A program made the translations under genes and the position numbers. The notes beneath the pieces are model-generated. The model was not told the DNA's origin and ran no database searches. It saw only the letters and a list, made by a program, of their open reading frames with translations. Shown here one piece after another: positions 1 to 64,000 of a stretch of 64,000 nucleotides of DNA. Numbering within the stretch: position 1 is the first letter of the stretch; every line of letters begins with the position of its first letter. Source of the DNA: Acidobacteriota bacterium (GTDB lineage Bacteria > Acidobacteriota > Blastocatellia > Pyrinomonadales > Pyrinomonadaceae); the NCBI GenBank assembly GCA_019639235.1, contig JAHBSG010000015.1, positions 1-64,000 of the forward strand. The letters are read 5' to 3'.

Positions 1-203
1 GAATACGCCTGCCCGGTTGTGCCGACAAGCGTGATCGCGGACATCTGCGTCGCCATCACCGAGAGCCCCACCGCCCACCATGGCAGGCTCCGGTTTGCGA
101 GGAAGAACCCCTCGACATCGCCTGTGTTTTTTGAGAGCCGGATGCCGTCCCAAATGACGTAAGCCAGGTAGGCGACGACGACCAGCCAATCAAGATACCT
201 CAT
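1..203 (-). CDS. Sodium:solute symporter (SSS family), N-terminal part
   Basis: Only the first 67 residues are present; the gene runs off the left edge. It starts [16 protein letters not shown], a first membrane helix, followed by the loop [20 protein letters not shown] and [12 protein letters not shown], the characteristic beginning of SSS/SSF transporters, which couple Na+ entry to uptake of sugars, amino acids or organic acids. The substrate cannot be told from this part. The gene follows a 47-residue membrane protein by 17 nt on the same strand, so the two are probably co-transcribed. The ATG at 203 is the only good start; its upstream AAGAA is a weak ribosome-binding site. The family is clear, the substrate unknown. 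Confidence 0.85.
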
Positions 204-220
204 TAAAATTCTTCAGGGTC

Positions 221-364
221 TCAGGCGGCGAAATATCTGCTGAAAAGCCAGAGAAGAAAGATGACGACGACCGTCGTCACCATAACGGCAACGTACACCT
301 TGTACCACCATTCGTCCGGCATCTCTTCCGGCCGCGGGACTTCTGTGTTTTCCTTCTCTGCCAT
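221..364 (-). CDS. Small single-helix membrane protein beside the symporter
   Basis: This 47-codon gene encodes a charged, proline-containing N-terminus (MAEKENTEVPRPEEMPDEWW), then one hydrophobic helix (about residues 25-42) and a short basic end. The length, single helix and position directly before a sodium symporter recall small accessory subunits or neighbours of some SSS transporters (for example DUF4212 or DUF485 proteins), but it does not match those families by eye. It lies between the terminator-like hairpin of the TonB receptor gene and the symporter, so transcription probably starts just upstream. Function unknown; a role in assembly or regulation of the symporter is inference from position. 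Confidence 0.6.
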   Translation of the reverse strand: MAEKENTEVPRPEEMPDEWWYKVYVAVMVTTVVVIFLLWLFSRYFAA

Positions 365-382
365 CGGTAAATGTGTCAGATG

Positions 383-419
383 TTTCCGGAATGCACCCAG
401 GTTGGATGCATTCCGGAAA
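383..419 (-). terminator. Hairpin after the TonB receptor gene
   Basis: A perfect 13-bp inverted repeat (arms 383-395 and 407-419, 11-nt loop) begins 8 nt after the receptor stop codon. There is no clear run of T after it on the minus strand, so it may act with Rho or as a 3'-end stabiliser. Confidence 0.5.
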
Positions 420-427
420 GCGAAGCT

Positions 428-3358
428 CTAGAAGATGAACTTGAACCCGATCTGGAACTGCCGGCTGTCAAGCGACGTTATCGCGCTGTTCTGCGGGGTC
501 GGGATCGTTCCCGTAATGTTCCCAAGAGCATCGGTCGTAACCGTTCGGTTATTGACCTGAAAGACGCTGTTGATGTTGAAAACATTCAGGAATTCACCAA
601 AGACCTCGAGTTTGTAACGCTCGGTAAAGTCAAAGAACCGCGAATAACGAAGATCTACGTTCGTCTGTTTCGGGGTCTTGAACTGGTTACGCGTAATGCC
701 AACCGGATTGTCAGACCCGATGAAGCCATCGAGGTTGATATCCGTTGCGGCCACGACGTCATAACGCTCGCCGCTGTTTGCGGTGAGGATTATGCCGAGC
801 TGGTTATTGTTGACGATGTAGTTGAGCGCCTTGTTCTCAAAATTGAACTGCGGCCTTCCAACAAAGCTCATATTGAACGTATGCCGCTGATCGGCGAGTG
901 CCGGTCCGCGGCCGCGTGCACGGTTCGTCGGGTCCTGAACAACAAGGTTACCGGCCTGTGTGGCTACCATGTTCTGTTCCGGAGCATCGTCCTCGGCTTT
1001 CGAAAGAGTGTAGTTCGCGCTGAACTGATATCCCTTCGAAAAGCGCTTGGCGAGTTGGAACGTCAATGCATTGTAGGTCGAATTGGCGACCGACTCGGCC
1101 ATCAGGATGTTATTGAACCGCGGATCGAGCCGCGTCGTCGAGCTGATCGTGTTGCTGAAGATCGGACGTCCATCCGCCAGTGCTCCGGTCGGATTTATCC
1201 GGTTTATGTTGCGATAGACCGGTATGTGGCGGCCGCTCGAGTGAATGTAGCCGATCGTGAACGACAGATCTTCGGAGATCGCCTGCTCGACCTGGGCCTG
1301 AGCATGCATCGCGTACATATTCTCGAAATCCGGAGCGATCGTCTCGATACTTTGAACCGGAAGAGCAGTTCCCGGCGGTAGATTCCCGAGCGTGTTCGGG
1401 AAGTTCGGAGCCGCAGCATTTGCCGGAGCGAAAGTAAAGTTAAAGAGCCGCGGGCTTCCATTGTTGAGCAAAGCACGCTGATAGAAATCGAGATAGACCG
1501 TGTCGTAATAGATACCGGCACTGGCCCTGATCACGGTCGGGTAGCGGCCCTCGCGGGCACCGTAAACAACGCCAAGACGCGGAGCAAAGTTGTTCTTGTC
1601 TACCTTGAACTTCTGCGAAGCAGAGAACGGCGAATCCGTAAACGCTTCCGGAATATTGTAAAGGTCATAACGGACGCCGTAGTTAAGTTTGAGCCTTCGG
1701 GTGACCTTCCAGTCATCCTGAACAAAGAAATTGAAGAACGTCGAATTGTACTGAATGTCAGGATCGCCGAAGGCCTCGATATAGTTCGTATAGCCGCGGA
1801 GATTGGTTCCGTTGACGGCGTTCAAGTATGCTGTGAGATTCGGGAAGGTGTAACGAGCAAACTGGCCCGAACGACGGGTATCATCGATCCAGTTGACGCC
1901 ACCACCGAACTTGTAAACGTGGTTTCCGCGCGTCCAAGTAAGGTTGTTCTGGACCTGATTTGTCACCTGAAGCGGAGCGATCGTGTCGTCATTTTCCGGA
2001 GCACCGATGTTTGCCACGCCGGTGATCACGATCGATATGCCCGAAGCCGAGTTCTCGTTCGCGATATTGCGCGAGTCACGCTTTGCGTACTGATAACGAA
2101 ACTCGTTCAGCACATTGGCATTAATGATCGACGCGAGCTGGATGCCGACCGAGTATGACTTGTCGTCAAAGGTGATAGACCGCTGAAGAGTGTTCAATCC
2201 GCCGCCAATGTTGTTCGGCGACTGGTTCTTGAAATAGTTGAAGCGGCCGGAGAGGCGATTGTTCTCGTTAAGCTGAGCATCCGTTCGGAAGATGAAGAAG
2301 TTGACCTTCTGAGCAGCCGGGATCGCCGTCGGGAAAGCGCTTGCCGGAACGCCCGCTGCGATCAACGCTGTCTTGTTCGCTTCCGAGATGGTGATCGTTC
2401 GGGCAGGCTCGCCGGCAAGGTCGCGCTCGACCCATTCGTATCCGCCGTAGAAGTGCCAGCGATCCTTGATGAACGGGCCGCCGATCGCTCCCGTAATGTT
2501 ATCGACCTTCGTTTCCGGTTTAACCGCCGTCGGAGAAATATTGAACGGCCGCGAGGACATTCCCGTCCTGCGGAAACGATAGCTTGCCGAACCGTGGATG
2601 TCGTTAGTTCCGCTCGGCGTAACCGCGTTCATGATCAGGCCCGGCGTGTTGCCGAACTCCGGAGCAAAGCCGTTGGTGACGAGCTGGACCTCGGCCACGA
2701 ACGTATCCGAGATCGGCATCAGGCGGATGCCGCCGCGGTCGGCCTGTGTATTGTTGTTGCCGTCAAGCTGGTAGTTCGTCCGGCGTGTGTAGCCGTTGGC
2801 GTTGATACGCGGCACACCGAACTCGACGTTCGGCCGGCCCGTAACGTTTGCCTGGAGAAGAGCATAGTTATACGGGTTGCGTGAAACGAGCGGAAGGTTC
2901 TGAACCTCGCGGGTGTTCATCACGCGGCCTACGTCGATCTTTCCGGGGTCGGCGATCGGGGCGTCGGCTGTAACCGTCACCGTCTCTTCAAGGCCGCCGG
3001 CCTCGAGGCTGGCACGCACCGTGGCGATCGAACCCGTCGTGAGGATAATTCCTTCCTGCACGTAACGCTTGAAGCCCTGAGCTTCGATCGTAACGCGATA
3101 CGTTCCCAGCGGAAGCAGCGGGACGCGGTAAACGCCGCCGGTATCCGTTGTGACGGAACGCTCCGAACCGGTCCCGATGTTGCGAACCGTGACCGTTGCA
3201 TTCGGCACGGCTGCACCGTTCGAGTCGGAAACTATACCTTCGATCTGACCATTGATGGCCTGCGACTGGCCGTTGGAGGTCAGGACACCAAAGATCGAGA
3301 CCGCAGCAACCATTGCGATGGCCGCCAACGATCTCTTAATAAACCAAGCTTGACGCAT
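428..3358 (-). CDS. TonB-dependent receptor with carboxypeptidase-regulatory domain
   Basis: A 976-residue outer-membrane protein. A signal peptide (residues 1 to about 32, ending near SNGQSQA) is followed by a carboxypeptidase-regulatory-like beta domain (GQIEGIVSDSNGAAVPNATV, about 36-115), a plug-like region and a long beta-barrel rich in aromatic and Asn/Tyr strands. The chain ends FQIGFKFIF, with the terminal Phe typical of barrel proteins. This architecture (Oar-like) is heavily expanded in Acidobacteriota and is thought to import large oligosaccharides, peptides or metal complexes with TonB/ExbBD energy. An in-frame start lies 120 nt upstream, but the ATG at 3358 has a strong AAAGGAG site and begins the signal peptide. 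The upstream ROK repressor gene suggests, but does not prove, carbohydrate control. Confidence 0.9.
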   Translation of the reverse strand: MRQAWFIKRSLAAIAMVAAVSIFGVLTSNGQSQAINGQIEGIVSDSNGAAVPNATVTVRNIGTGSERSVTTDTGGVYRVPLLPLGTYRVTIEAQGFKRYVQEGIILTTGSIATVRASLEAGGLEETVTVTADAPIADPGKIDVGRVMNTREVQNLPLVSRNPYNYALLQANVTGRPNVEFGVPRINANGYTRRTNYQLDGNNNTQADRGGIRLMPISDTFVAEVQLVTNGFAPEFGNTPGLIMNAVTPSGTNDIHGSASYRFRRTGMSSRPFNISPTAVKPETKVDNITGAIGGPFIKDRWHFYGGYEWVERDLAGEPARTITISEANKTALIAAGVPASAFPTAIPAAQKVNFFIFRTDAQLNENNRLSGRFNYFKNQSPNNIGGGLNTLQRSITFDDKSYSVGIQLASIINANVLNEFRYQYAKRDSRNIANENSASGISIVITGVANIGAPENDDTIAPLQVTNQVQNNLTWTRGNHVYKFGGGVNWIDDTRRSGQFARYTFPNLTAYLNAVNGTNLRGYTNYIEAFGDPDIQYNSTFFNFFVQDDWKVTRRLKLNYGVRYDLYNIPEAFTDSPFSASQKFKVDKNNFAPRLGVVYGAREGRYPTVIRASAGIYYDTVYLDFYQRALLNNGSPRLFNFTFAPANAAAPNFPNTLGNLPPGTALPVQSIETIAPDFENMYAMHAQAQVEQAISEDLSFTIGYIHSSGRHIPVYRNINRINPTGALADGRPIFSNTISSTTRLDPRFNNILMAESVANSTYNALTFQLAKRFSKGYQFSANYTLSKAEDDAPEQNMVATQAGNLVVQDPTNRARGRGPALADQRHTFNMSFVGRPQFNFENKALNYIVNNNQLGIILTANSGERYDVVAATDINLDGFIGSDNPVGITRNQFKTPKQTNVDLRYSRFFDFTERYKLEVFGEFLNVFNINSVFQVNNRTVTTDALGNITGTIPTPQNSAITSLDSRQFQIGFKFIF

Positions 3359-3525
3359 ATGTCTTTCTCCTTTGCTACGAAAATTGCGGAAATCCGTGTT
3401 TGTGAAACCGTTTCCGGCCGCTAACCGTTCGGGAGACGTTTGGGCGATTAACTGATAGTTTGTCGGAGTTGCCAACAAAGATGTAATACAGAATCAATAC
3501 TCTTGTCAAGAATCGACGCTCAGGC

Positions 3526-4725
3526 CTATGTGACCGAGCCGAACTTTCTGGCAAGAACAAGCCCGATCGCACCGAGCAGCGTCGGGGCATCACCGAGCGA
3601 CGACGGGATCAACTCCGTCGGCGGCAGCCCGGCAAGTACGCTTCGCTCCGAAACCCGATAAAGCTGATCGGCGAAAACGTCCCACGCCTTCGTGATCTTT
3701 CCGCTGACGACAACGACCTGCGGGCTCAGGCCAACGATCAGGTTCGAAATACCATTCCCTAGATAATGTGCGGTCTCTTTCAGCGCCTCGACAGCATGCT
3801 TTTCGCCATCAACCGCGAGCTGCACGAGGTTGTCAACGTTCATCTCGTTCTGCTTCAGATCGCCGTTCCGGAGGCGGTCTTTGTAACGGGCAATAAACGC
3901 CTTTTCCGAGGCGTATGCCTCCCAGCACTCACGACTGCCGCAAGAGCACTCTACCGGAGCATTGTTGCCCGCGATCATGTGGCCAAATTCGCCGCCGGCA
4001 CCTTTCTCGCCGCGATAGACCTGGCCGTCAAAGATAATGCCGGTTCCGATTCCCTCGCCAACGAGAACCATCACAAAAGTGTCTGATTTCTTAATACGCT
4101 CGTCGCCGAACCAAAGTTCAGCAAGTGCCGTCGCGTTCGCGTCGTTTTCGACCGTTACCTTTGATCCGGTGGCCTTTTCAAGCCGGTCTGCGATGTCCCA
4201 ATCGCGCCAATCAAAGTACGGTATATGAAAGATCTTGCCGTTCGCCTGATCGACCAGGCCCGGGACGCTCATTCCGATCTCGACGCCCTTTGCACCCGTC
4301 TGCTCGATCATCGCCGTCGTCCGGCGAATGATCTGATCCGTCATAAAATCAACGTCCGGCGAGGTCGAGAATGTTTCCTTTGCGAGCAGTGTGCCGGCAA
4401 GATCTGCAACGGCCACGGTCGTCGTCCGCGGAGTAACGTCGATGGCGATCGCCGTCGGGTCGCCTTTCTTCAATTCGAAAAGCTCGGGACGCCGGCCGCC
4501 GGTCGAAACCCCAACCCCGATACCGACTATAAGCCCCATCTCGAGTAGTTCGTCGATGATGACCGAGACCGTTGATCGGTGCAGTTTCGTCTCGCGGGCT
4601 ATCTCGGCCCGCGATATCGGCGAGCGGTCACGCACGTAGTTCAGTACGATGCGTTTGTTAATATCGCGGATGGTCGTCGGCCGTGCAATTTGGGAACTTG
4701 CTCTTTGTAGGTTTATTCGCTTCAT
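3526..4725 (-). CDS. ROK-family transcriptional regulator
   Basis: A 399-residue NagC/XylR-like repressor. Residues 1 to about 85 form a winged helix-turn-helix (SRAEIARETKLHRSTVSVII), followed by a ROK sugar-kinase-like domain. The ROK signature is present: GEGIGTGIIFDG, then GAGGEFGHMI and the zinc site VECSCGSRECWEAYAS. Members bind sugar or amino-sugar ligands and release DNA. The C-terminal end is complete. It lies just upstream of the TonB receptor gene on the same strand (167 nt between its stop and the receptor start), so it may control the receptor, itself, or unlinked sugar genes. The ligand is not deducible. The roughly 200-bp stretch upstream (4726-4932) presumably holds its promoter; no clear operator was found there. 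Confidence 0.9.
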   Translation of the reverse strand: MKRINLQRASSQIARPTTIRDINKRIVLNYVRDRSPISRAEIARETKLHRSTVSVIIDELLEMGLIVGIGVGVSTGGRRPELFELKKGDPTAIAIDVTPRTTTVAVADLAGTLLAKETFSTSPDVDFMTDQIIRRTTAMIEQTGAKGVEIGMSVPGLVDQANGKIFHIPYFDWRDWDIADRLEKATGSKVTVENDANATALAELWFGDERIKKSDTFVMVLVGEGIGTGIIFDGQVYRGEKGAGGEFGHMIAGNNAPVECSCGSRECWEAYASEKAFIARYKDRLRNGDLKQNEMNVDNLVQLAVDGEKHAVEALKETAHYLGNGISNLIVGLSPQVVVVSGKITKAWDVFADQLYRVSERSVLAGLPPTELIPSSLGDAPTLLGAIGLVLARKFGSVT

Positions 4726-4932
4726 CGCTCTTTCGGGCCACGCCGGAAAGCTCTACGCTTACTGCAACGAACGGCAAAGTAACTTTGTCGGGAGCCTCAA
4801 CAAACCCAACAATATACCCGAATCTGAAGATTTTGCAAGCGGAAAATTAAGGGTTTCGCAACAATTTTCGCAAATACCGTTCAACATCTGGCGGATATTG
4901 CAACTTAAGGTGCCGCGACCGCTTGCAAAACG

Positions 4933-6894
4933 CTAAGTTCTATGGAATCCGCGCTCGATGTCCCGCATCGTCAACCGGAGGATCACCGGGCGGCCGTGCG
5001 GGCAGGTCGTCGGCGATGATGTGACGAGCAGCCGGTCGATCAGCCACGCCATTTTTTCCGGCGTCAGCGGCATATTGATCTTGATCGCCGCCTTGCACGC
5101 GAGGCTGGCGGCAATGTCGTCGCGGATCGAGCTTTCCGCACCGGAGCGGCCGCGGCCCTCGAAGTTTGCCAGCAACTCTTTAAGCAGCATTCTTCCCTTA
5201 GCTGGCGGAAGATCTGCCGGAACGGACTTGATGGCGATCGTTCTGCCGGAGAGCCGCATGACGTCGAAGCCAAGCGCCGCCAGCGTCTCGGAAACCGATT
5301 CGAAAACCTCGGCCTCGGCCGGTGTCAGGTCGAGCGTCTCGGGGATCAATAGATTTTGCGACTCGAGCGGTTTTCCGTATTCGGCCCGCCGAAAGCGGTC
5401 AAAGAGTATCCGTTCGTGGGCCACGTGTTGGTCGATCAGCAAAAGCCCCTCTTCGTCAACGGCGATGATAAAGCTCTCGTGAAGCTGGCCGACCGGCCGG
5501 ATTGATCGCGGCTGAACATCCTTGAGCTCGGCCGCTTTCACAATTTTCGCTGCCGAATCTACCGGCGGAAGGACCGGATAAACGCTCTCTTCAGACGGCG
5601 GCTGGACGTCCGGGGGTTCGTGCTTCTCGTAAGCTCGTGCCTCGGCCTGGTGCTCGAAATCCATCGAACCGAGGTCTAAAGCCGCATCCAAAGAGAAAAG
5701 CCCCTGCGCAGCTTCGGTTGCTTCGTCGCTACGATCCTCAACCGGAACCTCGTCCCTGCCGTGAACCCCGGCCGCGGCCGCATCTCTCCGCTCTTCCGGC
5801 TGCTCGAAAGGCACCGCCGCCGTTTCGGCCGGATAATGCCGCTGCTCATATTCCTGCGGCACCTGCACGCTATCGCGAACGGTCGTTTCTGCGGCTTCGA
5901 TTCCCGCCTTTGCGAGCGATTCGCGAACGGCCTCGGCGATAACCTCCTTGACCGCATCGCGTCGCCTAAACCGCACTTCCGTCTTTGCCGGATGGACGTT
6001 GACATCGACCTCTTCGACCGGGATATCGAGGAAAACGAACGCGACCGGATAATAGCCGTGCGGCAGAACAGAACGGTAGCCCTCGCGGATGCCCTCGGCA
6101 ATGGCCTTATCGCGGACAAATCTTCGATTGACAAAATAATATTGCGAGTCGCGGTTCGTCCGCCGCTCACGCGGTGCGGAGACGAATCCCGACAGGGTCG
6201 CAACATACTCCCGTCCACCGCTCACCGGCAGAAGGCTCTCGAGCAGGCTGCCGCCAAAAAGCTGAAACGCCCGTTCGCGAAGGTCCTTTGCTGGCGAAAC
6301 GTTGATCACCGAACGGCCGTTGTTGTTAAGCGAAAAAGCAATGTGCGGATATGCCAGTGCGTAGTGCTGAATGATCGACGTCAGGTGATAGTTCTCTGTC
6401 GCTTCGGAACGCATGAACTTTCGCCTCGCCGGCGTGTTGAAGAAAAGATCACGCACGGAGACGGTCGTCCCGGTCGCCCGCGGAGCGTCGCCGACATCTG
6501 TCAGCCGGCCGCCTTCGATCTCGACCCGAGTCGCCGCCGCGTCTTCCTCGGTCTTGGTGACAAGCTCGACCCGTGCGACCGACGCGATACTTGCCAATGC
6601 CTCGCCGCGAAAGCCGAGTGTTCCGATCCGCCCGAGGTCGTCAAGGTCGCGGATCTTCGAGGTCGCGTGCCGCTCAAAAGCGAGCACCGCATCGTCCCGT
6701 ACCATTCCGTGGCCGTCGTCGGCGATCCGCATCAGCCTTCGGCCGCCGAGTTCGACATCCACCGTGATGCGGCCCGCACCGGCATCCAGGGCATTCTCGA
6801 GCAGCTCCTTGATCACGGACGCCGGCCGCTCGACCACTTCGCCTGCGGCGATCTGGTTTGCAAGATTGTCCGGAAGTATGCGGATCTTGTTCAT
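4933..6894 (-). CDS. mutL: DNA mismatch repair protein MutL
   Basis: A 653-residue MutL, the ATPase that links MutS mismatch recognition to strand incision. The GHKL ATPase motifs are intact: ELLENALDAGA (30-40), DDGHGM (59-64), ATSKI (77-81), GFRGEALASI (95-104). A variable linker (about 340-450) leads to the dimerisation domain. DQHVAHERILFD (488-499) followed by ACKAAIK and CPHGRP near the end resembles the endonuclease-type MutL motif, where the usual DQHA and final Glu are here V and Asp. That suggests a nicking MutL, as expected where MutH is absent. The start MNKIRILPDN at 6894 was chosen over an upstream in-frame start because it begins the conserved domain; it lies 5 nt after the bshC stop. 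Confidence 0.95.
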   Translation of the reverse strand: MNKIRILPDNLANQIAAGEVVERPASVIKELLENALDAGAGRITVDVELGGRRLMRIADDGHGMVRDDAVLAFERHATSKIRDLDDLGRIGTLGFRGEALASIASVARVELVTKTEEDAAATRVEIEGGRLTDVGDAPRATGTTVSVRDLFFNTPARRKFMRSEATENYHLTSIIQHYALAYPHIAFSLNNNGRSVINVSPAKDLRERAFQLFGGSLLESLLPVSGGREYVATLSGFVSAPRERRTNRDSQYYFVNRRFVRDKAIAEGIREGYRSVLPHGYYPVAFVFLDIPVEEVDVNVHPAKTEVRFRRRDAVKEVIAEAVRESLAKAGIEAAETTVRDSVQVPQEYEQRHYPAETAAVPFEQPEERRDAAAAGVHGRDEVPVEDRSDEATEAAQGLFSLDAALDLGSMDFEHQAEARAYEKHEPPDVQPPSEESVYPVLPPVDSAAKIVKAAELKDVQPRSIRPVGQLHESFIIAVDEEGLLLIDQHVAHERILFDRFRRAEYGKPLESQNLLIPETLDLTPAEAEVFESVSETLAALGFDVMRLSGRTIAIKSVPADLPPAKGRMLLKELLANFEGRGRSGAESSIRDDIAASLACKAAIKINMPLTPEKMAWLIDRLLVTSSPTTCPHGRPVILRLTMRDIERGFHRT

Positions 6895-6899
6895 CCGGT

Positions 6900-8582
6900 C
6901 TAGAGGTAGAGCACGCGATGGTCCTTGTTGTCGAGGTCGATGCCGTCGTAAAGCCAATCGACGAACTCGGGCCCGTATCGATTTACGTAATGGATGACGT
7001 TCAGGCTCCGCTCTTGCAGGTGCCCGAACGGCATCGTCGATGAGAAAAGCGATTCGACCCGCCGCCGGATCTCCTGATCCTTGTTGAACTGGACGGTACG
7101 GAACTTATCCCGGAGCGCCGATATGTGATAGATCATCTTTCGCCGGCGGGTCGCAAGATTCTCAGAAAGCGTCGGGTCGATCTCAAGAAAGGCTTGGTCG
7201 AGCCGGTCAAGCTCGATGTTTATCCGCTCTTCTACATCGGCGATCAGCGTCGCGGTGCCGGTGTTCAGGTGCCGGTCAACGAGTTCCGGAATTAGGGCGT
7301 TAAGGCCCGCGAAAAGATCATCGAAACCGATCTCGAATTTCTCCATCGTCCGGCCGAACCGTCGCTCGATAACGCTAAAGCTTTGCCGATGGAAGATCGG
7401 CGTCGGCGGCCGGTCAAGGATACGATAGACCTCGCTGCTCTGCGCGAAATAGGCGATCTCTGCCGCGCCGCCGAAATAGCAGACGGTCGGGAGCAGATGG
7501 TCCTGCACCACGGACCGGAGCACGACACTCGGGCTGAACCGGGCAGGGTCGCGTTCGGCCGTCTCGGCCAGCTCATCAAGCGTGAATTCCCGGGCACCGT
7601 CCTTGGTGTGAAAGGTGCCGTTCTCGCTTTTTTTGAGCGCGTTGCGGGTGCCGTCGCGGGCCTGCCAAAAGAGCGGAAAGTAATCATCGCCGACGAAGAC
7701 CTGGGCGACATAACCCTCGGAGGTCAATTGCTCGCTCCTCGCCTGAAGTGCCCGGACGATCTCTTCCGAATGCCTGATCGCATTAACATAGATCGGCGAG
7801 GCAAGCGTCTTCAGCCGCGAATCGAGCGGGCAAAGAATGATCAGCCCGTGCTTGCCGATCAAGGCGTTCAGCAGGCGGGCGAACGCATCGCCGTAATAGG
7901 TCTGCGGCATCCAGATGTCGTCGAGCAGGCCGCGGAGTTCCTCGGTGTGCTCGGTCATCGGCAAGGCGTCGAAGAGCCCGGCGAGCGTCCGCCGGATGCT
8001 GTCGTCGAGCTTCACATAACCGACCGGCAGATCGTCGTGACACCGCTTCGGCTCGTTCTTCACCTCGGTCAGCCGGTTCTCGCGGTCGAGTACGAACGTC
8101 CGCGAGACCTCGTCAAAGTCGTGGTCCTCGGTCGCCGCCCAAAAGACCGGAACGGCCTTGACGCCGCTGCGACGCAGTTCATTGGCTGTCTTGACCGCCG
8201 AAAGTGCCTTATAGATCGTATAGAGCGGCCCGGTCAGAAGCCCGGCCTGCTGCCCGGAGACGACCGCGACCGAATCTGACTCGCGGAGCATCGCGATATT
8301 CGCGAGCGTCGCCTCGGATGCTCCGAACTTGCGGTTCATCTCCTCGAGTGCATCGCAGAGAACGTTGCGGTCGGCCGTGTAGCGCGAAAGCACCTCCGGA
8401 ATTCGCTCGATGGCCTCGCGATGCGAGCCGATCGCCCCCGGATAGAATCTCTTCAACGAAACAGGGTCGGCCTGATATTCGATGAAGAGCTTCGATTGTC
8501 CTGGTATGTTCGCGAACGGAATGTCGAGCGTTGCCGAAAATGGAGATCTGCTCGGCTCGGGACAGGCGGATTCTTGCTGCAC
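6900..8582 (-). CDS. bshC: Bacillithiol biosynthesis cysteine-adding enzyme BshC
   Basis: A 560-residue BshC, which adds cysteine to glucosaminyl-malate in the last step of bacillithiol synthesis, the low-molecular-weight thiol used in place of glutathione. Diagnostic segments are VVSGQQAGLLTGPLYTIYKA and FWAATEDHDFDEV, the Rossmann-like core with its nucleotide-binding region; a C-terminal coiled-coil part includes the long helix around ERINIELDRL. The length fits the family. The start is GTG at 8582, with GAAAGGAG ending 9 nt upstream. It is followed by mutL with 5 nt between, so the two are translated from one transcript. BshA and BshB are not in the window. Confidence 0.93.
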   Translation of the reverse strand: MQQESACPEPSRSPFSATLDIPFANIPGQSKLFIEYQADPVSLKRFYPGAIGSHREAIERIPEVLSRYTADRNVLCDALEEMNRKFGASEATLANIAMLRESDSVAVVSGQQAGLLTGPLYTIYKALSAVKTANELRRSGVKAVPVFWAATEDHDFDEVSRTFVLDRENRLTEVKNEPKRCHDDLPVGYVKLDDSIRRTLAGLFDALPMTEHTEELRGLLDDIWMPQTYYGDAFARLLNALIGKHGLIILCPLDSRLKTLASPIYVNAIRHSEEIVRALQARSEQLTSEGYVAQVFVGDDYFPLFWQARDGTRNALKKSENGTFHTKDGAREFTLDELAETAERDPARFSPSVVLRSVVQDHLLPTVCYFGGAAEIAYFAQSSEVYRILDRPPTPIFHRQSFSVIERRFGRTMEKFEIGFDDLFAGLNALIPELVDRHLNTGTATLIADVEERINIELDRLDQAFLEIDPTLSENLATRRRKMIYHISALRDKFRTVQFNKDQEIRRRVESLFSSTMPFGHLQERSLNVIHYVNRYGPEFVDWLYDGIDLDNKDHRVLYL

Positions 8583-8633
8583 GAAAAATTTCTCCTTTCA
8601 AAAATTATAAGTTTCTGAAAGCGAAAACAAAAG

Positions 8634-8657
8634 GAGGCGTCCCGTTTGGAACGCCTC
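8634..8657 (-). terminator. Intrinsic terminator of the Asp-box protein gene
   Basis: A 10-bp GC-rich stem (one G-T pair) with a 4-nt loop sits 24 nt after the stop codon at 8682 and is followed on the minus strand by CTTTTGTTTTC. Confidence 0.65.
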
Positions 8658-8681
8658 GCTTTTACATCCAATGATGCTGCG

Positions 8682-10841
8682 TTACTGATTCGTGGCCGCT
8701 GCAGTGGCGGTCTTCGCCCCGCTCTGGCCGGCCGCTGTGTCCTGAAGGCGGTCGATGCGATAAATGCCCGAGGAGTGCGAAGCGGCGTAGATCCGGTTCG
8801 GATCGGCCGGGTCGAACGCCATCGCCCAAACGCGGCGGCTCGGGACGACCATGTCCATCGAATCGATCCGCGTCCATTGCTGGCCGGCGTCGCTCGAATA
8901 ATAAAGCCCGCCGCCGATCTCGTGTGCACTGCCAAGGAAGATCTCGTCCGTGTTTTCCGGGTTGATCAGGATTGCCGTGTACTTGCCGAGCGGAAGGTTG
9001 CCGCCGCGTCGGATCCACGTCCGGCCGCCGTCGCGGCTAAGGTAAAATGTCTGCGTCGTTCCGGCATAAACATAGTTTGGCCGCTTCGGGTCCGAAGCGA
9101 GCGAGACGACCGGGATGCCCTGCGGCGTCGCGTTCACTTTCTCCCAGGTCTTGCCATCATCGCGGGTAACGAGAACGCCCGACGTTGCCGTGCCGACCCA
9201 GATAGTTCCCGGAACGAGCGGCGAGGCATGAACAGCAAAGATATTGGCATTTACGCCCTCGCCGAGCTCGAGCTTTTCCCAGCCCTTGGCAATGTCGTAG
9301 GTACGATAGAGCCCCTTGTCGGTTCCGGCGATGATGCCGTTCTTCTCGTCCTCGGTCGGGATCAGGACGCGAACGCTGTCTTCAAGGGCCGGGACGACCT
9401 TTGCCTCAGCAGCAGCCTTCGCGGCTGCGGCCTCGGCGGCCCTACGTTGTGCGGCTGTCATACGGCGGGCCGGAGCCTTACGGACCGGTGCTTTTTTGGG
9501 TGCCGTTAAAAGCGTCCACGATTCGCCGCGGTCTAGCGAGCGGAAGATCCCGCGGTTCGTGCCGAGCAGAAGCCGGGTCGGATCAACGCGGTCCTGCATC
9601 ACGGCAAACGGTGCAACCTGGTCAAGCCCCGCACCGCGGGCCGCGGTCCACGTCTGCCCGCCATCCTTGCTGTAGAAAAGATTGCCGCCGCTGGTCGCGG
9701 TGTTATGTGTTGTTGCGTAGAGCCTTCCGGGCATACCGACGTCCGGCGTTACCGTGTAGGCAAAGCGGCTGGTAAAGCTCTGGTTGGCCGGAGCGAACGT
9801 GCGGCCGCCGTCGTTCGAGATCATCACGCCGTTGTTGTTCGTTCCGATGAAAACACGGTCCGGAGCGTCCGGGTGAACGGCGATCGAATTGACCTCAAGA
9901 TTGCGGGCCGTTGTCATCCGCCAGGTCTTGCCGCCGTCAACCGACATCCAAAAGCCCTCGGTCGTTCCGGCGTAAACGGTTCCCTGCCGCGAAGGATGCT
10001 GCAGAATGTCGCGTGTCCGCCGCGAGGTCGAGGGAATGCCCTGTATCTTTCGCCACTTCTCGCCGCCATTGAGCGATTCGTAAATGCCGCTGCATGCCGA
10101 GGCGACGATGTGGTTGCGATCGCGTTCATTAATGCTGATAGCAAAGACGTCCGAGTCGTCGATCATTCCGTCCTTGATCAGCCGCCAGTTCTTGCCGTTG
10201 TCGGTCGATTTATAGGCTCGCCACCAGGTGCCGGCATAGATCGTTCCGGTGCTTCGCGGGTCGATCGCAAGCGAGTTGACGTTGATCGGCATCGACTCGG
10301 ACGAGATCTTTTCCCAGCTATCGCCCGAATCGCTTGAGACAAAAACGCCGTTCGTTGAACCGACAAAGAGGTAGTTCGGGTCGCTCTCGGCCTGCGTCAT
10401 CGCGTGGATGGCCTCGTTCTTAAGTTCCTTGGCCTCGCGCCAGGTCTTGCCGCCGTCTTTCGACTTGAAAAAGCCGCCCGCTCCCTTGTGGCGGTGGCCG
10501 GAGGCGTAGATGACGTTCGAATCGCGGCGGTCAACGAAAAGATCGTCGATGGTCAACTGCGGCTGCTCGAGATTGACCAGCAAACGCCACGTCCGCCCGG
10601 CATCGGCCGAGGTGTGGATCTGCCCGTCAAGCGTACTGATATAGAGCCGGTCCTTGTTGTTCGGGTCGATCGCCACCGAGCGGACATCGCCGCCCTCGGG
10701 GCCGATAACGGTCCAGGCGGTCATTCCCTTTTTGTCGGTATAAACATCGCCGCCCGAGCCAAGGACGACCTGGCTGAGCAGAAGCGATGCCAGGACCGAA
10801 AGATGCAGAACAGTGCCGATGATTCCTTTTGATCTCTTCAT
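8682..10841 (-). CDS. Exported Asp-box (BNR/sortilin-like) propeller protein
   Basis: A 719-residue exported protein with an N-terminal signal sequence (cleavage near residue 28) and about twelve Asp-box repeats of the form S-x-D-x-G-x-T-W: TSADAGRTW, KSKDGGKTW, VSSDSGDSW, KSTDNGKNW, MSVDGGKTW, YSKDGGQTW, RSLDRGESW, LSRDGGRTW, YSSDAGQQW and others. These mark beta-propeller blades as in VPS10/sortilin and sialidase-like proteins and are common in secreted Acidobacteriota proteins of unknown role. Around residues 447-478 the propeller is interrupted by a Lys/Arg/Ala-rich linker (APARRMTAAQRRAAEAAA) that probably separates two propellers. No sialidase catalytic residues were identified, so an enzyme activity is not claimed. 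It is transcribed alone, with an intrinsic terminator. Confidence 0.85.
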   Translation of the reverse strand: MKRSKGIIGTVLHLSVLASLLLSQVVLGSGGDVYTDKKGMTAWTVIGPEGGDVRSVAIDPNNKDRLYISTLDGQIHTSADAGRTWRLLVNLEQPQLTIDDLFVDRRDSNVIYASGHRHKGAGGFFKSKDGGKTWREAKELKNEAIHAMTQAESDPNYLFVGSTNGVFVSSDSGDSWEKISSESMPINVNSLAIDPRSTGTIYAGTWWRAYKSTDNGKNWRLIKDGMIDDSDVFAISINERDRNHIVASACSGIYESLNGGEKWRKIQGIPSTSRRTRDILQHPSRQGTVYAGTTEGFWMSVDGGKTWRMTTARNLEVNSIAVHPDAPDRVFIGTNNNGVMISNDGGRTFAPANQSFTSRFAYTVTPDVGMPGRLYATTHNTATSGGNLFYSKDGGQTWTAARGAGLDQVAPFAVMQDRVDPTRLLLGTNRGIFRSLDRGESWTLLTAPKKAPVRKAPARRMTAAQRRAAEAAAAKAAAEAKVVPALEDSVRVLIPTEDEKNGIIAGTDKGLYRTYDIAKGWEKLELGEGVNANIFAVHASPLVPGTIWVGTATSGVLVTRDDGKTWEKVNATPQGIPVVSLASDPKRPNYVYAGTTQTFYLSRDGGRTWIRRGGNLPLGKYTAILINPENTDEIFLGSAHEIGGGLYYSSDAGQQWTRIDSMDMVVPSRRVWAMAFDPADPNRIYAASHSSGIYRIDRLQDTAAGQSGAKTATAAATNQ

Positions 10842-11046
10842 TATTGCTTCCCGTTACTTGTCGAAAACTGAAAAGGGTTTGCGAGGCCGATGGTTAGGAT
10901 GATGCGGCCGCCCGCGGGGTTTGCAGCAAATCGCTGCCGGCCGAAATTTGCCCTGCCATCAGAAATACTTTCTACATACTAAAAAATTCCCAATGCTAAA
11001 GCAACACTTTAAGTTCGGCAAAGCTTACCAGCAGGCCGGAAATGAA

Positions 11047-11077
11047 AAAGCGGAGCCTCGAAATGAGGCCCCGCTTT
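11047..11077 (-). terminator. Intrinsic terminator of the large outer-membrane protein gene
   Basis: A 13-bp stem (AAAGCGG...CCGCTTT with one internal mismatch) and a 5-nt loop, followed on the minus strand by TTTTTCATTT, 40 nt after the stop codon at 11117. Confidence 0.75.
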
Positions 11078-11116
11078 GATGTTCATCTGCCTCGCGGCAG
11101 GTGAAGCTTGTCCCAA

Positions 11117-13582
11117 TTACGGATTCGGGTTCTCAGCACCCGGCGGTACGCGATAGAGCTTGGTGTTGATTCCAGCACCGAGGTCTCCTCCGCGGACCAT
11201 CGTGATCCGGCTGCGGTCGAACCGGCGGAACGAGATGTGGTTGTTGATCAACCGTTCGCGTGCTGCGATCTCGCGTTCCGAACCGTAGTTGATGATGTAG
11301 CCCTGGTTGGTCGGGTTGTTCTGCAGTTCAACGAAGAAGGCGTCGAGACGTGCTCTTACGTCGTCGTTCTGCAGTTTGCCGAACTCATCCACGAGTACAG
11401 CTTCCGGATTCCTGTCAACGATACCGCTGTCCGAATCTTCGCTCGGGCAGTTGCACGAAGGATCGAGTCCGCCAAGCGTTACACGAGCCGTGATGGTGCT
11501 GCCGGCATCGCTACGCGAGGTGCGTACGCGGATGCTCGGGGTGCCCTGGCCGCTTTCGATGGTGCCGCCGCCGCTGATGTTCCAGTTGTAGGTAACATCC
11601 GGGCCGCCGCTTACGTTAGCGGTAAAGGTCATCACGTCACCCGGGTTCGTGACACCGGCCGGTCCGCTGACGGACAGGGTCGGGCACTCGCAGGTGATGC
11701 AGTTCGGGCAGTCTTCAACGGTGACCGTACGGGTCTGCGTCTGTCCGCAGAATCCGCAGCCATCGTCAACACCGGCCGTGATCGTGTAGGTTCCCGGCCG
11801 AACGCCGCTGAGGTCCCACTGCACGTTAGCGCCCGAGCCGACGATGCGGCCGCCGCTAACAGTGTAGTTATAGACAAGCGGGTCATTTTCCGGATCCGTC
11901 GCTGTCGTCGTGACATTGATCGTCGTGTTGTCGTTGCAGCTCAGGCCTTCGGCCGGACGTCCTGCAGCACACGGCAGCGTGATCGTGCTGTCGCTGACCT
12001 CGATCGCCGTTACGTTTGCCGGCTGGTTGACGATGTCGCCCAACCGCGTGTTGCGGCGTCCGATCCAGGTCTGGAAGATGAATCCGTGCGGGTCCTGCGA
12101 AAGCTGGAAGCCCGGAGGAACACCAGAGAACCGGGTGTTGATGACCTGCGGAACACAGATCGGGCCCTTTCCGACTCCATCCGTGGGTTGCTGCGTAACA
12201 GCCGTACACGGAACGAAGACGCTGTTGTTGAACGTTTCGTCATCAAAGATACCGTCATCCTGCTGATTTACGTTGTAGCGGTAGGCAAAGCCCATACCGA
12301 ACCAACGTGTCGGGAAGATGCGGAATCCGCCGATGAAGTCCATCGGATGATGCTCGAATGCGTTCGGCGTGCGTCCGCCAACATAGCGAAGCGAACGGAA
12401 CTCGAGGATCGGCTGGAAGTAGCGGTTGACCGGGAAGTCAACACCGACAGCCGTCAGGAGTTCATCCGGACGATCGAGAAGCGTGAATTCGCCGCCGGGG
12501 AATTCGCCCTTCACATCAGCATTCCAGTGGTAGCCGACGTTGGCCGAGAAATTCACCCACTTTGCAAGCCGTGCATCAGCAAACATGCCGACGATGAAGT
12601 CGCCGCGGTTACCGCCCGGGCTGGCACCACGCTGGAGCTGGTTAAAGCCGCCTGCCCCGTCTGCCGTATCGGCATAGAAGCGATAGCCGGCATTGATACC
12701 AAAGCCGATCGGGTTATTGACGTTGGTCCAACGCCACTTACCACCGACCGTGAAGGTGCTGAATGCCGAGGTGCCCCACGTACGATTCATGAACGGAGCA
12801 TCAGCAAGGTACGACGGAGCCGTGGTGAATACGGTCGGGGCCGAACCTGCCGGAGCACCGGTCGGTGACTGAAGCGTGATCGTCTGGAGCACAACGCCCG
12901 GAAGAATGCTGCCGTAAACCGAACCGAGGCCCGGGAAGAGGTCAGCACCGCCGCCGCTTGCACGTGGCGGTCCGATCAAGGCGTTCGTTCCTGCCGGGAA
13001 GCCGAAGAGCGGTCCCGAGAAGAACGGCGGCGTGAGGCCGAATGAGCCCGCGCTTCCGCCGATATACGGGAACTGAACGAACGGAGCCGTTCCCGCCGGG
13101 CGATAAACCGCCTGGCCGGAGAACGGGCCCGGAGTGGCGCCCTGCGGAGCGAGTATGATCGCTGCCGGGCTGATCCCGCCGATACGTGAATTCGGAAGAG
13201 CGAATGCCGAGAGGTTCCTCGGCGAGTTGATCTTCAATCCGCGATACGCGTCAGTGTTAAAATAAAGTTCGAAGTAGTTGGTCAGACCTACCTGGAAGCT
13301 TACAGGGATCTCAGTGAAGTCAGCATTGCCGGGATCCCGGTCAAAATTGCTGATCGCTGCACTAAAGGTGAATTCCCCTTTCCTCAGGGTTTGACCGTCC
13401 AAGACCGTAAAAAGGCCCGTGCCGCCGCCCATGGGGCCGCCCGTGCCGACGGTCGGAGCCGTGTTTCTAGGGTCCTTCTCCGAGCGCTTGCTGTTGTCAG
13501 TGCTCGTCGTCTGGGCGATGCCCGCGACCACGAAAGTAAACAGAGCCAGCGTCAAGAAAACCACTCTATAACCGAGTTTCAT
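11117..13582 (-). CDS. Large outer-membrane protein: barrel, Ig/PKD-like domains, OmpA-like end
   Basis: An 821-residue exported protein. A signal peptide (MKLGYRVVFLTLALFTFVV, cut near AGIAQ) precedes a roughly 480-residue barrel-like region with typical strands (FTFSAAISNFDRD, VGLTNYFELYFNTD, FGMGFAYRYNVNQ). Two Ig/PKD-like domains follow, with the cysteine-rich joint CGFCGQTQTRTVTVEDC and CITCECPTLSVSG. The last 100 residues (VDEFGKLQNDDVRARLDAFF, YIINYGS) resemble a degenerate OmpA-type peptidoglycan-binding domain. It probably ties the outer membrane to the wall; that role is inference. Two adjacent ATGs compete for the start: the second (13582) is preferred because GGAGG lies 6 nt before it. 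Confidence 0.75.
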   Translation of the reverse strand: MKLGYRVVFLTLALFTFVVAGIAQTTSTDNSKRSEKDPRNTAPTVGTGGPMGGGTGLFTVLDGQTLRKGEFTFSAAISNFDRDPGNADFTEIPVSFQVGLTNYFELYFNTDAYRGLKINSPRNLSAFALPNSRIGGISPAAIILAPQGATPGPFSGQAVYRPAGTAPFVQFPYIGGSAGSFGLTPPFFSGPLFGFPAGTNALIGPPRASGGGADLFPGLGSVYGSILPGVVLQTITLQSPTGAPAGSAPTVFTTAPSYLADAPFMNRTWGTSAFSTFTVGGKWRWTNVNNPIGFGINAGYRFYADTADGAGGFNQLQRGASPGGNRGDFIVGMFADARLAKWVNFSANVGYHWNADVKGEFPGGEFTLLDRPDELLTAVGVDFPVNRYFQPILEFRSLRYVGGRTPNAFEHHPMDFIGGFRIFPTRWFGMGFAYRYNVNQQDDGIFDDETFNNSVFVPCTAVTQQPTDGVGKGPICVPQVINTRFSGVPPGFQLSQDPHGFIFQTWIGRRNTRLGDIVNQPANVTAIEVSDSTITLPCAAGRPAEGLSCNDNTTINVTTTATDPENDPLVYNYTVSGGRIVGSGANVQWDLSGVRPGTYTITAGVDDGCGFCGQTQTRTVTVEDCPNCITCECPTLSVSGPAGVTNPGDVMTFTANVSGGPDVTYNWNISGGGTIESGQGTPSIRVRTSRSDAGSTITARVTLGGLDPSCNCPSEDSDSGIVDRNPEAVLVDEFGKLQNDDVRARLDAFFVELQNNPTNQGYIINYGSEREIAARERLINNHISFRRFDRSRITMVRGGDLGAGINTKLYRVPPGAENPNP

Positions 13583-13678
13583 CATATTCCTCCGCCGAAA
13601 AAATGGATCAATTTCAATTGTTATCAATTAAAAACAGTGCTGCACTCTCATTGGGCAGCAAACGTGGCCCGGGACTCC

Positions 13679-13706
13679 CGAGAAACCGTTTTCACGCGGT
13701 TTCTCG
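13679..13706. promoter_or_regulatory. Perfect hairpin between gdhA and the outer-membrane protein gene
   Basis: A perfect 10-bp inverted repeat (CGAGAAACCG and its complement, 8-nt loop) lies in the 275-bp gap. It could end the glutamate dehydrogenase transcript or sit in the leader of the downstream gene; neither side has a T run. The rest of the gap is AT-rich next to 13600-13650 and shows no further recognisable element. Confidence 0.4.
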
Positions 13707-13857
13707 CTGAAATTTCCAAAGGCCTTTAAACTGAACTCTTAGCTCGCCCGGCTGGCTAGACCGCTGTAAATACACTAACCGCCAGACTTACTTCTGTTAG
13801 ACGATATTACAACTCAAACCGAAAATCAAGTGTTTTTAACAAATTAACAGCTTTCGG

Positions 13858-15147
<1,290 letters not shown>

Positions 15148-15203
15148 TTCTTATCGATTCTCCAAATTATACCGGCGGCCATCTGCCGCCATTTAATAAG
15201 TAA

Positions 15204-16043
15204 CTATCCTTTTGCAGGGTTCATCGAGCCCGAGCGAAAACCTTCCAGGTCGAGCGTTACGAATTTGAACCCAAGCGGCTTCATCTCGCCGGCCAGTTGC
15301 TCGATTACCGCGGGCACGAGCAAACGCTCGAACTCGCCCTTTGCGACCTCAATGCGGGCCAGGTCGCCGTGAACGCGAAGCCGGAACTCGCGAAATCCGT
15401 GTCGGCGAATTATCTCTTCGCCCTTTTCAACGGCCGTGAGCCTGCCGATCGAGACCGGCGTTCCCGGTGCGATCCGCGAAGCAAGACACGGGCTTGCCGG
15501 AAGTTCGGCGGTCTCGAGCCCATGCTGCCGGCTGAACTCTCTTATCTCCGCCTTGCTGAAACCGAGTTCGGCAAGCGGGCTGCGGACGTTCTTTAGCTCG
15601 GCTGCCCTGCGGCCAGGCCTGTGATCGCCCAGGTCGTCGGCGTTCGTACCGTCGAGCACGACGGCTTTTGCATCACCCGCGATCTCGGCCAATACGCCGT
15701 AAAGCTCGTCCTTGCAGAAAAAGCACCGGTCGCCTGCGTTCGCCCGGTACTTCTCACTTTCGATCTCGCGTGTTTCGACCATCCGCCATTTGAGGCTGTA
15801 GCGACGGGCAAAGCTCTCGGCCTGTTGCCGCTGATGCCCGGAAACGCTTGGCGAGAGCCCTGTAACGGCCTCGGCCGCGTCGCCGAGTTCGTCCTTCGCG
15901 ACCCATGCAAGATATGAACTGTCAACGCCGCCCGAGTAGGCGACCAACACCGAACCGAAACTTCGCATCAAAGCCCTTAATTCCTGCTCTTTACCGGTCC
16001 GTGCCGGTGAAACGCCGTGGGCGGATTTACTTTCGGTCTGCAT
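15204..16043 (-). CDS. larE: LarE-like sulfur transferase (PP-loop ATPase)
   Basis: A 279-residue member of the LarE/NcpE family. LarE activates the carboxylates of the pyridinium biscarboxylate mononucleotide with ATP and transfers sulfur to them, to build the nickel-pincer cofactor of lactate racemase and relatives. The PP-loop VAYSGGVDSSYLAW is at about residues 33-46. Conserved cysteines occur in DRCFFCKDELY and in ELPASPCLASRI. The first type of LarE sacrifices one cysteine; other homologues use three cysteines to hold an iron-sulfur cluster. The CxxC plus later Cys seen here would allow the latter, which is inference. larB, larC and larA are not in the window. The start lacks a clear ribosome-binding site. 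Confidence 0.8.
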   Translation of the reverse strand: MQTESKSAHGVSPARTGKEQELRALMRSFGSVLVAYSGGVDSSYLAWVAKDELGDAAEAVTGLSPSVSGHQRQQAESFARRYSLKWRMVETREIESEKYRANAGDRCFFCKDELYGVLAEIAGDAKAVVLDGTNADDLGDHRPGRRAAELKNVRSPLAELGFSKAEIREFSRQHGLETAELPASPCLASRIAPGTPVSIGRLTAVEKGEEIIRRHGFREFRLRVHGDLARIEVAKGEFERLLVPAVIEQLAGEMKPLGFKFVTLDLEGFRSGSMNPAKG

Positions 16044-16215
16044 CGAACTACGCGCTAAGAACTTTGTACCGACATCGATACAAAGCCAAAATCTTAACGT
16101 AGCAAAATGCGGTTAGCAACCGTCTAGGTTCGAAATTGCGAACCGTCGGAAAACGGCAAAAAATTTAACTTTTATCGGGGCCGCGTGATATCATCAAGGC
16201 TCCAAGTTCAACACC

Positions 16216-17661
16216 GTGGTCCAACTCTCGAAAATCCGGCAGGCAGTCGAAACGGGGCGTCCTTTTGCCCTTGCGATGCTAATTCTTTGCCTGTGCGTCT
16301 TCGCCTCTTTTTCTTTCGCCCAGGAAGAGACCGACCCGACGGCGGACGCGATCGCTCTATTTGAGGAAGGCCAGGACCTGCACGAAAAGGGCAACCTTCG
16401 CGGTGCTATCGAGCTTTACACTAAAGCTCTAGCGCTGATACCGGAGTTTCCCGAGGCCGAACTACAGAAAGGTAATGCTCATCTCTCATTAAAAGAGACG
16501 TCGGAGGCTGAAGCCGCTTTTCGGCGTGCGGTCGAGCTTCGCGAAGATTGGTCGCTTGCACTTGCCTCGCTCGGCTCGCTGCTTGTGCAGAAGGGCGAGT
16601 TTGCCGAGGCCGAGCCTTTGCTTGCCAAAGCGATAAAGCTCGACGAGCAGAACTACCCTGCTCTTTCGGCAATGGCGGAACTTCGCCTGCGGACGAACGC
16701 ATCCGAAGCAATTCTTCGTGAGCTACTCTTAACATTGACTTCGTTGACGACCGGCAAAGTGAACCCGCCCGCATCGGCCTGGGCTTCGAGGGCGGCCATC
16801 GAAAATCGGCTTGGCGACCTTCGCTCGGCAAAGGCAAGCATCAGCCGGGCTCTCGCTACTGAACCATCGAGCATTTCCGCTCTAGCCGAAGCGGCCGAGA
16901 TCGCTCTTCGCGAGAACGACCCGGCGAGTGCCGAAGAGTTTGCTCGTCGGTTTGAAGCGGCCGGCGGCGATCCGGATGCGGTGAGGCTTTTCCGTGCGAG
17001 AGCGCTTCTGCTTCGCGATGACGTCGCCGGGGCGGAGAAGATTCTGGCCTCGGCCTCGCCCGATAACAAGGACGCTGCGAAGCTGCTCGAGCGGATCCGT
17101 GCATCCGCCGCGGCCGATCCCGCCGAACTTGAAAAAGAGCTCGAGGCGAAGCCGAATGATCCGGCTATACTCGGAAGGCTTTGCACACTCTGTCGCCGGA
17201 GCGACCCGCCAAAGGCTTTGCAGTATTGCCAGGCGGCCTACAACGCCGAGCCCGGAAATACCGGCCATGCGGTCGGCTTCGCGGCTGCTCTTGTGCAGGC
17301 AAAGAACTTTTCGGCAGCCGCTGAGCTTCTGAAAAAGCTCACCGCGGCAGAACCGGAGAATGCGACGATCAGGGCGAACCTTGCGACCGCTTTATTCCAG
17401 CTTCGCCGTTACGCGGAGGCGAAGGCTGAGTTTCGATGGCTTATCGATCGCCAGCCGGAACTCGCCGCCGCGTATTATTTCCTGGGCGTTGCCCATGACA
17501 ACCTTGGGGAATATTTGGACGCGATGGCAAACTATCAGGAGTTTCTTCGCCGTGCGAAGATCGCCGAGTTTAAGGACGAGATCGACCGGATAAATCTCCG
17601 GCTGCCGGCTCTCGACCGCCAGATAAAAGCAGATAAGGGAAAGAAGGCTAACGAAGAATAA
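16216..17661 (+). CDS. Exported TPR-repeat protein
   Basis: A 481-residue protein with an N-terminal hydrophobic segment (AMLILCLCVFASFSFAQ, signal peptide or anchor, about residues 20-36) and tetratricopeptide helices through most of its length (for example AIALFEEGQDLHEKGNLRGA, ALASLGSLLVQKGEFAEAEP, ANLATALFQLRRYAEAKAEF, AYYFLGVAHDNLGEYLDAMA). TPRs are protein-protein scaffolds; this one would act in the periplasm. Start uncertain: GTG at 16216 gives a long n-region, while the ATG at residue 21 would give a short signal; neither has a good ribosome-binding site. The next gene starts 3 nt after its stop, and a third follows in the same way, so the three probably form one functional unit. Diverges from larE across 172 bp. 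Confidence 0.8.
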   Translation: MVQLSKIRQAVETGRPFALAMLILCLCVFASFSFAQEETDPTADAIALFEEGQDLHEKGNLRGAIELYTKALALIPEFPEAELQKGNAHLSLKETSEAEAAFRRAVELREDWSLALASLGSLLVQKGEFAEAEPLLAKAIKLDEQNYPALSAMAELRLRTNASEAILRELLLTLTSLTTGKVNPPASAWASRAAIENRLGDLRSAKASISRALATEPSSISALAEAAEIALRENDPASAEEFARRFEAAGGDPDAVRLFRARALLLRDDVAGAEKILASASPDNKDAAKLLERIRASAAADPAELEKELEAKPNDPAILGRLCTLCRRSDPPKALQYCQAAYNAEPGNTGHAVGFAAALVQAKNFSAAAELLKKLTAAEPENATIRANLATALFQLRRYAEAKAEFRWLIDRQPELAAAYYFLGVAHDNLGEYLDAMANYQEFLRRAKIAEFKDEIDRINLRLPALDRQIKADKGKKANEE

Positions 17662-17663
17662 CG

Positions 17664-18245
17664 ATGACCTATTTCACAAACACATCGCCATTTGCCAATA
17701 CACGTAGCCGGGCCTGCTCGGCAACGAGGCAGGCGGTGTTTTTGTGTTTCGGCATCCTTTTTTCGACACTCGCGGCCGCGACCGCCTCCGCACAGGACGA
17801 CCCGCCGCAGTATGAGCTTGCTCCGCCGCCGCTAATGGTGATGTCGAAGGCCGAGCGCGACAAGCTCGACATGGAACAGGGCATAAGAAAGCGAACCCAG
17901 CTCGCCCTCGAGCTAATGGACGCCCGCGTCGGCCTGGCGGAAACTGCGAATACCCGCGACGACCTTAACGAGATGTTCTCGCACCTAGGGGCATTCTCGG
18001 CGATCATGGAAGACACTTTGGCGTTCCTGAAAACGGCGGACCCGAACCGCGGCCGAACGCTCGACAACTTCAAACGGCTCGAGATCGGGCTTCGCCGCTT
18101 CTCGCCCCGGCTTGAGCTGATCCGACGCGAGCTTCCGCTAACGCACGAATTTTACGTCCGCAGTTTGCTCCGTCAACTACGCGACGCGCGCTCGCGGGCA
18201 CTCGATCCGCTTTTTGATGATTCGGTCATCCGCAGCAGTACCTGA
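17664..18245 (+). CDS. Exported protein of unknown function, second gene of TPR operon
   Basis: A 193-residue protein with a signal sequence (hydrophobic stretch around residues 24-40, cut near ATASAQ) and a mature part that is mostly charged alpha-helix (SKAERDKLDMEQGIRKRTQL, LKTADPNRGRTLDNF, RRFSPRLELIRRELP). No family was recognised. Helical spacing and the lack of cysteines suggest a small periplasmic helical bundle. It begins 3 nt after the TPR gene stop and ends 3 nt before the next gene, pointing to a stoichiometric partner of the TPR protein. Confidence 0.7.
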   Translation: MTYFTNTSPFANTRSRACSATRQAVFLCFGILFSTLAAATASAQDDPPQYELAPPPLMVMSKAERDKLDMEQGIRKRTQLALELMDARVGLAETANTRDDLNEMFSHLGAFSAIMEDTLAFLKTADPNRGRTLDNFKRLEIGLRRFSPRLELIRRELPLTHEFYVRSLLRQLRDARSRALDPLFDDSVIRSST

Positions 18246-18247
18246 AT

Positions 18248-18796
18248 ATGAAGCGTTCCTTTTTCTACCCGCTTTTTCTTATCGCCGTAACTCTCGTCGC
18301 CGGCGCCGGTGAGGCCTCGGCCCAGCGCGACTACATGACCGAAGAGGAGATCGAGATCGTCCGCGACGCGCAGGACATCGATCTTCGCATCGACGTGCTG
18401 ACGAAGATGATCGACAGGAGGCTGGCTGCTCTTGGGATAGAACACGGCGGCTGGAAGAACGCCGCGAAGGAAGATCCGAAATGGGGGCCGCTGCCGAAGG
18501 GCTCGCGTGCGGAACTGCTAACGGACATACGGCGGCTGATCGAGAAATCGATCGATGACATCGAGACCATCGCCGACCGCGACGACCGAGCACTGGAGCA
18601 AAACAAGATGGGCGGAAAGCTCTTTCCGAAAGCCATCCATATGCTCGACGCGGCCGGCCAACGCTACACCGCTATATTCAAAAAACTGCTTGACGGCAAC
18701 ACTGAAGAACGCGAACGCGGCGTCCTGCTAAACTCCATCGACCTCTGCGACCAAATAAACGCCGCAGCCAAAACCATCCCAAAACCAAAGAAGTGA
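18248..18796 (+). CDS. Exported protein of unknown function, third gene of TPR operon
   Basis: A 182-residue protein with a clear signal peptide (MKRSFFYPLFLIAVTLVAGA, cut near EASAQ). The mature protein is a helical, charge-rich domain: EEEIEIVRDAQDIDLRIDVL, a Gly/Trp loop GGWKNAAKEDPKWGPLP, and LLTDIRRLIEKSIDDIETIA. Its helical character resembles the preceding protein, and the two may be distant paralogues. No enzyme motif or known family was recognised. Its stop codon lies at the edge of a repeated segment resembling the pntB 3' end, so the operon ends where the repeat-rich zone begins. Confidence 0.7.
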   Translation: MKRSFFYPLFLIAVTLVAGAGEASAQRDYMTEEEIEIVRDAQDIDLRIDVLTKMIDRRLAALGIEHGGWKNAAKEDPKWGPLPKGSRAELLTDIRRLIEKSIDDIETIADRDDRALEQNKMGGKLFPKAIHMLDAAGQRYTAIFKKLLDGNTEERERGVLLNSIDLCDQINAAAKTIPKPKK

Positions 18797-18854
18797 TCAC
18801 CCGCGCATCGCCGTCAATATCTCATCCACATTCATCTTCACATCAACGAAGAGC
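18795..18854 (-). repeat. Copy of a pntB-like 3' tail
   Basis: About 60 bp matching the 3' end of pntB (20581-20640) at roughly 50 of 60 positions without gaps. Read on the minus strand it encodes [19 protein letters not shown] and a stop, against [19 protein letters not shown] in PntB. It sits directly against the palindromic element at 18860. Confidence 0.65.
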
Positions 18855-18859
18855 TTCAC

Positions 18860-18920
18860 AAAGCTCCCCTCCTTACGAAGGAGGGGTGGCACCCGCTTCG
18901 GGTGACGGGGTGGTTCTCTC
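18860..18920 (+). repeat. Two-hairpin palindromic element, copy 1
   Basis: Contains CCCCTCCTTACGAAGGAGGGG (a stem with 9-bp arms), then TGG, then the second hairpin CACCCGCTTCGGGTG, then ACGGGGTGGTTCTCT. It is in the opposite orientation to copies 4-6 (20339-20561) and in the same orientation as copies 2 and 3. Confidence 0.85.
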
Positions 18921-19207
18921 CGTCCGGTCGACGTTTAGCCGAGCGAAACATGTCTCCGCCCCTAACTTCCGCTTTAAGCTTGTCCCCCTGCTAAAACACC
19001 GAGGCGGGGCGACAAAGCTGTTAGACGACCGGGCCTTTTTCCAGTACCTTCGCTTCGATCAAAAACATCGTAGCAATACTAACATCGCATCGGAGCCAAA
19101 ACCGTTAGTGCTCTTTCGGCGGATCGGTCAGCATCTGGCAGAACCAGCGAGCGTCCTCGGGAAATTCCTTTTCCCACAGAAACTCTCTGGCGACGGTCGG
19201 GTAAACG
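18921..19207. other. Gene-poor stretch, probably decayed coding DNA
   Basis: No convincing gene. On the minus strand, just past the stop of the 19208 gene, one frame reads a protein-like tail (EFLWEKEFPEDARWFCQMLT, DPPKEH, stop at 19105-19107), and further on the same frame gives MFLIEAKVLEKGPVV and a stop. These may be remnants of a gene or genes destroyed by the repeats. A GC-rich inverted segment (GTCCCCC...GGGGCGAC) lies near 18979-19016. Nothing else was recognised. Confidence 0.35.
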
Positions 19208-19699
19208 CTACAAGTCACTGAGCCAGTCGTCACTATCCGTAATCTTCCGCGAATGAACCGAAAATCTTTTGCCTTTATTGAGCAAAATCACCGTCTCGGC
19301 GCTAGTATCATCCCCGGAATAGAACATCAGGTCAGTCCGACCATCTTTATTCACGTCACCCGCAGGAACCAGTGAATATACCCAATAGCTACCGCCCTGC
19401 CCTGCAATTCCGTAGTTGTAGGCGAAAAACGACTTTATCGACTTTCCGGTAGAGGTCTTTAGATCGAAAGTGATCCAATTCTTAACGTATTTATTGAGGA
19501 GACGTTTCCCCGGTGGGTTGTGATAGGTCTGGTATGTTCGAGGCTGAATCCGATCCGGTACTCCGTCACCGTCAACATCAATGAAGATCGGAGCCAGATT
19601 GTCGAAACCGCGCCTTTCGTTGTCAGAAATTTGCTGAGCATTCGTCGACACGGAAAAGACGAGCAGAGCAAGTTTCAAAAACAATATAACTTTGATCAT
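19208..19699 (-). CDS. Small exported protein with FG-GAP/VCBS-like calcium loops
   Basis: A 163-residue protein with a signal peptide (MIKVILFLKLALLVFSVSTN, cut near AQQ). Two calcium-binding loops of the VCBS/FG-GAP type are visible: FIDVDGDGVPDRI and AGDVNKDGRTDLMFY, each at the start of what would be a propeller-like repeat. The rest is beta-rich. Its codon usage is less GC-rich than its neighbours, and it sits inside the repeat-rich zone with no operon partner, so recent arrival is possible. The ribosome-binding region (AAGGAATTAAG) lies at the edge of a copy of the pntB-like tail. Exact function unknown. Confidence 0.65.
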   Translation of the reverse strand: MIKVILFLKLALLVFSVSTNAQQISDNERRGFDNLAPIFIDVDGDGVPDRIQPRTYQTYHNPPGKRLLNKYVKNWITFDLKTSTGKSIKSFFAYNYGIAGQGGSYWVYSLVPAGDVNKDGRTDLMFYSGDDTSAETVILLNKGKRFSVHSRKITDSDDWLSDL

Positions 19700-19713
19700 C
19701 TCAACTTAATTCC

Positions 19714-19771
19714 TTATCGCCGTTAGAATTTCAACCACCACCATCTTCACATCAATGAAGAACTTCACAAC
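19714..19771 (-). repeat. Degenerate second copy of the pntB-like 3' tail
   Basis: Matches 18799-18859 more closely than pntB itself (CATCTTCACATCAATGAAGA against CATCTTCACATCAACGAAGA). Translated on the minus strand it reads KFFIDVKMVVVEILTAIR. It again abuts a palindromic element, so tail and element appear to have been copied as one unit. Confidence 0.55.
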
Positions 19772-19832
19772 AACTCCCCTCCTTACGAAGGAGGGGTGGC
19801 ACCCGCTTCGGGTGACGGGGTGGTTCTCTCCG
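19772..19832 (+). repeat. Two-hairpin palindromic element, copy 2
   Basis: Nearly identical to copy 1 over the whole element, including the second hairpin CACCCGCTTCGGGTG and the tip GGGGTGGTTCTCTCCG. Confidence 0.85.
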
Positions 19833-19898
19833 CAAGATCAGCATTCATCCGTCATTTATCGAAACCAAAACAAAGAACCACTTCCCGGCAAAACCCGT

Positions 19899-19950
19899 AT
19901 CCCTCCTTCGTAAGAAGGAGAGCTTAATCAGACGGGGTGGTTCTCTCCGT
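19899..19950 (+). repeat. Palindromic element, copy 3 (shortened)
   Basis: Keeps the first hairpin (CTCCTTC...GAAGGAG) and the GACGGGGTGGTTCTCTCCG tip, but the second hairpin is replaced by CTTAATCA. It supplies the last codons (TERTTPSD) and the stop of the DUF559 gene. Confidence 0.75.
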
Positions 19951-20325
19951 CCAACCAAAGTTGCTTCGAATAACGGCGAGAACCCATTCCGCATCTTCAA
20001 ATACTAGCTTGTTCTCAAATCGAAGGACACGAATTCCGTGTGACTCAGCAAATTCTCTTTTCGAGCGGTCGTTCAACCGCGGGTGATCGACAAAATGAAG
20101 TTGGCCGTCCAATTCGATGGCTAGTTTTTCTTACGGGCAATAGAAGTCAAAAATGTAATTGCCGATGCTGTGCTGCCTTCGAAATTTACGCCCGTCGAGT
20201 TTTGAGCTCTTTACAAGGTTCCAAAAGGCCGCTTCGGCTGGCGTCAAGGATTTCCGTAGTTTGTCGCGGAACTTTGCGACCTGTGGCAATGAGTGTATGT
20301 CGGTTTTGCTTCTCTTGAACATCAC
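19924..20325 (-). pseudogene. DUF559 endonuclease-like gene with one internal stop
   Basis: A DUF559 (Vsr/PD-(D/E)XK-like) protein of about 133 codons, broken by a single in-frame TAA at 20131-20133. Before the stop it reads MMFKRSKTDIHSLPQVAKF...SLTPAEAAFWNLVKS...KFRRQHSIGNYIFDFYCP, and immediately after EKLAIELDGQLHF...SHGIRVLRFENKLVFEDAEW. Joined, this is the full family pattern: RRQHSIGNYIFDFYCP carries the catalytic Asp and ELDGQ the Glu. One substitution (for example GAA to TAA) explains the break. The gene sits between inverted sets of palindromic elements: copies 1-3 on one side, 4-6 on the other, with their GGTTCTC tips pointing at the gene. Such nuclease-repeat pairing suggests, without proof, that the nuclease acted in spreading the element. 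Readthrough or sequencing error are alternatives. Confidence 0.85.
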
Positions 20326-20338
20326 TTCTTATTTGCCC

Positions 20339-20398
20339 AGAGAACCACCCCGTCCGCCGAAGCGGCGTCCACCCCTCCTTCGTAAGGAGGGGAGCTTT
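20339..20398 (-). repeat. Two-hairpin palindromic element, copy 4
   Basis: AGAGAACCACCCCGTC, then hairpin CGCCGAAGCGGCG, then TCCACC, then hairpin CCCCTCCTTCGTAAGGAGGGG, then AGCTTT. The inner hairpin differs from copies 1-2 on both arms at once, keeping the pairing. Confidence 0.85.
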
Positions 20399-20418
20399 AT
20401 ATCTAGCCTTCGGATCTA

Positions 20419-20477
20419 GAGAACCACCCCGTCCGCCGAAGCGGCGTCCACCCCTCCTTCGTAAGAAGGGGAGTTTC
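20419..20477 (-). repeat. Two-hairpin palindromic element, copy 5
   Basis: Same layout as copy 4, with one mismatch in the outer stem (AAGAAGGGG instead of AAGGAGGGG). Separated from copy 4 by 20 bp containing the small palindrome ATCTAGCCTTCGGATCTAGA. Confidence 0.85.
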
Positions 20478-20498
20478 TTATTTTGCCCCAGGATTCGA

Positions 20499-20561
20499 GA
20501 GAACCACCCCGTCCGCCCAAAGCGGCGTCCACCCCTCCTTCGTAAGGAGGGGAGCTTTTTT
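20499..20561 (-). repeat. Two-hairpin palindromic element, copy 6
   Basis: Same layout; inner hairpin slightly decayed (CCGCCCAAAGCGGCG), outer hairpin perfect and followed by AGCTTTTTTT, which could also act as a plus-strand terminator. It lies 22 bp downstream of the pntB stop. Confidence 0.85.
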
Positions 20562-20583
20562 TCACACCCAAAGCTTATCAAGA

Positions 20584-21984
20584 TCACCCGCGCATCGCGG
20601 TCAATATCTCATCGACGACCTTCTTAGCATCGCCGAAGAGCATTTGGGTGTTGTCTTTGTAGAAGAGCGGGTTGTCCACGCCGGCGTAGCCCGAGGCCAT
20701 CGAGCGTTTCATGACGATGGTGTCGCGGGCTTCCCAAACGTGGAGCACCGGCATTCCCGCGATCGGCGAGGCCGGGTCATCGAGCGCCGACGGATTGACG
20801 ATATCATTCGCACCGATCACCCACGAAACATCCGTACCGCCAAATTCGTCGTTGATCTCTTCCATTTCAAAGACGATGTCATAGGGGATGTTCGCCTCGG
20901 CGAGCAGAACGTTCATGTGGCCCGGAAGCCGCCCGGCGACCGGATGGATGGCGAACTTAACTTCGGTGCCGCCTTCTTTCAATATCTTGACCACCTCGGC
21001 GAGCGAGTGCTGCGCCTGAGCAACGGCGAGCCCGTAGCCCGGGACGATGATCACTTTCTTTGCCTGCCGCAGCATTTCGGCCGAGGTCGCCGCATCTACC
21101 GAGCGCACCTCGCCGGCCGGGGCCGAACCGCCCGCGGCCGCAGAACCGCCTTCGGTGCCGAAGCCGCCAAGCATCACGCTGACGAATGAGCGGTTCATTC
21201 CGCGGCACATTATGTAGCTGAGGATCGCACCGCTCGAACCAACCAACGCTCCGGTGATGATGAGCAGGTCGTTCGAGAGCATAAAGCCCGCCGCCGAGGC
21301 CGCCCAACCCGAGTAGCTGTTCAGCATCGAAACGACCACCGGCATATCCGCACCGCCGATCGCCATTATGAAATGGATGCCCAAAACGCCGGTCACAACG
21401 GTCGCTGCTATCAGGTACGCGTTCCCGCCGGTTCCGGGCGCCATCACATAGAGCACGCCGAGAACGACCGTCGCGATCAGCATCAGGAGATTGATGAAAT
21501 GACGGCCGGGAAGCAGGAACGGGTTGCCGCTGATAGAGCCGCGAAGTTTGAGGAACGCGATGACCGATCCCGTGAAGGTGATCGAGCCGACGCAAACGCC
21601 GACGAAGATCTCGATCAGCAAGATACCGGCGTCCTCTACCGTTTTACCGGCGGCAAATTTATCGAGGTAGGTACCAAATCCGACCAAAACTGCCGCGAGC
21701 CCGACAAAGCTGTGCAGGATCGCCACAAGCTCCGGCATCGAGGTCATCTGCACCCGCGAGGCGACCGTTGCGCCGATCAGCGCACCGACCAGCACAACCG
21801 CACCGAGGATCGGCCAGCCGCTCGGCTGCATCGCCGCGACCGTCGCCGCCAGCGCGATAAGCATCCCGATGATGCCATACCAATTCCCCCGCCGGGCCGT
21901 CTCCTGCTTGGACAACCCACCAAGGCTCAAAATAAACAACGCACTCGCGGCGATGTATGCGATCGTGATCAAAGATTGTTGCAT
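20584..21984 (-). CDS. pntB: NAD(P) transhydrogenase subunit beta
   Basis: A 466-residue PntB: about nine membrane helices (domain II) followed by the soluble NADP(H) domain III with [53 protein letters not shown] and [12 protein letters not shown]. With PntA it transfers hydride from NADH to NADP+ driven by the proton gradient, supplying NADPH. The start is disturbed: the ATG at 21984 ([14 protein letters not shown]) has no ribosome-binding site, and an open frame continues through the REP element to 22026 ([14 protein letters not shown]). A truncated duplicate of the original 5' end lies at 22605-22700. The enzyme body is intact, but translation may depend on a REP-derived leader. Confidence 0.93.
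21911..21960 (-). repeat. Direct repeat of pntB 5' region, copy inside pntB
   Basis: Fifty bases identical to 22627-22676. The two copies bracket the RAYT gene and its inverted REPs. Just upstream of the identical block the first codons differ only at third positions (CTT/ATT/ACA/ATT against TTG/ATC/ACG/ATC plus first-base change in Leu). Confidence 0.9.
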
Positions 21985-21993
21985 ACAATGCAG

Positions 21994-22017
21994 AAGCCCG
22001 CGCGTAAGCAAGGGCTT
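21994..22017 (+). repeat. REP element, left of RAYT
   Basis: AAGCCCGCGCGTAAGCAAGG plus GCTT, an imperfect palindrome, within a longer conserved TGC(A/G)G...TTAAC context. Inverted relative to the copy at 22595-22618. Confidence 0.85.
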
Positions 22018-22032
22018 AACATCCAAGCCAGG

Positions 22033-22569
22033 CTAATCTCGAAACTCGAAAGGAATGTCCTCCTGGCAGTACTTAACGTAATCAACTGCGGCGTCAACAT
22101 GCCTCGGTTTCCAAAGGTATCGTGTGCTCGCCCCTCGCGACCAAACTTTCTCATCGCTACCACAGAGTCGCTCTGCTCTTAAACGGCGCGTGGCATAGGC
22201 CTTGAGATCATTCACGATCTTCTCCGGCTTTACGGCTCCGGAACTAACGACATGAGCATGATTTGTTCTCACGTTCATCGCGCGAAGGTCGTAGTCTCTA
22301 ATTTCACAAACTTCCCTGATGGCGGCCTCAACACAAAGCCGCTGCCGGTCGTCGAGCAACAACGGTCTTTGCTTTCGACCGTCCTTCATCGCCTCAATCA
22401 ACGGAACGCTCGGTGTCACCATCGGACCACCGTAGCGATTATTGCCGTTCCGTCTGACCGAGGTTCGTGCGTCCCCATGCAACCACGTACCATAGGTTCG
22501 GAAAGTCAGAAGGTAAGCGATCGGGAATGGATTTTCCTCGTAAACCTCGAATCCGTGATCGTCAAGCAT
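22033..22569 (-). CDS. REP-associated tyrosine transposase (RAYT, Y1/HUH family)
   Basis: A 178-residue IS200-like Y1 transposase of the REP-associated group. The family opening is TFRTYGTWLHGDARTSV; the HUH metal site is NVRTNHAHVVSS and the nucleophile lies in LKAYATRRLR; the C-terminal part has VWSRGASTRYLW and AVDYVKYCQE. RAYTs are single-copy domesticated nucleases that cut and join REP hairpins as single-stranded DNA. This one is flanked at once by inverted REPs at 21994-22017 and 22595-22618, a typical arrangement, and appears intact. It interrupts the pnt operon between the 22701 gene and pntB. Start ATG at 22569; no strong ribosome-binding site. Confidence 0.9.
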   Translation of the reverse strand: MLDDHGFEVYEENPFPIAYLLTFRTYGTWLHGDARTSVRRNGNNRYGGPMVTPSVPLIEAMKDGRKQRPLLLDDRQRLCVEAAIREVCEIRDYDLRAMNVRTNHAHVVSSGAVKPEKIVNDLKAYATRRLRAERLCGSDEKVWSRGASTRYLWKPRHVDAAVDYVKYCQEDIPFEFRD

Positions 22570-22594
22570 ATTCCTGCATTCGATGTTGCGAGTT

Positions 22595-22618
22595 AAGCCC
22601 TTGCTTACGCGCGGGCTT
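22595..22618 (-). repeat. REP element, right of RAYT
   Basis: AAGCCCTTGCTTACGCGCGG plus GCTT, the exact reverse complement of the left copy; also identical to 23862-23885 inside pntA. Confidence 0.85.
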
Positions 22619-22700
22619 CCGCATTCGACAACCCACCAAGGCTCAAAATAAACAACGCACTCGCGGCGATGTATGCAATTGTAATAAGGCCGGTTTTCAT
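22605..22700 (-). pseudogene. Truncated duplicate of the pntB 5' end
   Basis: Reads [20 protein letters not shown], then LGGLSNAEARA and a stop inside the REP. The ATG immediately follows the TGA of the 22701 gene, as expected for the original pntB start in a tightly packed operon, so this is probably the ancestral 5' end left behind when the RAYT-REP unit entered. It is too short to be functional. Confidence 0.8.
22627..22676 (-). repeat. Direct repeat of pntB 5' region, copy in the truncated duplicate
   Basis: Identical for 50 bp to 21911-21960 within functional pntB. Confidence 0.9.
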
Positions 22701-23270
22701 TCAGTCTCGTCGGTTCGGGCGAACCATTCCTTGTAAACCGTGAACCAGATAATCACCCATATATCCGCGTCCGACGAATCGGGCATGTATTTCTTTTTCG
22801 ATCAACGTTTTCATGTTTCGCGAATCACTGGCTTCTCCGATCAAATACTTCCATTCAGAAAACAATCGGCTTTCCGGGCTTAATTCAACGGAATCGGTAA
22901 AAAATCGCCGCGATGTTTCGTGCCACTTCTTTTCGTTACCAAATCCATAGGCATACGGTCCATGCCCAAGGATAGCGATGATAAATCTGGCCTCGGCGGA
23001 CAAACTGTGCTCACCACCAAAATTTTCAATGAGGGCCTCAACTGAAACCTCATCAAATTTAGCTTTGTCCAATCCTGTCAAGATCGTCGGTTCGGTGATC
23101 CTGTACCAGATGAAAAAGATCAGCCGCAATAGCGTCTCCTCGTCGCGTAAGCCGAACTGCCAACGTTGCAGCAAGGCATTTGCGGCAAAACCAAGTGTCG
23201 GAGCTCCGTGCGAATAGCCGCGTTCGATCTCATTAATCTCTTGAATTGATAGAACCGTTTTAAATTCCAT
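22701..23270 (-). CDS. Protein of unknown function encoded between pntA and pntB
   Basis: A 189-residue soluble protein with no signal or membrane helix. Notable segments are SIQEINEIERGYSHGAPTLG, LLRLIFFIWYRITEPTILTG, FIIAILGHGPYAYGFGNEKK and LIEKEIHARFVGRGYMGDYL. No family was recognised. Its ATG follows the pntA stop with no gap (TAG then ATG), with AGGAAG just before, and its TGA is followed directly by the ancestral pntB ATG, so it was built into the operon before the RAYT insertion. Its base composition looks lower in GC than pntA and pntB, which suggests acquisition. A role with transhydrogenase is only suggested by position. Confidence 0.65.
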   Translation of the reverse strand: MEFKTVLSIQEINEIERGYSHGAPTLGFAANALLQRWQFGLRDEETLLRLIFFIWYRITEPTILTGLDKAKFDEVSVEALIENFGGEHSLSAEARFIIAILGHGPYAYGFGNEKKWHETSRRFFTDSVELSPESRLFSEWKYLIGEASDSRNMKTLIEKEIHARFVGRGYMGDYLVHGLQGMVRPNRRD

Positions 23271-24908
23271 CTACTTCCTAAACATCGCCAGCATTCTGTT
23301 GGTAACTAAAAATCCGCCGGCGATGTTGATCGTGGCGATGAGAACGGCGACGGCGCCGAGGATCGTGGTCACGTTCATCTCGCCGGAGAGTTGAAGCATT
23401 CCGCCGACGAGGATGATGCCGCTGATCGCGTTGGTGACGCTCATTAGCGGCGTGTGCAGGGCGGGCTTCACATTCCAGACCACCTGGAACCCGACGAAGA
23501 CCGCGAGCATAAAGACCGTAAAGTGCGAGAGCTTCGAGTCCGGCACGTAAAAGCCGATCAGCAGCAGTACAAGCCCGATGCCGACAAGCGTCAGCGGGTG
23601 CATTCCCGTGCCCTCGTCGTGGCCGTGGCCGGCGGAGCTTTTCGCAGCCGCGGCGACCGCTGCCGAGCTCTTGGTCGGCACGCCCGGTTCCGGCGGCGGC
23701 GGCTGTTCTTTGACCGGTGCCGGCCAGAGCATCTTGCCCTCGTGGAGCACGATCGCACCGCGGACTATCTCATCCTCGAGATTCACGACAAGTTGCGGAG
23801 GCCCGACCGTGAGGGAGGGCTTAACATCCGAGTTTAATTGCTCCTCGTTCTGTTTCGTGTCAAGCCCTTGCTTACGCGCGGGCTTCTGCAATTCTTCGAT
23901 CAACGCCGTCACACACGCTCCGTAAAGCTGCGACGACATCGAAGCCATCCGCGAGGGCAGGTCCGTGTAGCCGATTATGGTAACACCCTTGTGGTGGACG
24001 ACCTTGCCAGGCTCTGTCAGCGCACAGTTGCCGCCCTGCTCGGCCGCGAGGTCAACGATAACCGAGCCCGGCTTCATTGATTCGACCATGCCCTGCGTTA
24101 TCAGCTTCGGTGCCGGCTTGCCGGGTATCAACGCGGTCGTCACGATGATATCGACCTGCATCGCCTGGGCGGCAAAGAGGGCCATTTCGGCTTTGAGAAA
24201 ATCGTCCGACATCTGCTTGGCATAGCCGCCCTTGCCTTCGCCTTCTTCCTTGATGTCGAGTTCGAGAAACTCGGCGCCCATCGAGGCGACCTGATCCTTG
24301 GTCGCCGACCGCGGGTCAAATGCCCGGACGATCGCGCCCAATCCCTTCGCCGCACCGATCGCCGAAAGCCCCGCAACGCCCGCACCAATAACAAGTACCT
24401 TTGCCGGGTCGATCTTGCCGGCGGCCGTGATCTGTCCGGTAAAGAAACGCGGAAAATGTGCCGCCGCTTCGATCACCGCACGGTAGCCCGCGATGTTCGC
24501 CATCGCCGAAAGCGTGTCCATCTTTTGCGCCCGCGTTATCCGCGGCACGCTGTCCATCGCAAAAACGGTCGCCTTTCGCTTGGCGAGCTTATCGACGATC
24601 TCGCGGTTCTGCCCCGGCCACAAAAAGCCGACCAGCCAACCGCCCTCGCGGAGCAGTTCGGCCTCGCCTTCCTCGGGCGGCCGGACCTTCATCACCACGT
24701 CCGAGGTGGACCAAAGCTCTTTCGCGTCTGCGGCGATCGTCGCGCCGGCCTCTTGATACTCGGCGTCCGAGGCGTCGATGGCGATGCCGGCACCCGATTC
24801 GACGGCGACGTCGAAACCGAGTTTCTTGAGCTTTAGTATCGTTTGAGGGGTGGCGGCGACACGGCGTTCGCCCGGATGGATCTCTTTAGGGATTCCGATC
24901 GTTGGCAT
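23271..24908 (-). CDS. pntA: NAD(P) transhydrogenase subunit alpha, with REP-derived insert
   Basis: A 545-residue PntA combining the NAD(H) domain I and the short membrane part in one chain. Domain I starts [20 protein letters not shown] and has the Rossmann turn [18 protein letters not shown] and [19 protein letters not shown] Pro/Ala/Lys-rich linker leads to about three helices ([55 protein letters not shown]). Residues about 340-372 ([20 protein letters not shown], then [11 protein letters not shown]) are encoded by a 99-bp inverted REP pair inserted in frame in the hydrophilic joint between domain I and the membrane part. The start at 24908 begins the conserved sequence; a promoter-like element places the transcript start about 5 nt before it. 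Confidence 0.93.
23793..23891. repeat. Inverted REP pair (BIME-like) inside pntA
   Basis: Exactly 99 bp with TTGC/GCAA ends. One arm (23859-23891) carries the same REP as beside RAYT; the other (23793-23825) is a variant in opposite orientation (GAGGCCCGACCGTGAGGGAG, then GGCTTAAC). The length is a multiple of three and both arms are open in the pntA frame. Confidence 0.85.
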
Positions 24909-24919
24909 ATGTTGACGTA

Positions 24920-24947
24920 AGTATAGTGGGAAACGCCCGACGCGCAA
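24920..24947 (-). promoter_or_regulatory. Sigma-70-like promoter of pntA, near leaderless
   Basis: TTGCGC (24942-24947), a 16-bp spacer and TATACT (24920-24925). A start point 6-7 bp downstream would lie about 5 nt from the ATG at 24908, where no ribosome-binding site is seen. Confidence 0.45.
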
Positions 24948-24990
24948 ATCGGAGCACATCGGCTCGAAATTTTATTTTCTGCGGACCCGG

Positions 24991-25458
24991 CTAAATGGCC
25001 TGCATCGTGATCACGATCATCGGGTTGTCGCCCGCGACCTTTACATATGAGACCCAATAACCCTGTTTCTCATACTCGACCCGCTTGAACATTCCGCCGT
25101 CCTCGTTGGCCTGGACGTCCTCGCCGATCACGGCCTTCGCGGTCGGAGCCTTGCTGATGTCGCCGGTGTACATCACCGAGATCGCCCGGACCTTTCCGGC
25201 ATCGTCATAAAAAACGCGTGCCTCTTCGCCATCGGCCGGGGCGTAAAGATCCTCTGTATCGGATTTCTCCTTCGGGTCGCCGAGAGCCGAACGAGCCTCC
25301 GCCGCGGTCATCCCGATCTTGACACCGCGGTAGGCCTTAAAGACCGGATCGACATTCACGGAAACTGCCGTAGCTCCGGCATTGCCGTTGATCACTCCGC
25401 CCAAGCAAACAACGCCGGCGGACAAAAGAAATGAAAACATCAATGCTCGATATCTCAT
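24991..25458 (-). CDS. Exported protein, BamE/SmpA-like fold suspected
   Basis: A 155-residue protein with a signal peptide (MRYRALMFSFLLSAGVVCLG, cut near GNAGA) and a single mature domain. The segment YRGVKIGMTAAEARSALGDP followed by strands (ARVFYDDAGKVRAISVMY) has the pattern of SmpA/BamE-like domains, in which a G-M-T turn begins a helix ending L-G-x-P. There is no lipobox cysteine, so it would be soluble in the periplasm. The family assignment is tentative. The start at 25458 has a strong AAGGAGGAG site; the earlier in-frame start does not. Transcribed alone. Confidence 0.65.
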   Translation of the reverse strand: MRYRALMFSFLLSAGVVCLGGVINGNAGATAVSVNVDPVFKAYRGVKIGMTAAEARSALGDPKEKSDTEDLYAPADGEEARVFYDDAGKVRAISVMYTGDISKAPTAKAVIGEDVQANEDGGMFKRVEYEKQGYWVSYVKVAGDNPMIVITMQAI

Positions 25459-25599
25459 GATCTCCTCCTTATCAGGCGGTCGCGAAAAAGCAGGTGCGAC
25501 GATTATCAAAAAGCTGTGTTTGGTTGGTGATGCAGGGCTTTTGACCTAATTATATACCCGAATCCGATATGAAACAAAAAGTTTTCAATTTGGCCCGGA

Positions 25600-26148
25600 T
25601 CACGGGCGCTCGAGGATCTGCTTTAGATTCGCGAGCCCTTCTTCATAGTCCTTGCCGATCGCCTGTTCGAGGTCCATAACGAGCAGCATCAGGTTCATCG
25701 GCCGCGGCATCTCCGTGCGAAAGCCCCAGCGGACTCGGGTCTGTGCCGCCCCGACCGGTTCGGTTACGAGATATGCGTCCGCCTTCGATTCGAACGGGGC
25801 TTTGAACCGCAGTTCGGTATCGATCTTCTCACCCTCGACGATACGTTTAATTTCCTGCTCGCCGGAGCCGACCTCGGGGTTCGTGCTTTCCCATCGCGAA
25901 ACGAAGCCTGCCGTACCGTCGGTCCCGGTCGCTTCCTGCTTCATTCCGGGGTCGCGTCTATACCACGTACCCCATTCATTCTGGTTCTTTACCTGTTTCA
26001 AATATGCAAAGACCAGGTCGCGTGGTTTATTGATAACGACCTCGCGCTCCGCACTGACCTCGGTCCCGGTGAGGAAGACGGCGGCCGCGGCAACCGTGAA
26101 AATAACGATAATGATCAGAGCAACTGCGATGGCGATCTTTTTCAACAT
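25600..26148 (-). CDS. Membrane-anchored SRPBCC (START-like) protein
   Basis: A 182-residue protein with an N-terminal membrane helix (IAIAVALIIIVIFTVAAAAV) and an SRPBCC/polyketide-cyclase-like domain: VVINKPRDLVFAYLKQVKNQ at the start of the helix-grip fold, NEWGTWYRRDPGM, and the long C-terminal helix MNLMLLVMDLEQAIGKDYEE. These domains bind hydrophobic ligands. The gene starts 10 nt after the stop of the 26159 gene and has a GAGGTGAG ribosome-binding site, so the two form an operon. Ligand unknown. Confidence 0.8.
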   Translation of the reverse strand: MLKKIAIAVALIIIVIFTVAAAAVFLTGTEVSAEREVVINKPRDLVFAYLKQVKNQNEWGTWYRRDPGMKQEATGTDGTAGFVSRWESTNPEVGSGEQEIKRIVEGEKIDTELRFKAPFESKADAYLVTEPVGAAQTRVRWGFRTEMPRPMNLMLLVMDLEQAIGKDYEEGLANLKQILERP

Positions 26149-26158
26149 TTTCTCACCT

Positions 26159-26551
26159 CTATTTTATCGAGACCGTCAACCGATACGTCGCATTGCCGCG
26201 CGTTCCGCTGACCCTGATCCGGTAGTCGCCGTCATAAGGCAGCGAGTTCGTAACGCCGCGTGCTTCGTCCTCTTCGCCCGCATCCTGAAGGTACTCGCCA
26301 TCAGGCCCCTGCACCGTAAAGACGGCGTTGTCCTCGACCGAGCGAATGCTGACCGTCATCATCTGCTCGGCCTTAGCCCGGACTATCCACGTATCGGCAT
26401 CGCCGCGGATAACTGCCCCGCGGACCGTCGCCGAACTCTTCCCGCGGGCAAAGCTGATCCGCTTTGTGATGCCATCAACCGCCAAAACCGAAACTGCTCC
26501 GAGAGCCAAAAGCCCAACAAGTACGGTCAAGAGATTCATTCGTTTCATCAT
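26159..26551 (-). CDS. Exported PPC-like beta-sandwich protein
   Basis: A 130-residue protein with a signal peptide (MMKRMNLLTVLVGLLALGAV, cut near VLAVDG) and one beta-sandwich: GDADTWIVRAKAEQMMTVSI, AVFTVQGPDGEYL, SLPYDGDYRIRVSGTRGNAT and YRLTVSIK. This order of strands, with a D-Y-x-I-x-V strand near the end, resembles the bacterial pre-peptidase C-terminal domain, normally an appendage of secreted enzymes but here free-standing. It is co-transcribed with the SRPBCC gene. Function not deducible. Confidence 0.65.
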   Translation of the reverse strand: MMKRMNLLTVLVGLLALGAVSVLAVDGITKRISFARGKSSATVRGAVIRGDADTWIVRAKAEQMMTVSIRSVEDNAVFTVQGPDGEYLQDAGEEDEARGVTNSLPYDGDYRIRVSGTRGNATYRLTVSIK

Positions 26552-26590
26552 CTGCTCGTTTCCCTTTCGCCCGCTACTCTAAACGAAAAT

Positions 26591-26617
26591 CGCGAGAACT
26601 CAAACTGAGTCCTCGCG
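26591..26617. terminator. Hairpin between gcvPB and the PPC-like gene
   Basis: Arms CGCGAG(A)ACTCA and TGAGT(C)CTCGCG, 3-nt loop, 32 nt after the gcvPB stop. On the minus strand ATTTTCGTTT follows, fitting an intrinsic terminator of the glycine cleavage operon. Confidence 0.6.
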
Positions 26618-26648
26618 AAATAATGCTCTCCGTTCAATTTTTACCGAT

Positions 26649-28172
26649 CTACGCCGAGGCCGCATTTGAGCCCATATCCGGCTTCCAGCGGAGCACTGGT
26701 TTGCGGGCGGCGGTCGCTTCGTCGAGCCGGCCGATGCGGGTCGAGTGCGGAGCCCCGAGCACGAGTTCGGGCGTTTCGCGAGCTTCGCGGTCGACGTGCT
26801 TCATCGCATCGACAAAGGCATCAAGGTCGGCACGGCCAACCGATTCGGTCGGCTCGATCAGCATCGCCCCTTCGACCACGAGCGGGAAATAGATCGTCGG
26901 CGGGTGAAAACCGTAATCGATGAGCCGCTTGGCGATGTCGAGCGTATGAACACCGCTTGCCGTCTGATGCTTGTGCGAGAATATGCCTTCGTGCATGCAG
27001 TCCGCTTCGAAAGGCATGTGGTACGTGTCCTTGAGCTTTGCCGCGACGTAGCGTGCGTTGAGCACCGCCGTCTCGGTCGCTTCGCGAAGCCCTTCGGCAC
27101 CGTGCGTGTAAATGTAGCTCAAGGCCCGGATCATCATTCCGAAATTGCCAAAGAATGCCTTGACCCGGCCGATCGAATGCGGCAGGTCGTAGTTCAGGTG
27201 ATATCGTTCGCCGGTCTTTTCGATCCGCGGCACGGGCAGAAATTCGGCCAGTTCCGCCGTGCAGCAGCAAGGGCCGCAGCCCGGTCCGCCGCCGCCGTGC
27301 GGAGTCGAAAATGTCTTGTGCAGATTGAGGTGAATGACGTCAACGCCCATGTCGCCCGGCCTTGCCACACCGACCAGCGCATTCATGTTCGCGCCGTCCA
27401 TGTAAACAAGCCCGCCGGCGTTATGGATCGTCTCGCAGATCTCCTTGATGTTCGTTTCAAAGATGCCAACCGTGTTCGGGTTCGTCAGCATCAGTCCCGC
27501 GACGCCGCCCTCGGCACAAAGCTCGCGGAGGTGATCCATGTCGGTCAGCCCATCCTCATTCGCTCGGATCGCCTTTACCGTAAATCCGGCAAGTGCGGCA
27601 GAGGCCGGATTCGTCCCGTGGGCCGATTCCGGGATGAGCATCACACGGCGGTCCTTTGAGGCCTCGCCGTCGCGCTTGTCAAGAAATGCACGGATCAGCA
27701 TCACGCCCGTCATTTCGCCCTGGGCACCGGCCGCGGGCTGGAGCGAAACGCCCGGCAGGCCCGTGATCTCGGCAAGGTCTTCCTGCAGCCGATACATCAG
27801 CTCAAGCGCGCCCTGCGTCTCTTCCTCCGGAGCAAGCGGATGCAGGTTGGTGTATCCGCCGATGCGTGCGACCTTTTCGTTAAGCCGCGAGTTGTACTTC
27901 ATCGTGCATGAGCCGAGTGGGTACATCCCGAGGTCGATCGAGTAGTTCCACGTCGAGATACGCGTAAAATGCCGGATCACGTCCACTTCCGAGACCTCCG
28001 GAACATCGGCCAGCCCGTCGCCGCGGCGAAGCTCCGACGGGATGATCTCATCCATATTCGCCGCCTCAACATCAAGCTTCGGCAGGCGATAGCCGACGCG
28101 TCCCGTCTGCGACCGCTCAAAGATCAATCCCTCGTTCTGTGTCGGATGCTGTGTAACTTTTGTGATGCTCAT
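26649..28172 (-). CDS. gcvPB: Glycine dehydrogenase (decarboxylating) subunit 2
   Basis: A 507-residue second half of the split P-protein, which decarboxylates glycine on PLP and passes the aminomethyl group to lipoyl-GcvH. The PLP lysine is in HLNLHKTFSTPHGGGGPGCG (about residue 285); other conserved parts are MYPLGSCTMKYN, LQPAAGAQGEMTGVMLIRAF and SAHGTNPASAALAGF. The length is typical of the beta subunit. It is the last gene of the operon and is separated from gcvPA by an aminotransferase and a zinc-ribbon gene, an unusual interruption since the two halves form one enzyme. The hairpin at 26591 follows. Confidence 0.95.
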   Translation of the reverse strand: MSITKVTQHPTQNEGLIFERSQTGRVGYRLPKLDVEAANMDEIIPSELRRGDGLADVPEVSEVDVIRHFTRISTWNYSIDLGMYPLGSCTMKYNSRLNEKVARIGGYTNLHPLAPEEETQGALELMYRLQEDLAEITGLPGVSLQPAAGAQGEMTGVMLIRAFLDKRDGEASKDRRVMLIPESAHGTNPASAALAGFTVKAIRANEDGLTDMDHLRELCAEGGVAGLMLTNPNTVGIFETNIKEICETIHNAGGLVYMDGANMNALVGVARPGDMGVDVIHLNLHKTFSTPHGGGGPGCGPCCCTAELAEFLPVPRIEKTGERYHLNYDLPHSIGRVKAFFGNFGMMIRALSYIYTHGAEGLREATETAVLNARYVAAKLKDTYHMPFEADCMHEGIFSHKHQTASGVHTLDIAKRLIDYGFHPPTIYFPLVVEGAMLIEPTESVGRADLDAFVDAMKHVDREARETPELVLGAPHSTRIGRLDEATAARKPVLRWKPDMGSNAASA

Positions 28173-28232
28173 GCTGTTTCCCTAACCTATGTAGCAATTG
28201 GAAATTGCTGAATCTCTTTCAATGAAAGTCTC

Positions 28233-29573
28233 TTACGCTTTCGGCAAACCCTTCTTTGCTACGTCCTCGACCACGCTGCAAAAGCGGTCGAGTTCCCAAA
28301 GCGTCGTGTAAACATTCGGCGTTATCCGTATGCCGGTAAATTCCTCATGCACGATCGGCGTCGTAAATATCTTGTGCCTCGCCATCAGATAGCTTCCGAG
28401 TTCCCGCGGATCGACGCCTTCGATCTTGAAATTCCCTATCGCACATGACTGTGCCGGATCGAACGACGTATTGAACCCAACCTTCGGAACCTCGCGGAGC
28501 CGGTTCATCCAATAACGTGACAAATACCGAAGCCGTTCTTCCTTCCTCTTCGCACCGATGGCGTGGTGAAACAGGATCGCCTCGCCGATCGCCAGACGCA
28601 TCGCTGCCGAGTGCGTCCCGATCTCCTCGAACTTGCGGATGTCCGCCCGGTTCTTGTCCTCGCTCGCCATCAGCGCCCAGACCTTCGGGATCTTCTCCTT
28701 GCGGACGTAAAGCATTCCCGTGCCCTTCGGGGCATAAAGCCATTTGTGAAGCGACGTCCCGAAATAATCGCAGCCGAGGTCGTCCCGCTTGAAGTCGAAT
28801 TGGGCAAATGAATGCGCCCCATCGACGATGGTCTCGACCCCGCGTGCCCTCGCCATTTCGCAGACCTTGCGGACCGGTGTGATCTGCCCGGTAAGGTTGA
28901 TCATGTGCGAGATCAGGATCAGCTTCGTCCGCGGCGTCATCGCCTGCTCGTAGGCCTTAGCGATCTCATCCGCGCTCGCCGGTGCGACCGGCACCTTGAT
29001 GAGCTTTAGCTTCAGCCCCTCGCGGAGTTCCCGCTGGCGGAGCGTGGTCAGCATCCGCGGGTAATCCTGCGTCGTCGTCAGTATCTCGTCGCCGGCCTTG
29101 AGGTCGAGCCCCATCAGGAGGATCTCAAGCGATTCCGATGCGTTTCGCGTTATCGCGATCTCCTCGCGGTCGCAGCCGAACATTTCGGCCAGGCCCGTCC
29201 GAACGGTCTCGGACTGCGGCTCGAGCAACTGCCACATCGTGTAGGCCGTCGCGTCCTCCTGCTGCCAGGTGTAGCGGACAAAAGCTTCGGTAACGATCCG
29301 CGGGCTCGGGCTTACGCCGCCGTTGTTGAGGTTGACGATACCCCGCGTTACCGAGAACGACTGCTGGATCGCCGCCCAAAAATCCTCATCCGCAGCAGCC
29401 TCTACCGGCGAAAGATGCTCGACCGCCTTCGTCGCCGCCTCTACATTCTCAAAGAGCGAACCGACCACCGCCGACGACATCGCCATAAGGCCAAGGCCCT
29501 TGCCGACCGAGCCGAGGAACCGCCGGCGGTCGACGTCAAGAAAGTTCTCTTTTGAGCGTCTTTGCACTTTCAA
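28233..29573 (-). CDS. Tat-exported class V aminotransferase (CefD-like)
   Basis: A 446-residue fold-type I PLP enzyme of the class V/isopenicillin-N epimerase-like group. The PLP lysine is in FGTSLHKWLYAPKGTGMLYV; ITRNASESLEILLMGLDL and VETIVDGAHSFAQFDF carry other cofactor contacts. The N-terminus is a twin-arginine signal, DRRRFLGSVGKGLGLMAMSS, so the folded holoenzyme is probably exported. Reactions in this group range from cysteine desulfuration to epimerisation; the substrate is not predictable. The start is TTG at 29573 or GTG at 29567, overlapping the end of the zinc-ribbon gene by about 38 nt. Its position inside the glycine cleavage operon is odd for an exported enzyme. Confidence 0.85.
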   Translation of the reverse strand: MKVQRRSKENFLDVDRRRFLGSVGKGLGLMAMSSAVVGSLFENVEAATKAVEHLSPVEAAADEDFWAAIQQSFSVTRGIVNLNNGGVSPSPRIVTEAFVRYTWQQEDATAYTMWQLLEPQSETVRTGLAEMFGCDREEIAITRNASESLEILLMGLDLKAGDEILTTTQDYPRMLTTLRQRELREGLKLKLIKVPVAPASADEIAKAYEQAMTPRTKLILISHMINLTGQITPVRKVCEMARARGVETIVDGAHSFAQFDFKRDDLGCDYFGTSLHKWLYAPKGTGMLYVRKEKIPKVWALMASEDKNRADIRKFEEIGTHSAAMRLAIGEAILFHHAIGAKRKEERLRYLSRYWMNRLREVPKVGFNTSFDPAQSCAIGNFKIEGVDPRELGSYLMARHKIFTTPIVHEEFTGIRITPNVYTTLWELDRFCSVVEDVAKKGLPKA

Positions 29574-29760
29574 GTTCCGCCTTGCATGACCAGCAAATGT
29601 ACGCCTCGGCGTTTACAGCGGCGAGGCATTTCGGGCATCGCGGCCCGCGGCTCCGGTACCAGTCCAAAATGTCGCGGCCGGCAAGGCTGAGGGCCACGGC
29701 AAGAGCAAATGTCAAAACCGCTCCGAGACAAATTGCGATCTCGAAAGGCCCGAAGATCAT
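29536..29760 (-). CDS. Small membrane protein with zinc ribbon
   Basis: A 74-residue protein: one N-terminal membrane helix (IAICLGAVLTFALAVALSLA), a short amphipathic stretch (DILDWYRSRG) and a rubredoxin-like knuckle pair CPKC...CWSC near residues 42-61. The ATG at 29760 lies 7 nt after the gcvPA stop, and the 3' end overlaps the aminotransferase gene by 38 nt, so the three are translated together. The topology would place the ribbon on the cytoplasmic or periplasmic face depending on helix orientation. No known function; a helper for the neighbouring Tat-exported enzyme is one guess. Confidence 0.65.
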   Translation of the reverse strand: MIFGPFEIAICLGAVLTFALAVALSLAGRDILDWYRSRGPRCPKCLAAVNAEAYICWSCKAELESAKTLKRELS

Positions 29761-29767
29761 AAACCCA

Positions 29768-31105
29768 TTACGCCGCGGCGAGCCCGGCAACGAGCTTATC
29801 GATGTGCTCCTTCTTCGCCGTTTCGGTCACAGCGACGATGAAGTCGTTCTCGTGTCCGTCATAATATTTCGAAACGGCAAGTCCGCCGATAACACCGCTT
29901 TCGGTCCGCACTTTCTCAAGTATCTCGGTCGCCGGACGCGGCCCACGGACCAGAAATTCGTTGAACGTCGGGGCCGAGAATGGTATTGAAAATCCCTCGA
30001 TCGCCGCGATCTGCCGCTTTGCATACGCGGCCTTTTGAGCATTCTGTTCCGCGACTTCCTGCAGGCCCTTCTTGCCCATCGCTTCCATATAAATGGTCGC
30101 GGCAAGTGCGATCAGCCCCTGGTTCGTGCAAATGTTAGAGGTCGCCTTCTCGCGGCGGATGTGCTGCTCGCGGGTCGAGAGCGTCAGCACAAAACCGCGA
30201 TTGCCGTCCTTGTCGTAGGCGACTCCGCAAAGCCGGCCCGGCATACTGCGGACATATTTTTCCCTCGTCGCGAAAAGCCCAAGGTGCGGCCCGCCAAAGC
30301 TCATCGGGATGCCGAACGACTGTCCTTCGCCGACCACGATATCGGCTCCGCATTCGCCGGGTGTTTTGAGCAGCCCGAACGAGATCGCCTCGGTCACCGT
30401 GACCACCAGTAACGCCCCGACGGCGTGTGCCGCTTCGGCCAGCGACTTCAGGTCCTCGACCGAACCGAAGAAGTTCGGCGACTGCACGACCAGGGCCGCC
30501 GTCTTGTCATCGAGGGCCTCAAGCCCCGCAACGCGTCCTGTCGCCTCATCGTAGCCGATCTCAACGATCTCCGTGTCGCCGTGCTGGGCGTACGTCACCG
30601 CCACATCGCGATACTCCGGGTGCACCGACCTCGCGACGACGATCTTGTCCCGCCGCGTCACCCGCTGTGCCATCAGATAAGCCTCGGCCATTGCCGTCGA
30701 GCCGTCGTACATCGAAGCGTTCGCCACTTCCATTCCCGTCAGTTGGCAGATCAGCGTCTGGAACTCGAAGATATACTGAAGTGTGCCCTGCGAGATCTCC
30801 GGCTGATACGGCGTGTAGGACGTAAAGAACTCCGACCGCTGGATCAGATGATCGACGATCGTCGGCGAAAAATGCGAGTAAACGCCGGCACCAAGGAACG
30901 ACGGCTTAGTCGCCGCGGTGTTGCGGGCCGCCATTTCTTCCATCGCGGCGATCACTTCCGGCTCGGCGAGCGGGTCGGTGATCTTCAGCTCGCGGCCGAG
31001 CTGGACGTCCTGCGGGATCGTGCGGAAAAGCTCGCTCGCACTTCCGAGCCCGAGCATCGAGAGCATCTCCTGCCGCTCCTCGGGTGAATTTGGTATGTAG
31101 CGCAT
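29768..31105 (-). CDS. gcvPA: Glycine dehydrogenase (decarboxylating) subunit 1
   Basis: A 445-residue first half of the split glycine decarboxylase. It starts MRYIPNSPEERQEMLSMLGL and has FLGAGVYSHFSPTIVDHLIQ, FTSYTPYQPEISQGTLQYIF, ANASMYDGSTAMAEAYLMAQ and EGQSFGIPMSFGGPHLGLFA, all typical of GcvPA. It provides part of the active site completed by GcvPB. It follows gcvH by 73 bp, a gap filled by an inverted heptad repeat array, and is followed closely by the zinc-ribbon gene. The start ATG lies just beyond the array. Together with GcvT and GcvH it makes the cytoplasmic glycine cleavage complex, feeding methylene-tetrahydrofolate. Confidence 0.95.
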   Translation of the reverse strand: MRYIPNSPEERQEMLSMLGLGSASELFRTIPQDVQLGRELKITDPLAEPEVIAAMEEMAARNTAATKPSFLGAGVYSHFSPTIVDHLIQRSEFFTSYTPYQPEISQGTLQYIFEFQTLICQLTGMEVANASMYDGSTAMAEAYLMAQRVTRRDKIVVARSVHPEYRDVAVTYAQHGDTEIVEIGYDEATGRVAGLEALDDKTAALVVQSPNFFGSVEDLKSLAEAAHAVGALLVVTVTEAISFGLLKTPGECGADIVVGEGQSFGIPMSFGGPHLGLFATREKYVRSMPGRLCGVAYDKDGNRGFVLTLSTREQHIRREKATSNICTNQGLIALAATIYMEAMGKKGLQEVAEQNAQKAAYAKRQIAAIEGFSIPFSAPTFNEFLVRGPRPATEILEKVRTESGVIGGLAVSKYYDGHENDFIVAVTETAKKEHIDKLVAGLAAA

Positions 31106-31112
31106 AATGAAA

Positions 31113-31189
31113 CTGATAACGGATAATGGACAGCGGAGAATGAACCGCCTGCCGCAATTGTCCGTTGTCCACTGTCAACTATCCATTGG
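31113..31189. repeat. Inverted heptad repeat array at the gcvH 3' end
   Basis: Left arm CTGATAA CGGATAA TGGACAG; right arm CAATTGT CCGTTGT CCACTGT; all units are 7 bp and the two arms are reverse-complementary in register. The gcvH stop codon (31179-31181) lies inside the right arm. Confidence 0.75.
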
Positions 31190-31568
31190 AACTGAGGTAT
31201 TCTTCGTATTCGGCCGAGCTCATCATCGCATCGGCCTCGCCCGGATTGTCCATCTTCACCTTGACCATCCAGCCGTCGCCGTAGGGGTCGTTGTTGACGG
31301 ATTCCGGAGCGTCGTTGAGCCCCTCATTGACTTCGACGACCTCGCCGCCGACCGGCGTAAAGATCTCGGAAACGGCCTTGACCGATTCGACCGAGCCGAA
31401 CGCCTCGTGCGTGGCAAATTTATCGCCCGCACGCGGAAAATCGACATAGACCACATCGCCGAGCGACGACTGTGCGTAGTCCGTAATGCCGATCGTAGCA
31501 ACGTCGCCTTCAACCGAGACCCACTCGTGGTCTTTACTGTATCTTAGATTTTCAGGAATGTTTGACAT
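31179..31568 (-). CDS. gcvH: Glycine cleavage system H protein
   Basis: A 129-residue lipoyl carrier. The lipoylation site is FGSVESVKAVSEIFTPV, with the modified lysine in ESVKA; the start NLRYSKDHEWVSVEGDVATI and the turn GDVVYVDFPRAGDKFATHEA are also characteristic. It shuttles the aminomethyl group between the P and T proteins. It lies 41 bp after gcvT and before gcvPA. The last residues (SSNG, stop) come from the heptad array at 31113-31189, so the natural C-terminus may have been trimmed or replaced by a few residues; the lipoyl domain itself is complete. Ribosome-binding site weak. Confidence 0.95.
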   Translation of the reverse strand: MSNIPENLRYSKDHEWVSVEGDVATIGITDYAQSSLGDVVYVDFPRAGDKFATHEAFGSVESVKAVSEIFTPVGGEVVEVNEGLNDAPESVNNDPYGDGWMVKVKMDNPGEADAMMSSAEYEEYLSSNG

Positions 31569-31609
31569 AGATTTCGGATGTGTAAACCTTCTAATTTGTA
31601 AAACAAGAG

Positions 31610-32719
31610 CTACTTTTCGCGTTTGTAGAACGGTGTCGGGACGACCACGGCCGCCACCTGCTTCCCGCGGATATCGACCTTGATCTCCTGGCCGGGATTC
31701 GCGAATTCCGCTGGCAAAAATGCCAGCCCGATATTCTTTTTGAGGAACGGTGCCGGCGACCCCGAAGTAACCACACCGGCCTTTTCGCCGTTGATATAAA
31801 CGTCAAAACCGTCGCGGGCGATTCCCGGTTCGGTCATTTCAAATCCGGCGAGCTTTCTCTTGAGGCCGGCTTCCTTCATTGCGGCGAGTTTGTCCTTGCC
31901 GATGAATTCCGCTTCCTTCCCAAGCTTCGTTATCCAGCCGAGCCCAGCCTCGAGCGGTGCAATATCGTCGCCGAGTTCGTGGCCGTAAAGCGACATTGCC
32001 GCCTCTAGGCGAAGCGTATTCCTCGCCGCTAGACCGCACGGCAAAATGCCGTCGTCCGATCCCGCGTGCATCATTGCGTTCCAGAGTTGGACCGCCTTAT
32101 CCGGTGCGGCATAGACCTCAAACCCGTCCTCGCCTGTGTAACCGGTCCGCGAAATGATCGCCGGAACGCCGTCAACCTCGCCTTCGGTGAACCAATAATA
32201 CTTGATGCCGGTGAGGTCCGTTTCGGTCAGCTTTTTCAATATCTCGAGCGCCCTCGGCCCTTGTATCGCGATCTGGCAATAATCCGCCGAGGCGTTCCGC
32301 AGAGCGAGGTCGTCGTGCTCCGAGTGGTGCGAGCGGATCCACGCCCAGTCCTTTTCGGTCGTTGCGGCATTTACCACCAAAAGCAACCTCTCCGGCCCGA
32401 AACGATAGACCAGCAGGTCATCGACCACACCGCCGTCGTGATTCGTAAAGCACGAATAATGAGCTTGCCCGTCGGCGAGTTTGGTTACGTCGTTCGTCGT
32501 CAGGCGGTTGACGAAAGCGATCGCGTCGGGGCCTTCGACCCAGATCTCGCCCATGTGCGAAACGTCAAAAAGCCCGGCCCGCGTTCGCGTTGCCATGTGC
32601 TCTTCGATAACACCGGCCTTGTATTGGACCGGCATGTCCCAGCCGCCAAAATCGACCATTTTCCCGCCGAGTTCGCGGTGCACGCCATTAAGCGGCGTCT
32701 TCTTTAATTCGGTTGACAT
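31610..32719 (-). CDS. gcvT: Aminomethyltransferase (glycine cleavage T protein)
   Basis: A 369-residue GcvT, which transfers the lipoyl-bound methylene group to tetrahydrofolate, releasing ammonia. Diagnostic parts are TPLNGVHRELGGKMVDFGGW, GLFDVSHMGEIWVEG, SRTGYTGEDGFEVYAAP and LGWITKLGKEAEFIGKDKL. The length is normal. It is preceded on the same strand by a ferredoxin-like gene (55 nt gap), followed by gcvH. No glycine riboswitch was seen upstream, so control of the operon is not evident from sequence. Confidence 0.95.
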   Translation of the reverse strand: MSTELKKTPLNGVHRELGGKMVDFGGWDMPVQYKAGVIEEHMATRTRAGLFDVSHMGEIWVEGPDAIAFVNRLTTNDVTKLADGQAHYSCFTNHDGGVVDDLLVYRFGPERLLLVVNAATTEKDWAWIRSHHSEHDDLALRNASADYCQIAIQGPRALEILKKLTETDLTGIKYYWFTEGEVDGVPAIISRTGYTGEDGFEVYAAPDKAVQLWNAMMHAGSDDGILPCGLAARNTLRLEAAMSLYGHELGDDIAPLEAGLGWITKLGKEAEFIGKDKLAAMKEAGLKRKLAGFEMTEPGIARDGFDVYINGEKAGVVTSGSPAPFLKKNIGLAFLPAEFANPGQEIKVDIRGKQVAAVVVPTPFYKREK

Positions 32720-32774
32720 AAGTGCGAAAAGTTAATCGTAATCGACTAAGGTATTCTCCGCAAACCCGCCTGCC

Positions 32775-33182
32775 CTAACCGGCCGATTCCGACCCGAATT
32801 CTTCTATCAAAGCGAGCCGCTCGACCACCTCGCCGCGTTCCAGATGGCTTTCGACGATCTCGCTGACGTCCTCGGCCTGCACCTGGGCGTACCAGACGCC
32901 CTCCGGATAGACCAGAACCGCCGGACCGACCGAGCAAAACCCGACCGATCCGCAGTCCGTCAGCACCACCGGGCCTTCCGGATTGCGTCCCTTCGAGGGC
33001 TTCCCGTACCGAATCTCCTTCTCCGCCAGTATGCGTTCAAATTCGGCCTTTACATCCGCGGCTCCGACCGCCGCACAGCTCTTGCCGTTGCAGACGAAAA
33101 CGTGCCTGCGGACCGGTGCTTCAGCCACCGGAGCGAGCTTTACAAGCCTTTCCCGGCCCTCGATCTTCTTTGGCTTCGCCAT
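32775..33182 (-). CDS. Thioredoxin-like [2Fe-2S] ferredoxin
   Basis: A 135-residue thioredoxin-fold ferredoxin of the NuoE/Aquifex-Fd type: VFVCNGKSCAAVGAADVKAE for the first cysteine pair and TDCGSVGFCSVGPAVLVYPE for the second, with the family ending GPAVLVYPEGVWY. Most members have CLGxC in the second site; here Ser occupies that position and the Cys sits two residues earlier (C-G-S-V-G-F-C), a shift that may still bind the cluster. It is the first gene before gcvT. It may pass electrons for lipoate or other redox chemistry, but a link to glycine cleavage is only positional. Confidence 0.8.
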   Translation of the reverse strand: MAKPKKIEGRERLVKLAPVAEAPVRRHVFVCNGKSCAAVGAADVKAEFERILAEKEIRYGKPSKGRNPEGPVVLTDCGSVGFCSVGPAVLVYPEGVWYAQVQAEDVSEIVESHLERGEVVERLALIEEFGSESAG

Positions 33183-33253
33183 TACGAATATTGTGCCACG
33201 TTTACCCGCCGGAATGCATCGAAACGCACGGGTTTTGTGTTAGACTTTTCGTA

Positions 33254-33271
33254 GGTAAACGTGTGTTTACC
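33254..33271. promoter_or_regulatory. Palindrome between the ferredoxin and FHA-protease genes
   Basis: GGTAAACGTGTGTTTACC, 7-bp arms around GTGT, 5 bp before the ATG at 33277, in the 94-bp divergent gap. ACGTTTACCCG recurs at 33198-33208. A repressor site or a translation-blocking hairpin would both fit. Confidence 0.5.
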
Positions 33272-33276
33272 CGACA

Positions 33277-34929
33277 ATGGCATCAGGCATTATCATTCAT
33301 ATCTCGGTCGGGGCAGAAAAGCGTACCGAGTTCTTTTCTGAAGAACGGCTGAGCATCGGCTCCGATGAAACCTGTGACCTTCAGATCCACACCAAGCAGC
33401 TCGAAAAGCCGGGCGTTTGGCTGCGGCTGGAGAACGCCGAAGGTGTGTACCGGGTCATCGATTTCGACGCGGCCGTTGGCCTGACCATCAATGACAAGCC
33501 CGTCCGCCGCTTTATCGCACTCACCGATGGCGACCTCGTCAAAGTCGGCGAGACCGACATCACATTCGGCTTCTTCTCGCTCGTCGAAAAGCCTTCGCTG
33601 ATCACGACCAAGCGGACCGACCCGCAGATCGCACCCTTTATCGCAGAGGCCGCTCTTGATGCGGCGGCTTCACCGGAACGCGACGACGCCAAGGCCTTTT
33701 TACGCGAGTTCAGCCGCGAGCTGATGCGCGAGATAAGCTGGACGACCAAGGCGGTCGTGCTTATTCTTTCAGCCGGGTTCCTGACCGGTATCCTCTATCT
33801 CGTCTATTCGGTCGCGTCGGAACTGAGGGCAAACCGCGAACAATCGGAAAAACAGCAGCAACTCATCGTCCAGCTTGAAAAGCAGCTTGGCCAAACAAGC
33901 GACCAGCTCGGCACGCTCGAGCAGACCAACAAAGACCTCATCCGTACGCAGTCGCTGGCACAGAACGTCAAGGTCGAATACGGCAATTCCGTCTGCCTCA
34001 TCGTCGGCGTTTATCAGCTAGTTGACCGCTCGACCGGCCGCGTGCTTCGCTACCCTGACCCGCAGTCGTTCCAGCCGCTGCCCTATGAGGCTCCGTCCGA
34101 AGGCGATACGCCAATGTCTGCCGCTCCGGTCACGGGACTTACGACCGTCGGCAACGGCAGCCCGGTCGAATACGATTTTATCGGCACCGGCTTCCACGTC
34201 GGCGGCGGTTTCATAGTTACGAACCGCCACGTGCTGCAGCCCTGGACCGAGGACGACGTCGTCAAATCGATGATGACCAGCTCGAACGGCCGCGCCCGTA
34301 TCCGAAAGCTTCTCGTCTATTTTCCGAACAACCCGGAGCCCTTTCCGTTGACCGTCCGCCAGACCAGCAGCAGCGAAGACCTTGCCGTCGGGTCGATCGA
34401 CATCACAAAATTCACCACGCCGCTTGCCTCGATCCCGCTCGACGACGAGGCCTCAATAGCAGCGACCGTTGGCAAGACCGTCGTTACGATGGGCTATCCG
34501 AACGGTCCCGACCGCCTGCTCGCGATGGTCGATGATGAGGAGGCGAAATCGATAAACCGGCGTTTCGGCAACTCGCGAGAGAACCTCGTTAATTTCCTTG
34601 CACAGACACAAAAGATACAGCCGCTGACCACCCAGGGAGCGATCACGGACCTCGACGCACGCCGCATTGTCCACGACGCCCGAACCGCCGAGGGCGGCTC
34701 CGGTGCTCCGCTCTTTGGCCAATCGGGCAAGGTCATCGCCGTCAACTTCGGTGTATTCACGCAGAATACTGCCGTCAACATGGCCGTTCCGATCAAGTAT
34801 GCGATCGAGCTGTTGCGAATGGCGGGCTGGCGGTCGCCCGAGGAGATCGAGCTTGAGAAACAGCAGGGCGGACAGGTCGCCGCCGGCAATTCGAATACTG
34901 CGGTCACGCTTGCCCAACCGAATAATTAA
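33277..34929 (+). CDS. FHA domain-membrane-trypsin-like serine protease
   Basis: A 550-residue protein with an N-terminal FHA-like domain (about 5-100; SEERLSIGSDETCDLQIHTK), a membrane helix (158-179), a coiled coil (185-225) and a trypsin/DegP-like protease domain (about 300-520). The catalytic triad is visible: His318 (TNRHVL), Asp368 (SSSEDLAVGS), Ser475 (AEGGSGAPLFG). The FHA domain would face the cytoplasm and read phosphothreonine, while the protease lies in the periplasm: a signal-transducing arrangement. No PDZ domain is present. The stop overlaps the permease start (TAATG). The palindrome at 33254 lies just upstream. Confidence 0.88.
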   Translation: MASGIIIHISVGAEKRTEFFSEERLSIGSDETCDLQIHTKQLEKPGVWLRLENAEGVYRVIDFDAAVGLTINDKPVRRFIALTDGDLVKVGETDITFGFFSLVEKPSLITTKRTDPQIAPFIAEAALDAAASPERDDAKAFLREFSRELMREISWTTKAVVLILSAGFLTGILYLVYSVASELRANREQSEKQQQLIVQLEKQLGQTSDQLGTLEQTNKDLIRTQSLAQNVKVEYGNSVCLIVGVYQLVDRSTGRVLRYPDPQSFQPLPYEAPSEGDTPMSAAPVTGLTTVGNGSPVEYDFIGTGFHVGGGFIVTNRHVLQPWTEDDVVKSMMTSSNGRARIRKLLVYFPNNPEPFPLTVRQTSSSEDLAVGSIDITKFTTPLASIPLDDEASIAATVGKTVVTMGYPNGPDRLLAMVDDEEAKSINRRFGNSRENLVNFLAQTQKIQPLTTQGAITDLDARRIVHDARTAEGGSGAPLFGQSGKVIAVNFGVFTQNTAVNMAVPIKYAIELLRMAGWRSPEEIELEKQQGGQVAAGNSNTAVTLAQPNN

Positions 34930-36032
34930 TGGATTCCCTTGTTCTTTCTAATATGTTCCACCGGCCGGCCCGGACCGCGGTCAGCGTTCTCGGTATCGCC
35001 GTCGGTGTTCTTTTGATCGTCTTCACCGTCGGGCTTGCCAATGGCACCATTCGCGAACAGGCCTCGCGCGATGCGAACGTCGGCGCCGAGCTTCGCTTCT
35101 CGTCCTCGGGCACCATCGGCATCGGCGGCACTGATGCATTCAGGCTTTCGGCGTCGGTCGTCGATGAGATAAAACAGGTCGAGGGCGTTCGCACTGCTGT
35201 CGGCATCGGGCAGAATTCGGTCGATGCTACTGACAACAATACCGGAAAGCGCACCATTGACGGCATTCTCTTCGAAGAATACTCGGCCCTTTCGGGCCTC
35301 AGGCTCGTCCAAGGGCGTGCCTTCACCCCCGGCCGTGACGAAGCGATAATCGACACCGCTTTTCAGCGGCAGAAAAAGTTCAAGATCGGCGATACGACCC
35401 AGATCTACGAACGGCCGTTCACCATCGTCGGCACCTACGAACCCGCCGGCGGCCCGCGTATCAAGATCCCGCTCGATGTGATGCAGACGCAGCTCGGCTC
35501 CGAAGGCAAGATCTCCTCGGCTCTCGTCGCGATCAAGCCCGACACTACGGTTGACGCCGTCGGCCAGCGGCTGCAGGAACGCTTTCCCGAGGCTCAGGTC
35601 ATCAGGATGTCTGACCTTGAGGAGCTTTACATGGCCGGCATTCCGGCGATGAACGTCTTCCTCAATGTCTTTATCGGCATTGCCGCTGTCATCAGCGCGC
35701 TCGTTATCCTGCTGACGATGTACACGACCGTCACCGAGCGGACACGGCAGATCGGCATTATGAAATCGCTCGGTATGAGCAATGCAAAGATCGCGTGGAC
35801 CATCACGCAGGAAGCTTTGCTGATCAGCCTCGGCGGCATTTTTGTCGGCGTCATTTTGACGTTCGCTGCCCGGTACGGCCTAAATCTCATTACGACGTTA
35901 GAGGTTGAGATCAGCCCGGTCGTCATCGGCATCGTGCTCGTCGTCGGCCTTTTCGGCGGAGCGGTCGGAGCACTTTATCCGGCTCTCCGTGCGGCCCGGC
36001 TCGACGCGGTCGAGGCACTAAGCTACGAATAA
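34929..36032 (+). CDS. FtsX/MacB-type ABC transporter permease
   Basis: A 367-residue permease: first helix AVSVLGIAVGVLLIVFTVGL, a periplasmic MacB-like domain of about 200 residues, then three helices within the FtsX domain (NVFLNVFIGIAAVISALVIL, the loop TERTRQIGIMKSLGMSNAKI, VVIGIVLVVGLFGGAVGALY) and the end LDAVEALSYE. No cognate ATPase is adjacent, so it either borrows one encoded elsewhere or acts in mechanotransmission. Its ATG overlaps the stop of the FHA-protease gene by one base, and proC starts 1 nt after its stop, indicating a translationally coupled trio. Confidence 0.88.
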   Translation: MDSLVLSNMFHRPARTAVSVLGIAVGVLLIVFTVGLANGTIREQASRDANVGAELRFSSSGTIGIGGTDAFRLSASVVDEIKQVEGVRTAVGIGQNSVDATDNNTGKRTIDGILFEEYSALSGLRLVQGRAFTPGRDEAIIDTAFQRQKKFKIGDTTQIYERPFTIVGTYEPAGGPRIKIPLDVMQTQLGSEGKISSALVAIKPDTTVDAVGQRLQERFPEAQVIRMSDLEELYMAGIPAMNVFLNVFIGIAAVISALVILLTMYTTVTERTRQIGIMKSLGMSNAKIAWTITQEALLISLGGIFVGVILTFAARYGLNLITTLEVEISPVVIGIVLVVGLFGGAVGALYPALRAARLDAVEALSYE

Positions 36033-36033
36033 G

Positions 36034-36876
36034 ATGTCCGCTAACGAAACAAAACTTGCCGGGGACGTTCGTGCCTCATTCATCGGCTGCGGCGTGATGG
36101 CCGAGGCCATCGTCGCCGGCCTGCTCCGCGAGGAAATGCTCTCGCCGGACCGCATCTTTGCCTCGCACCCGCGTGAGGAACGCCGCCGCGAGCTTGCGGA
36201 ACGCTACGGCATCCACGTCTCCGCAGATAACCGCGAAACAGCCGCCGCAGCCGGTGATTCGTTCGTCTTTCTCTGTGTAAAGCCACAGCGGCTCGGCCGC
36301 GTTCTCGAAGAGATCAAGGACTCGGTCTCGCCCGCCACGACCGTGGTCTCGATCGTCGCCGGGGCCACAATCCGCAAGATCGGCGAATCGCTCGCGGGAG
36401 AGAACGTCATTCGGGTAATGCCGAATACGCCCTCGCAGATCGGCGCCGGAATGTGCGTCTGGACGGCCTCGCCCGAGGTTCCGGCAGAAAACCGCGATGC
36501 GGTAAAAACAATGCTCCGGGCCCTCGGCAAAGAGCTTTATGTCGAGACCGAGAACATGATCGACATGGCGACGTCACTGAGCGCGACAGGCCCGACCTTT
36601 ACCTTTATGGTGATGGAGGCATTGACCGATGCCGGCGTCCATCTCGGCTTTTCACGCGAGGTCGCCAAGGAATTGGTGCAGGAAACGATGCTTGGTTCGG
36701 TCAAATTTGCGATGGAATCGCACAAACATCCTGCCGAACTCCGCAACATGGTCACCTCGCCCGGCGGTACATCTGCCGAAGCCATCTACCAGATGGAAAA
36801 GGGCGGGCTTCGCACCGTGCTATCAAAGGCTGCCTACGCCGCTTACCGCCGTGCCGTCGAACTCGGAAAAAAATGA
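36034..36876 (+). CDS. proC: Pyrroline-5-carboxylate reductase
   Basis: A 280-residue ProC, the NAD(P)H-dependent last step of proline synthesis. The Rossmann motif is FIGCGVMAEAIVAGLL; FLCVKPQRLGRVLEE and VIRVMPNTPSQIGAGM follow, and the family signature SPGGTSAEAIYQMEKGGLRT is near the end. Here the usual GxGxMG reads GCGVMA, a mild variant. It is the last gene of the group started by the FHA-protease, a mixture of signalling and housekeeping that is probably chance operon sharing. Confidence 0.94.
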   Translation: MSANETKLAGDVRASFIGCGVMAEAIVAGLLREEMLSPDRIFASHPREERRRELAERYGIHVSADNRETAAAAGDSFVFLCVKPQRLGRVLEEIKDSVSPATTVVSIVAGATIRKIGESLAGENVIRVMPNTPSQIGAGMCVWTASPEVPAENRDAVKTMLRALGKELYVETENMIDMATSLSATGPTFTFMVMEALTDAGVHLGFSREVAKELVQETMLGSVKFAMESHKHPAELRNMVTSPGGTSAEAIYQMEKGGLRTVLSKAAYAAYRRAVELGKK

Positions 36877-37014
36877 ACGCTCGCCTGTATTTTTCCCGGC
36901 CCTTTTATACAATTCGCTGACACAATTTCGCCATTCCTACGCGTAGTAATGTGAACGAAGCCGCCGGCATTTCCGCCGGCTCGCTCAGAGATTCTAAAAA
37001 TTTGGAGGGTCGAA

Positions 37015-37545
37015 ATGGCAGATTGGCAGGAAAAGCTGAATTCAGCGTGGATCACAATTAAGAAAAGGGCGGGGGCTTGCGCGGCAAACACGGACCTTGA
37101 GGAACTCAAAGCAGCCGTACAGCTCGGAAAGGGCCGCATTGACAAAGTGCTTTGGGGCGGCAAAATGCTCTCCGACAAACCAGGCGGATTCGAGAAGCTA
37201 ACGAAAGCCAATGAAGGCCTCGGTGCTGTCGGCGAGGCTCTCGAAAAAGTGCAGGACATTTGTCTCGACATCACCGCCGTCGGCAAGATACACGAAGCGG
37301 CCGTCGCTCTCAGCGACGAGCGGCTGATCTACGACAACCCGGAGGCTGCCGCTGCAGCGTTCGATATGATGTTTCAGGGCTTTGGGAGGCTCTGCCGCTA
37401 TCTGCCGCCGCCCGCGAAGGCGTGGCAGAAGTTCTTTGAGGACTTTAACCTTTTCTCGAATGTTTCCCGCGGCACGATCCCGGAACTTCGGGCACGCGAC
37501 CGCGAGATCTTCAAACAGATCGACGGGTTTCAATTCAGTCGCTGA
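37015..37545 (+). CDS. Conserved-looking soluble protein of unknown function
   Basis: A 176-residue cytoplasmic, largely helical protein: MADWQEKLNSAWITIKKRAG, NTDLEELKAAVQLGKGRIDK, EGLGAVGEALEKVQDICLDI, AAAAFDMMFQGFGRLCRYLP and an aromatic end AWQKFFEDFNLFSNV. No family recognised; a helical bundle is likely. It has a strong GGAGGGTCGAA ribosome-binding site, and its leader contains the small hairpin GCCGGCATTTCCGCCGGC (36963-36980) with TATACA-like sequence before it. Its 3' end overlaps the convergent acyltransferase gene by 11 nt. Confidence 0.65.
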   Translation: MADWQEKLNSAWITIKKRAGACAANTDLEELKAAVQLGKGRIDKVLWGGKMLSDKPGGFEKLTKANEGLGAVGEALEKVQDICLDITAVGKIHEAAVALSDERLIYDNPEAAAAAFDMMFQGFGRLCRYLPPPAKAWQKFFEDFNLFSNVSRGTIPELRARDREIFKQIDGFQFSR

Positions 37546-38395
37546 CCGAGAATTTCTCCCGATCCTTTTCCCCGAGTTCGCCGATCTTCTCCATCAGATG
37601 ATCGGCGATCTCTTTATGCGTTCGCAGACGGTCCGGCTTCTCCATAAATTCCGTAAGGTCGATCGCTTCGCCAAACCAAATGCGGATCTTCTCACCGCCG
37701 GTCCAGTTTCCCATTATCTGTTTCGGAAGGTCATTCCCGAGTCCCGCGATAAAGACCGGGACGACCTGCGGCCGTGCGGCGAGAATGATCTTCCCGATGC
37801 CGGGTTGGGCCGGTAGAAGCGAATACGGGTCATCGTTCAGATTTCGCTTGCCCTCCGGGTGAAAACCGATGATGTGGCCGTGGCCTTCGCTGCAGATCCG
37901 CGTCAGCTCCCGGAGCGAAAATTTATCGAACTCGCGCTTCTCTGCCTCGCGGGCCTCGCGAAAGAACGGCGGATACATCGACCACCAACCCATAACGAGA
38001 TTCACGAACCAACCTGCCGGACTTGTGTAGAAAAACTTCGCCCTGACGGGAAAATAAAGCTCCATCGGCCGCGTCGTCCTCCGGAAAAGCACGCTCGAGA
38101 CCGTGTACATATCAAAGAACGAGCGGTGGTTGGCTACGAGCAGCAGCGGCCGCGAATGGTCGGCGTTTTCGACATTCTCGATGCCGAAAACGTTCATAAG
38201 ATTATAGGTCGCAAGGTAGATCCAGAGCGAGCCGATGTGCCGCTGGCTGAACGTCCAGAGCCGCTTCCAAACGCCGAAGTTCATCCGCCGCGTCAGCCGA
38301 AAACCCGCACGCTCGACCGGCCCGAGGACCTCGATCTCTTCCGGCAGCGGCTCAAGCGGCAGCTTTCTCTCGGTTTTTTCTATCGCACTCGACAT
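37535..38395 (-). CDS. 1-acyl-glycerol-3-phosphate acyltransferase-like protein
   Basis: A 286-residue member of the PlsC/LPLAT family, which esterifies fatty acids to lysophospholipids at the inner membrane. Motif I is VANHRSFFDMY (H-x4-D), motif III GFHPEGKRNLNDD, and PVFIAGLGNDLP resembles motif IV. Hydrophobic segments (LWIYLATYNLMNVF, GWFVNLVMGWWSMY) suit membrane attachment. The ATG at 38395 was chosen; the earlier in-frame start would add 20 residues from the repeat-containing upstream region. It is convergent with, and overlaps by 11 nt, the preceding gene. Acyl specificity unknown. Confidence 0.85.
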   Translation of the reverse strand: MSSAIEKTERKLPLEPLPEEIEVLGPVERAGFRLTRRMNFGVWKRLWTFSQRHIGSLWIYLATYNLMNVFGIENVENADHSRPLLLVANHRSFFDMYTVSSVLFRRTTRPMELYFPVRAKFFYTSPAGWFVNLVMGWWSMYPPFFREAREAEKREFDKFSLRELTRICSEGHGHIIGFHPEGKRNLNDDPYSLLPAQPGIGKIILAARPQVVPVFIAGLGNDLPKQIMGNWTGGEKIRIWFGEAIDLTEFMEKPDRLRTHKEIADHLMEKIGELGEKDREKFSVSD

Positions 38396-38451
38396 CAATA
38401 AAAGCGGTAATTCTACGAAACACTTGGTCCTGAATTTGCGGCTGCTCAACG

Positions 38452-38546
38452 GCACCTTTGTGCTCTTTGTGCCACCGCTTTGCGCTCTTTGTGTTTAACA
38501 AACAGGTAAACACAAAGCCCACAAAGCGTTTCACAAAGGTCACCAA
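38452..38546. repeat. CACAAAG/CTTTGTG inverted repeat array
   Basis: Left part has CTTTGTG units 9 bp apart (CCTTTGTGCTCTTTGTG), the right part CACAAAG units (CACAAAGCCCACAAAG), around GTTTAACAAACAGGTAAAC. It fills most of the 245-bp gap between the acyltransferase and phosphoesterase genes; the rest of the gap shows nothing recognisable. Confidence 0.7.
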
Positions 38547-38640
38547 GTAGTGCTTCTATCCGTCCGCGTTTCGCTCTCGCCGGACGCAGCAAAAAATGAA
38601 GTTTAGCATTTTAGATTTCTTGGTTCGAAGCGGGCGGGCG

Positions 38641-39285
38641 TTAGATATCGATGACGATGGGTTTGTTCGACGGCCGATAGTCCTCATCGCAGATCGAGGC
38701 GTTGACGAACTTCACCCCGAGTTCTTCATGGACGCCGTAACCGCAATGGATGTGGCCGAAAACGTGAAGCTTCAACCGGCCAAATTCGGCGATCTCTTCG
38801 ACCCGCTTGCGCAGCTCTTCGCAGCCGGTTTTTTCATTCCAGCCGTGCCGAGGAACGAGATCGAGTATCCCATTCGGCGGACCGTGCGTGATCAAAACAT
38901 CTACATCGTCCGGGATCAGCTTCCACTTCTCGGCCAACTCAGCCCCGCGCATCAGGTTGAACGCCCAATCGTAAAACCGAGGCTGCCACGGGCTGCCATA
39001 GATCTTCAATCCCTCAAGCTCGATCGACGAATCCTGCAGATAGATAACGCCGATATCGAGCAGGGCCTGTGCCTCGTCCGGCCGCTGCTCAAAGAGCGTG
39101 TCGTGGTTTCCGGCAACGAAGATCTTCAGCGGATGCGGCAGTTCCGCGAACCACTTGCTGAACAGCGTAATCTCATGCAGCGTCCCGGTGATCGTCGCAT
39201 CACCCGAATGGATAAGCAGGTCGCCATCCGGGACAGCGACCTGCTCATTGCAATTATGCGTGTCTGAAATGCAGACGATCCTCAT
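38641..39285 (-). CDS. Calcineurin-like metallophosphoesterase
   Basis: A 214-residue phosphoesterase with all metal-binding blocks: CISDTHN, LLIHSGDATIT, VAGNHDTLFE, LITHGPPNG and HVFGHIHCGYG. It resembles small cytosolic members similar to animal MPPED phosphodiesterases. Substrate unknown; small cyclic-nucleotide or phosphoester substrates are typical. Its ATG overlaps the stop of the saccharopine-dehydrogenase-like gene (ATGA), so the two are coupled. Confidence 0.9.
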   Translation of the reverse strand: MRIVCISDTHNCNEQVAVPDGDLLIHSGDATITGTLHEITLFSKWFAELPHPLKIFVAGNHDTLFEQRPDEAQALLDIGVIYLQDSSIELEGLKIYGSPWQPRFYDWAFNLMRGAELAEKWKLIPDDVDVLITHGPPNGILDLVPRHGWNEKTGCEELRKRVEEIAEFGRLKLHVFGHIHCGYGVHEELGVKFVNASICDEDYRPSNKPIVIDI

Positions 39286-40412
39286 CTGTAAATATCCGCA
39301 ACAAATCTGCCCCGCATAAAGTCCGCCGGGTCGATCTGGCTCTGGAGCACGACGCCCTTGTATTTACCGGTCAAGAGCATCATTGCCGATTGGCAGAGCG
39401 GGCCGGCGGTCGTGGTTTGGATGGCACGCAGCCGCTTTCCGTTTATCTCAAGCGGTTCGACGAAATAGGCCTTTTCAAGCATCCGCCGGCGGCCGTTCGA
39501 ATCAAACCCATCGACCGAAGCGTGAACGACGACCAGGTCGTCCTCGACCGAAGGGATCGCCTGAATCATCAGTTCCTGCAGGCGGTCCGGCAGGCTCTCG
39601 TTCTTCGGCAATGTCTCGACGATCGACTCGACCCAGTCATAATGGCCCGGGTACCGAAGCGTCTTGTAATCAACTTCACGTGCTTTCCCGGCAAAGAAAT
39701 CCGGCAGGTCCGCGGCACCGCCCGAGGTAAGATCCGCCTCGTAAGTGCGGGCTCCGATGACGATCGTTTCGCGGGATGAGAGTGCCGGCCGCTCGGCTAT
39801 TTTGAAGTCGCGGATGACCCGCGAATCCTTAACATACTCGGTCGCAACGCCGATCGGCGACCACGTAAAGCCGTAGTAGTGCGGCTCGTGAGCATGGGCC
39901 GTAAGTGCTCCGACCTTCATCGCCACCCGCTCGACAATTTCGTTCTCGAATTTGCTGACGAACTCGCGGTAGAGAGCCATCGCCTGAACGTTGATAAAGC
40001 CAGGTGCAAGACCAGTTTGGAGGATGAAGCCGGTCTCGGCGTCCTTGGCGAGTTCGATTATCGCGTCGGTTTCGGCGACATACTCCGTCAGGTTCGCGTA
40101 GTGCATCCCGAACTCTTTGGCGTAACCCGCCATCCGCGGAGCCTGTCCGCCGGGCGAGCAATCGAGCAGAACGTCCGCCCGCTCAAATGCCTCGCGCATT
40201 TCGTCGCTCTCGCCCTCGCGAGGCATCAGCACGGTCTCGACCGCGGTCGTCCGCGACGAACCCGAGGTCACAAAATCCTTCGCCTTTGCAAGGCTTCCTT
40301 CGTTGATGTCGCCCAGAATGATCGAGAGGCCGTCATCGCTCCATTCCCTAAGCAATAATGCAGCAGCTTCGCCGATACCGCCCGAACCGGCGATAAAAAT
40401 TGTCTTGGTCAT
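39282..40412 (-). CDS. Saccharopine dehydrogenase-like oxidoreductase
   Basis: A 376-residue NAD(P)-dependent enzyme with an N-terminal Rossmann fold (FIAGSGGIGEAAALLLREW) and the family segment DVLLDCSPGGQAPRMAGYAK, then YANLTEYVAETDAI and LQTGLAPGFINVQAMAL. Relatives include saccharopine reductases/dehydrogenases and carboxynorspermidine dehydrogenase; the exact substrate (lysine, polyamine or another amino acid adduct) is not evident. Coupled to the downstream phosphoesterase by a 4-nt overlap. Confidence 0.88.
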   Translation of the reverse strand: MTKTIFIAGSGGIGEAAALLLREWSDDGLSIILGDINEGSLAKAKDFVTSGSSRTTAVETVLMPREGESDEMREAFERADVLLDCSPGGQAPRMAGYAKEFGMHYANLTEYVAETDAIIELAKDAETGFILQTGLAPGFINVQAMALYREFVSKFENEIVERVAMKVGALTAHAHEPHYYGFTWSPIGVATEYVKDSRVIRDFKIAERPALSSRETIVIGARTYEADLTSGGAADLPDFFAGKAREVDYKTLRYPGHYDWVESIVETLPKNESLPDRLQELMIQAIPSVEDDLVVVHASVDGFDSNGRRRMLEKAYFVEPLEINGKRLRAIQTTTAGPLCQSAMMLLTGKYKGVVLQSQIDPADFMRGRFVADIYR

Positions 40413-40526
40413 AATGTCGTCTTTGGAATTCCCCGTGCAGAAAAGAACATTTTACAGGCTGATATGCTGGGTTGTCACACGATAGGGAGACAATTCCTTA
40501 GAAGCTCCATTCATTCAAGCAGCGGA

Positions 40527-40859
40527 TCAAAATAGGGTGAGAAGTCCTGACCTTTCATCCATCTCCAAACTCGCGATAACGTCCCGATTCTCCATCAGGA
40601 TTCGGGCTATTTCAGACGTCTTGCAGTTCCCGGTTCGGATCCAGATAACCTTTGGTGGAAAGCCTCGGAGTACCGAAAGATCGCTGAAATCGGCATCTTT
40701 GGTCACAAGTATAAAGCCTCGTTCACGTGCGTACTCCCATATCGCGGGGTCATTTGCCGTGTCGAGGCCTAGATGAAAAACATGTTCGGATCCGGGAAAA
40801 TGATCCTTGAAGATAACAAGCAGTTTGGGCGAAAGGTTGTGGTCAAGTAGGAGCTTCAT
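40527..40859 (-). CDS. DUF5615 PIN-like toxin candidate
   Basis: A 110-residue protein of the DUF5615 (Mut7-C/PIN-like) family: MKLLLDHNLSPKLLVIFKDH at the start, then ERGFILVTKDADFSDLSVLR and VIWIRTGNCKTSEIARIL. Acidic residues D6, D55 and D58 are placed as in PIN-fold RNases. It follows the DUF433 gene by 6 nt, the usual antitoxin-toxin order for this pair. It is the last gene of the metH transcript. Activity is inferred from family pairing only. Confidence 0.85.
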   Translation of the reverse strand: MKLLLDHNLSPKLLVIFKDHFPGSEHVFHLGLDTANDPAIWEYARERGFILVTKDADFSDLSVLRGFPPKVIWIRTGNCKTSEIARILMENRDVIASLEMDERSGLLTLF

Positions 40860-40865
40860 CCCGAA

Positions 40866-41084
40866 CTAGGCGAAAAGCAGACTCTTCTCGCGGTCGGCCG
40901 CAAATGCCAGGCAAGCCGAAATGTCATCGTGGGTCAGGTACGGAAAATCCTCAAGGATCTCAGCTTCCGTCATTCCGGATGCAAGATATTCGAGTACGTC
41001 GTAAACCGTAATTCGCATCCCACGAATGCACGGCTTTCCGCCGCGTTTATCCGGTTCAATGGTAATGATATCTCGGTAATTCAC
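40866..41084 (-). CDS. DUF433 antitoxin candidate
   Basis: A 72-residue DUF433 protein: DIITIEPDKRGGKPCIRGMR, then ITVYDVLEYLASGMTEAEIL with a winged-helix-like DNA-binding part, ending EDFPYLTHDDISACLAFAAD. It is the usual partner of DUF5615. The start is GTG at 41084 with AGGA upstream, 22 nt after the metH stop, so it may be co-transcribed with metH, though type II antitoxins normally have their own promoter and none was seen in the gap. Confidence 0.88.
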   Translation of the reverse strand: MNYRDIITIEPDKRGGKPCIRGMRITVYDVLEYLASGMTEAEILEDFPYLTHDDISACLAFAADREKSLLFA

Positions 41085-41106
41085 AGCCCAATCCTATCAC
41101 ACAAAA

Positions 41107-44676
<3,570 letters not shown>

Positions 44677-44692
44677 AGGAAAAACTCGAAGC

Positions 44693-45199
44693 TCATGCTC
44701 GAAAATTATTAGAAATTAGAGAGCTCACTATTTCAATCTGCCCCGAATCGCGGAAAAATCGCTTCGGTACGCCATAGCAAATATTTGAATCGATATAGAA
44801 AATGAAGTCGTCCTGGGTCTCTACGATTCCCTTGTATGCGGCCCATCTGGTCTTCGAGCTTGCTCTCGGACCATCGATTTCAACGCCTTCGTTATCGAAG
44901 GTCATCGTCACTAACTCGGCCGCGGCCGCGGCCTTCTTTGCGTGGGTCTTGAGTGCAGCATAAACTACGAAAACAACAAAAAGAGGGGCAAGAATCGATG
45001 TAATGTAAAAAGCCAAGCGAAGATCATTTTTGGGATCCGCCGGCGTCGATAAACTTGCGTAAAATGAAAACGAACCCAAGACCAAACAAACAAGGAAGAT
45101 CGTGATAATTACGGCCCTGCGGCGCGTCCGCCAAAGAAGACGAGAAAAATCCGCCTCTTCATTAAGTACCTGAATCGAGATTCGCTGCTCCAAATCCAT
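44693..45199 (-). CDS. YcxB-like membrane protein
   Basis: A 168-residue protein with two membrane helices (AVIITIFLVCLVLGSFSFYA and LAFYITSILAPLFVVFVVYA) and a C-terminal soluble domain of the YcxB-like type (VTMTFDNEGVEIDGPRASSK, YKGIVETQDDFIFYIDSNIC). Such proteins are widespread and uncharacterised. It begins 6 bp after an intrinsic terminator and is followed by metH 16 nt later, so it is probably the first gene of the metH operon. Cysteine and methionine metabolism gives no clue to its role. Confidence 0.75.
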   Translation of the reverse strand: MDLEQRISIQVLNEEADFSRLLWRTRRRAVIITIFLVCLVLGSFSFYASLSTPADPKNDLRLAFYITSILAPLFVVFVVYAALKTHAKKAAAAAELVTMTFDNEGVEIDGPRASSKTRWAAYKGIVETQDDFIFYIDSNICYGVPKRFFRDSGQIEIVSSLISNNFRA

Positions 45200-45204
45200 A
45201 TAAA

Positions 45205-45233
45205 AAACTCTGTACCACTACAGCACAGAGTTT
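45205..45233 (-). terminator. Intrinsic terminator upstream of the YcxB-like gene
   Basis: A 9-bp stem AAACTCTGT/ACAGAGTTT with an 11-nt loop, followed on the minus strand by TTTTTTAT. It lies 108 nt after the stop of the DUF937 gene and would end that transcript. Confidence 0.75.
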
Positions 45234-45341
45234 CTTCAACAATCTCGCTCTCTGCTGTTTAGCCGTTTATTTTACGTGGCCGCAAGTCGCAATAACTCAC
45301 CACGTTTCAAAACTATAAATTAGAACTCCGCCGCCGATAAG

Positions 45342-45977
45342 TCAACGCTTCGTCAGGTAGTTCAAGGCCATCGAGGCTATGTCGTCCATTGCCGAGCCGT
45401 CGCGGTCGCTGTCGAGCATTGAGGAAGCCATGTCCATCATCGCGTTGCCGCTCGATTGCGGAGCCGCCGCCGATTGCCCGCCGAGCAGGCCGCCGAGCAA
45501 GCCTCCGAGCCCATCTGCCCCGATTCCCTGCTGCTGCTTTTGCTGGCCGAGATAGCCCATCACAAGCGGTGCAAGCATCATCAGGATCTGTGCCACCTGG
45601 CCCATGTTGAGCCCGGTGTTGTTGCTAACCTGTTCGACCACCGGCCCCTGATTATTGCCGAGAATGTGGCCGAGGATGCCGCCGGCATCAAGCTGTTTCG
45701 GCGTTGGCTCCGGCGTTTGAAGCTGGCCGAAGATCATGCTTCCGAGCCCGCCGAGATTGCCGAGAATGCTGCCGTCGTGGTCGCGGCTCAGTGCCTGATC
45801 AAGGCTCTGTGCTCCTTGCGGATCGGCCGCATTGTTGGCGAGCCCGCCGATTATCGCCGGAAGCGCCATCTGTATCGCCGAATTGACGAGCGAAGGTTCG
45901 GCCCCTACCGTGCTGCTGATCTCGCCGAGTGCCGCGTTGCCCTGATCCTGCCCGAGCAGGTCGTGTAATGAAAGCAT
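45342..45977 (-). CDS. DUF937 protein
   Basis: A 211-residue DUF937 (YidB-like) protein: MLSLHDLLGQDQGNAALGEI, then IQMALPAIIGGLANNAADPQ, ILGHILGNNQGPVVEQVSNN and a Gly/Leu/Gln-rich tract (DGLGGLLGGLLGGQSAA). No enzymatic motif is known for the family. The start at 45977 begins the conserved N-terminus and is preceded by AAGGGGGACAAGGATA; the frame is open further upstream but unlikely to be translated. It diverges from the NHL-M23 lipoprotein gene. Confidence 0.85.
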   Translation of the reverse strand: MLSLHDLLGQDQGNAALGEISSTVGAEPSLVNSAIQMALPAIIGGLANNAADPQGAQSLDQALSRDHDGSILGNLGGLGSMIFGQLQTPEPTPKQLDAGGILGHILGNNQGPVVEQVSNNTGLNMGQVAQILMMLAPLVMGYLGQQKQQQGIGADGLGGLLGGLLGGQSAAAPQSSGNAMMDMASSMLDSDRDGSAMDDIASMALNYLTKR

Positions 45978-46081
45978 TATCCTTGTCCCCCTTTTTGAAC
46001 CTGGTTTGAAAAGTGTTTGTAAACTGTAGGAAGATACTAGCAGAGTCCTACGTTTCGAGGCAAAGTTTTTTTTCTTCACGG

Positions 46082-48088
46082 GTGCCTTTCGTCGCAAGAT
46101 CACATCGTTTTCGAGTCCTCGCCGCCGTCTTGATAGCCGTCGCGGGCTCGCTTATTACTGCTTGCTCCGAATCGGCCTCGAATTATCAATTCTGGCGTGT
46201 TTCGACCGCCTTTTCATTTGAAAACAAGCTCGCCGAACCGTTCGGTATTGCCTTCCACAACGGCCGTGTTTACGTAACGGATGGCCAAGGTGGCGAGGTG
46301 CGGTCGTTCACTCCCGGCGACGGCGAAGTCTCGACAGTTAAGGGCTTTGACACACCATCGGGCATCGCGATCGGCACAGGTGGCGAGGTTGTCGTCGCCG
46401 ATCCCGGCACCAATACGATCAAGCAATTCACATTTGGCAAAGAGCCGTCCGATATCGCGGGCCGTGCCAATGCTCGCGGTTTTGCCGATGGGCCGGCACT
46501 CGAAGCTCTCTTCAATGGCCCGACCGGCGTCGCCGTTTTCCCCGATGGCCGCGTCGCCGTTGCCGATACCTACAACGACCGCATTCGAATCATCGAGAAC
46601 GGCATGGTCCGCACGCTCGCCGGTGGCGAACGCGGGTTTGCCGATGGGCTCGCGGCACGCTTCGACACTCCGCTCGGCATCGCCGTCTGGCGGGGCGATA
46701 AGCTGCTCGTCGCAGATTCCGGCAATCGGCGGATCCGTGTTGTCGAGCCAGATGGGAGCGTCTGGACACTGGCCGGAGACGGCGGCTACGAGCTTCGCGA
46801 TGGCTTGCCCGCGTCCGCTTCGTTGGTTGGCCCGGCCGCGGTAACGGCCGATGAAGAAGGCCGCATCTTCATCGCCGATGGCAACGCGATTCGGGTGATC
46901 GGCCTTCGTTCATTCCCTTATCTCGAAACCATCGCCGGCGGCGAACGCGGCCTTGCCGACAGCACGCCCCCATTCGCTCGCTTTAATCGCCCGTCGGGAC
47001 TCGCTTTGCTCGGCCGCACACTCTTCATTGCCGATAGCGACAACGCCGCGGTCAGGTTCGTCCATGCCGAAAAAGCCGAAACGGGCTTAACGATTTCGAA
47101 CAACACCCAGCCGTTGACCGCCGCCGAATTTCGCTCGCTCCAGCCCGGCCGCTGGCCTTACGACCCGCCCGAACGGACCCGCGAGATAGCCGGCACGCTT
47201 GGCGAGATCCGCGGCGAGATCATCGACCAGAATTCCGAGGCGTGGTTCCACAACGGGCTCGATATCCCCGGAGCTTACGGCGAAACGGCCCGCTTCATCC
47301 GCGACGAAAAGGTCCTCGACCCGCACGCCGCCGAGAACTTCGGCACGCTGCGTGAACTTCTCAGAATGCCGACCATCGGCTACGTCCACATCCGGCTCGG
47401 CCGCGGCCCGGACGAAAGCCGTTACGATGACCCGCGTTTCCTTTTCGAACTCGACCCGGCAACACGCAAACCGATATCCGTCCGAGTTCCGCGTGGTGCA
47501 AAGTTCAAAGCGGGCGAGCCCGTCGGCACGCTCAACGCGATGAACCACGTCCACCTTATCGCCGGCCGGCCCGGTGCCGAAATGAACGCCCTCGATGCCC
47601 TCGTCTTGCCCGGCGTTTCCGACTCGATCGCTCCGGTGATCGAGGAAATTCGGTTCTTTGATGAGATCTGGATGGAGATCCCGGCCGGCACCGCCCTAAC
47701 CGGTAAGACTCGCGTCGTCGCGAAGGTTTACGACCGAAAGGACGGCAACGCCGAGCGCCGACGCCTCGCCCCCTATCGCCTCTCTTACGAACTGATCCCG
47801 GCCGCCGCTGCCTCAAATTCAAAGCCAAACGCCTGGACCATCTCATTCGAGAAAATGCCCTCGCACCGCGCCGTTAAATTTGCCTACGCACCCGGCAGCC
47901 GCTCCGGAGCGACCGGCGAGACCATCTTCAACTTCGCCGTCACCAACCGCGTCGATGGCGACACCTTCAGCGAAGGCTTCATCGACCCCGCCACGCTCCC
48001 GCCCGGCCAATACATTCTCCGCGTTTTCGCCGCCGACTTTTTCGGCAACACCACCCAGAAAGACATCCTCGTCTCTCTCGGGCAATAA
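46082..48088 (+). CDS. Lipoprotein: NHL beta-propeller fused to M23-like peptidase domain
   Basis: A 668-residue protein with a lipoprotein signal (lipobox LITAC, Cys28). Residues about 40-350 are NHL/SMP-30-like propeller repeats ([74 protein letters not shown]). Residues about 375-500 resemble an M23/LytM metallopeptidase: HNGLD gives the H-x3-D pair (H390, D394), and NHVHLIAG the H-x-H pair (H489, H491), with the [17 protein letters not shown] turn between. That would make it a cell-wall hydrolase or an inactive scaffold tethered to a membrane. The last 150 residues form beta domains. GTG at 46082 is preferred; GTG at 46013 would give an overlong n-region. Confidence 0.75.
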
Positions 48089-48135
48089 TTCGTTCCAAAG
48101 CTGGCGGGAATGACCAATTCCAAGGAATAAAACGA

Positions 48136-51048
48136 TCAGAGAACGGCTTTCAGGGCCTGGCCGGTATGGCTTTTGCGGATGCGGGCGACCTCTTCGGGCG
48201 TGCCGGTCGCGACGACGCGGCCGCCGCCGGAGCCGCCTTCGGGGCCGAGGTCGATTATGTAGTCGGCGGATTTGATCACGTCGAGGTGGTGCTCGATAAC
48301 GATCACCGTGTTGCCGGTATCGACCAGCTTTTGCAGAACGTCGAGCAGCTTATGCACGTCGGCGAAATGCAGCCCGGTCGTCGGTTCGTCGAGGATGTAA
48401 ATGGTCTTTCCGGTCGCGCGCTTTGAGAGTTCCTTTGCGAGCTTTATCCGTTGAGCCTCGCCGCCGGAAAGTGTCGTTGAGGATTGCCCGATCTGGATAT
48501 AGCCGAGCCCAACGTCGATCAGCGTCTCAAGCTTTTGCTTGATCTGCGGGATGTTCTCAAGCAGCGGAAGCGCGTCCTCGATCGTCGTCTCTAGCAGGTC
48601 GGCGATCGATAGGCCTTTGTATTTCACGGCAAGCGTCTCGCGGTTGTAGCGGTGCCCGCGGCACACGTCGCAGGTGACGTAAACGTCCGGCAGGAAGTTC
48701 ATCTCGATCCGCTTCATCCCGTCGCCCTCGCAGCCCTCGCACCGGCCGCCCTTTACGTTGAACGAAAATCGCCCGGCCTTGTAGCCCCGCTGCCGCGACT
48801 CGGGCAGCATCGCGTAAAGCTCGCGGATCGGCGTGAAAAGCCCCGTGTACGTCGCCGGGTTTGACCGCGGTGTGCGGCCGATCGGCGATTGATCGATCTC
48901 GATGATCTTATCGACCAGCTCAAGCCCCTCGATCGCGTCGTGTTCAAGCGGTTCGACATTCGAGCGGTAAACGTGACGATAAAGTGCCGGATAAAGAATA
49001 TCCTCGACCAGCGTCGATTTCCCGGAACCCGAAACACCCGTTACCACGGTCAGCAGCCCGAGCGGAAATTCGACGTCGATGTTCTTCAGGTTGTGGGCCT
49101 TCGCTCCGCGTACTTTGATACGGTTACCGTTCGGCAGCCGGCGAAATTCGGGCACCTCGATCTGCACCTCGCCCTTCAGGTACTTTGCCGTCAGCGAATC
49201 GCCTGCCTCGGCGATCTCTTTCGGCGTTCCCGCCGCGACCACTTCGCCGCCGTGCGAGCCCGCCATCGGCCCGAGGTCAACGACGTAATCGGCGTGCTCG
49301 ATAGTCTCTTCGTCGTGCTCTACAACGAGCACCGTATTGCCAAGGTCGCGGAGTTCGTGAAGCGTCTCGAGCAGGCGTTTGTTGTCCCGCGGATGCAGCC
49401 CGATGCTCGGCTCATCGAGCACATAAAGCACGCCGCGGAGCTGCGAACCGATCTGCGTCGCCAGCCGGATACGCTGCCCTTCGCCGCCGGAAAGCGTCGC
49501 CGATGCTCGGTCCAATGTGAGATAACCGAGCCCGACTGCATCGAGGAAACGGAGCCGGCTGTTTATCTCTTTCAGCACGAGCCCGGCGATCTTCTCTTCC
49601 CGCGGAGTGAGCTTTATCTCGGCAAAGCGTTTGGCCGAATCGGCGATGGGAAGCGAAGTGTATTCGCCTATCCCCATTCCATTGACCTTCACGGCAAGGC
49701 TCTCCGGCTGGAGCCGCGAACCGCCGCAACCCGGGCACGGCACCGGAGCCACGAGCTCGAGCAAGGCTTCCCGCGTTTTCTCCGAGGGCGGTGTCTCGAG
49801 CCGCTCCTTCATCGCGGTCAGTGCCCCTTTCCATTCGCTTTCGTATTTGTAATCGCCCTGTCGAAAGGTCAACCGCTTCTTCGTCCCAAAAAGAAACGCG
49901 TTTCGGATCTCATCCGGCAGTTCGCGAAAGGGCGTCTCGATAAGAGCCTTCTGGCCGCTCGTCTCTTCCGGAGCATCATTTTTCCGGCGTTTCTTTTTAG
50001 CCGGGGCTTTTCGGGCCTTTGCCGCGGAAGGCTTCGGAGCTTCGAGCTTATCGCCCTCCACGTACCGCTCGATTATCGCGAGCAAAGCAGAGCGAAGAAA
50101 CGCCGCTCCGGAGCGGTCCGCACCGCCGAGAAATTCGATCCGGCCGGCCGGCACGGTCTCGTCGGGGACGATCTTATTGACGTCGATCTCCATCACCGTG
50201 CCGATGCCCTGGCACCGCTTGCAGGCACCGTATGCCGAGTTGAAAGAGAACGACCGCGGCTCAAGCGTCGCGATATTGATACCGCAATTGACGCACGCCA
50301 TCCGCTCGGAATAGAGCTTCTCTTCACCGTCGATCACCGAGACAAGCACGCCGCCGCCGGTCAGCTTCAATGCCGTTTGGACGGATTCCGTCAACCGCTC
50401 GCGGACACCTTCTTTGATCAACAGGCGGTCAACGACGACCTCTATTGTATGGTTCCGCCGCTTGTCGAGCGCGATCTCTTCGTCAAGCTGGCGTATCTCG
50501 CCGTCGATCCTCGCACGAACGTAGCCGTCCTTATGAAACCGCTCGAGCTCCTTTTTGAATTCGCCTTTGCGGCCGCGGACGACCGGGGCAAGGATCATCA
50601 CACGCTCGCCCTCGGGCAGGTCGAGTATGCCGGCAACGATCTGATCGACCGACTGGCGCGTGATCGGCTCGCCGCACTGATGACAATGCGGCTGACCGAT
50701 CGAAGAAAACAACAGGCGAAGGTAATCGTAGATCTCGGTAACGGTCCCGACCGTCGAACGCGGCGAACGCGAAACCGTCTTTTGTTCGATGGAGATAGCC
50801 GGCGAAAGGCCTTCTATCGAATCTACATCCGGCTTCTCAAGCTGATCCAAAAACTGACGAGCATAAGCCGAAAGCGATTCGACATATCGCCGCTGGCCTT
50901 CGGCATAGATCGTATCGAACGCCAGCGAAGACTTCCCCGAGCCCGAAAGCCCGGTTATGACCGTTAACTTGTCGCGAGGGATATCAACGCTGATGTTTCT
51001 AAGATTGTGCTGGCGTGCTCCGCGGACGGAGATTTGCTTGATACTCAT
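48136..51048 (-). CDS. uvrA: Excinuclease ABC subunit A
   Basis: A 970-residue UvrA, the damage-scanning ATPase of nucleotide excision repair. Both ABC halves are intact: [20 protein letters not shown] and [20 protein letters not shown] for the first, [20 protein letters not shown] and [20 protein letters not shown] for the second. Zinc sites appear in [16 protein letters not shown] with CKRC, and in [16 protein letters not shown] with CDVC. A Lys/Ala-rich insert (about residues 335-357, [15 protein letters not shown]) precedes the second zinc part; it is absent from the usual protein. The start at 51048 begins [15 protein letters not shown]; no SOS-box-like palindrome was seen upstream. Confidence 0.97.
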
Positions 51049-51145
51049 TACGGTGTAAAACTTGGCACTAAGCCGAAACGAGTATGTTAGCAAATCCGAT
51101 GAGGGCATGCGAACGTCTCACAGTCTTCAAATCGATCACATTTTA

Positions 51146-51160
51146 TGTTAATTTTTAACA
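51146..51160. promoter_or_regulatory. Palindromic operator candidate of parDE
   Basis: TGTTAATTTTTAACA, a perfect palindrome with a 3-bp centre, ends at the ribosome-binding AAGGA and lies 12 bp before the parD ATG. Autorepression by ParD is usual in this family. Confidence 0.5.
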
Positions 51161-51172
51161 AGGATTAATATT

Positions 51173-51439
51173 ATGGCAGTCACCAACCTCAGCATTTCAT
51201 TGCCCGACACAATGCGGACATTCATCGAAGAAAAGATCAAACGCGATGGTTACGGAACCATCAGCGAGTATCTCCGAGAGTTGATCCGGGCCGATGAGCG
51301 ACGCGAGGCCGAATACTACGACCGCCTGATCGCAGAGGCCTATGCGAGCGGGCCATTTATTGAGCACACAAAACAGGACATCGAAGCGGCTAAGGCTGAA
51401 GCGATAAAACGGATCAAACAGCGAAAGAGCGGCAAATGA
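51173..51439 (+). CDS. parD: ParD-type antitoxin
   Basis: An 88-residue ribbon-helix-helix antitoxin: NLSISLPDTMRTFIEEKIKR, GYGTISEYLRELIRADERRE, then a disordered-to-helical C-terminus (DIEAAKAEAIKRIKQRKSGK) that would wrap the toxin. It overlaps the toxin gene by 4 nt (ATGA). AAGGA lies 8 nt before the start, and a palindrome just upstream fits an autoregulatory site. It diverges from uvrA. Confidence 0.88.
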   Translation: MAVTNLSISLPDTMRTFIEEKIKRDGYGTISEYLRELIRADERREAEYYDRLIAEAYASGPFIEHTKQDIEAAKAEAIKRIKQRKSGK

Positions 51440-51732
51440 AGATCTTCCGCTCTTCCCAGACCTACGAAGACATTGTCGAGATCGCCGCCTGGCTCGGTGC
51501 TGAGGATGAAGCGATCGCCTCCCGCTTTTTTGATCACTACGAATCAACGTTAGCGGCGATCGCTGAAACACCAAAGATCGGAGCTCCGCGAAGGTCGCTC
51601 TCCGGCAAAAATTATCGGCTTTGGTTCGTCAATGGATTTGAGAAAGTATTGATCCTCTACGAAGATCATCCGGGTGAGATCCGCATTCTGCGAGTCATTC
51701 ATTCGGCCCGCGACTATGAGAGATTTGTCTAG
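51436..51732 (+). CDS. parE: ParE-type toxin
   Basis: A 98-residue RelE/ParE-superfamily toxin: YEDIVEIAAWLGAEDEAIAS, FFDHYESTLAAIAETPKIGA, NYRLWFVNGFEKVLILYEDH and ILRVIHSARDYERFV. ParE toxins of this type inhibit gyrase; others in the superfamily cut mRNA. The basic residues characteristic of RelE catalysis are not obvious. Its 3' end overlaps the convergent YeiH-type gene by 4 nt. Confidence 0.88.
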   Translation: MKIFRSSQTYEDIVEIAAWLGAEDEAIASRFFDHYESTLAAIAETPKIGAPRRSLSGKNYRLWFVNGFEKVLILYEDHPGEIRILRVIHSARDYERFV

Positions 51733-52661
51733 GTAAATTGTAGAACACCCCAGAGCACTGCTGAGGCGAGAACTAGCCAGAGCACGACACCGAGTGCGAA
51801 TGGCCGCCAGCCTACGCGTTTTAGCATTTCCTTCGAAAGGCTTAGCCCGATGAGAAACAGGGTGATCGTCAACCCGGCCTTGGCTAGGTTTACCGCTGCG
51901 TCGAAAAGGCTCGGCTGCACCCAAAGCGGTGCATAGGTCCGGACAGCGGCTGCTCCGACAAAAAGAAAGATGAACCAAGGTATGGCAACCTTCGTCTTCG
52001 AATCGCCGTCCCGATATGCGAACGCTAGGGCAATGGCAAGCGGTGCGATCCAGAGTGCCCGGGCGAGCTTTACTGTGGTCGCGACCGCCAGCGATTCGCT
52101 GCCGAACGCCGTCGCCGCCCCGACCACCGAACTCGTATCCTGGATAGCAAGCGCCGCCCACATTCCGAACTGCGTTTGGGTCAGCCCGATAGCATTGCCG
52201 ATCAGCGGAAAAGCGAAAAGTGCCGCTGCATTCAGTATAAAGATGGTTCCGAGCGAGACGGACATTTCGTCATTCTCTGCCTTGATCGCCGGCCCGACCG
52301 CGGCGACCGCACTCCCGCCGCAGATCGCCGTTCCGCACGAGATCAGCGTCCGGATCCGAGAGGGCAACGAAAGAAAACGGCCAACAAGATATCCGAGCAG
52401 CAAGGTCCCGAAGACGACCGCAACGATGAAGACAATCCCGTTCTTTCCGGCTTGATAGACCGCGCCGAGATTCATCCCAAAGCCGAGCATCGCGACCGAT
52501 CCCTGAAGAAGGTATTTTGCCGGCTTACCCGAAAGGTCCGGAAACGGATTCCCGAGAGTTAGAGCCAGAACCAACCCGATGGCAAGAGCCAACGCCGGCG
52601 ACCCATAGGGCGAGAGAAGAAACAGGACGGCCAAAACAAAAATGAGCTTTGCAGCGGTCAT
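51729..52661 (-). CDS. YeiH-family (UPF0324) membrane protein
   Basis: A 310-residue protein with about nine to ten membrane helices: family segments SVAMLGFGMNLGAVYQAGKN, LISCGTAICGGSAVAAVGPA, WAALAIQDTSSVVGAATAFG and TITLFLIGLSLSKEMLKRVG. Members are called putative sulfate exporters, but the substrate is unproven. It converges with parE with a 4-nt overlap, an arrangement that may limit readthrough. Transcribed alone. Confidence 0.9.
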   Translation of the reverse strand: MTAAKLIFVLAVLFLLSPYGSPALALAIGLVLALTLGNPFPDLSGKPAKYLLQGSVAMLGFGMNLGAVYQAGKNGIVFIVAVVFGTLLLGYLVGRFLSLPSRIRTLISCGTAICGGSAVAAVGPAIKAENDEMSVSLGTIFILNAAALFAFPLIGNAIGLTQTQFGMWAALAIQDTSSVVGAATAFGSESLAVATTVKLARALWIAPLAIALAFAYRDGDSKTKVAIPWFIFLFVGAAAVRTYAPLWVQPSLFDAAVNLAKAGLTITLFLIGLSLSKEMLKRVGWRPFALGVVLWLVLASAVLWGVLQFT

Positions 52662-52711
52662 ACAAAGCTCACAAGTATAATTTGAATTCGGTAAAAATGA
52701 TACCGAAGGGC

Positions 52712-53416
52712 CTAGCGAAGCACGCCGAAGACCGTCCGAAGGATCGCTGTCGTTCGCCCGACCGGGTCTCGCCGAATCTTCTTCTCTTCATCCGCGATTA
52801 GCAAAAACAGTCCGTCCATTGCCTTTTCCGTAACGTATCCGTCGAGATCGTTTGCATCTTGGCCAATAACCCTGCCGACGAAACCGTATCGGCCGATCAT
52901 CTCTTTATATTTCTGAGTAACGCCGACCTGTTCCGTAAACTCCTCGACGATGGGCCGAAACTTCTCCCTCAGTCGATCTTCGCTCGTCCGCCGAAAGAAC
53001 TGCGTTGCCGCATCGTCCTCGCCGCTAAAGAGTATGTTGCGGGCATCCGAAAATGTCATCTGTTTTGCCGAATCGACAAAGATATCGACGGCAACGGGAA
53101 CAGCCTTTTCGGCCGCATGGTTCATTGCCGCGACAAATTCATCGACCTTGCGGCCCTGGCCGAGGAAACGGAGCGTACTTTCGGTCCTGCGAAGGCCTTG
53201 CGGTAGCGGGATCTTTACATCGGGATTCTCCAAAAACCCATTCTCGCGGCCAAGTTCGTTAACGGCATTCTTGATGCCGACCGAAAGTGCTTCTTTGAGC
53301 CCTCGGCTGATGTCCATGTCGGAAAGCCGGGTTTGTCGGCGTGTCTGTGCCGTTGCGAACCCCGAACCGACTACCGAAACTACCGCCAAAAACGCCAAGA
53401 TTCGAACGCTCTTCAT
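52712..53416 (-). CDS. DUF4197 exported protein
   Basis: A 234-residue protein with a signal peptide (MKSVRILAFLAVVSVVGSGF, cut near ATAQ) and one DUF4197 domain: ISRGLKEALSVGIKNAVNEL, PDVKIPLPQGLRRTESTLRF, FVDSAKQMTFSDARNILFSG, EDDAATQFFRRTSEDRLREK and LDGYVTEKAMDGLFLLIADE. The family is periplasmic, all-alpha, of unknown function. The start at 53416 has GAGGAAGTG upstream; an earlier in-frame start lacks a signal-peptide n-region. A 123-bp gap, with nothing recognised, separates it from gpmA. Confidence 0.88.
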   Translation of the reverse strand: MKSVRILAFLAVVSVVGSGFATAQTRRQTRLSDMDISRGLKEALSVGIKNAVNELGRENGFLENPDVKIPLPQGLRRTESTLRFLGQGRKVDEFVAAMNHAAEKAVPVAVDIFVDSAKQMTFSDARNILFSGEDDAATQFFRRTSEDRLREKFRPIVEEFTEQVGVTQKYKEMIGRYGFVGRVIGQDANDLDGYVTEKAMDGLFLLIADEEKKIRRDPVGRTTAILRTVFGVLR

Positions 53417-53539
53417 AATCACTTCCTCAAAGACAAAAGACCGGCCGGCCATTTTTCCGACCGATCCTTTGATTGTCTTGACCGGGCCCGGGTTTACAGC
53501 CGATTTCGTCTGGATCTTCCCGAAATCGTCTGCCGGCGG

Positions 53540-54280
53540 TCACTTTGCCTTACCCTGATTGGCGACGGCCTCTTGCGCGGCCCGGATCGCGTCCTGGTCG
53601 CCCAAGTAATAGCTGTTCAACCGCTTCAGGTCGCCATCGAGTTCGAAAACAAGCGGCACGCCGGTCGGGATATTCAGGCTGACGATCTCCTCGTCCGAGA
53701 TGCCGTCCAGATGCTTTACCAATGCTCGCAGGCTATTTCCGTGTGCCGCAACGATCAGCCGCTTCCCTGCCTTCACCTTCGGCCCGATATCGTTTTCCCA
53801 ATAGGGCACAACACGCTCTACGGTGTCTTTCAGGCACTCGGCCTTCGGAAAGTTTTCGATGCCCGCATAACGTGGATCATTCCCGAGATATCGCTCGTCC
53901 GATTCGTCCAACTCCGGCGGCGGCACATCGTAGCTCCTTCGCCAGATCAGCACCTGTTCATCGCCGTATTTCGCCGCCGTTTCGGCCTTATCGAGCCCCT
54001 GCAAACCGCCGTAGTGCCGTTCATTGAGCAGCCACGACTTCGTCTCCGGGATCCACATCAGATCCATCTCGCTGAGCACCAGCCAAAGCGTCCGGATCGC
54101 CCGCTTCAGCACCGATGTGTATGCCTCATCGAACGTAAACCCCTCGGCCTTAAGCAATTCACCCGCCGCCTTCGCCTCGGCAATTCCCTTTTCGGAAAGA
54201 TCGACGTCCTTCCAACCGGTAAACCGATTTTCCTTGTTCCATTGGCTCTCACCGTGGCGTATCAGAACTAATTTATGCAT
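53540..54280 (-). CDS. gpmA: 2,3-bisphosphoglycerate-dependent phosphoglycerate mutase
   Basis: A 246-residue GpmA, interconverting 2- and 3-phosphoglycerate in glycolysis. The phosphohistidine motif is [50 protein letters not shown] and [17 protein letters not shown] carry the second His and other active-site residues. ATG at 54280 has no properly spaced site (GAGG touches it); TTG at 54286 is an alternative adding MR. The heptad array at 54314-54392 lies just upstream. Confidence 0.94.
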
Positions 54281-54313
54281 CCTCAAATCTTAATCCGAAA
54301 ACGTTTTATCTTA

Positions 54314-54392
54314 AAGCCGTAAGCTTTTAGCATTAAGCTGTTAGCCTGTGTAGGAACTCCTGGCTTACAGCTTACGGCTAACGGCTTAGAGC
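54314..54392. repeat. Inverted heptad repeat array at the folC 3' end
   Basis: Left arm AAGCCGT AAGCTTT, TAGCATT AAGCTGT, TAGCCTG; right arm GGCTTAC AGCTTAC, GGCTAAC GGCTTAG; 13-bp core. The folC stop codon (54378-54380) and its last three residues are encoded by the right arm. Confidence 0.75.
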
Positions 54393-55637
54393 TATTTTTC
54401 TAACCTCACCAACAAGATAGAGCGAGCCTGTAACTAGAATTAGCTCTGTCGATCCCGCCGCCGCCAGGGCATCTTCAACCGAGTTCGTTGTGACTATCTT
54501 TTCCGGGTCGAAGTTCTCGGGCACGAACTCCAAAAGCTCCTCGGCGTTCATCGCCCGTGAATTTGCGGGTTGCGTCAGTATCAATCGTTCCGCCCGCGGC
54601 CAAAGTATCTCTGCGATCTCGGCAACGTCTTTGCCCCGCATCGCGCCGAAGATCATTGCAAGCGGCCGCTTTTCAACATAAGTAAGATAGTTTAGCAGCG
54701 CTCTAGCTCCGGCTATGTTGTGGGCTCCGTCGAGCAAAACGTTGTCGATGTATTCGAGCCGCCCGGGATTGATCGCAGTGTTGAGCCCTTTGCGAATATT
54801 TTCATCGGTGATCGGAAAATGCTTTCGCAATATATCCGCCAAAAGGATCGCGACTTCGGCATTCGCGACCTGGTGAGCACCGCGAAGGCTCAGGTTACTT
54901 GTAAGGGATCGCAGCGGCATCCCGAGTGCGCTTTCGTCAAAAACCACGGCTGTTTCGCGTACAAAAACACCTCTACTATGTGCCTCTCCGATCACACCCT
55001 CGAGAACGTTCATCACCGCAGGCGATTGCCGGCCGATCACTACGGCTTTGGTCTGTTCGCGGATTATTGCGGCCTTTTCCGCCGCGATCTCTTCGATCGT
55101 GTCGCCGAGGTATTCCTGATGGTCGAGGTCGATCTGCGTGATGGCGGCTATCTCTGCATTGGCGGCGGTCGTCGCATCGAGCCGGCCGCCGAGGCCGGTT
55201 TCGAGGATGGCGAGTTCGACCTTTGCTTCGGCAAACGCAATCAGAGCAATTGCCGTTACCTGCTCAAAAAAGGTCGGCGTGTATTGAAGTTTGCCTTCGG
55301 CCAAAAGTCTTTCGGATGTCGTCCGAACCGTGGCCGCGAGCCGGGCGAATTCGTCCTCGCTGATATCGTCGCCGTCTATCTTGATGCGTTCGGTAATTGA
55401 GACAAGATGCGGTGAAGTGTAAAGCCCCCGCCGAATGTCCGCCTGGCCGCAGATAGAATCCAGAAACGCACATACCGAGCCTTTCCCGTTCGTCCCCGCG
55501 ACCTGAACCTTTAAGTACTTTTCCTGCGGATTACCAAGCTCGGCCAAAAGCGTCCGGATATTATCGAGCCCAAGCTTCATCGCCTCGACCTCATTGCCGA
55601 GCGAGTACAGATACTTTTCAGACTCCTGAAAATTCAC
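54378..55637 (-). CDS. folC: Folylpolyglutamate synthase / dihydrofolate synthase
   Basis: A 419-residue Mur-ligase-fold FolC, adding glutamates to folates so they stay in the cell. The ATP loop is VQVAGTNGKGSVCAFLDS; GLYTSPHLVSITERIKIDGD, LAILETGLGGRLDATTAANA and LLDGAHNIAGARALLNYL follow. The GTG start at 55637 lies 3 nt after the DinB gene stop with no ribosome-binding site, suggesting coupling. The last residues (ALSR) and stop are from the heptad array at 54314-54392. accD and folC are neighbours in many bacteria; here a DinB gene lies between. Confidence 0.94.
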   Translation of the reverse strand: MNFQESEKYLYSLGNEVEAMKLGLDNIRTLLAELGNPQEKYLKVQVAGTNGKGSVCAFLDSICGQADIRRGLYTSPHLVSITERIKIDGDDISEDEFARLAATVRTTSERLLAEGKLQYTPTFFEQVTAIALIAFAEAKVELAILETGLGGRLDATTAANAEIAAITQIDLDHQEYLGDTIEEIAAEKAAIIREQTKAVVIGRQSPAVMNVLEGVIGEAHSRGVFVRETAVVFDESALGMPLRSLTSNLSLRGAHQVANAEVAILLADILRKHFPITDENIRKGLNTAINPGRLEYIDNVLLDGAHNIAGARALLNYLTYVEKRPLAMIFGAMRGKDVAEIAEILWPRAERLILTQPANSRAMNAEELLEFVPENFDPEKIVTTNSVEDALAAAGSTELILVTGSLYLVGEVRKIALSR

Positions 55638-55640
55638 GTG

Positions 55641-56090
55641 TTATTTGATTGCCAGTAGGCGACGATGATAATTGATCTGTCCGAGGTGGTAACTCAGGTG
55701 GGTTGCGAGGTGAACTAGGAAGAACTCGGTCGTCATCGGATGGCCGAAGACCTCGATCGGGTAGGTCTTCTGAAGGTCCTCGTTGGTGATCTTTGCTAGA
55801 ACCGCTTTGACGTCGGCTGCGGCCGCATCGACCTCCGCTAAAAGGGTCGCCCGCGGGACGAACTTTGAAGCAAACTCGGCATCGCGGTCGCGAACATATT
55901 CCGTCCCGCCGAGGACGGTTCCGAAAAAATGCCGCAGGTTTCCTGCAAGGTGCAGGCAAAGATTACCCGCCGAGTTAGCGATCTCGCCCTCAATCCGCCA
56001 AAGATCGCCTTCATTTGGGTAAGCCTCGACCTCTGTCTTTAGCTTCGCGAGGTCGCGTTCAAAAATTTCGATCAGGACGCTTTGGAGCAT
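55641..56090 (-). CDS. DinB/DUF1572-family protein
   Basis: A 149-residue four-helix metal-binding protein: NEGDLWRIEGEIANSAGNLC, LHLAGNLRHFFGTVLGGTEY, and FLVHLATHLSYHLGQINYHR with the C-terminal histidines that would hold a divalent metal together with the first His. DinB-like proteins include thiol-dependent transferases (with mycothiol or bacillithiol). Since BshC is present in the window, a bacillithiol transferase role is conceivable but unproven. It sits in the accD-folC operon, 7 nt after accD and 3 nt before folC. Confidence 0.85.
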   Translation of the reverse strand: MLQSVLIEIFERDLAKLKTEVEAYPNEGDLWRIEGEIANSAGNLCLHLAGNLRHFFGTVLGGTEYVRDRDAEFASKFVPRATLLAEVDAAAADVKAVLAKITNEDLQKTYPIEVFGHPMTTEFFLVHLATHLSYHLGQINYHRRLLAIK

Positions 56091-56097
56091 TTTTGGT

Positions 56098-56964
56098 TCA
56101 GGCAGCCTTACGGTCGTTCATCATAAAATCCAGCATCCGGATGATCGTCTCTCGCATTTCGCGGCGATCGACGACCATATCGACCATGCCGTGTTCGAGC
56201 AGGAATTCGCTGCGTTGAAAACCTTTCGGGAGTTTCTGTCGGATCGTTTGTTCGATAACACGTGGCCCGGCAAAGCCGATGAGCGCTTTGGGTTCGGCGA
56301 TTATCACGTCGCCGAGCATTGCAAAGCTCGCCGTAACGCCGCCGGTCGTCGGGTCCGTCAGCACAGAAATGAACGGCAACCCTGCCTTGTCGAGCATTGA
56401 AAGAGCCGCTGAGATCTTGCCCATCTGCATTAGCGAAAGCGTGCCTTCCTGCATCCTCGCTCCGCCCGAGGCTGAAAAAATGACGACCGCACCTTTGTTC
56501 TCGAGCGCACGTTCGATCTGCCGCGTGATCTTTTCGCCGACCGCCGAGCCCATCGAACCGCCGATGAACGACATATCCATCGCCGCGGCGTAAACAAGGT
56601 GCCCGCTGACCCTGCCGCTTCCCGAAACTATCGCTTCCGGCAGACCCGATGCCGCCTTTGCGGCCTCGATACGGTCTTTGTAAGGCTTCGTGTCAACGAA
56701 CCCGAGCGGATCGCTCGAGGTCACCTCGTCATCAAGCCGCTCGTACCTGCCGTCATCAAAAAGCGTCTCCAGCCGCTCAATTGCCGAATACCGAAAGTGA
56801 TGGCCGCAGTGCGTGCAGACCTGCTGCGATTCGATCAACTCGCGCTTATAAAGCGGGTTTTCGCAATCCGGGCATTTTATGAAGATCCCTGAGGTGTTAA
56901 CCGTTCGCTCCTCTTCGGGTTGAGCCACATCGATCTTCGGTTTGTCGCGTTTGAACCAAGCCAT
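56098..56964 (-). CDS. accD: Acetyl-CoA carboxylase carboxyltransferase subunit beta
   Basis: A 288-residue AccD, which with AccA transfers carboxyl from biotin to acetyl-CoA, the first step of fatty acid synthesis. It has the N-terminal zinc ribbon (FIKCPDCENPLYKREL and VCTHCGHHFRYSA) and the crotonase-like part with SFIGGSMGSAVGEKITRQIE, FSASGGARMQEGTLSLMQMG, VLTDPTTGGVTASFAMLGD and GFAGPRVIEQTIRQKLPKGF. It leads the accD-dinB-folC operon. A 212-bp divergent gap separates it from the FG-GAP gene. Confidence 0.95.
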   Translation of the reverse strand: MAWFKRDKPKIDVAQPEEERTVNTSGIFIKCPDCENPLYKRELIESQQVCTHCGHHFRYSAIERLETLFDDGRYERLDDEVTSSDPLGFVDTKPYKDRIEAAKAASGLPEAIVSGSGRVSGHLVYAAAMDMSFIGGSMGSAVGEKITRQIERALENKGAVVIFSASGGARMQEGTLSLMQMGKISAALSMLDKAGLPFISVLTDPTTGGVTASFAMLGDVIIAEPKALIGFAGPRVIEQTIRQKLPKGFQRSEFLLEHGMVDMVVDRREMRETIIRMLDFMMNDRKAA

Positions 56965-57176
56965 AATCTGAACCGGTGATCTCCCTCAGTCTGTGAGTTT
57001 TTGGCGGGAAATGATATCCGGTCTTTATTCAAGGCAAAACCTTACCATACCGAGCAAACTTTGTCTTACCCGGGTTTGTTTCTGCGGCAGGCAAGCGGGT
57101 TTTACAGTGTGAGTTTGTCGTGTTACTTTTCGTCTGTCCGTTCGTAAGAATCGAGTGCCTTGGGAGTTTGAAGCTG

Positions 57177-59063
57177 ATGAAGATGTTCCGGTCGTTAGGT
57201 GCCTTAGCTGTTGTTTTTATACTGATTTCTGCCGGGCAGGCGGCCGTCCGCACGTGGGACGGCGGCGGTGCCGATGCTAACTGGACAACGGCGGCCAATT
57301 GGGTAGGCGATGTTGCTCCCGTCGCAAACGATGACCTTGTATTTCCGGCAACTTCAGCCCAGTTTGCGACCAACAACAACTTCACGTTGCTTACCAACTT
57401 CCGCTCCATCACGGTCGAAGGCGGCTCCTACACCATTGGAGGAAATCTCTTTCGTCTCTCCGCGGGCCTAACGGTCCAGAGCGGCACGCTTACCGTCAAC
57501 ACCGCGATCACGCTCAACGGGGCTCAGGTATTCAGTTCCGGTACGGCCGGGACGATCACCCTTCTTGGGCTGAGCGTCGGCAGTTCGCAGCTCACCATCG
57601 AAGGCGATGGCATCACCGGCATCGGCCTGATATCGGGCTCTGGAGGTGTTGTAAAGAATGGAGTTGGTGCGGCTGCGATCATTGCCGCCTCCGGCTTTAG
57701 CGGCCCGCTTGCACTGAACAACGGCATTTTCGTGATAGATGCCAACATACCGAATTCCGCAGTGACGGTGAACAGCAACCTCTCAACCGGTGGACAAGAT
57801 ATAAGCGGGCTTGGCGGCACGGGCACGGTCGGCCCGGTCAACGTTATAGAGGGCATCGTAAGTGCCGGTTCGCTTACATCGCCGACCGGCGTTCTAAATG
57901 TTTCCGGCGGGCTAACGCTCAGTGCAAATGGCGCGTTTGCCGCAAAGCTTGGCGGCACAACGCCCGGAACCGGCCACGACCGGCTGAATGTGACCGGCTC
58001 AGTGAACCTGAACAATTCCCTCATCGCCCCGATCCCGTGGAACAATTTCGTTCCGGCGATCGGCGACACGTTCGTCATTCTCACTAATGACGGCTCGGAC
58101 GCGATCAACGGGACATTCTTAAACTTGCCCGAAGGCTCCGTTTTTGCCGGGCCGCTCAACACGGCATTTCGCATTTCGTATATCGCCGGCGACGGCAATG
58201 ACATCGCCATAACCCGCGTGCCCAATGCCGATTTCGACTTTGACGGCGACGGACGGTCGGATGTCGGAACCTTTGACGGAACGATCTGGAACATTCTCCA
58301 AAGCGGCTCGGGTACGGCCGCGACCACGCAGTTCGGCGTTTCGACCGACCTGATATCGCCCGCCGATTTTGACGGGGACAACCGTGCAGATATCGCCGTC
58401 TTCAGGCCGGAAAATGGCTTTTGGTACGTTCTGAATTCCGCGACATCGACGGTTGAATTCACCCAGTTCGGTGCCACCGGCGACATCCCGGTACCGAACG
58501 ACATGGACGGTGACGGGCGTGCCGACAAGGTCGTTTTTCGGCCCTCGAATGGCGTTTGGTATCAACTGCGATCTCTTGGCGGTCAGTTCACAGCAGTTCA
58601 GTTCGGACAAGATGGTGACGTGCCACAGGTTGCGGATATCGACGGCGATGGTTTTGGCGATCCCTCGGTTTTCCGCCCGGCCGACGGAACCTGGCATTTC
58701 CTGCGAAGCACTAATTCGGGCTACACCGCATTCCCGTTCGGGCAATCCGGTGACAAGCCCGTGATGGCAGATTTCAATGGTGATGGACTGACCGACGTCG
58801 GCATATTCCGAGCTACCGAGGACTCGTCACAGCCTGACTTCTATACCCTCACTTCGGGTACTTTTATTTTCAGCGGTGTGTCGTGGGGCTCGCCGGGAGA
58901 TGTTCCGGTCGTTGCAGATTATGACGGCGATGGGCGTGCCGACTTCGGCGTATTTCGCCCGTCTGACGGCACTTGGTACTTGCTCCGTTCGACCGCCGGA
59001 TTTGCGGCTGTGCCTTTCGGTTCTTCCGGCGACCGCCCGCTGCCGGCGGCCTACGTGCGTTAG
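57177..59063 (+). CDS. Exported beta-helix protein with FG-GAP repeats
   Basis: A 628-residue exported protein with a signal peptide (MKMFRSLGALAVVFILISAG, cut near QAA). Residues about 25-330 resemble an autotransporter-passenger beta-helix (RTWDGGGADANWTTAANWVG opening, then LTVQSGTLTVNTAITLNG, VVKNGVGAAAIIAASG). Residues about 360-625 hold about six FG-GAP-like calcium repeats of the form D-F-D-G-D-G-x-x-D-x-x-V-F-R-P-x-x-G-x-W-Y (DFDGDNRADIAVFRPENGFW, DMDGDGRADKVVFRPSNGVW, DYDGDGRADFGVFRPSDGTW). No autotransporter barrel follows, so it is probably secreted or cell-surface. Ends 1 nt before the convergent suhB stop. Confidence 0.85.
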   Translation: MKMFRSLGALAVVFILISAGQAAVRTWDGGGADANWTTAANWVGDVAPVANDDLVFPATSAQFATNNNFTLLTNFRSITVEGGSYTIGGNLFRLSAGLTVQSGTLTVNTAITLNGAQVFSSGTAGTITLLGLSVGSSQLTIEGDGITGIGLISGSGGVVKNGVGAAAIIAASGFSGPLALNNGIFVIDANIPNSAVTVNSNLSTGGQDISGLGGTGTVGPVNVIEGIVSAGSLTSPTGVLNVSGGLTLSANGAFAAKLGGTTPGTGHDRLNVTGSVNLNNSLIAPIPWNNFVPAIGDTFVILTNDGSDAINGTFLNLPEGSVFAGPLNTAFRISYIAGDGNDIAITRVPNADFDFDGDGRSDVGTFDGTIWNILQSGSGTAATTQFGVSTDLISPADFDGDNRADIAVFRPENGFWYVLNSATSTVEFTQFGATGDIPVPNDMDGDGRADKVVFRPSNGVWYQLRSLGGQFTAVQFGQDGDVPQVADIDGDGFGDPSVFRPADGTWHFLRSTNSGYTAFPFGQSGDKPVMADFNGDGLTDVGIFRATEDSSQPDFYTLTSGTFIFSGVSWGSPGDVPVVADYDGDGRADFGVFRPSDGTWYLLRSTAGFAAVPFGSSGDRPLPAAYVR

Positions 59064-59064
59064 G

Positions 59065-59829
59065 CTATTTCAGGACGTTCAGCATCTCCGCGTGGATCGT
59101 TCCATTGCTCGCGACGATCGGCGGCGTGTAGATGCTAAACGGCGACCCGTCGTAGTAACTGACCGTCCCGCCGGCCTCCTCTATCAGCAGCTTTCCGGCC
59201 GCCACATCCCACGGGTTTAAGCCTTCCTCCCAAAACCCGTCGAACCTTCCGCATGCAACGTATGCAAGATCGATCGCTGCCGAACCATCGCGGCGAACTC
59301 CGCGCGATGTCAGTAAAAACTCGGTGAGGTGCCGGGCAAACTTCTCGCGGTGCTTGATGTCGTACGGGAAGCCGGTAACAAGCAACGCATTCCCAAGCTC
59401 GTCGGTCCTCGAAACCCGGATCGGCTTCCCGTTGAGTGTCGCTCCGCGGCCCTTTTCGGCCGTGAAAAGCTCGTCGCGGGTCGGGTCGTAGGTCACCCCG
59501 AGCACGATCTCGCCTTCGTGTTCAAGGGCGATCGTCACACAAAAGCACGGATAGCCGTGGGCGTAGTTCGTCGTCCCGTCGAGCGGGTCGATGATCCACT
59601 TGTGCCCGCCATCCTCACCTGTGACGACAGCGTTTCCTGCTTCTTCGGCCAGGATCGCGTGACGCGGAAAATGCGACTTGATCCGTTCGACGATTAGCGC
59701 CTCCGAGGCAAGATCTGCTTCCGTAACAAGATTGATGTCGCCCTTTTTCGTGACGCTCTCAATTCGTCCGAACTTCTCAAGTAAAACACGCCCGGCATCC
59801 CGGGCGGTTTCGATAGCAAAATTGAGCAT
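59065..59829 (-). CDS. suhB: Inositol monophosphatase family protein
   Basis: A 254-residue IMPase/SuhB-like Li+-sensitive phosphatase. Metal-binding motifs are ILAEEAGN, KWIIDPLDGTTNYAHGYPCF and GLNPWDVAAGKLLIEEAGGT. Substrates in the family are inositol-1-phosphate, NADP(H) or sulfur nucleotides; which one is not decidable. SuhB of E. coli also has roles in rRNA transcription. It is the last gene of a four-gene operon. Confidence 0.9.
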   Translation of the reverse strand: MLNFAIETARDAGRVLLEKFGRIESVTKKGDINLVTEADLASEALIVERIKSHFPRHAILAEEAGNAVVTGEDGGHKWIIDPLDGTTNYAHGYPCFCVTIALEHEGEIVLGVTYDPTRDELFTAEKGRGATLNGKPIRVSRTDELGNALLVTGFPYDIKHREKFARHLTEFLLTSRGVRRDGSAAIDLAYVACGRFDGFWEEGLNPWDVAAGKLLIEEAGGTVSYYDGSPFSIYTPPIVASNGTIHAEMLNVLK

Positions 59830-59838
59830 AAAAATATT

Positions 59839-60294
59839 TCAGCGGAAATAGATGTCCACGTAGTCGGTCACGCCGTCGCACGGGTTCTGCATTTCCTGCA
59901 AACGCCAATATTTCCTCGTGCCCGTGACCCGAAAAGTGAACGTGCCCTCGCGGACGCACGGCTCGCCGTTGTTGATGTGGCTGACCTGAGTCGTGATCGT
60001 TCCGTTCATCGTGAATTCGCGGGCCTTTATCGTCTCGATCTCACCGATGATGGTCACAAAGTCTGTGTTGCCGCGGCCCTTTTGTTCCCCTTTGATCGAA
60101 TAAAGGCCACGCCGAAGCGTCACATTCGCCGACCCAAAGTAATCCCAGCTTATCCACTGGAGGGAGAACAAATGCCTGCCGAGCAGCCGCCGGGCCGCGG
60201 CCCGGTCCTGAACCTCGGTCCGCGGCTGGGCAAATGCCTCCGCAGTTCCGAACAACAGTAACGCCAATGCAAAGATCGCTAGTTTCGTTTTCAT
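59839..60294 (-). CDS. Small exported protein of unknown function
   Basis: A 151-residue protein with a signal peptide (MKTKLAIFALALLLFGTAEA, cut near FAQ) and a mature beta-rich domain: HLFSLQWISWDYFGSANVTL, RGLYSIKGEQKGRGNTDFVT, EFTMNGTITTQVSHINNGEP and TGTRKYWRLQEMQNPCDGVT. Two cysteines (in GEPCVREG and QNPCDG) could form a disulfide. No family recognised. Gaps of 4 and 9 nt tie it to the esterase and suhB genes. Confidence 0.7.
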   Translation of the reverse strand: MKTKLAIFALALLLFGTAEAFAQPRTEVQDRAAARRLLGRHLFSLQWISWDYFGSANVTLRRGLYSIKGEQKGRGNTDFVTIIGEIETIKAREFTMNGTITTQVSHINNGEPCVREGTFTFRVTGTRKYWRLQEMQNPCDGVTDYVDIYFR

Positions 60295-60298
60295 ATTT

Positions 60299-61195
60299 TT
60301 ACTTTGTGGTCAAAAAACCTTCAGCAACCCGCAGAAATTCGCGGACCTGCTTATCCCAATAGGGCCAGTTGTGGGCACCGGGAAGCTGCCGATACTCGTG
60401 CGGTACCTTCTTCTCCGCAAGCAGGGCAACAAAATCGCGGTTGTTCTGGATCAAGAAATCCTCGTTGCCGCAATCCACGTAGATAAAGGGCATCGCCTTG
60501 ACCTTTTCCGGCGTGGCCTCGCGAACCATTTTGAATATGTCGTTCGCTGCCCGCGTTTCGCTGTCCGCCGGCCCGAAGACCTCGGCGATCGACCGGATCG
60601 AGGCCGTGCTTCGGCCATCGGCACTTATCGAAGCGGCACCCAACGCTCCGCTGAAGCTTCCGGCAAGCGAGAACATCTCAGGATATTTCAACCCGAACTT
60701 TAGGGCACCGTACCCGCCCATTGAAAGCCCGGCGATGGCTCGTCCGCTTCGCGTCCCGATGGCTCGATATTTCTTCTCAACCTCAGGGATCAATTCCTTA
60801 ATTATGTAGCTTTCGTATTTCTCTTCGGGCTTCGTGTAGCTGTCCGTATACCAGCCGTTGGCACCTTCGGGCGTGACGATAATGAATTCATGCCCCTCTG
60901 CATATGCCGGGAGCTTGGTCAGGTCAGTCCAGTTCCGGAAACGCCCCGTCAGCCCGTGAAGAAGATAGATGACCGGATACTTCCTGCCCTTCTCGGCCGA
61001 GTAGCTCTTCGGCAGCACGACACGATACGGCATCGGCCGCGTCATCAATTTGCTGTCAAGTTCGTGATCCGAAACATTTGCCGGCAGCGGTGCCGGGGCC
61101 GGCGACTGCGACAAAATGCCGTGGTGCAAGCCAAAAAGTCCGACGCACACTAACAGCAGCCGGAATAGGGACTTGTTAAATGATCGTTTGTTCAT
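60299..61195 (-). CDS. Exported alpha/beta-hydrolase (esterase D/tributyrin-type)
   Basis: A 298-residue hydrolase with a signal peptide (LFRLLLVCVGLFGLHHGILS) and the esterase-D-like fold: YPVIYLLHGLTGRFRNWTDL, the nucleophile elbow AIAGLSMGGYGALKFGL (Ser), YVDCGNEDFLIQNN (acid) and LPGAHNWPYWDKQVREFL (His). Homologues include S-formylglutathione hydrolases, feruloyl esterases and mycolyltransferase-like enzymes; an exported member would more likely act on extracellular esters. Co-transcribed with DUF2270 and suhB genes. Confidence 0.88.
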   Translation of the reverse strand: MNKRSFNKSLFRLLLVCVGLFGLHHGILSQSPAPAPLPANVSDHELDSKLMTRPMPYRVVLPKSYSAEKGRKYPVIYLLHGLTGRFRNWTDLTKLPAYAEGHEFIIVTPEGANGWYTDSYTKPEEKYESYIIKELIPEVEKKYRAIGTRSGRAIAGLSMGGYGALKFGLKYPEMFSLAGSFSGALGAASISADGRSTASIRSIAEVFGPADSETRAANDIFKMVREATPEKVKAMPFIYVDCGNEDFLIQNNRDFVALLAEKKVPHEYRQLPGAHNWPYWDKQVREFLRVAEGFLTTK

Positions 61196-61201
61196 TTCGT
61201 A

Positions 61202-62140
61202 TTACGAGTCTGATCGGTGAATTGAACGCATCCGCTGCCGCGCCTTCTTTGACCGGCGAAGCGTGCCGCCGCGGCCGCGGAAAGGCCCGCCGGCCCAGTC
61301 CGAAACCTGCTTTAGCGGGTGCCATTCAAAGTTCTCGAGCGGCAGCACTTCGGATGATGCGTCGCGGAGACGAAGCGTGCTGAACGCGACAAAAAATATC
61401 GTGAAATTAAAGATCGCACCGATCGCGATCACAACCCAGCCCGGAGCAAGTCCGACCGTTGCCCGATTGAAAAAGAGGTCCCAAAACCGCTCACGGTCGG
61501 CCGGTGACGTCGTCGGGATCGGCGACGGGTGCAGATAGACCTTCAACGCCCACGAAAGTGCGAGAAGGATAAAGATCCAAAGATAGTTTGCCCTTAGCCG
61601 CCGGCCCAGAGCTTCCCAGATGCTGATCGTAAAGTGCGGCGAAAGAAGGTCCGCCGAAATGTGATCCGCCCATTCCTTGTCCGGCGGTATCGTCCGTTGC
61701 GAGAGCATCGGTGCAAAATATCCCGTCTCAAGCACCCGCACGCGGTTTGCCCAAACCTCGTAGTAGCGATACCGCCTCGCCTCCATGAACAAAAAGATGG
61801 AAACAAGAATAGTGTTTATCGGTATCGCAAAATGCGGGTTGTCCGGCGAACTGAAAACGAATGAAAGCGTTGCACCCGCCGTGATGACCGCCCAGTTCGT
61901 CGTCGCGTCCAGCCGGTTCCGCCAGATATTCGACCGCGCGACTTCGCCGCGATAGAAGTGCACCATCGCGGTATTGAATTCCGATAGGGACAGCTTTTGC
62001 GGGACCTGGACAGGTGAGGTCTGCTTTTTTAAGTTCCGCTTCCGAACCTCCTCGGCAAGTGCCTTGAATGATTCAGGAAGCGAACTCGTGTGAATATCTT
62101 CTTCGGTCCGTGGGGCACCGAACCGAATTTCTTCGTTCAT
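61202..62140 (-). CDS. DUF2270 membrane protein
   Basis: A 312-residue protein of the DUF2270 family: FNTAMVHFYRGEVARSNIWR, NRLDATTNWAVITAGATLSF, RYRYYEVWANRVRVLETGYF, and helices at LWIFILLALSWALKVYL and GWVVIAIGAIFNFTIFFVAF. About four membrane helices with a cytoplasmic loop between. The function is unknown. It is the first gene of a four-gene operon and diverges from tadA over 151 bp. Confidence 0.85.
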   Translation of the reverse strand: MNEEIRFGAPRTEEDIHTSSLPESFKALAEEVRKRNLKKQTSPVQVPQKLSLSEFNTAMVHFYRGEVARSNIWRNRLDATTNWAVITAGATLSFVFSSPDNPHFAIPINTILVSIFLFMEARRYRYYEVWANRVRVLETGYFAPMLSQRTIPPDKEWADHISADLLSPHFTISIWEALGRRLRANYLWIFILLALSWALKVYLHPSPIPTTSPADRERFWDLFFNRATVGLAPGWVVIAIGAIFNFTIFFVAFSTLRLRDASSEVLPLENFEWHPLKQVSDWAGGPFRGRGGTLRRSKKARQRMRSIHRSDS

Positions 62141-62291
62141 ACTTCGAGATCGAGCCTCAAAATTAGCGGGCGGAGAGCGAATCCATCCTTAAGATTATTC
62201 TCAAACTACTTTGGATGCAAGGATTTCGGGCAGAACCGGCCTCGCCCCGCCATTTTGGCAGGACCGCTTGCGGGGTTTAGAATCTCACTCG

Positions 62292-62756
62292 ATGTCATTG
62301 GACGACGAACACTGGATGGGAATTGCCCTTGAGCAGGCTCGCGTTGCAGCGGCCATCGACGAGGTCCCGGTCGGAGCGTGTGTCGTTTCCGCCGAGGGCG
62401 AACTTCTCGCGGCCGCCTCTAACCGCACGATAATCGACAATGATCCTACCGCCCACGCCGAAGTGCTAACAATCCGTGCCGCGGCCGAGCGGCTCGGCAA
62501 CTATCGCCTGACCGGGACGACGCTCTACACGACCATCGAACCCTGTGCGATGTGTGCCGGAACCTTGGTCAATGCCCGCATTCGCCGGCTCGTTTTCGGT
62601 GCCCCGGATGAGCGGTACGGAGCCGTGGTCACACACTTCGGGTTGTGTGACAGCCCGCTGCTCAACCATCGGCTTGAGATCACGGCCGGAGTGCTGCTCG
62701 AAGAATGCCGTTCGCTGATGAAGGAATTTTTCAGGAAAAAACGGCTTTCCACTTGA
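62292..62756 (+). CDS. tadA: tRNA-specific adenosine deaminase
   Basis: A 154-residue TadA, deaminating A34 of arginine tRNA(ACG) to inosine. The zinc and proton-shuttle motif is DPTAHAEVLTIRAAAERLGN, and the second zinc site EPCAMCAGTLVNARIRRLVF. The ATG at 62292 begins the conserved MSLDDEHWMGIALEQARVAA; the longer upstream frame is unsupported. It is followed 37 nt later by the serine tRNA gene. Confidence 0.93.
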   Translation: MSLDDEHWMGIALEQARVAAAIDEVPVGACVVSAEGELLAAASNRTIIDNDPTAHAEVLTIRAAAERLGNYRLTGTTLYTTIEPCAMCAGTLVNARIRRLVFGAPDERYGAVVTHFGLCDSPLLNHRLEITAGVLLEECRSLMKEFFRKKRLST

Positions 62757-62793
62757 TATTTTTTCGGCTTGCCACGTATTATTAGAAGTTCGC

Positions 62794-62883
<90 letters not shown>

Positions 62884-63040
62884 CAGTTCTTTTTCAGGGT
62901 TCTTAACGTTCGGATTTTCCTACACGGGTTCGTCCATGCCGGATCGCTGGTCAAGGATCTGGATTTTTGAAAACTTGCTTTACCGTTCGAACTCGGCCAG
63001 ACATTATCACTTTCACTGACATTCAATTGGAGGAATTGGT

Positions 63041-63889
63041 ATGCCTATTAGCAAGAGGTTGGCTGCTGAGTTCATCGGGACTCTTTGGCTCGTTCTTGGC
63101 GGATGCGGAAGTGCGGTCCTCGCGACCAACTACCCGAATCTCGGGATCGGCTTTGCCGGGGTTTCGCTCGCCTTTGGCCTTACGGTCTTGACCGGAGCTT
63201 ATGCGCTCGGCCACATTTCCGGTGCACATTTCAACCCGGCCGTTTCGATCGGCCTCTGGGCCGGAAAGCGGTTCCCGGCGAATGAGCTTTTGCCGTATAT
63301 CGTCGCCCAGGTACTTGGTGCTTTGGCGGGTGCCGGAATTCTTTTCCTGATCGCCACAGGCAAGGACGGCTTCTCGGCGGTGGCCGGCGGTTTTGCATCG
63401 AATGGCTTCGGGGCAAATTCACTCGGTTCGCCGGGCGGATACGCAGCACACGCGGCGTTCGTCTCCGAAGTGGTAATGACGTTCTTTTTCGTCGTTGTGA
63501 TCCTCGGGGTTACGAGCAAATGGGCACCGAAGGGCTTCGCCCCGCTTGCGATCGGGCTTTGCCTGACCTTGATACACTTGATCTCGATCCCGGTCACGAA
63601 CACCTCGGTTAACCCGGCACGGAGCACCGGCCCGGCCTTGATCGTCGCCTTTCAGGGCGGAAGCTGGGCGGTCGAACAACTCTGGATGTTCTGGGTCGCA
63701 CCGATCCTTGGTGCCGCGATCGCCGGATTTTTCTACCTCTGGCTCTCGGGTGAGGACGGAGGGCCGGCCGCTAAACAGACAAGCGCAGATGCCGACGGAG
63801 ACGCAGGAACCCATCATTCAGATGATGACAACGGCGATGCGGGCTCCGATGGCGGAGACGGCGGCGGTGGTGATGGCGGCGGAGATTAG
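63041..63889 (+). CDS. aqpZ: Aquaporin Z with long acidic C-terminal tail
   Basis: A 282-residue MIP-family channel. Both NPA boxes are present: [14 protein letters not shown] and [14 protein letters not shown], the latter with the Arg of the water-selectivity filter, fitting a water channel rather than a glycerol facilitator. Six helices end near residue 232. The remaining 50 residues are a Gly/Asp/Ser tail ([18 protein letters not shown], then [12 protein letters not shown]), not found in ordinary AqpZ. A GGAGGAATTGGT site precedes the ATG. Confidence 0.9.
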
Positions 63890-63937
63890 GCATCCGCGAT
63901 TTTATTTCTTGGTTTCTTTGACAATTTAGGTTAGTGC

Positions 63938-64000
63938 GGAAAGGTGCAGGAGTGGCTGAACTGGCAGCATTGGAAATGCTGTGAGCTCGAAAGGGTTCCG
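63938..64000 (+). tRNA. tRNA-Ser (anticodon GGA), 3' part outside the window
   Basis: Acceptor 5' arm GGAAAGG, D-arm GCAGGAGTGGCTGAACTGGC, anticodon loop TTGGAAA (GGA) in stem CAGCA/TGCTG, then the start of a long variable arm at the window edge. The T-arm and CCA are not visible. Confidence 0.9.

Follow-up and report, generated by a model that had tools for sequence, protein, structure and literature searches.

The question raised by this locus is why copies of a palindromic two-hairpin element should be gathered around a single DUF559 nuclease gene, and which of the two, if either, moves the other. Few unexplained sequences are as abundant in bacterial genomes as short palindromic repeats, and we know of several superfamilies for which no mobilising enzyme is known. 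The locus lies in a window of 64,000 nucleotides (the whole stretch of DNA that was analysed), in which the original prediction had placed six copies within 1.7 kb. All six were found, at positions 18856-20562. Copies 1 to 3 are on the reverse strand (18856-18923, 94.4 bits; 19766-19833, 91.8 bits; 19891-19950, 52.4 bits) and copies 4 to 6 on the forward strand (20335-20402, 93.8 bits; 20414-20481, 92.6 bits; 20494-20562, 87.1 bits). Five of the six have both an inner and an outer hairpin, including copy 6 with one additional base in its loop; the claim that every copy has both does not hold for copy 3, which is degenerate and has lost the inner one. The invariant tail AGAGAACCACCCCGTC is identical in all copies, whereas the inner stem reads CACCCGAAGCGGGTG in copies 1-2 and CGCCGAAGCGGCG in copies 4-5, the very difference that had been pointed out. 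The two groups face each other across the DUF559 gene as described, with their AGAGAACC ends directed toward it. Exact AGAGAACCACCCC occurs 25 times in the genome (3.84 Mb), against 0 for the reversed control, and a genome-wide census by model searches yielded about 44 matches. At that density some 0.04 copies are expected per 3.3 kb, where the cluster has 6; the clustering is far above chance.

The gene enclosed by the two groups (19924-20322, reverse strand, 132 codons) is the only match to PF04480 (DUF559, E 4.7e-26) in this genome of a Pyrinomonadaceae-type Acidobacteriota. Copy 3 does supply its last codons, which encode ERTTPSD and the stop. Because of one in-frame TAA at 20131-20133, the gene in the window is probably a pseudogene. 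Its predicted fold (pLDDT 87) has as nearest solved structures 3hrl and 3r3p, the latter being I-Bth0305I (TM 0.77, Foldseek E 5.6e-5), followed by Vsr, and a profile comparison gave a match to the I-Bth0305I-type nuclease as well (E 0.0023). As modelled, the fold most resembles that of I-Bth0305I, a homing endonuclease, which makes DUF559 a nuclease of known homing fold.

In the element, the outer hairpin reads CTCCCCTCC...GGAGGGG(AG) and is separated by a TGG spacer from the inner hairpin, which is followed by the fixed tail GACGGGGTGGTTCTCT. The inner hairpin changes freely in sequence yet stays self-complementary: among 90 distinct copies, double changes were seen in 5 of 5 pairs, and the covariation score was 0.184 versus 0.054 in shuffles. 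The outer hairpin is nearly invariant, so that only the inner hairpin gives evidence of covariation. Judged from these changes, which persist in the larger alignment, the palindrome is maintained. The further claim that the compensatory changes are evidence of a fold selected as RNA or single-stranded DNA goes beyond this, since the pattern appears equally compatible with RNA, single-stranded or cruciform DNA, and with selection or arm-to-arm copying alike.

A clear association between element and nuclease was found in the relatives, which were searched with R1, a model derived from the six copies in the window. At every one of the 21 stand-alone DUF559 loci in the genus and family R1 elements are present, mostly on both sides and within about 100 nt of the domain, which does not agree with an even spread unrelated to DUF559. 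Genomes with a stand-alone DUF559 have a median of 20.5 elements versus 8 in those without (p = 6e-5), and some element-rich genomes have no strong DUF559 (e.g. G005, with 29 copies in a genome that is 85% complete). The tie between the element and DUF559 genes is strong over several phyla as well. We compared 77 DUF559 loci from Acidobacteriota, Bacteroidota, Nitrospirota, Marinimicrobia, Verrucomicrobiota and others with 599 ORFs taken as controls from the same contigs. The same repeat stood on both flanks at 52 of the DUF559 loci (68%) versus 13 of the controls (2%; p = 5e-46), and was absent at the threshold used from the other 25 loci. Counting inverted flanking repeats alone, the numbers were 33 and 2 (p = 3e-32). 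Perfect hairpins occur at 0.89 per kb up to 500 nt from DUF559 and at about 0.13 farther out. The element is recognisably the same from phylum to phylum; in the phylum to which a Pseudomonadales MAG belongs, where 13 of 29 DUF559 genes have flanking inverted repeats, the proteobacterial repeats have this architecture with different letters, as in CTTCTCCCC..GGGGAGAAGG-TGG-[inner hairpin]-GACGGATGAGGGG. The idea that DUF559 is always framed by inverted copies was discarded, as direct pairs are equally common across phyla (30 direct and 33 inverted among the 77). The local cluster originally proposed was too narrow a picture: several phyla are involved, the orientation varies, and host genes can contain DUF559 in frame. 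The titles and abstract openings of the open literature mentioning DUF559 contained no description of its link to a repeat.

These in-frame insertions concern nuclease and element alike. DUF559 is found in frame inside HsdR, HsdM, HsdS, RecG, UvrD, LeuRS and a Hint-containing, intein-like protein (L063), and occurs in DNA methylases as well; in the nine other in-gene cases scanned, neither a Hint nor any splicing domain was seen. DUF559 lies in frame in five HsdR proteins, drawn from two phylum samples, each time at the same position before Walker A. This site and the 3' end of pntB are recurrent conserved insertion sites; within the genus, the pntB end occurs with DUF559 and, as an empty allele, without it. 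Solo elements lie in frame inside gltX and alaS, and the translated-repeat peptides SPPYEGG, PSPxGRG and NPSQREG are found in frame inside many proteins. Empty sites in close relatives, proposed originally as a check, were encountered at gltX: the gene has 19 additional in-frame residues in G000, G010, G020 and G031 and lacks the insert in G008, G011, G013, G025, G033 and G035. The elements are thus polymorphic in frame. Among the solo sites compared, gltX is the only clean case of presence and absence, its empty alleles show no clear target-site duplication, and no clean duplication was found at the other sites compared. At fourteen solo-element sites of G010, G020 and G031 the relatives mostly had other repeats or unrelated inserts.

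The surroundings of the cluster in the window point to pntB (20584-22026, reverse strand). The native 3' end of this gene (20582-20641, reverse strand; repeat family D2) is the putative insertion target. Beyond the DUF559 cassette there are two duplicates of the last 20 or so codons of pntB, both on the reverse strand: a decayed one (19704-19763, VVVEILTAIRN*, family D2, 68%) lies on its far side and another (18795-18854, family D2, 83%) beyond the next cassette. The FG-GAP repeat ORF between these duplicates (19208-19699, reverse strand) is, from its position, the apparent cargo of this second cassette. DUF559 adjoins pntB, in both orientations, in twelve genomes of the genus, and duplicates of the pntB end occur beyond it in 8 of these. 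The roughly twelve loci have this site in common through inheritance and do not count as independent cases. In G024, G027 and G034 the duplicates surround cassettes that lack DUF559, and therefore something other than DUF559 may open the pntB site.

On balance we favour, as rather probable, the view that DUF559 is a homing-like mobile nuclease, that the two-hairpin repeats spread as its REP/MITE-like derivatives, and that the cluster in the window is a decayed copy. The system would consist of a gene for a Vsr-like PD-(D/E)XK nuclease (DUF559) and the palindromic element. The nuclease would cut or nick a target that it prefers, which at this locus would be the 3' end of pntB and elsewhere, for example, the codons that precede the Walker A motif of hsdR. 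Repair of the break would bring in a copy of the nuclease gene together with the palindromes on either side; folded as hairpins or cruciforms, these palindromes may act as ends or recognition sites. Insertion at pntB would leave displaced duplicates of its end, as in the homing of yeast WHO elements. The palindromes could also spread alone in trans, non-autonomously, like the REPs of RAYTs or like MITEs, and copies that keep the frame would persist in host genes as linkers of about 20 residues. The repeat-spreading element of the original prediction gains support from the association, the covariation and the gltX polymorphism, whereas the nuclease as its driver is a role that we infer. More tentatively, and as an idea that is more likely wrong than right, we suggest that DUF559 proteins represent bacteria-wide homing elements free of introns and inteins, in which a bare Vsr-like nuclease is framed by two-hairpin palindromes that serve as ends, form harmless in-frame linkers and spread themselves as one of the commonest bacterial superfamilies of REP-like repeats, with replacement of target gene ends as in WHO.

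If true, this reading would account for DUF559, a common family without an assigned function, for its in-frame presence in restriction, helicase and tRNA-synthetase genes, and for the origin of the peptides SPPYEGG, PSPxGRG and NPSQREG. Paired in many unrelated bacteria and often lodged in genes that still work, DUF559 and its repeat suggest a selfish DNA that has drawn little notice and that combines the behaviour of homing genes with that of REPs. Moreover, the specific pairing across phyla with a nuclease of homing fold provides a testable enzyme candidate for palindromic repeats.

Other explanations have to be weighed against the homing-like nuclease. DUF559 could be a passenger at a hotspot, a small cargo shuffled by recombination among MITE- or REP-like repeats that another enzyme moves. 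The variable orientation of the flanking repeats fits this view, as do the inversion of the DUF559 cassette relative to pntB in some genomes and the pntB-end cassettes with other ORFs. Nevertheless, we consider it unlikely, since the association is specific and recurs across phyla with different element letters, and since the use of the very same HsdR site in two phylum samples exceeds what drift within repeats would give. Moreover, RAYT genes, which are likewise small and mobile, lack the element in the same genomes. The RAYTs themselves, Y1 (HUH) transposases, could move the elements as REPs in trans, with DUF559 merely profiting. Y1_Tnp is present in all 41 genomes of the genus, with 10 in this genome, one of them only 1.5 kb away (22033-22569). 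This neighbour, however, is flanked by a different repeat of its own (GTTAAGCCCTTGCTTACGCGCGGGCTTCTGCA), R1 matches occur at just 1 of 30 RAYT (PF01797) loci of the same genomes, searched with flanks of the same size, and the element has no GTAG tag; RAYTs were accordingly rejected as the mobiliser, and the explanation is quite improbable.

A structured RNA, in the form of transcribed hairpins through which DUF559 regulates itself or which act like the RNA of a type III toxin-antitoxin system, would agree with the compensatory changes in the inner stem, the stable RNA folds and the position of the repeats beside the nuclease gene. It is even harder to reconcile with copies that occur on both strands, flank the gene left and right and vary in orientation, and with copies dispersed in frame inside unrelated genes; in addition, the fold energies are just 0.8-2.1 sd better than those of shuffles, and no Rfam family matched the element. 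A sub-threshold match to a plant miRNA at 23791-23893 lies outside the element and was taken as chance. Least credible is a restriction-like role of DUF559 in defence, with the link to restriction-modification as a joint function and the repeats as incidental. The presence of DUF559 inside HsdR, HsdM, HsdS and DNA methylases would suggest it, but LeuRS, RecG, UvrD and the Hint protein contain DUF559 too, stand-alone copies have no methylase, PADLOC gives DUF559 no model match except a weak, partial one to DpdF (E 1.5e-5), and the repeats are left unexplained.

Several known systems share features with the homing-like arrangement proposed here. Like the REP/RAYT systems (GTAG REPs, REPtrons, REPINs), it has dispersed short palindromes that flank one small enzyme gene, with non-autonomous copies across the genome; intragenic REP copies are also known (PMC3733652). 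The enzyme, however, is a PD-(D/E)XK/Vsr-like PF04480 protein and not an HUH Y1 transposase (PF01797), it is itself inserted in frame into host genes, and the repeat has two hairpins with the tag GACGGGGTGGTT instead of GTAG at the hairpin foot. CGTC-tagged REPs and the Rickettsia palindromic elements (RPE) are likewise tolerated in frame in coding genes, including those for DNA repair, and the likeness to RPE is one of behaviour, that is, in-frame palindromes in unrelated coding genes. CGTC is present next to the inner hairpin of our element, but CGTC REPs have a single stem of 8-9 bp with an A-T start and a CCA tail, whereas here there are two hairpins and the inner stem has no A-T start in most copies. 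Identity with them was rejected, as no CGTCATT-type repeat was found beside the 29 DUF559 genes of the proteobacterial phylum sample. MITEs are similar in that short non-autonomous repeats have ends in common with a gene-bearing element; they differ in that no target-site duplication was established at the solo copies and the enzyme is neither a DDE nor an HUH transposase.

I-Bth0305I (EDxHD, Vsr-like) shares the fold, and one DUF559 lies in a Hint/intein-like ORF. It was deposited as a mobile intron protein and has an added DNA-binding region (PMC3943268), whereas DUF559 is a bare domain of 120 residues, flanked by palindromes and mostly free of introns and inteins. The WHO elements of yeast consist of an endonuclease gene inserted where a housekeeping gene has its 3' end, and 3' fragments of that gene recur as duplicates beyond the insertion; they share the clusters, the pseudogenes and the lack of splicing. 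Their nuclease is a LAGLIDADG, intein-derived one, their fragments are about 400 bp, and palindromic repeats were not described (PMC7282813); the fragments at pntB are about 60 bp and accompanied by palindromic repeats. The hypervariable 3' end seen in yeast was rejected for pntB, the last 57 nt of which are as similar among relatives as the preceding 600 nt. The pntB-end fragments, too short to carry much weight here, are often closer to the ends in other genomes than to their own.

Re-examination of the sequence confirmed that six copies of the two-hairpin element lie where the original prediction had placed them (18856-20562), clustered around a DUF559 gene (19924-20322, minus strand); no other PF04480 match occurs in the 3.84 Mb genome. 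In the orientation AGAGAACC to GGGGAG, a full copy consists of the invariant tail AGAGAACCACCCCGTC, an inner hairpin and an outer hairpin (CCACCCCTCC-TTCGTAA-GGAGGGGAG), often followed by a T-run. Copies 1-3 are located on the minus strand and copies 4-6 on the plus strand, and thus the AGAGAACC ends all face the gene. Copy 3 has lost its inner hairpin and, as had also been claimed, supplies the final codons of the DUF559 ORF (ERTTPSD, together with the stop). The genome contains the 13-mer tip 25 times and the reversed 13-mer not once, and a covariance model built from the six copies recovered about 44 copies (E < 1e-3). The clustering of six copies in 1.7 kb around the genome's one DUF559 gene, where about 0.04 would be expected per 3.3 kb, exceeds chance.

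The association appears general within the genus and family. The named congeners and the taxonomy identify the host as a Pyrinomonadaceae-type Acidobacteriota, and the PF04480 search covered 98 relatives. According to the covariance model all 21 stand-alone DUF559 loci carry elements, typically on both sides and within ~100 nt (e.g. in locus L058, with elements at 1349-1416 and 1825-1892 and the domain at 1501-1809 between them), and no element of this type was found at the DUF559 domains embedded in long ORFs (loci L040-L042, L044, L063 and L066-L068). Only one of 30 loci of the RAYT transposase (PF01797), taken from the same genomes with the same flank size, gave a match. The copy number per congener ranges from 0 to 75, with a median of 20.5 in genomes that have a stand-alone DUF559 gene versus 8 in those that do not (Mann-Whitney p = 6e-5, or p = 0.002 for genomes at least 94% complete, both ignoring phylogeny). 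Around the DUF559 gene of locus L054 (594-2548; identical to L097) some 15 elements make up an array of head-to-head pairs spaced ~200 nt apart.

Across 84,980 species genomes, a profile search yielded at least 79 distinct DUF559 loci, in Acidobacteriota, Bacteroidota, Nitrospirota, Marinimicrobia, Verrucomicrobiota, Planctomycetota, Calditrichota and others. The 500-nt flanks on the two sides of each match were then compared with one another in either orientation, without a repeat model. A shared repeat reached the threshold at 52 of 77 DUF559 loci; among control ORFs from the same contigs the number was 13 of 599 (Fisher p = 5e-46). For inverted repeats alone the numbers were 33 versus 2 (p = 3e-32). 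From Hymenobacter and Pontibacter to the Nitrospirae the matched flanks read (A)CTCCCCTCC-TTnnAA-GGAGGGG-TG-[variable hairpin]-GGGGTGGTT, and they are plainly the same element. The density of perfect hairpins (stem of at least 9) is 0.89 per kb up to 500 nt from DUF559, compared with about 0.13 per kb between 500 nt and 8 kb. In the sample from the phylum of a Pseudomonadales MAG, 13 of the best 29 loci have inverted flanking repeats whose letters differ from those of the element and whose order of parts is the same (e.g. CTTCTCCCC..GGGGAGAAGG-TGG-[hairpin]-GACGGATGAGGGG and CCCTCTCCC..GGGAGAGGG..GGGTGAGGGC); another phylum sample showed flanking inverted repeats at 8 of 26 loci.

The inner arms had been claimed to change together, and this holds in a larger alignment of 103 model-aligned copies (90 distinct): all five pairs show both-sided changes, 97% of the cells are paired, and covariation scores 0.184, versus 0.054 after shuffling (0/500) and at most 0.039 for slid registers. 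Fitting the alignment to the model somewhat favours the structure, and the almost unchanging outer stem contributes little evidence. The covariation indicates that the palindrome is kept; the further claim of a fold selected as RNA or single-stranded DNA goes beyond this result, which fits RNA, single-stranded DNA and cruciform DNA alike. Template switching, in which one arm is copied onto the other, could likewise generate such covariation.

The DUF559 gene is intact except for a single in-frame TAA (20131-20133) within the conserved motif DFYCP.EKLAIELDG, a position that is open in most congeners; the stop may reflect either a pseudogene or an assembly error. Among 21 homologues E31, F61, E71, D73, G74, H77 and D86 are invariant and D60 almost so. 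The closest solved structures to the AlphaFold2 model (pLDDT 87) are 3hrl (an endonuclease-like protein of Neisseria) and 3r3p (homing endonuclease I-Bth0305I, catalytic domain), with Vsr next. Fold and family thus suggest that DUF559 cuts DNA.

Of 30 element loci fetched from the host genome, around 20 sit in frame within long ORFs (the names alaS, gltX and pntB were assigned by eye from translations, Pfam names by domain scan). In gltX the element constitutes about 19 extra residues (SSPPYEGGVDAASSGRGGSLPF) in the host (G000) and the relatives G010, G020 and G031, and is lacking in G008, G011, G013, G025, G033 and G035, and other genomes carry different inserts; at the alaS site the host and G010 carry different subtypes. 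Sites that hold the element in the host hold other palindromic repeats in L157 and L173 (G010), L170 (G031) and L177 (G020), for instance GAGCGCGGACACTCTTGTCCGC or arrays of GTGACGAGTGACGAG, so these permissive protein loops accommodate several repeat families. DUF559 itself is also found in frame, flanked on both sides by repeat-derived linkers such as NPSQREG and PLGEGKGEG, in HsdR (between HSDR_N and the ATPase), HsdS, HsdM, RecG (L190, between DEAD and Helicase_C), a UvrD-like helicase (L189), Eco57I and N6/N4 methylases, and leucyl-tRNA synthetase (L214, before the editing domain). One identical site just before Walker A, AYHQYYAVNKAI(E/D)ST...[DUF559]...AGVIWHTQGSGKS, recurs in five HsdR proteins, of which two belong to this genus (L040, L041) and three to another phylum sample (L221, L225, L234). 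In L063, and in the related L044, a Hint domain lies beside DUF559 inside a FAD monooxygenase ORF, an arrangement that resembles an intein whose homing domain is DUF559.

In this genome and eleven congeners DUF559 is located just beyond the 3' end of pntB, in either orientation, and in 8 of these 12 the last ~20 codons of pntB reappear beyond the cassette: as two decayed copies in the window (18795-18854 and 19704-19763), and in G010, G014, G035, G018, G003, G015 and, as a two-cassette arrangement, G004. The duplicate in L069 takes the form of a 61-nt direct repeat. The EDxHD family, which includes I-Bth0305I, is reported to bind a target of nearly 60 bp (PMC3943268); the similar length of the pntB duplicate (about 60 nt) may be coincidence. 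In G024, G027 and G034 the duplicate accompanies other small ORFs in place of DUF559, so the pntB end is a general insertion hotspot. Such cassettes without DUF559 (L330, L304, L322 and L325, from G024, G027, G034 and G004) carry an AbrB-like antitoxin or other small ORFs. The geometry matches that of the WHO elements of yeast: by homing, these insert at the 3' end of FBA1, and displaced pieces of FBA1 remain (PMC7282813). The raised divergence of the replaced end predicted from WHO was not found for pntB; several fragments are closer to the pntB ends of other genomes than to their own, 57 nt being too short to decide.

At the level of sequence, then, we find that nuclease gene and palindromes are paired, that palindromy is kept, that in-frame copies are present in some genomes and absent in others, that target sites recur and that a target end is duplicated. 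DUF559 and the palindromes very probably form one mobile system. We infer that DUF559 would cut empty sites, after which repair copying would import the gene with its palindromes, the latter being recognised ends that may also move alone with DUF559 acting in trans. The chances that the movement is homing-like are about even, and the account as a whole is somewhat favoured. Like REP/RAYT, the system combines an enzyme with dispersed palindromes, but it lacks the RAYT enzyme and the GTAG tag; it shares in-frame coding insertions with RPEs; and it resembles WHO elements and free-standing homing genes in its working, most copies here being without intein or intron. It is a member of none of these, cleavage being a prediction here. 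That CGTC REPs have no known transposase was noted by Di Nocera et al. (PMC3733652); the element has CGTC beside the inner hairpin, yet fails their other criteria. In the open literature searched, the 13 papers that mention DUF559 do not appear to connect it with repeats, and descriptions may exist elsewhere.

A RAYT-like Y1 transposase gene (22033-22569, minus strand) is situated 1.5 kb away from the DUF559 cluster. It has its own REP, GTTAAGCCCTTGCTTACGCGCGGGCTTCTGCA, in inverted copies on its flanks (copies at 21987-22020, 22592-22625 and 23858-23890), and one REP copy is translated in frame in pntA. pntB is located between two repeat systems, the DUF559/element cluster and RAYT/REP.
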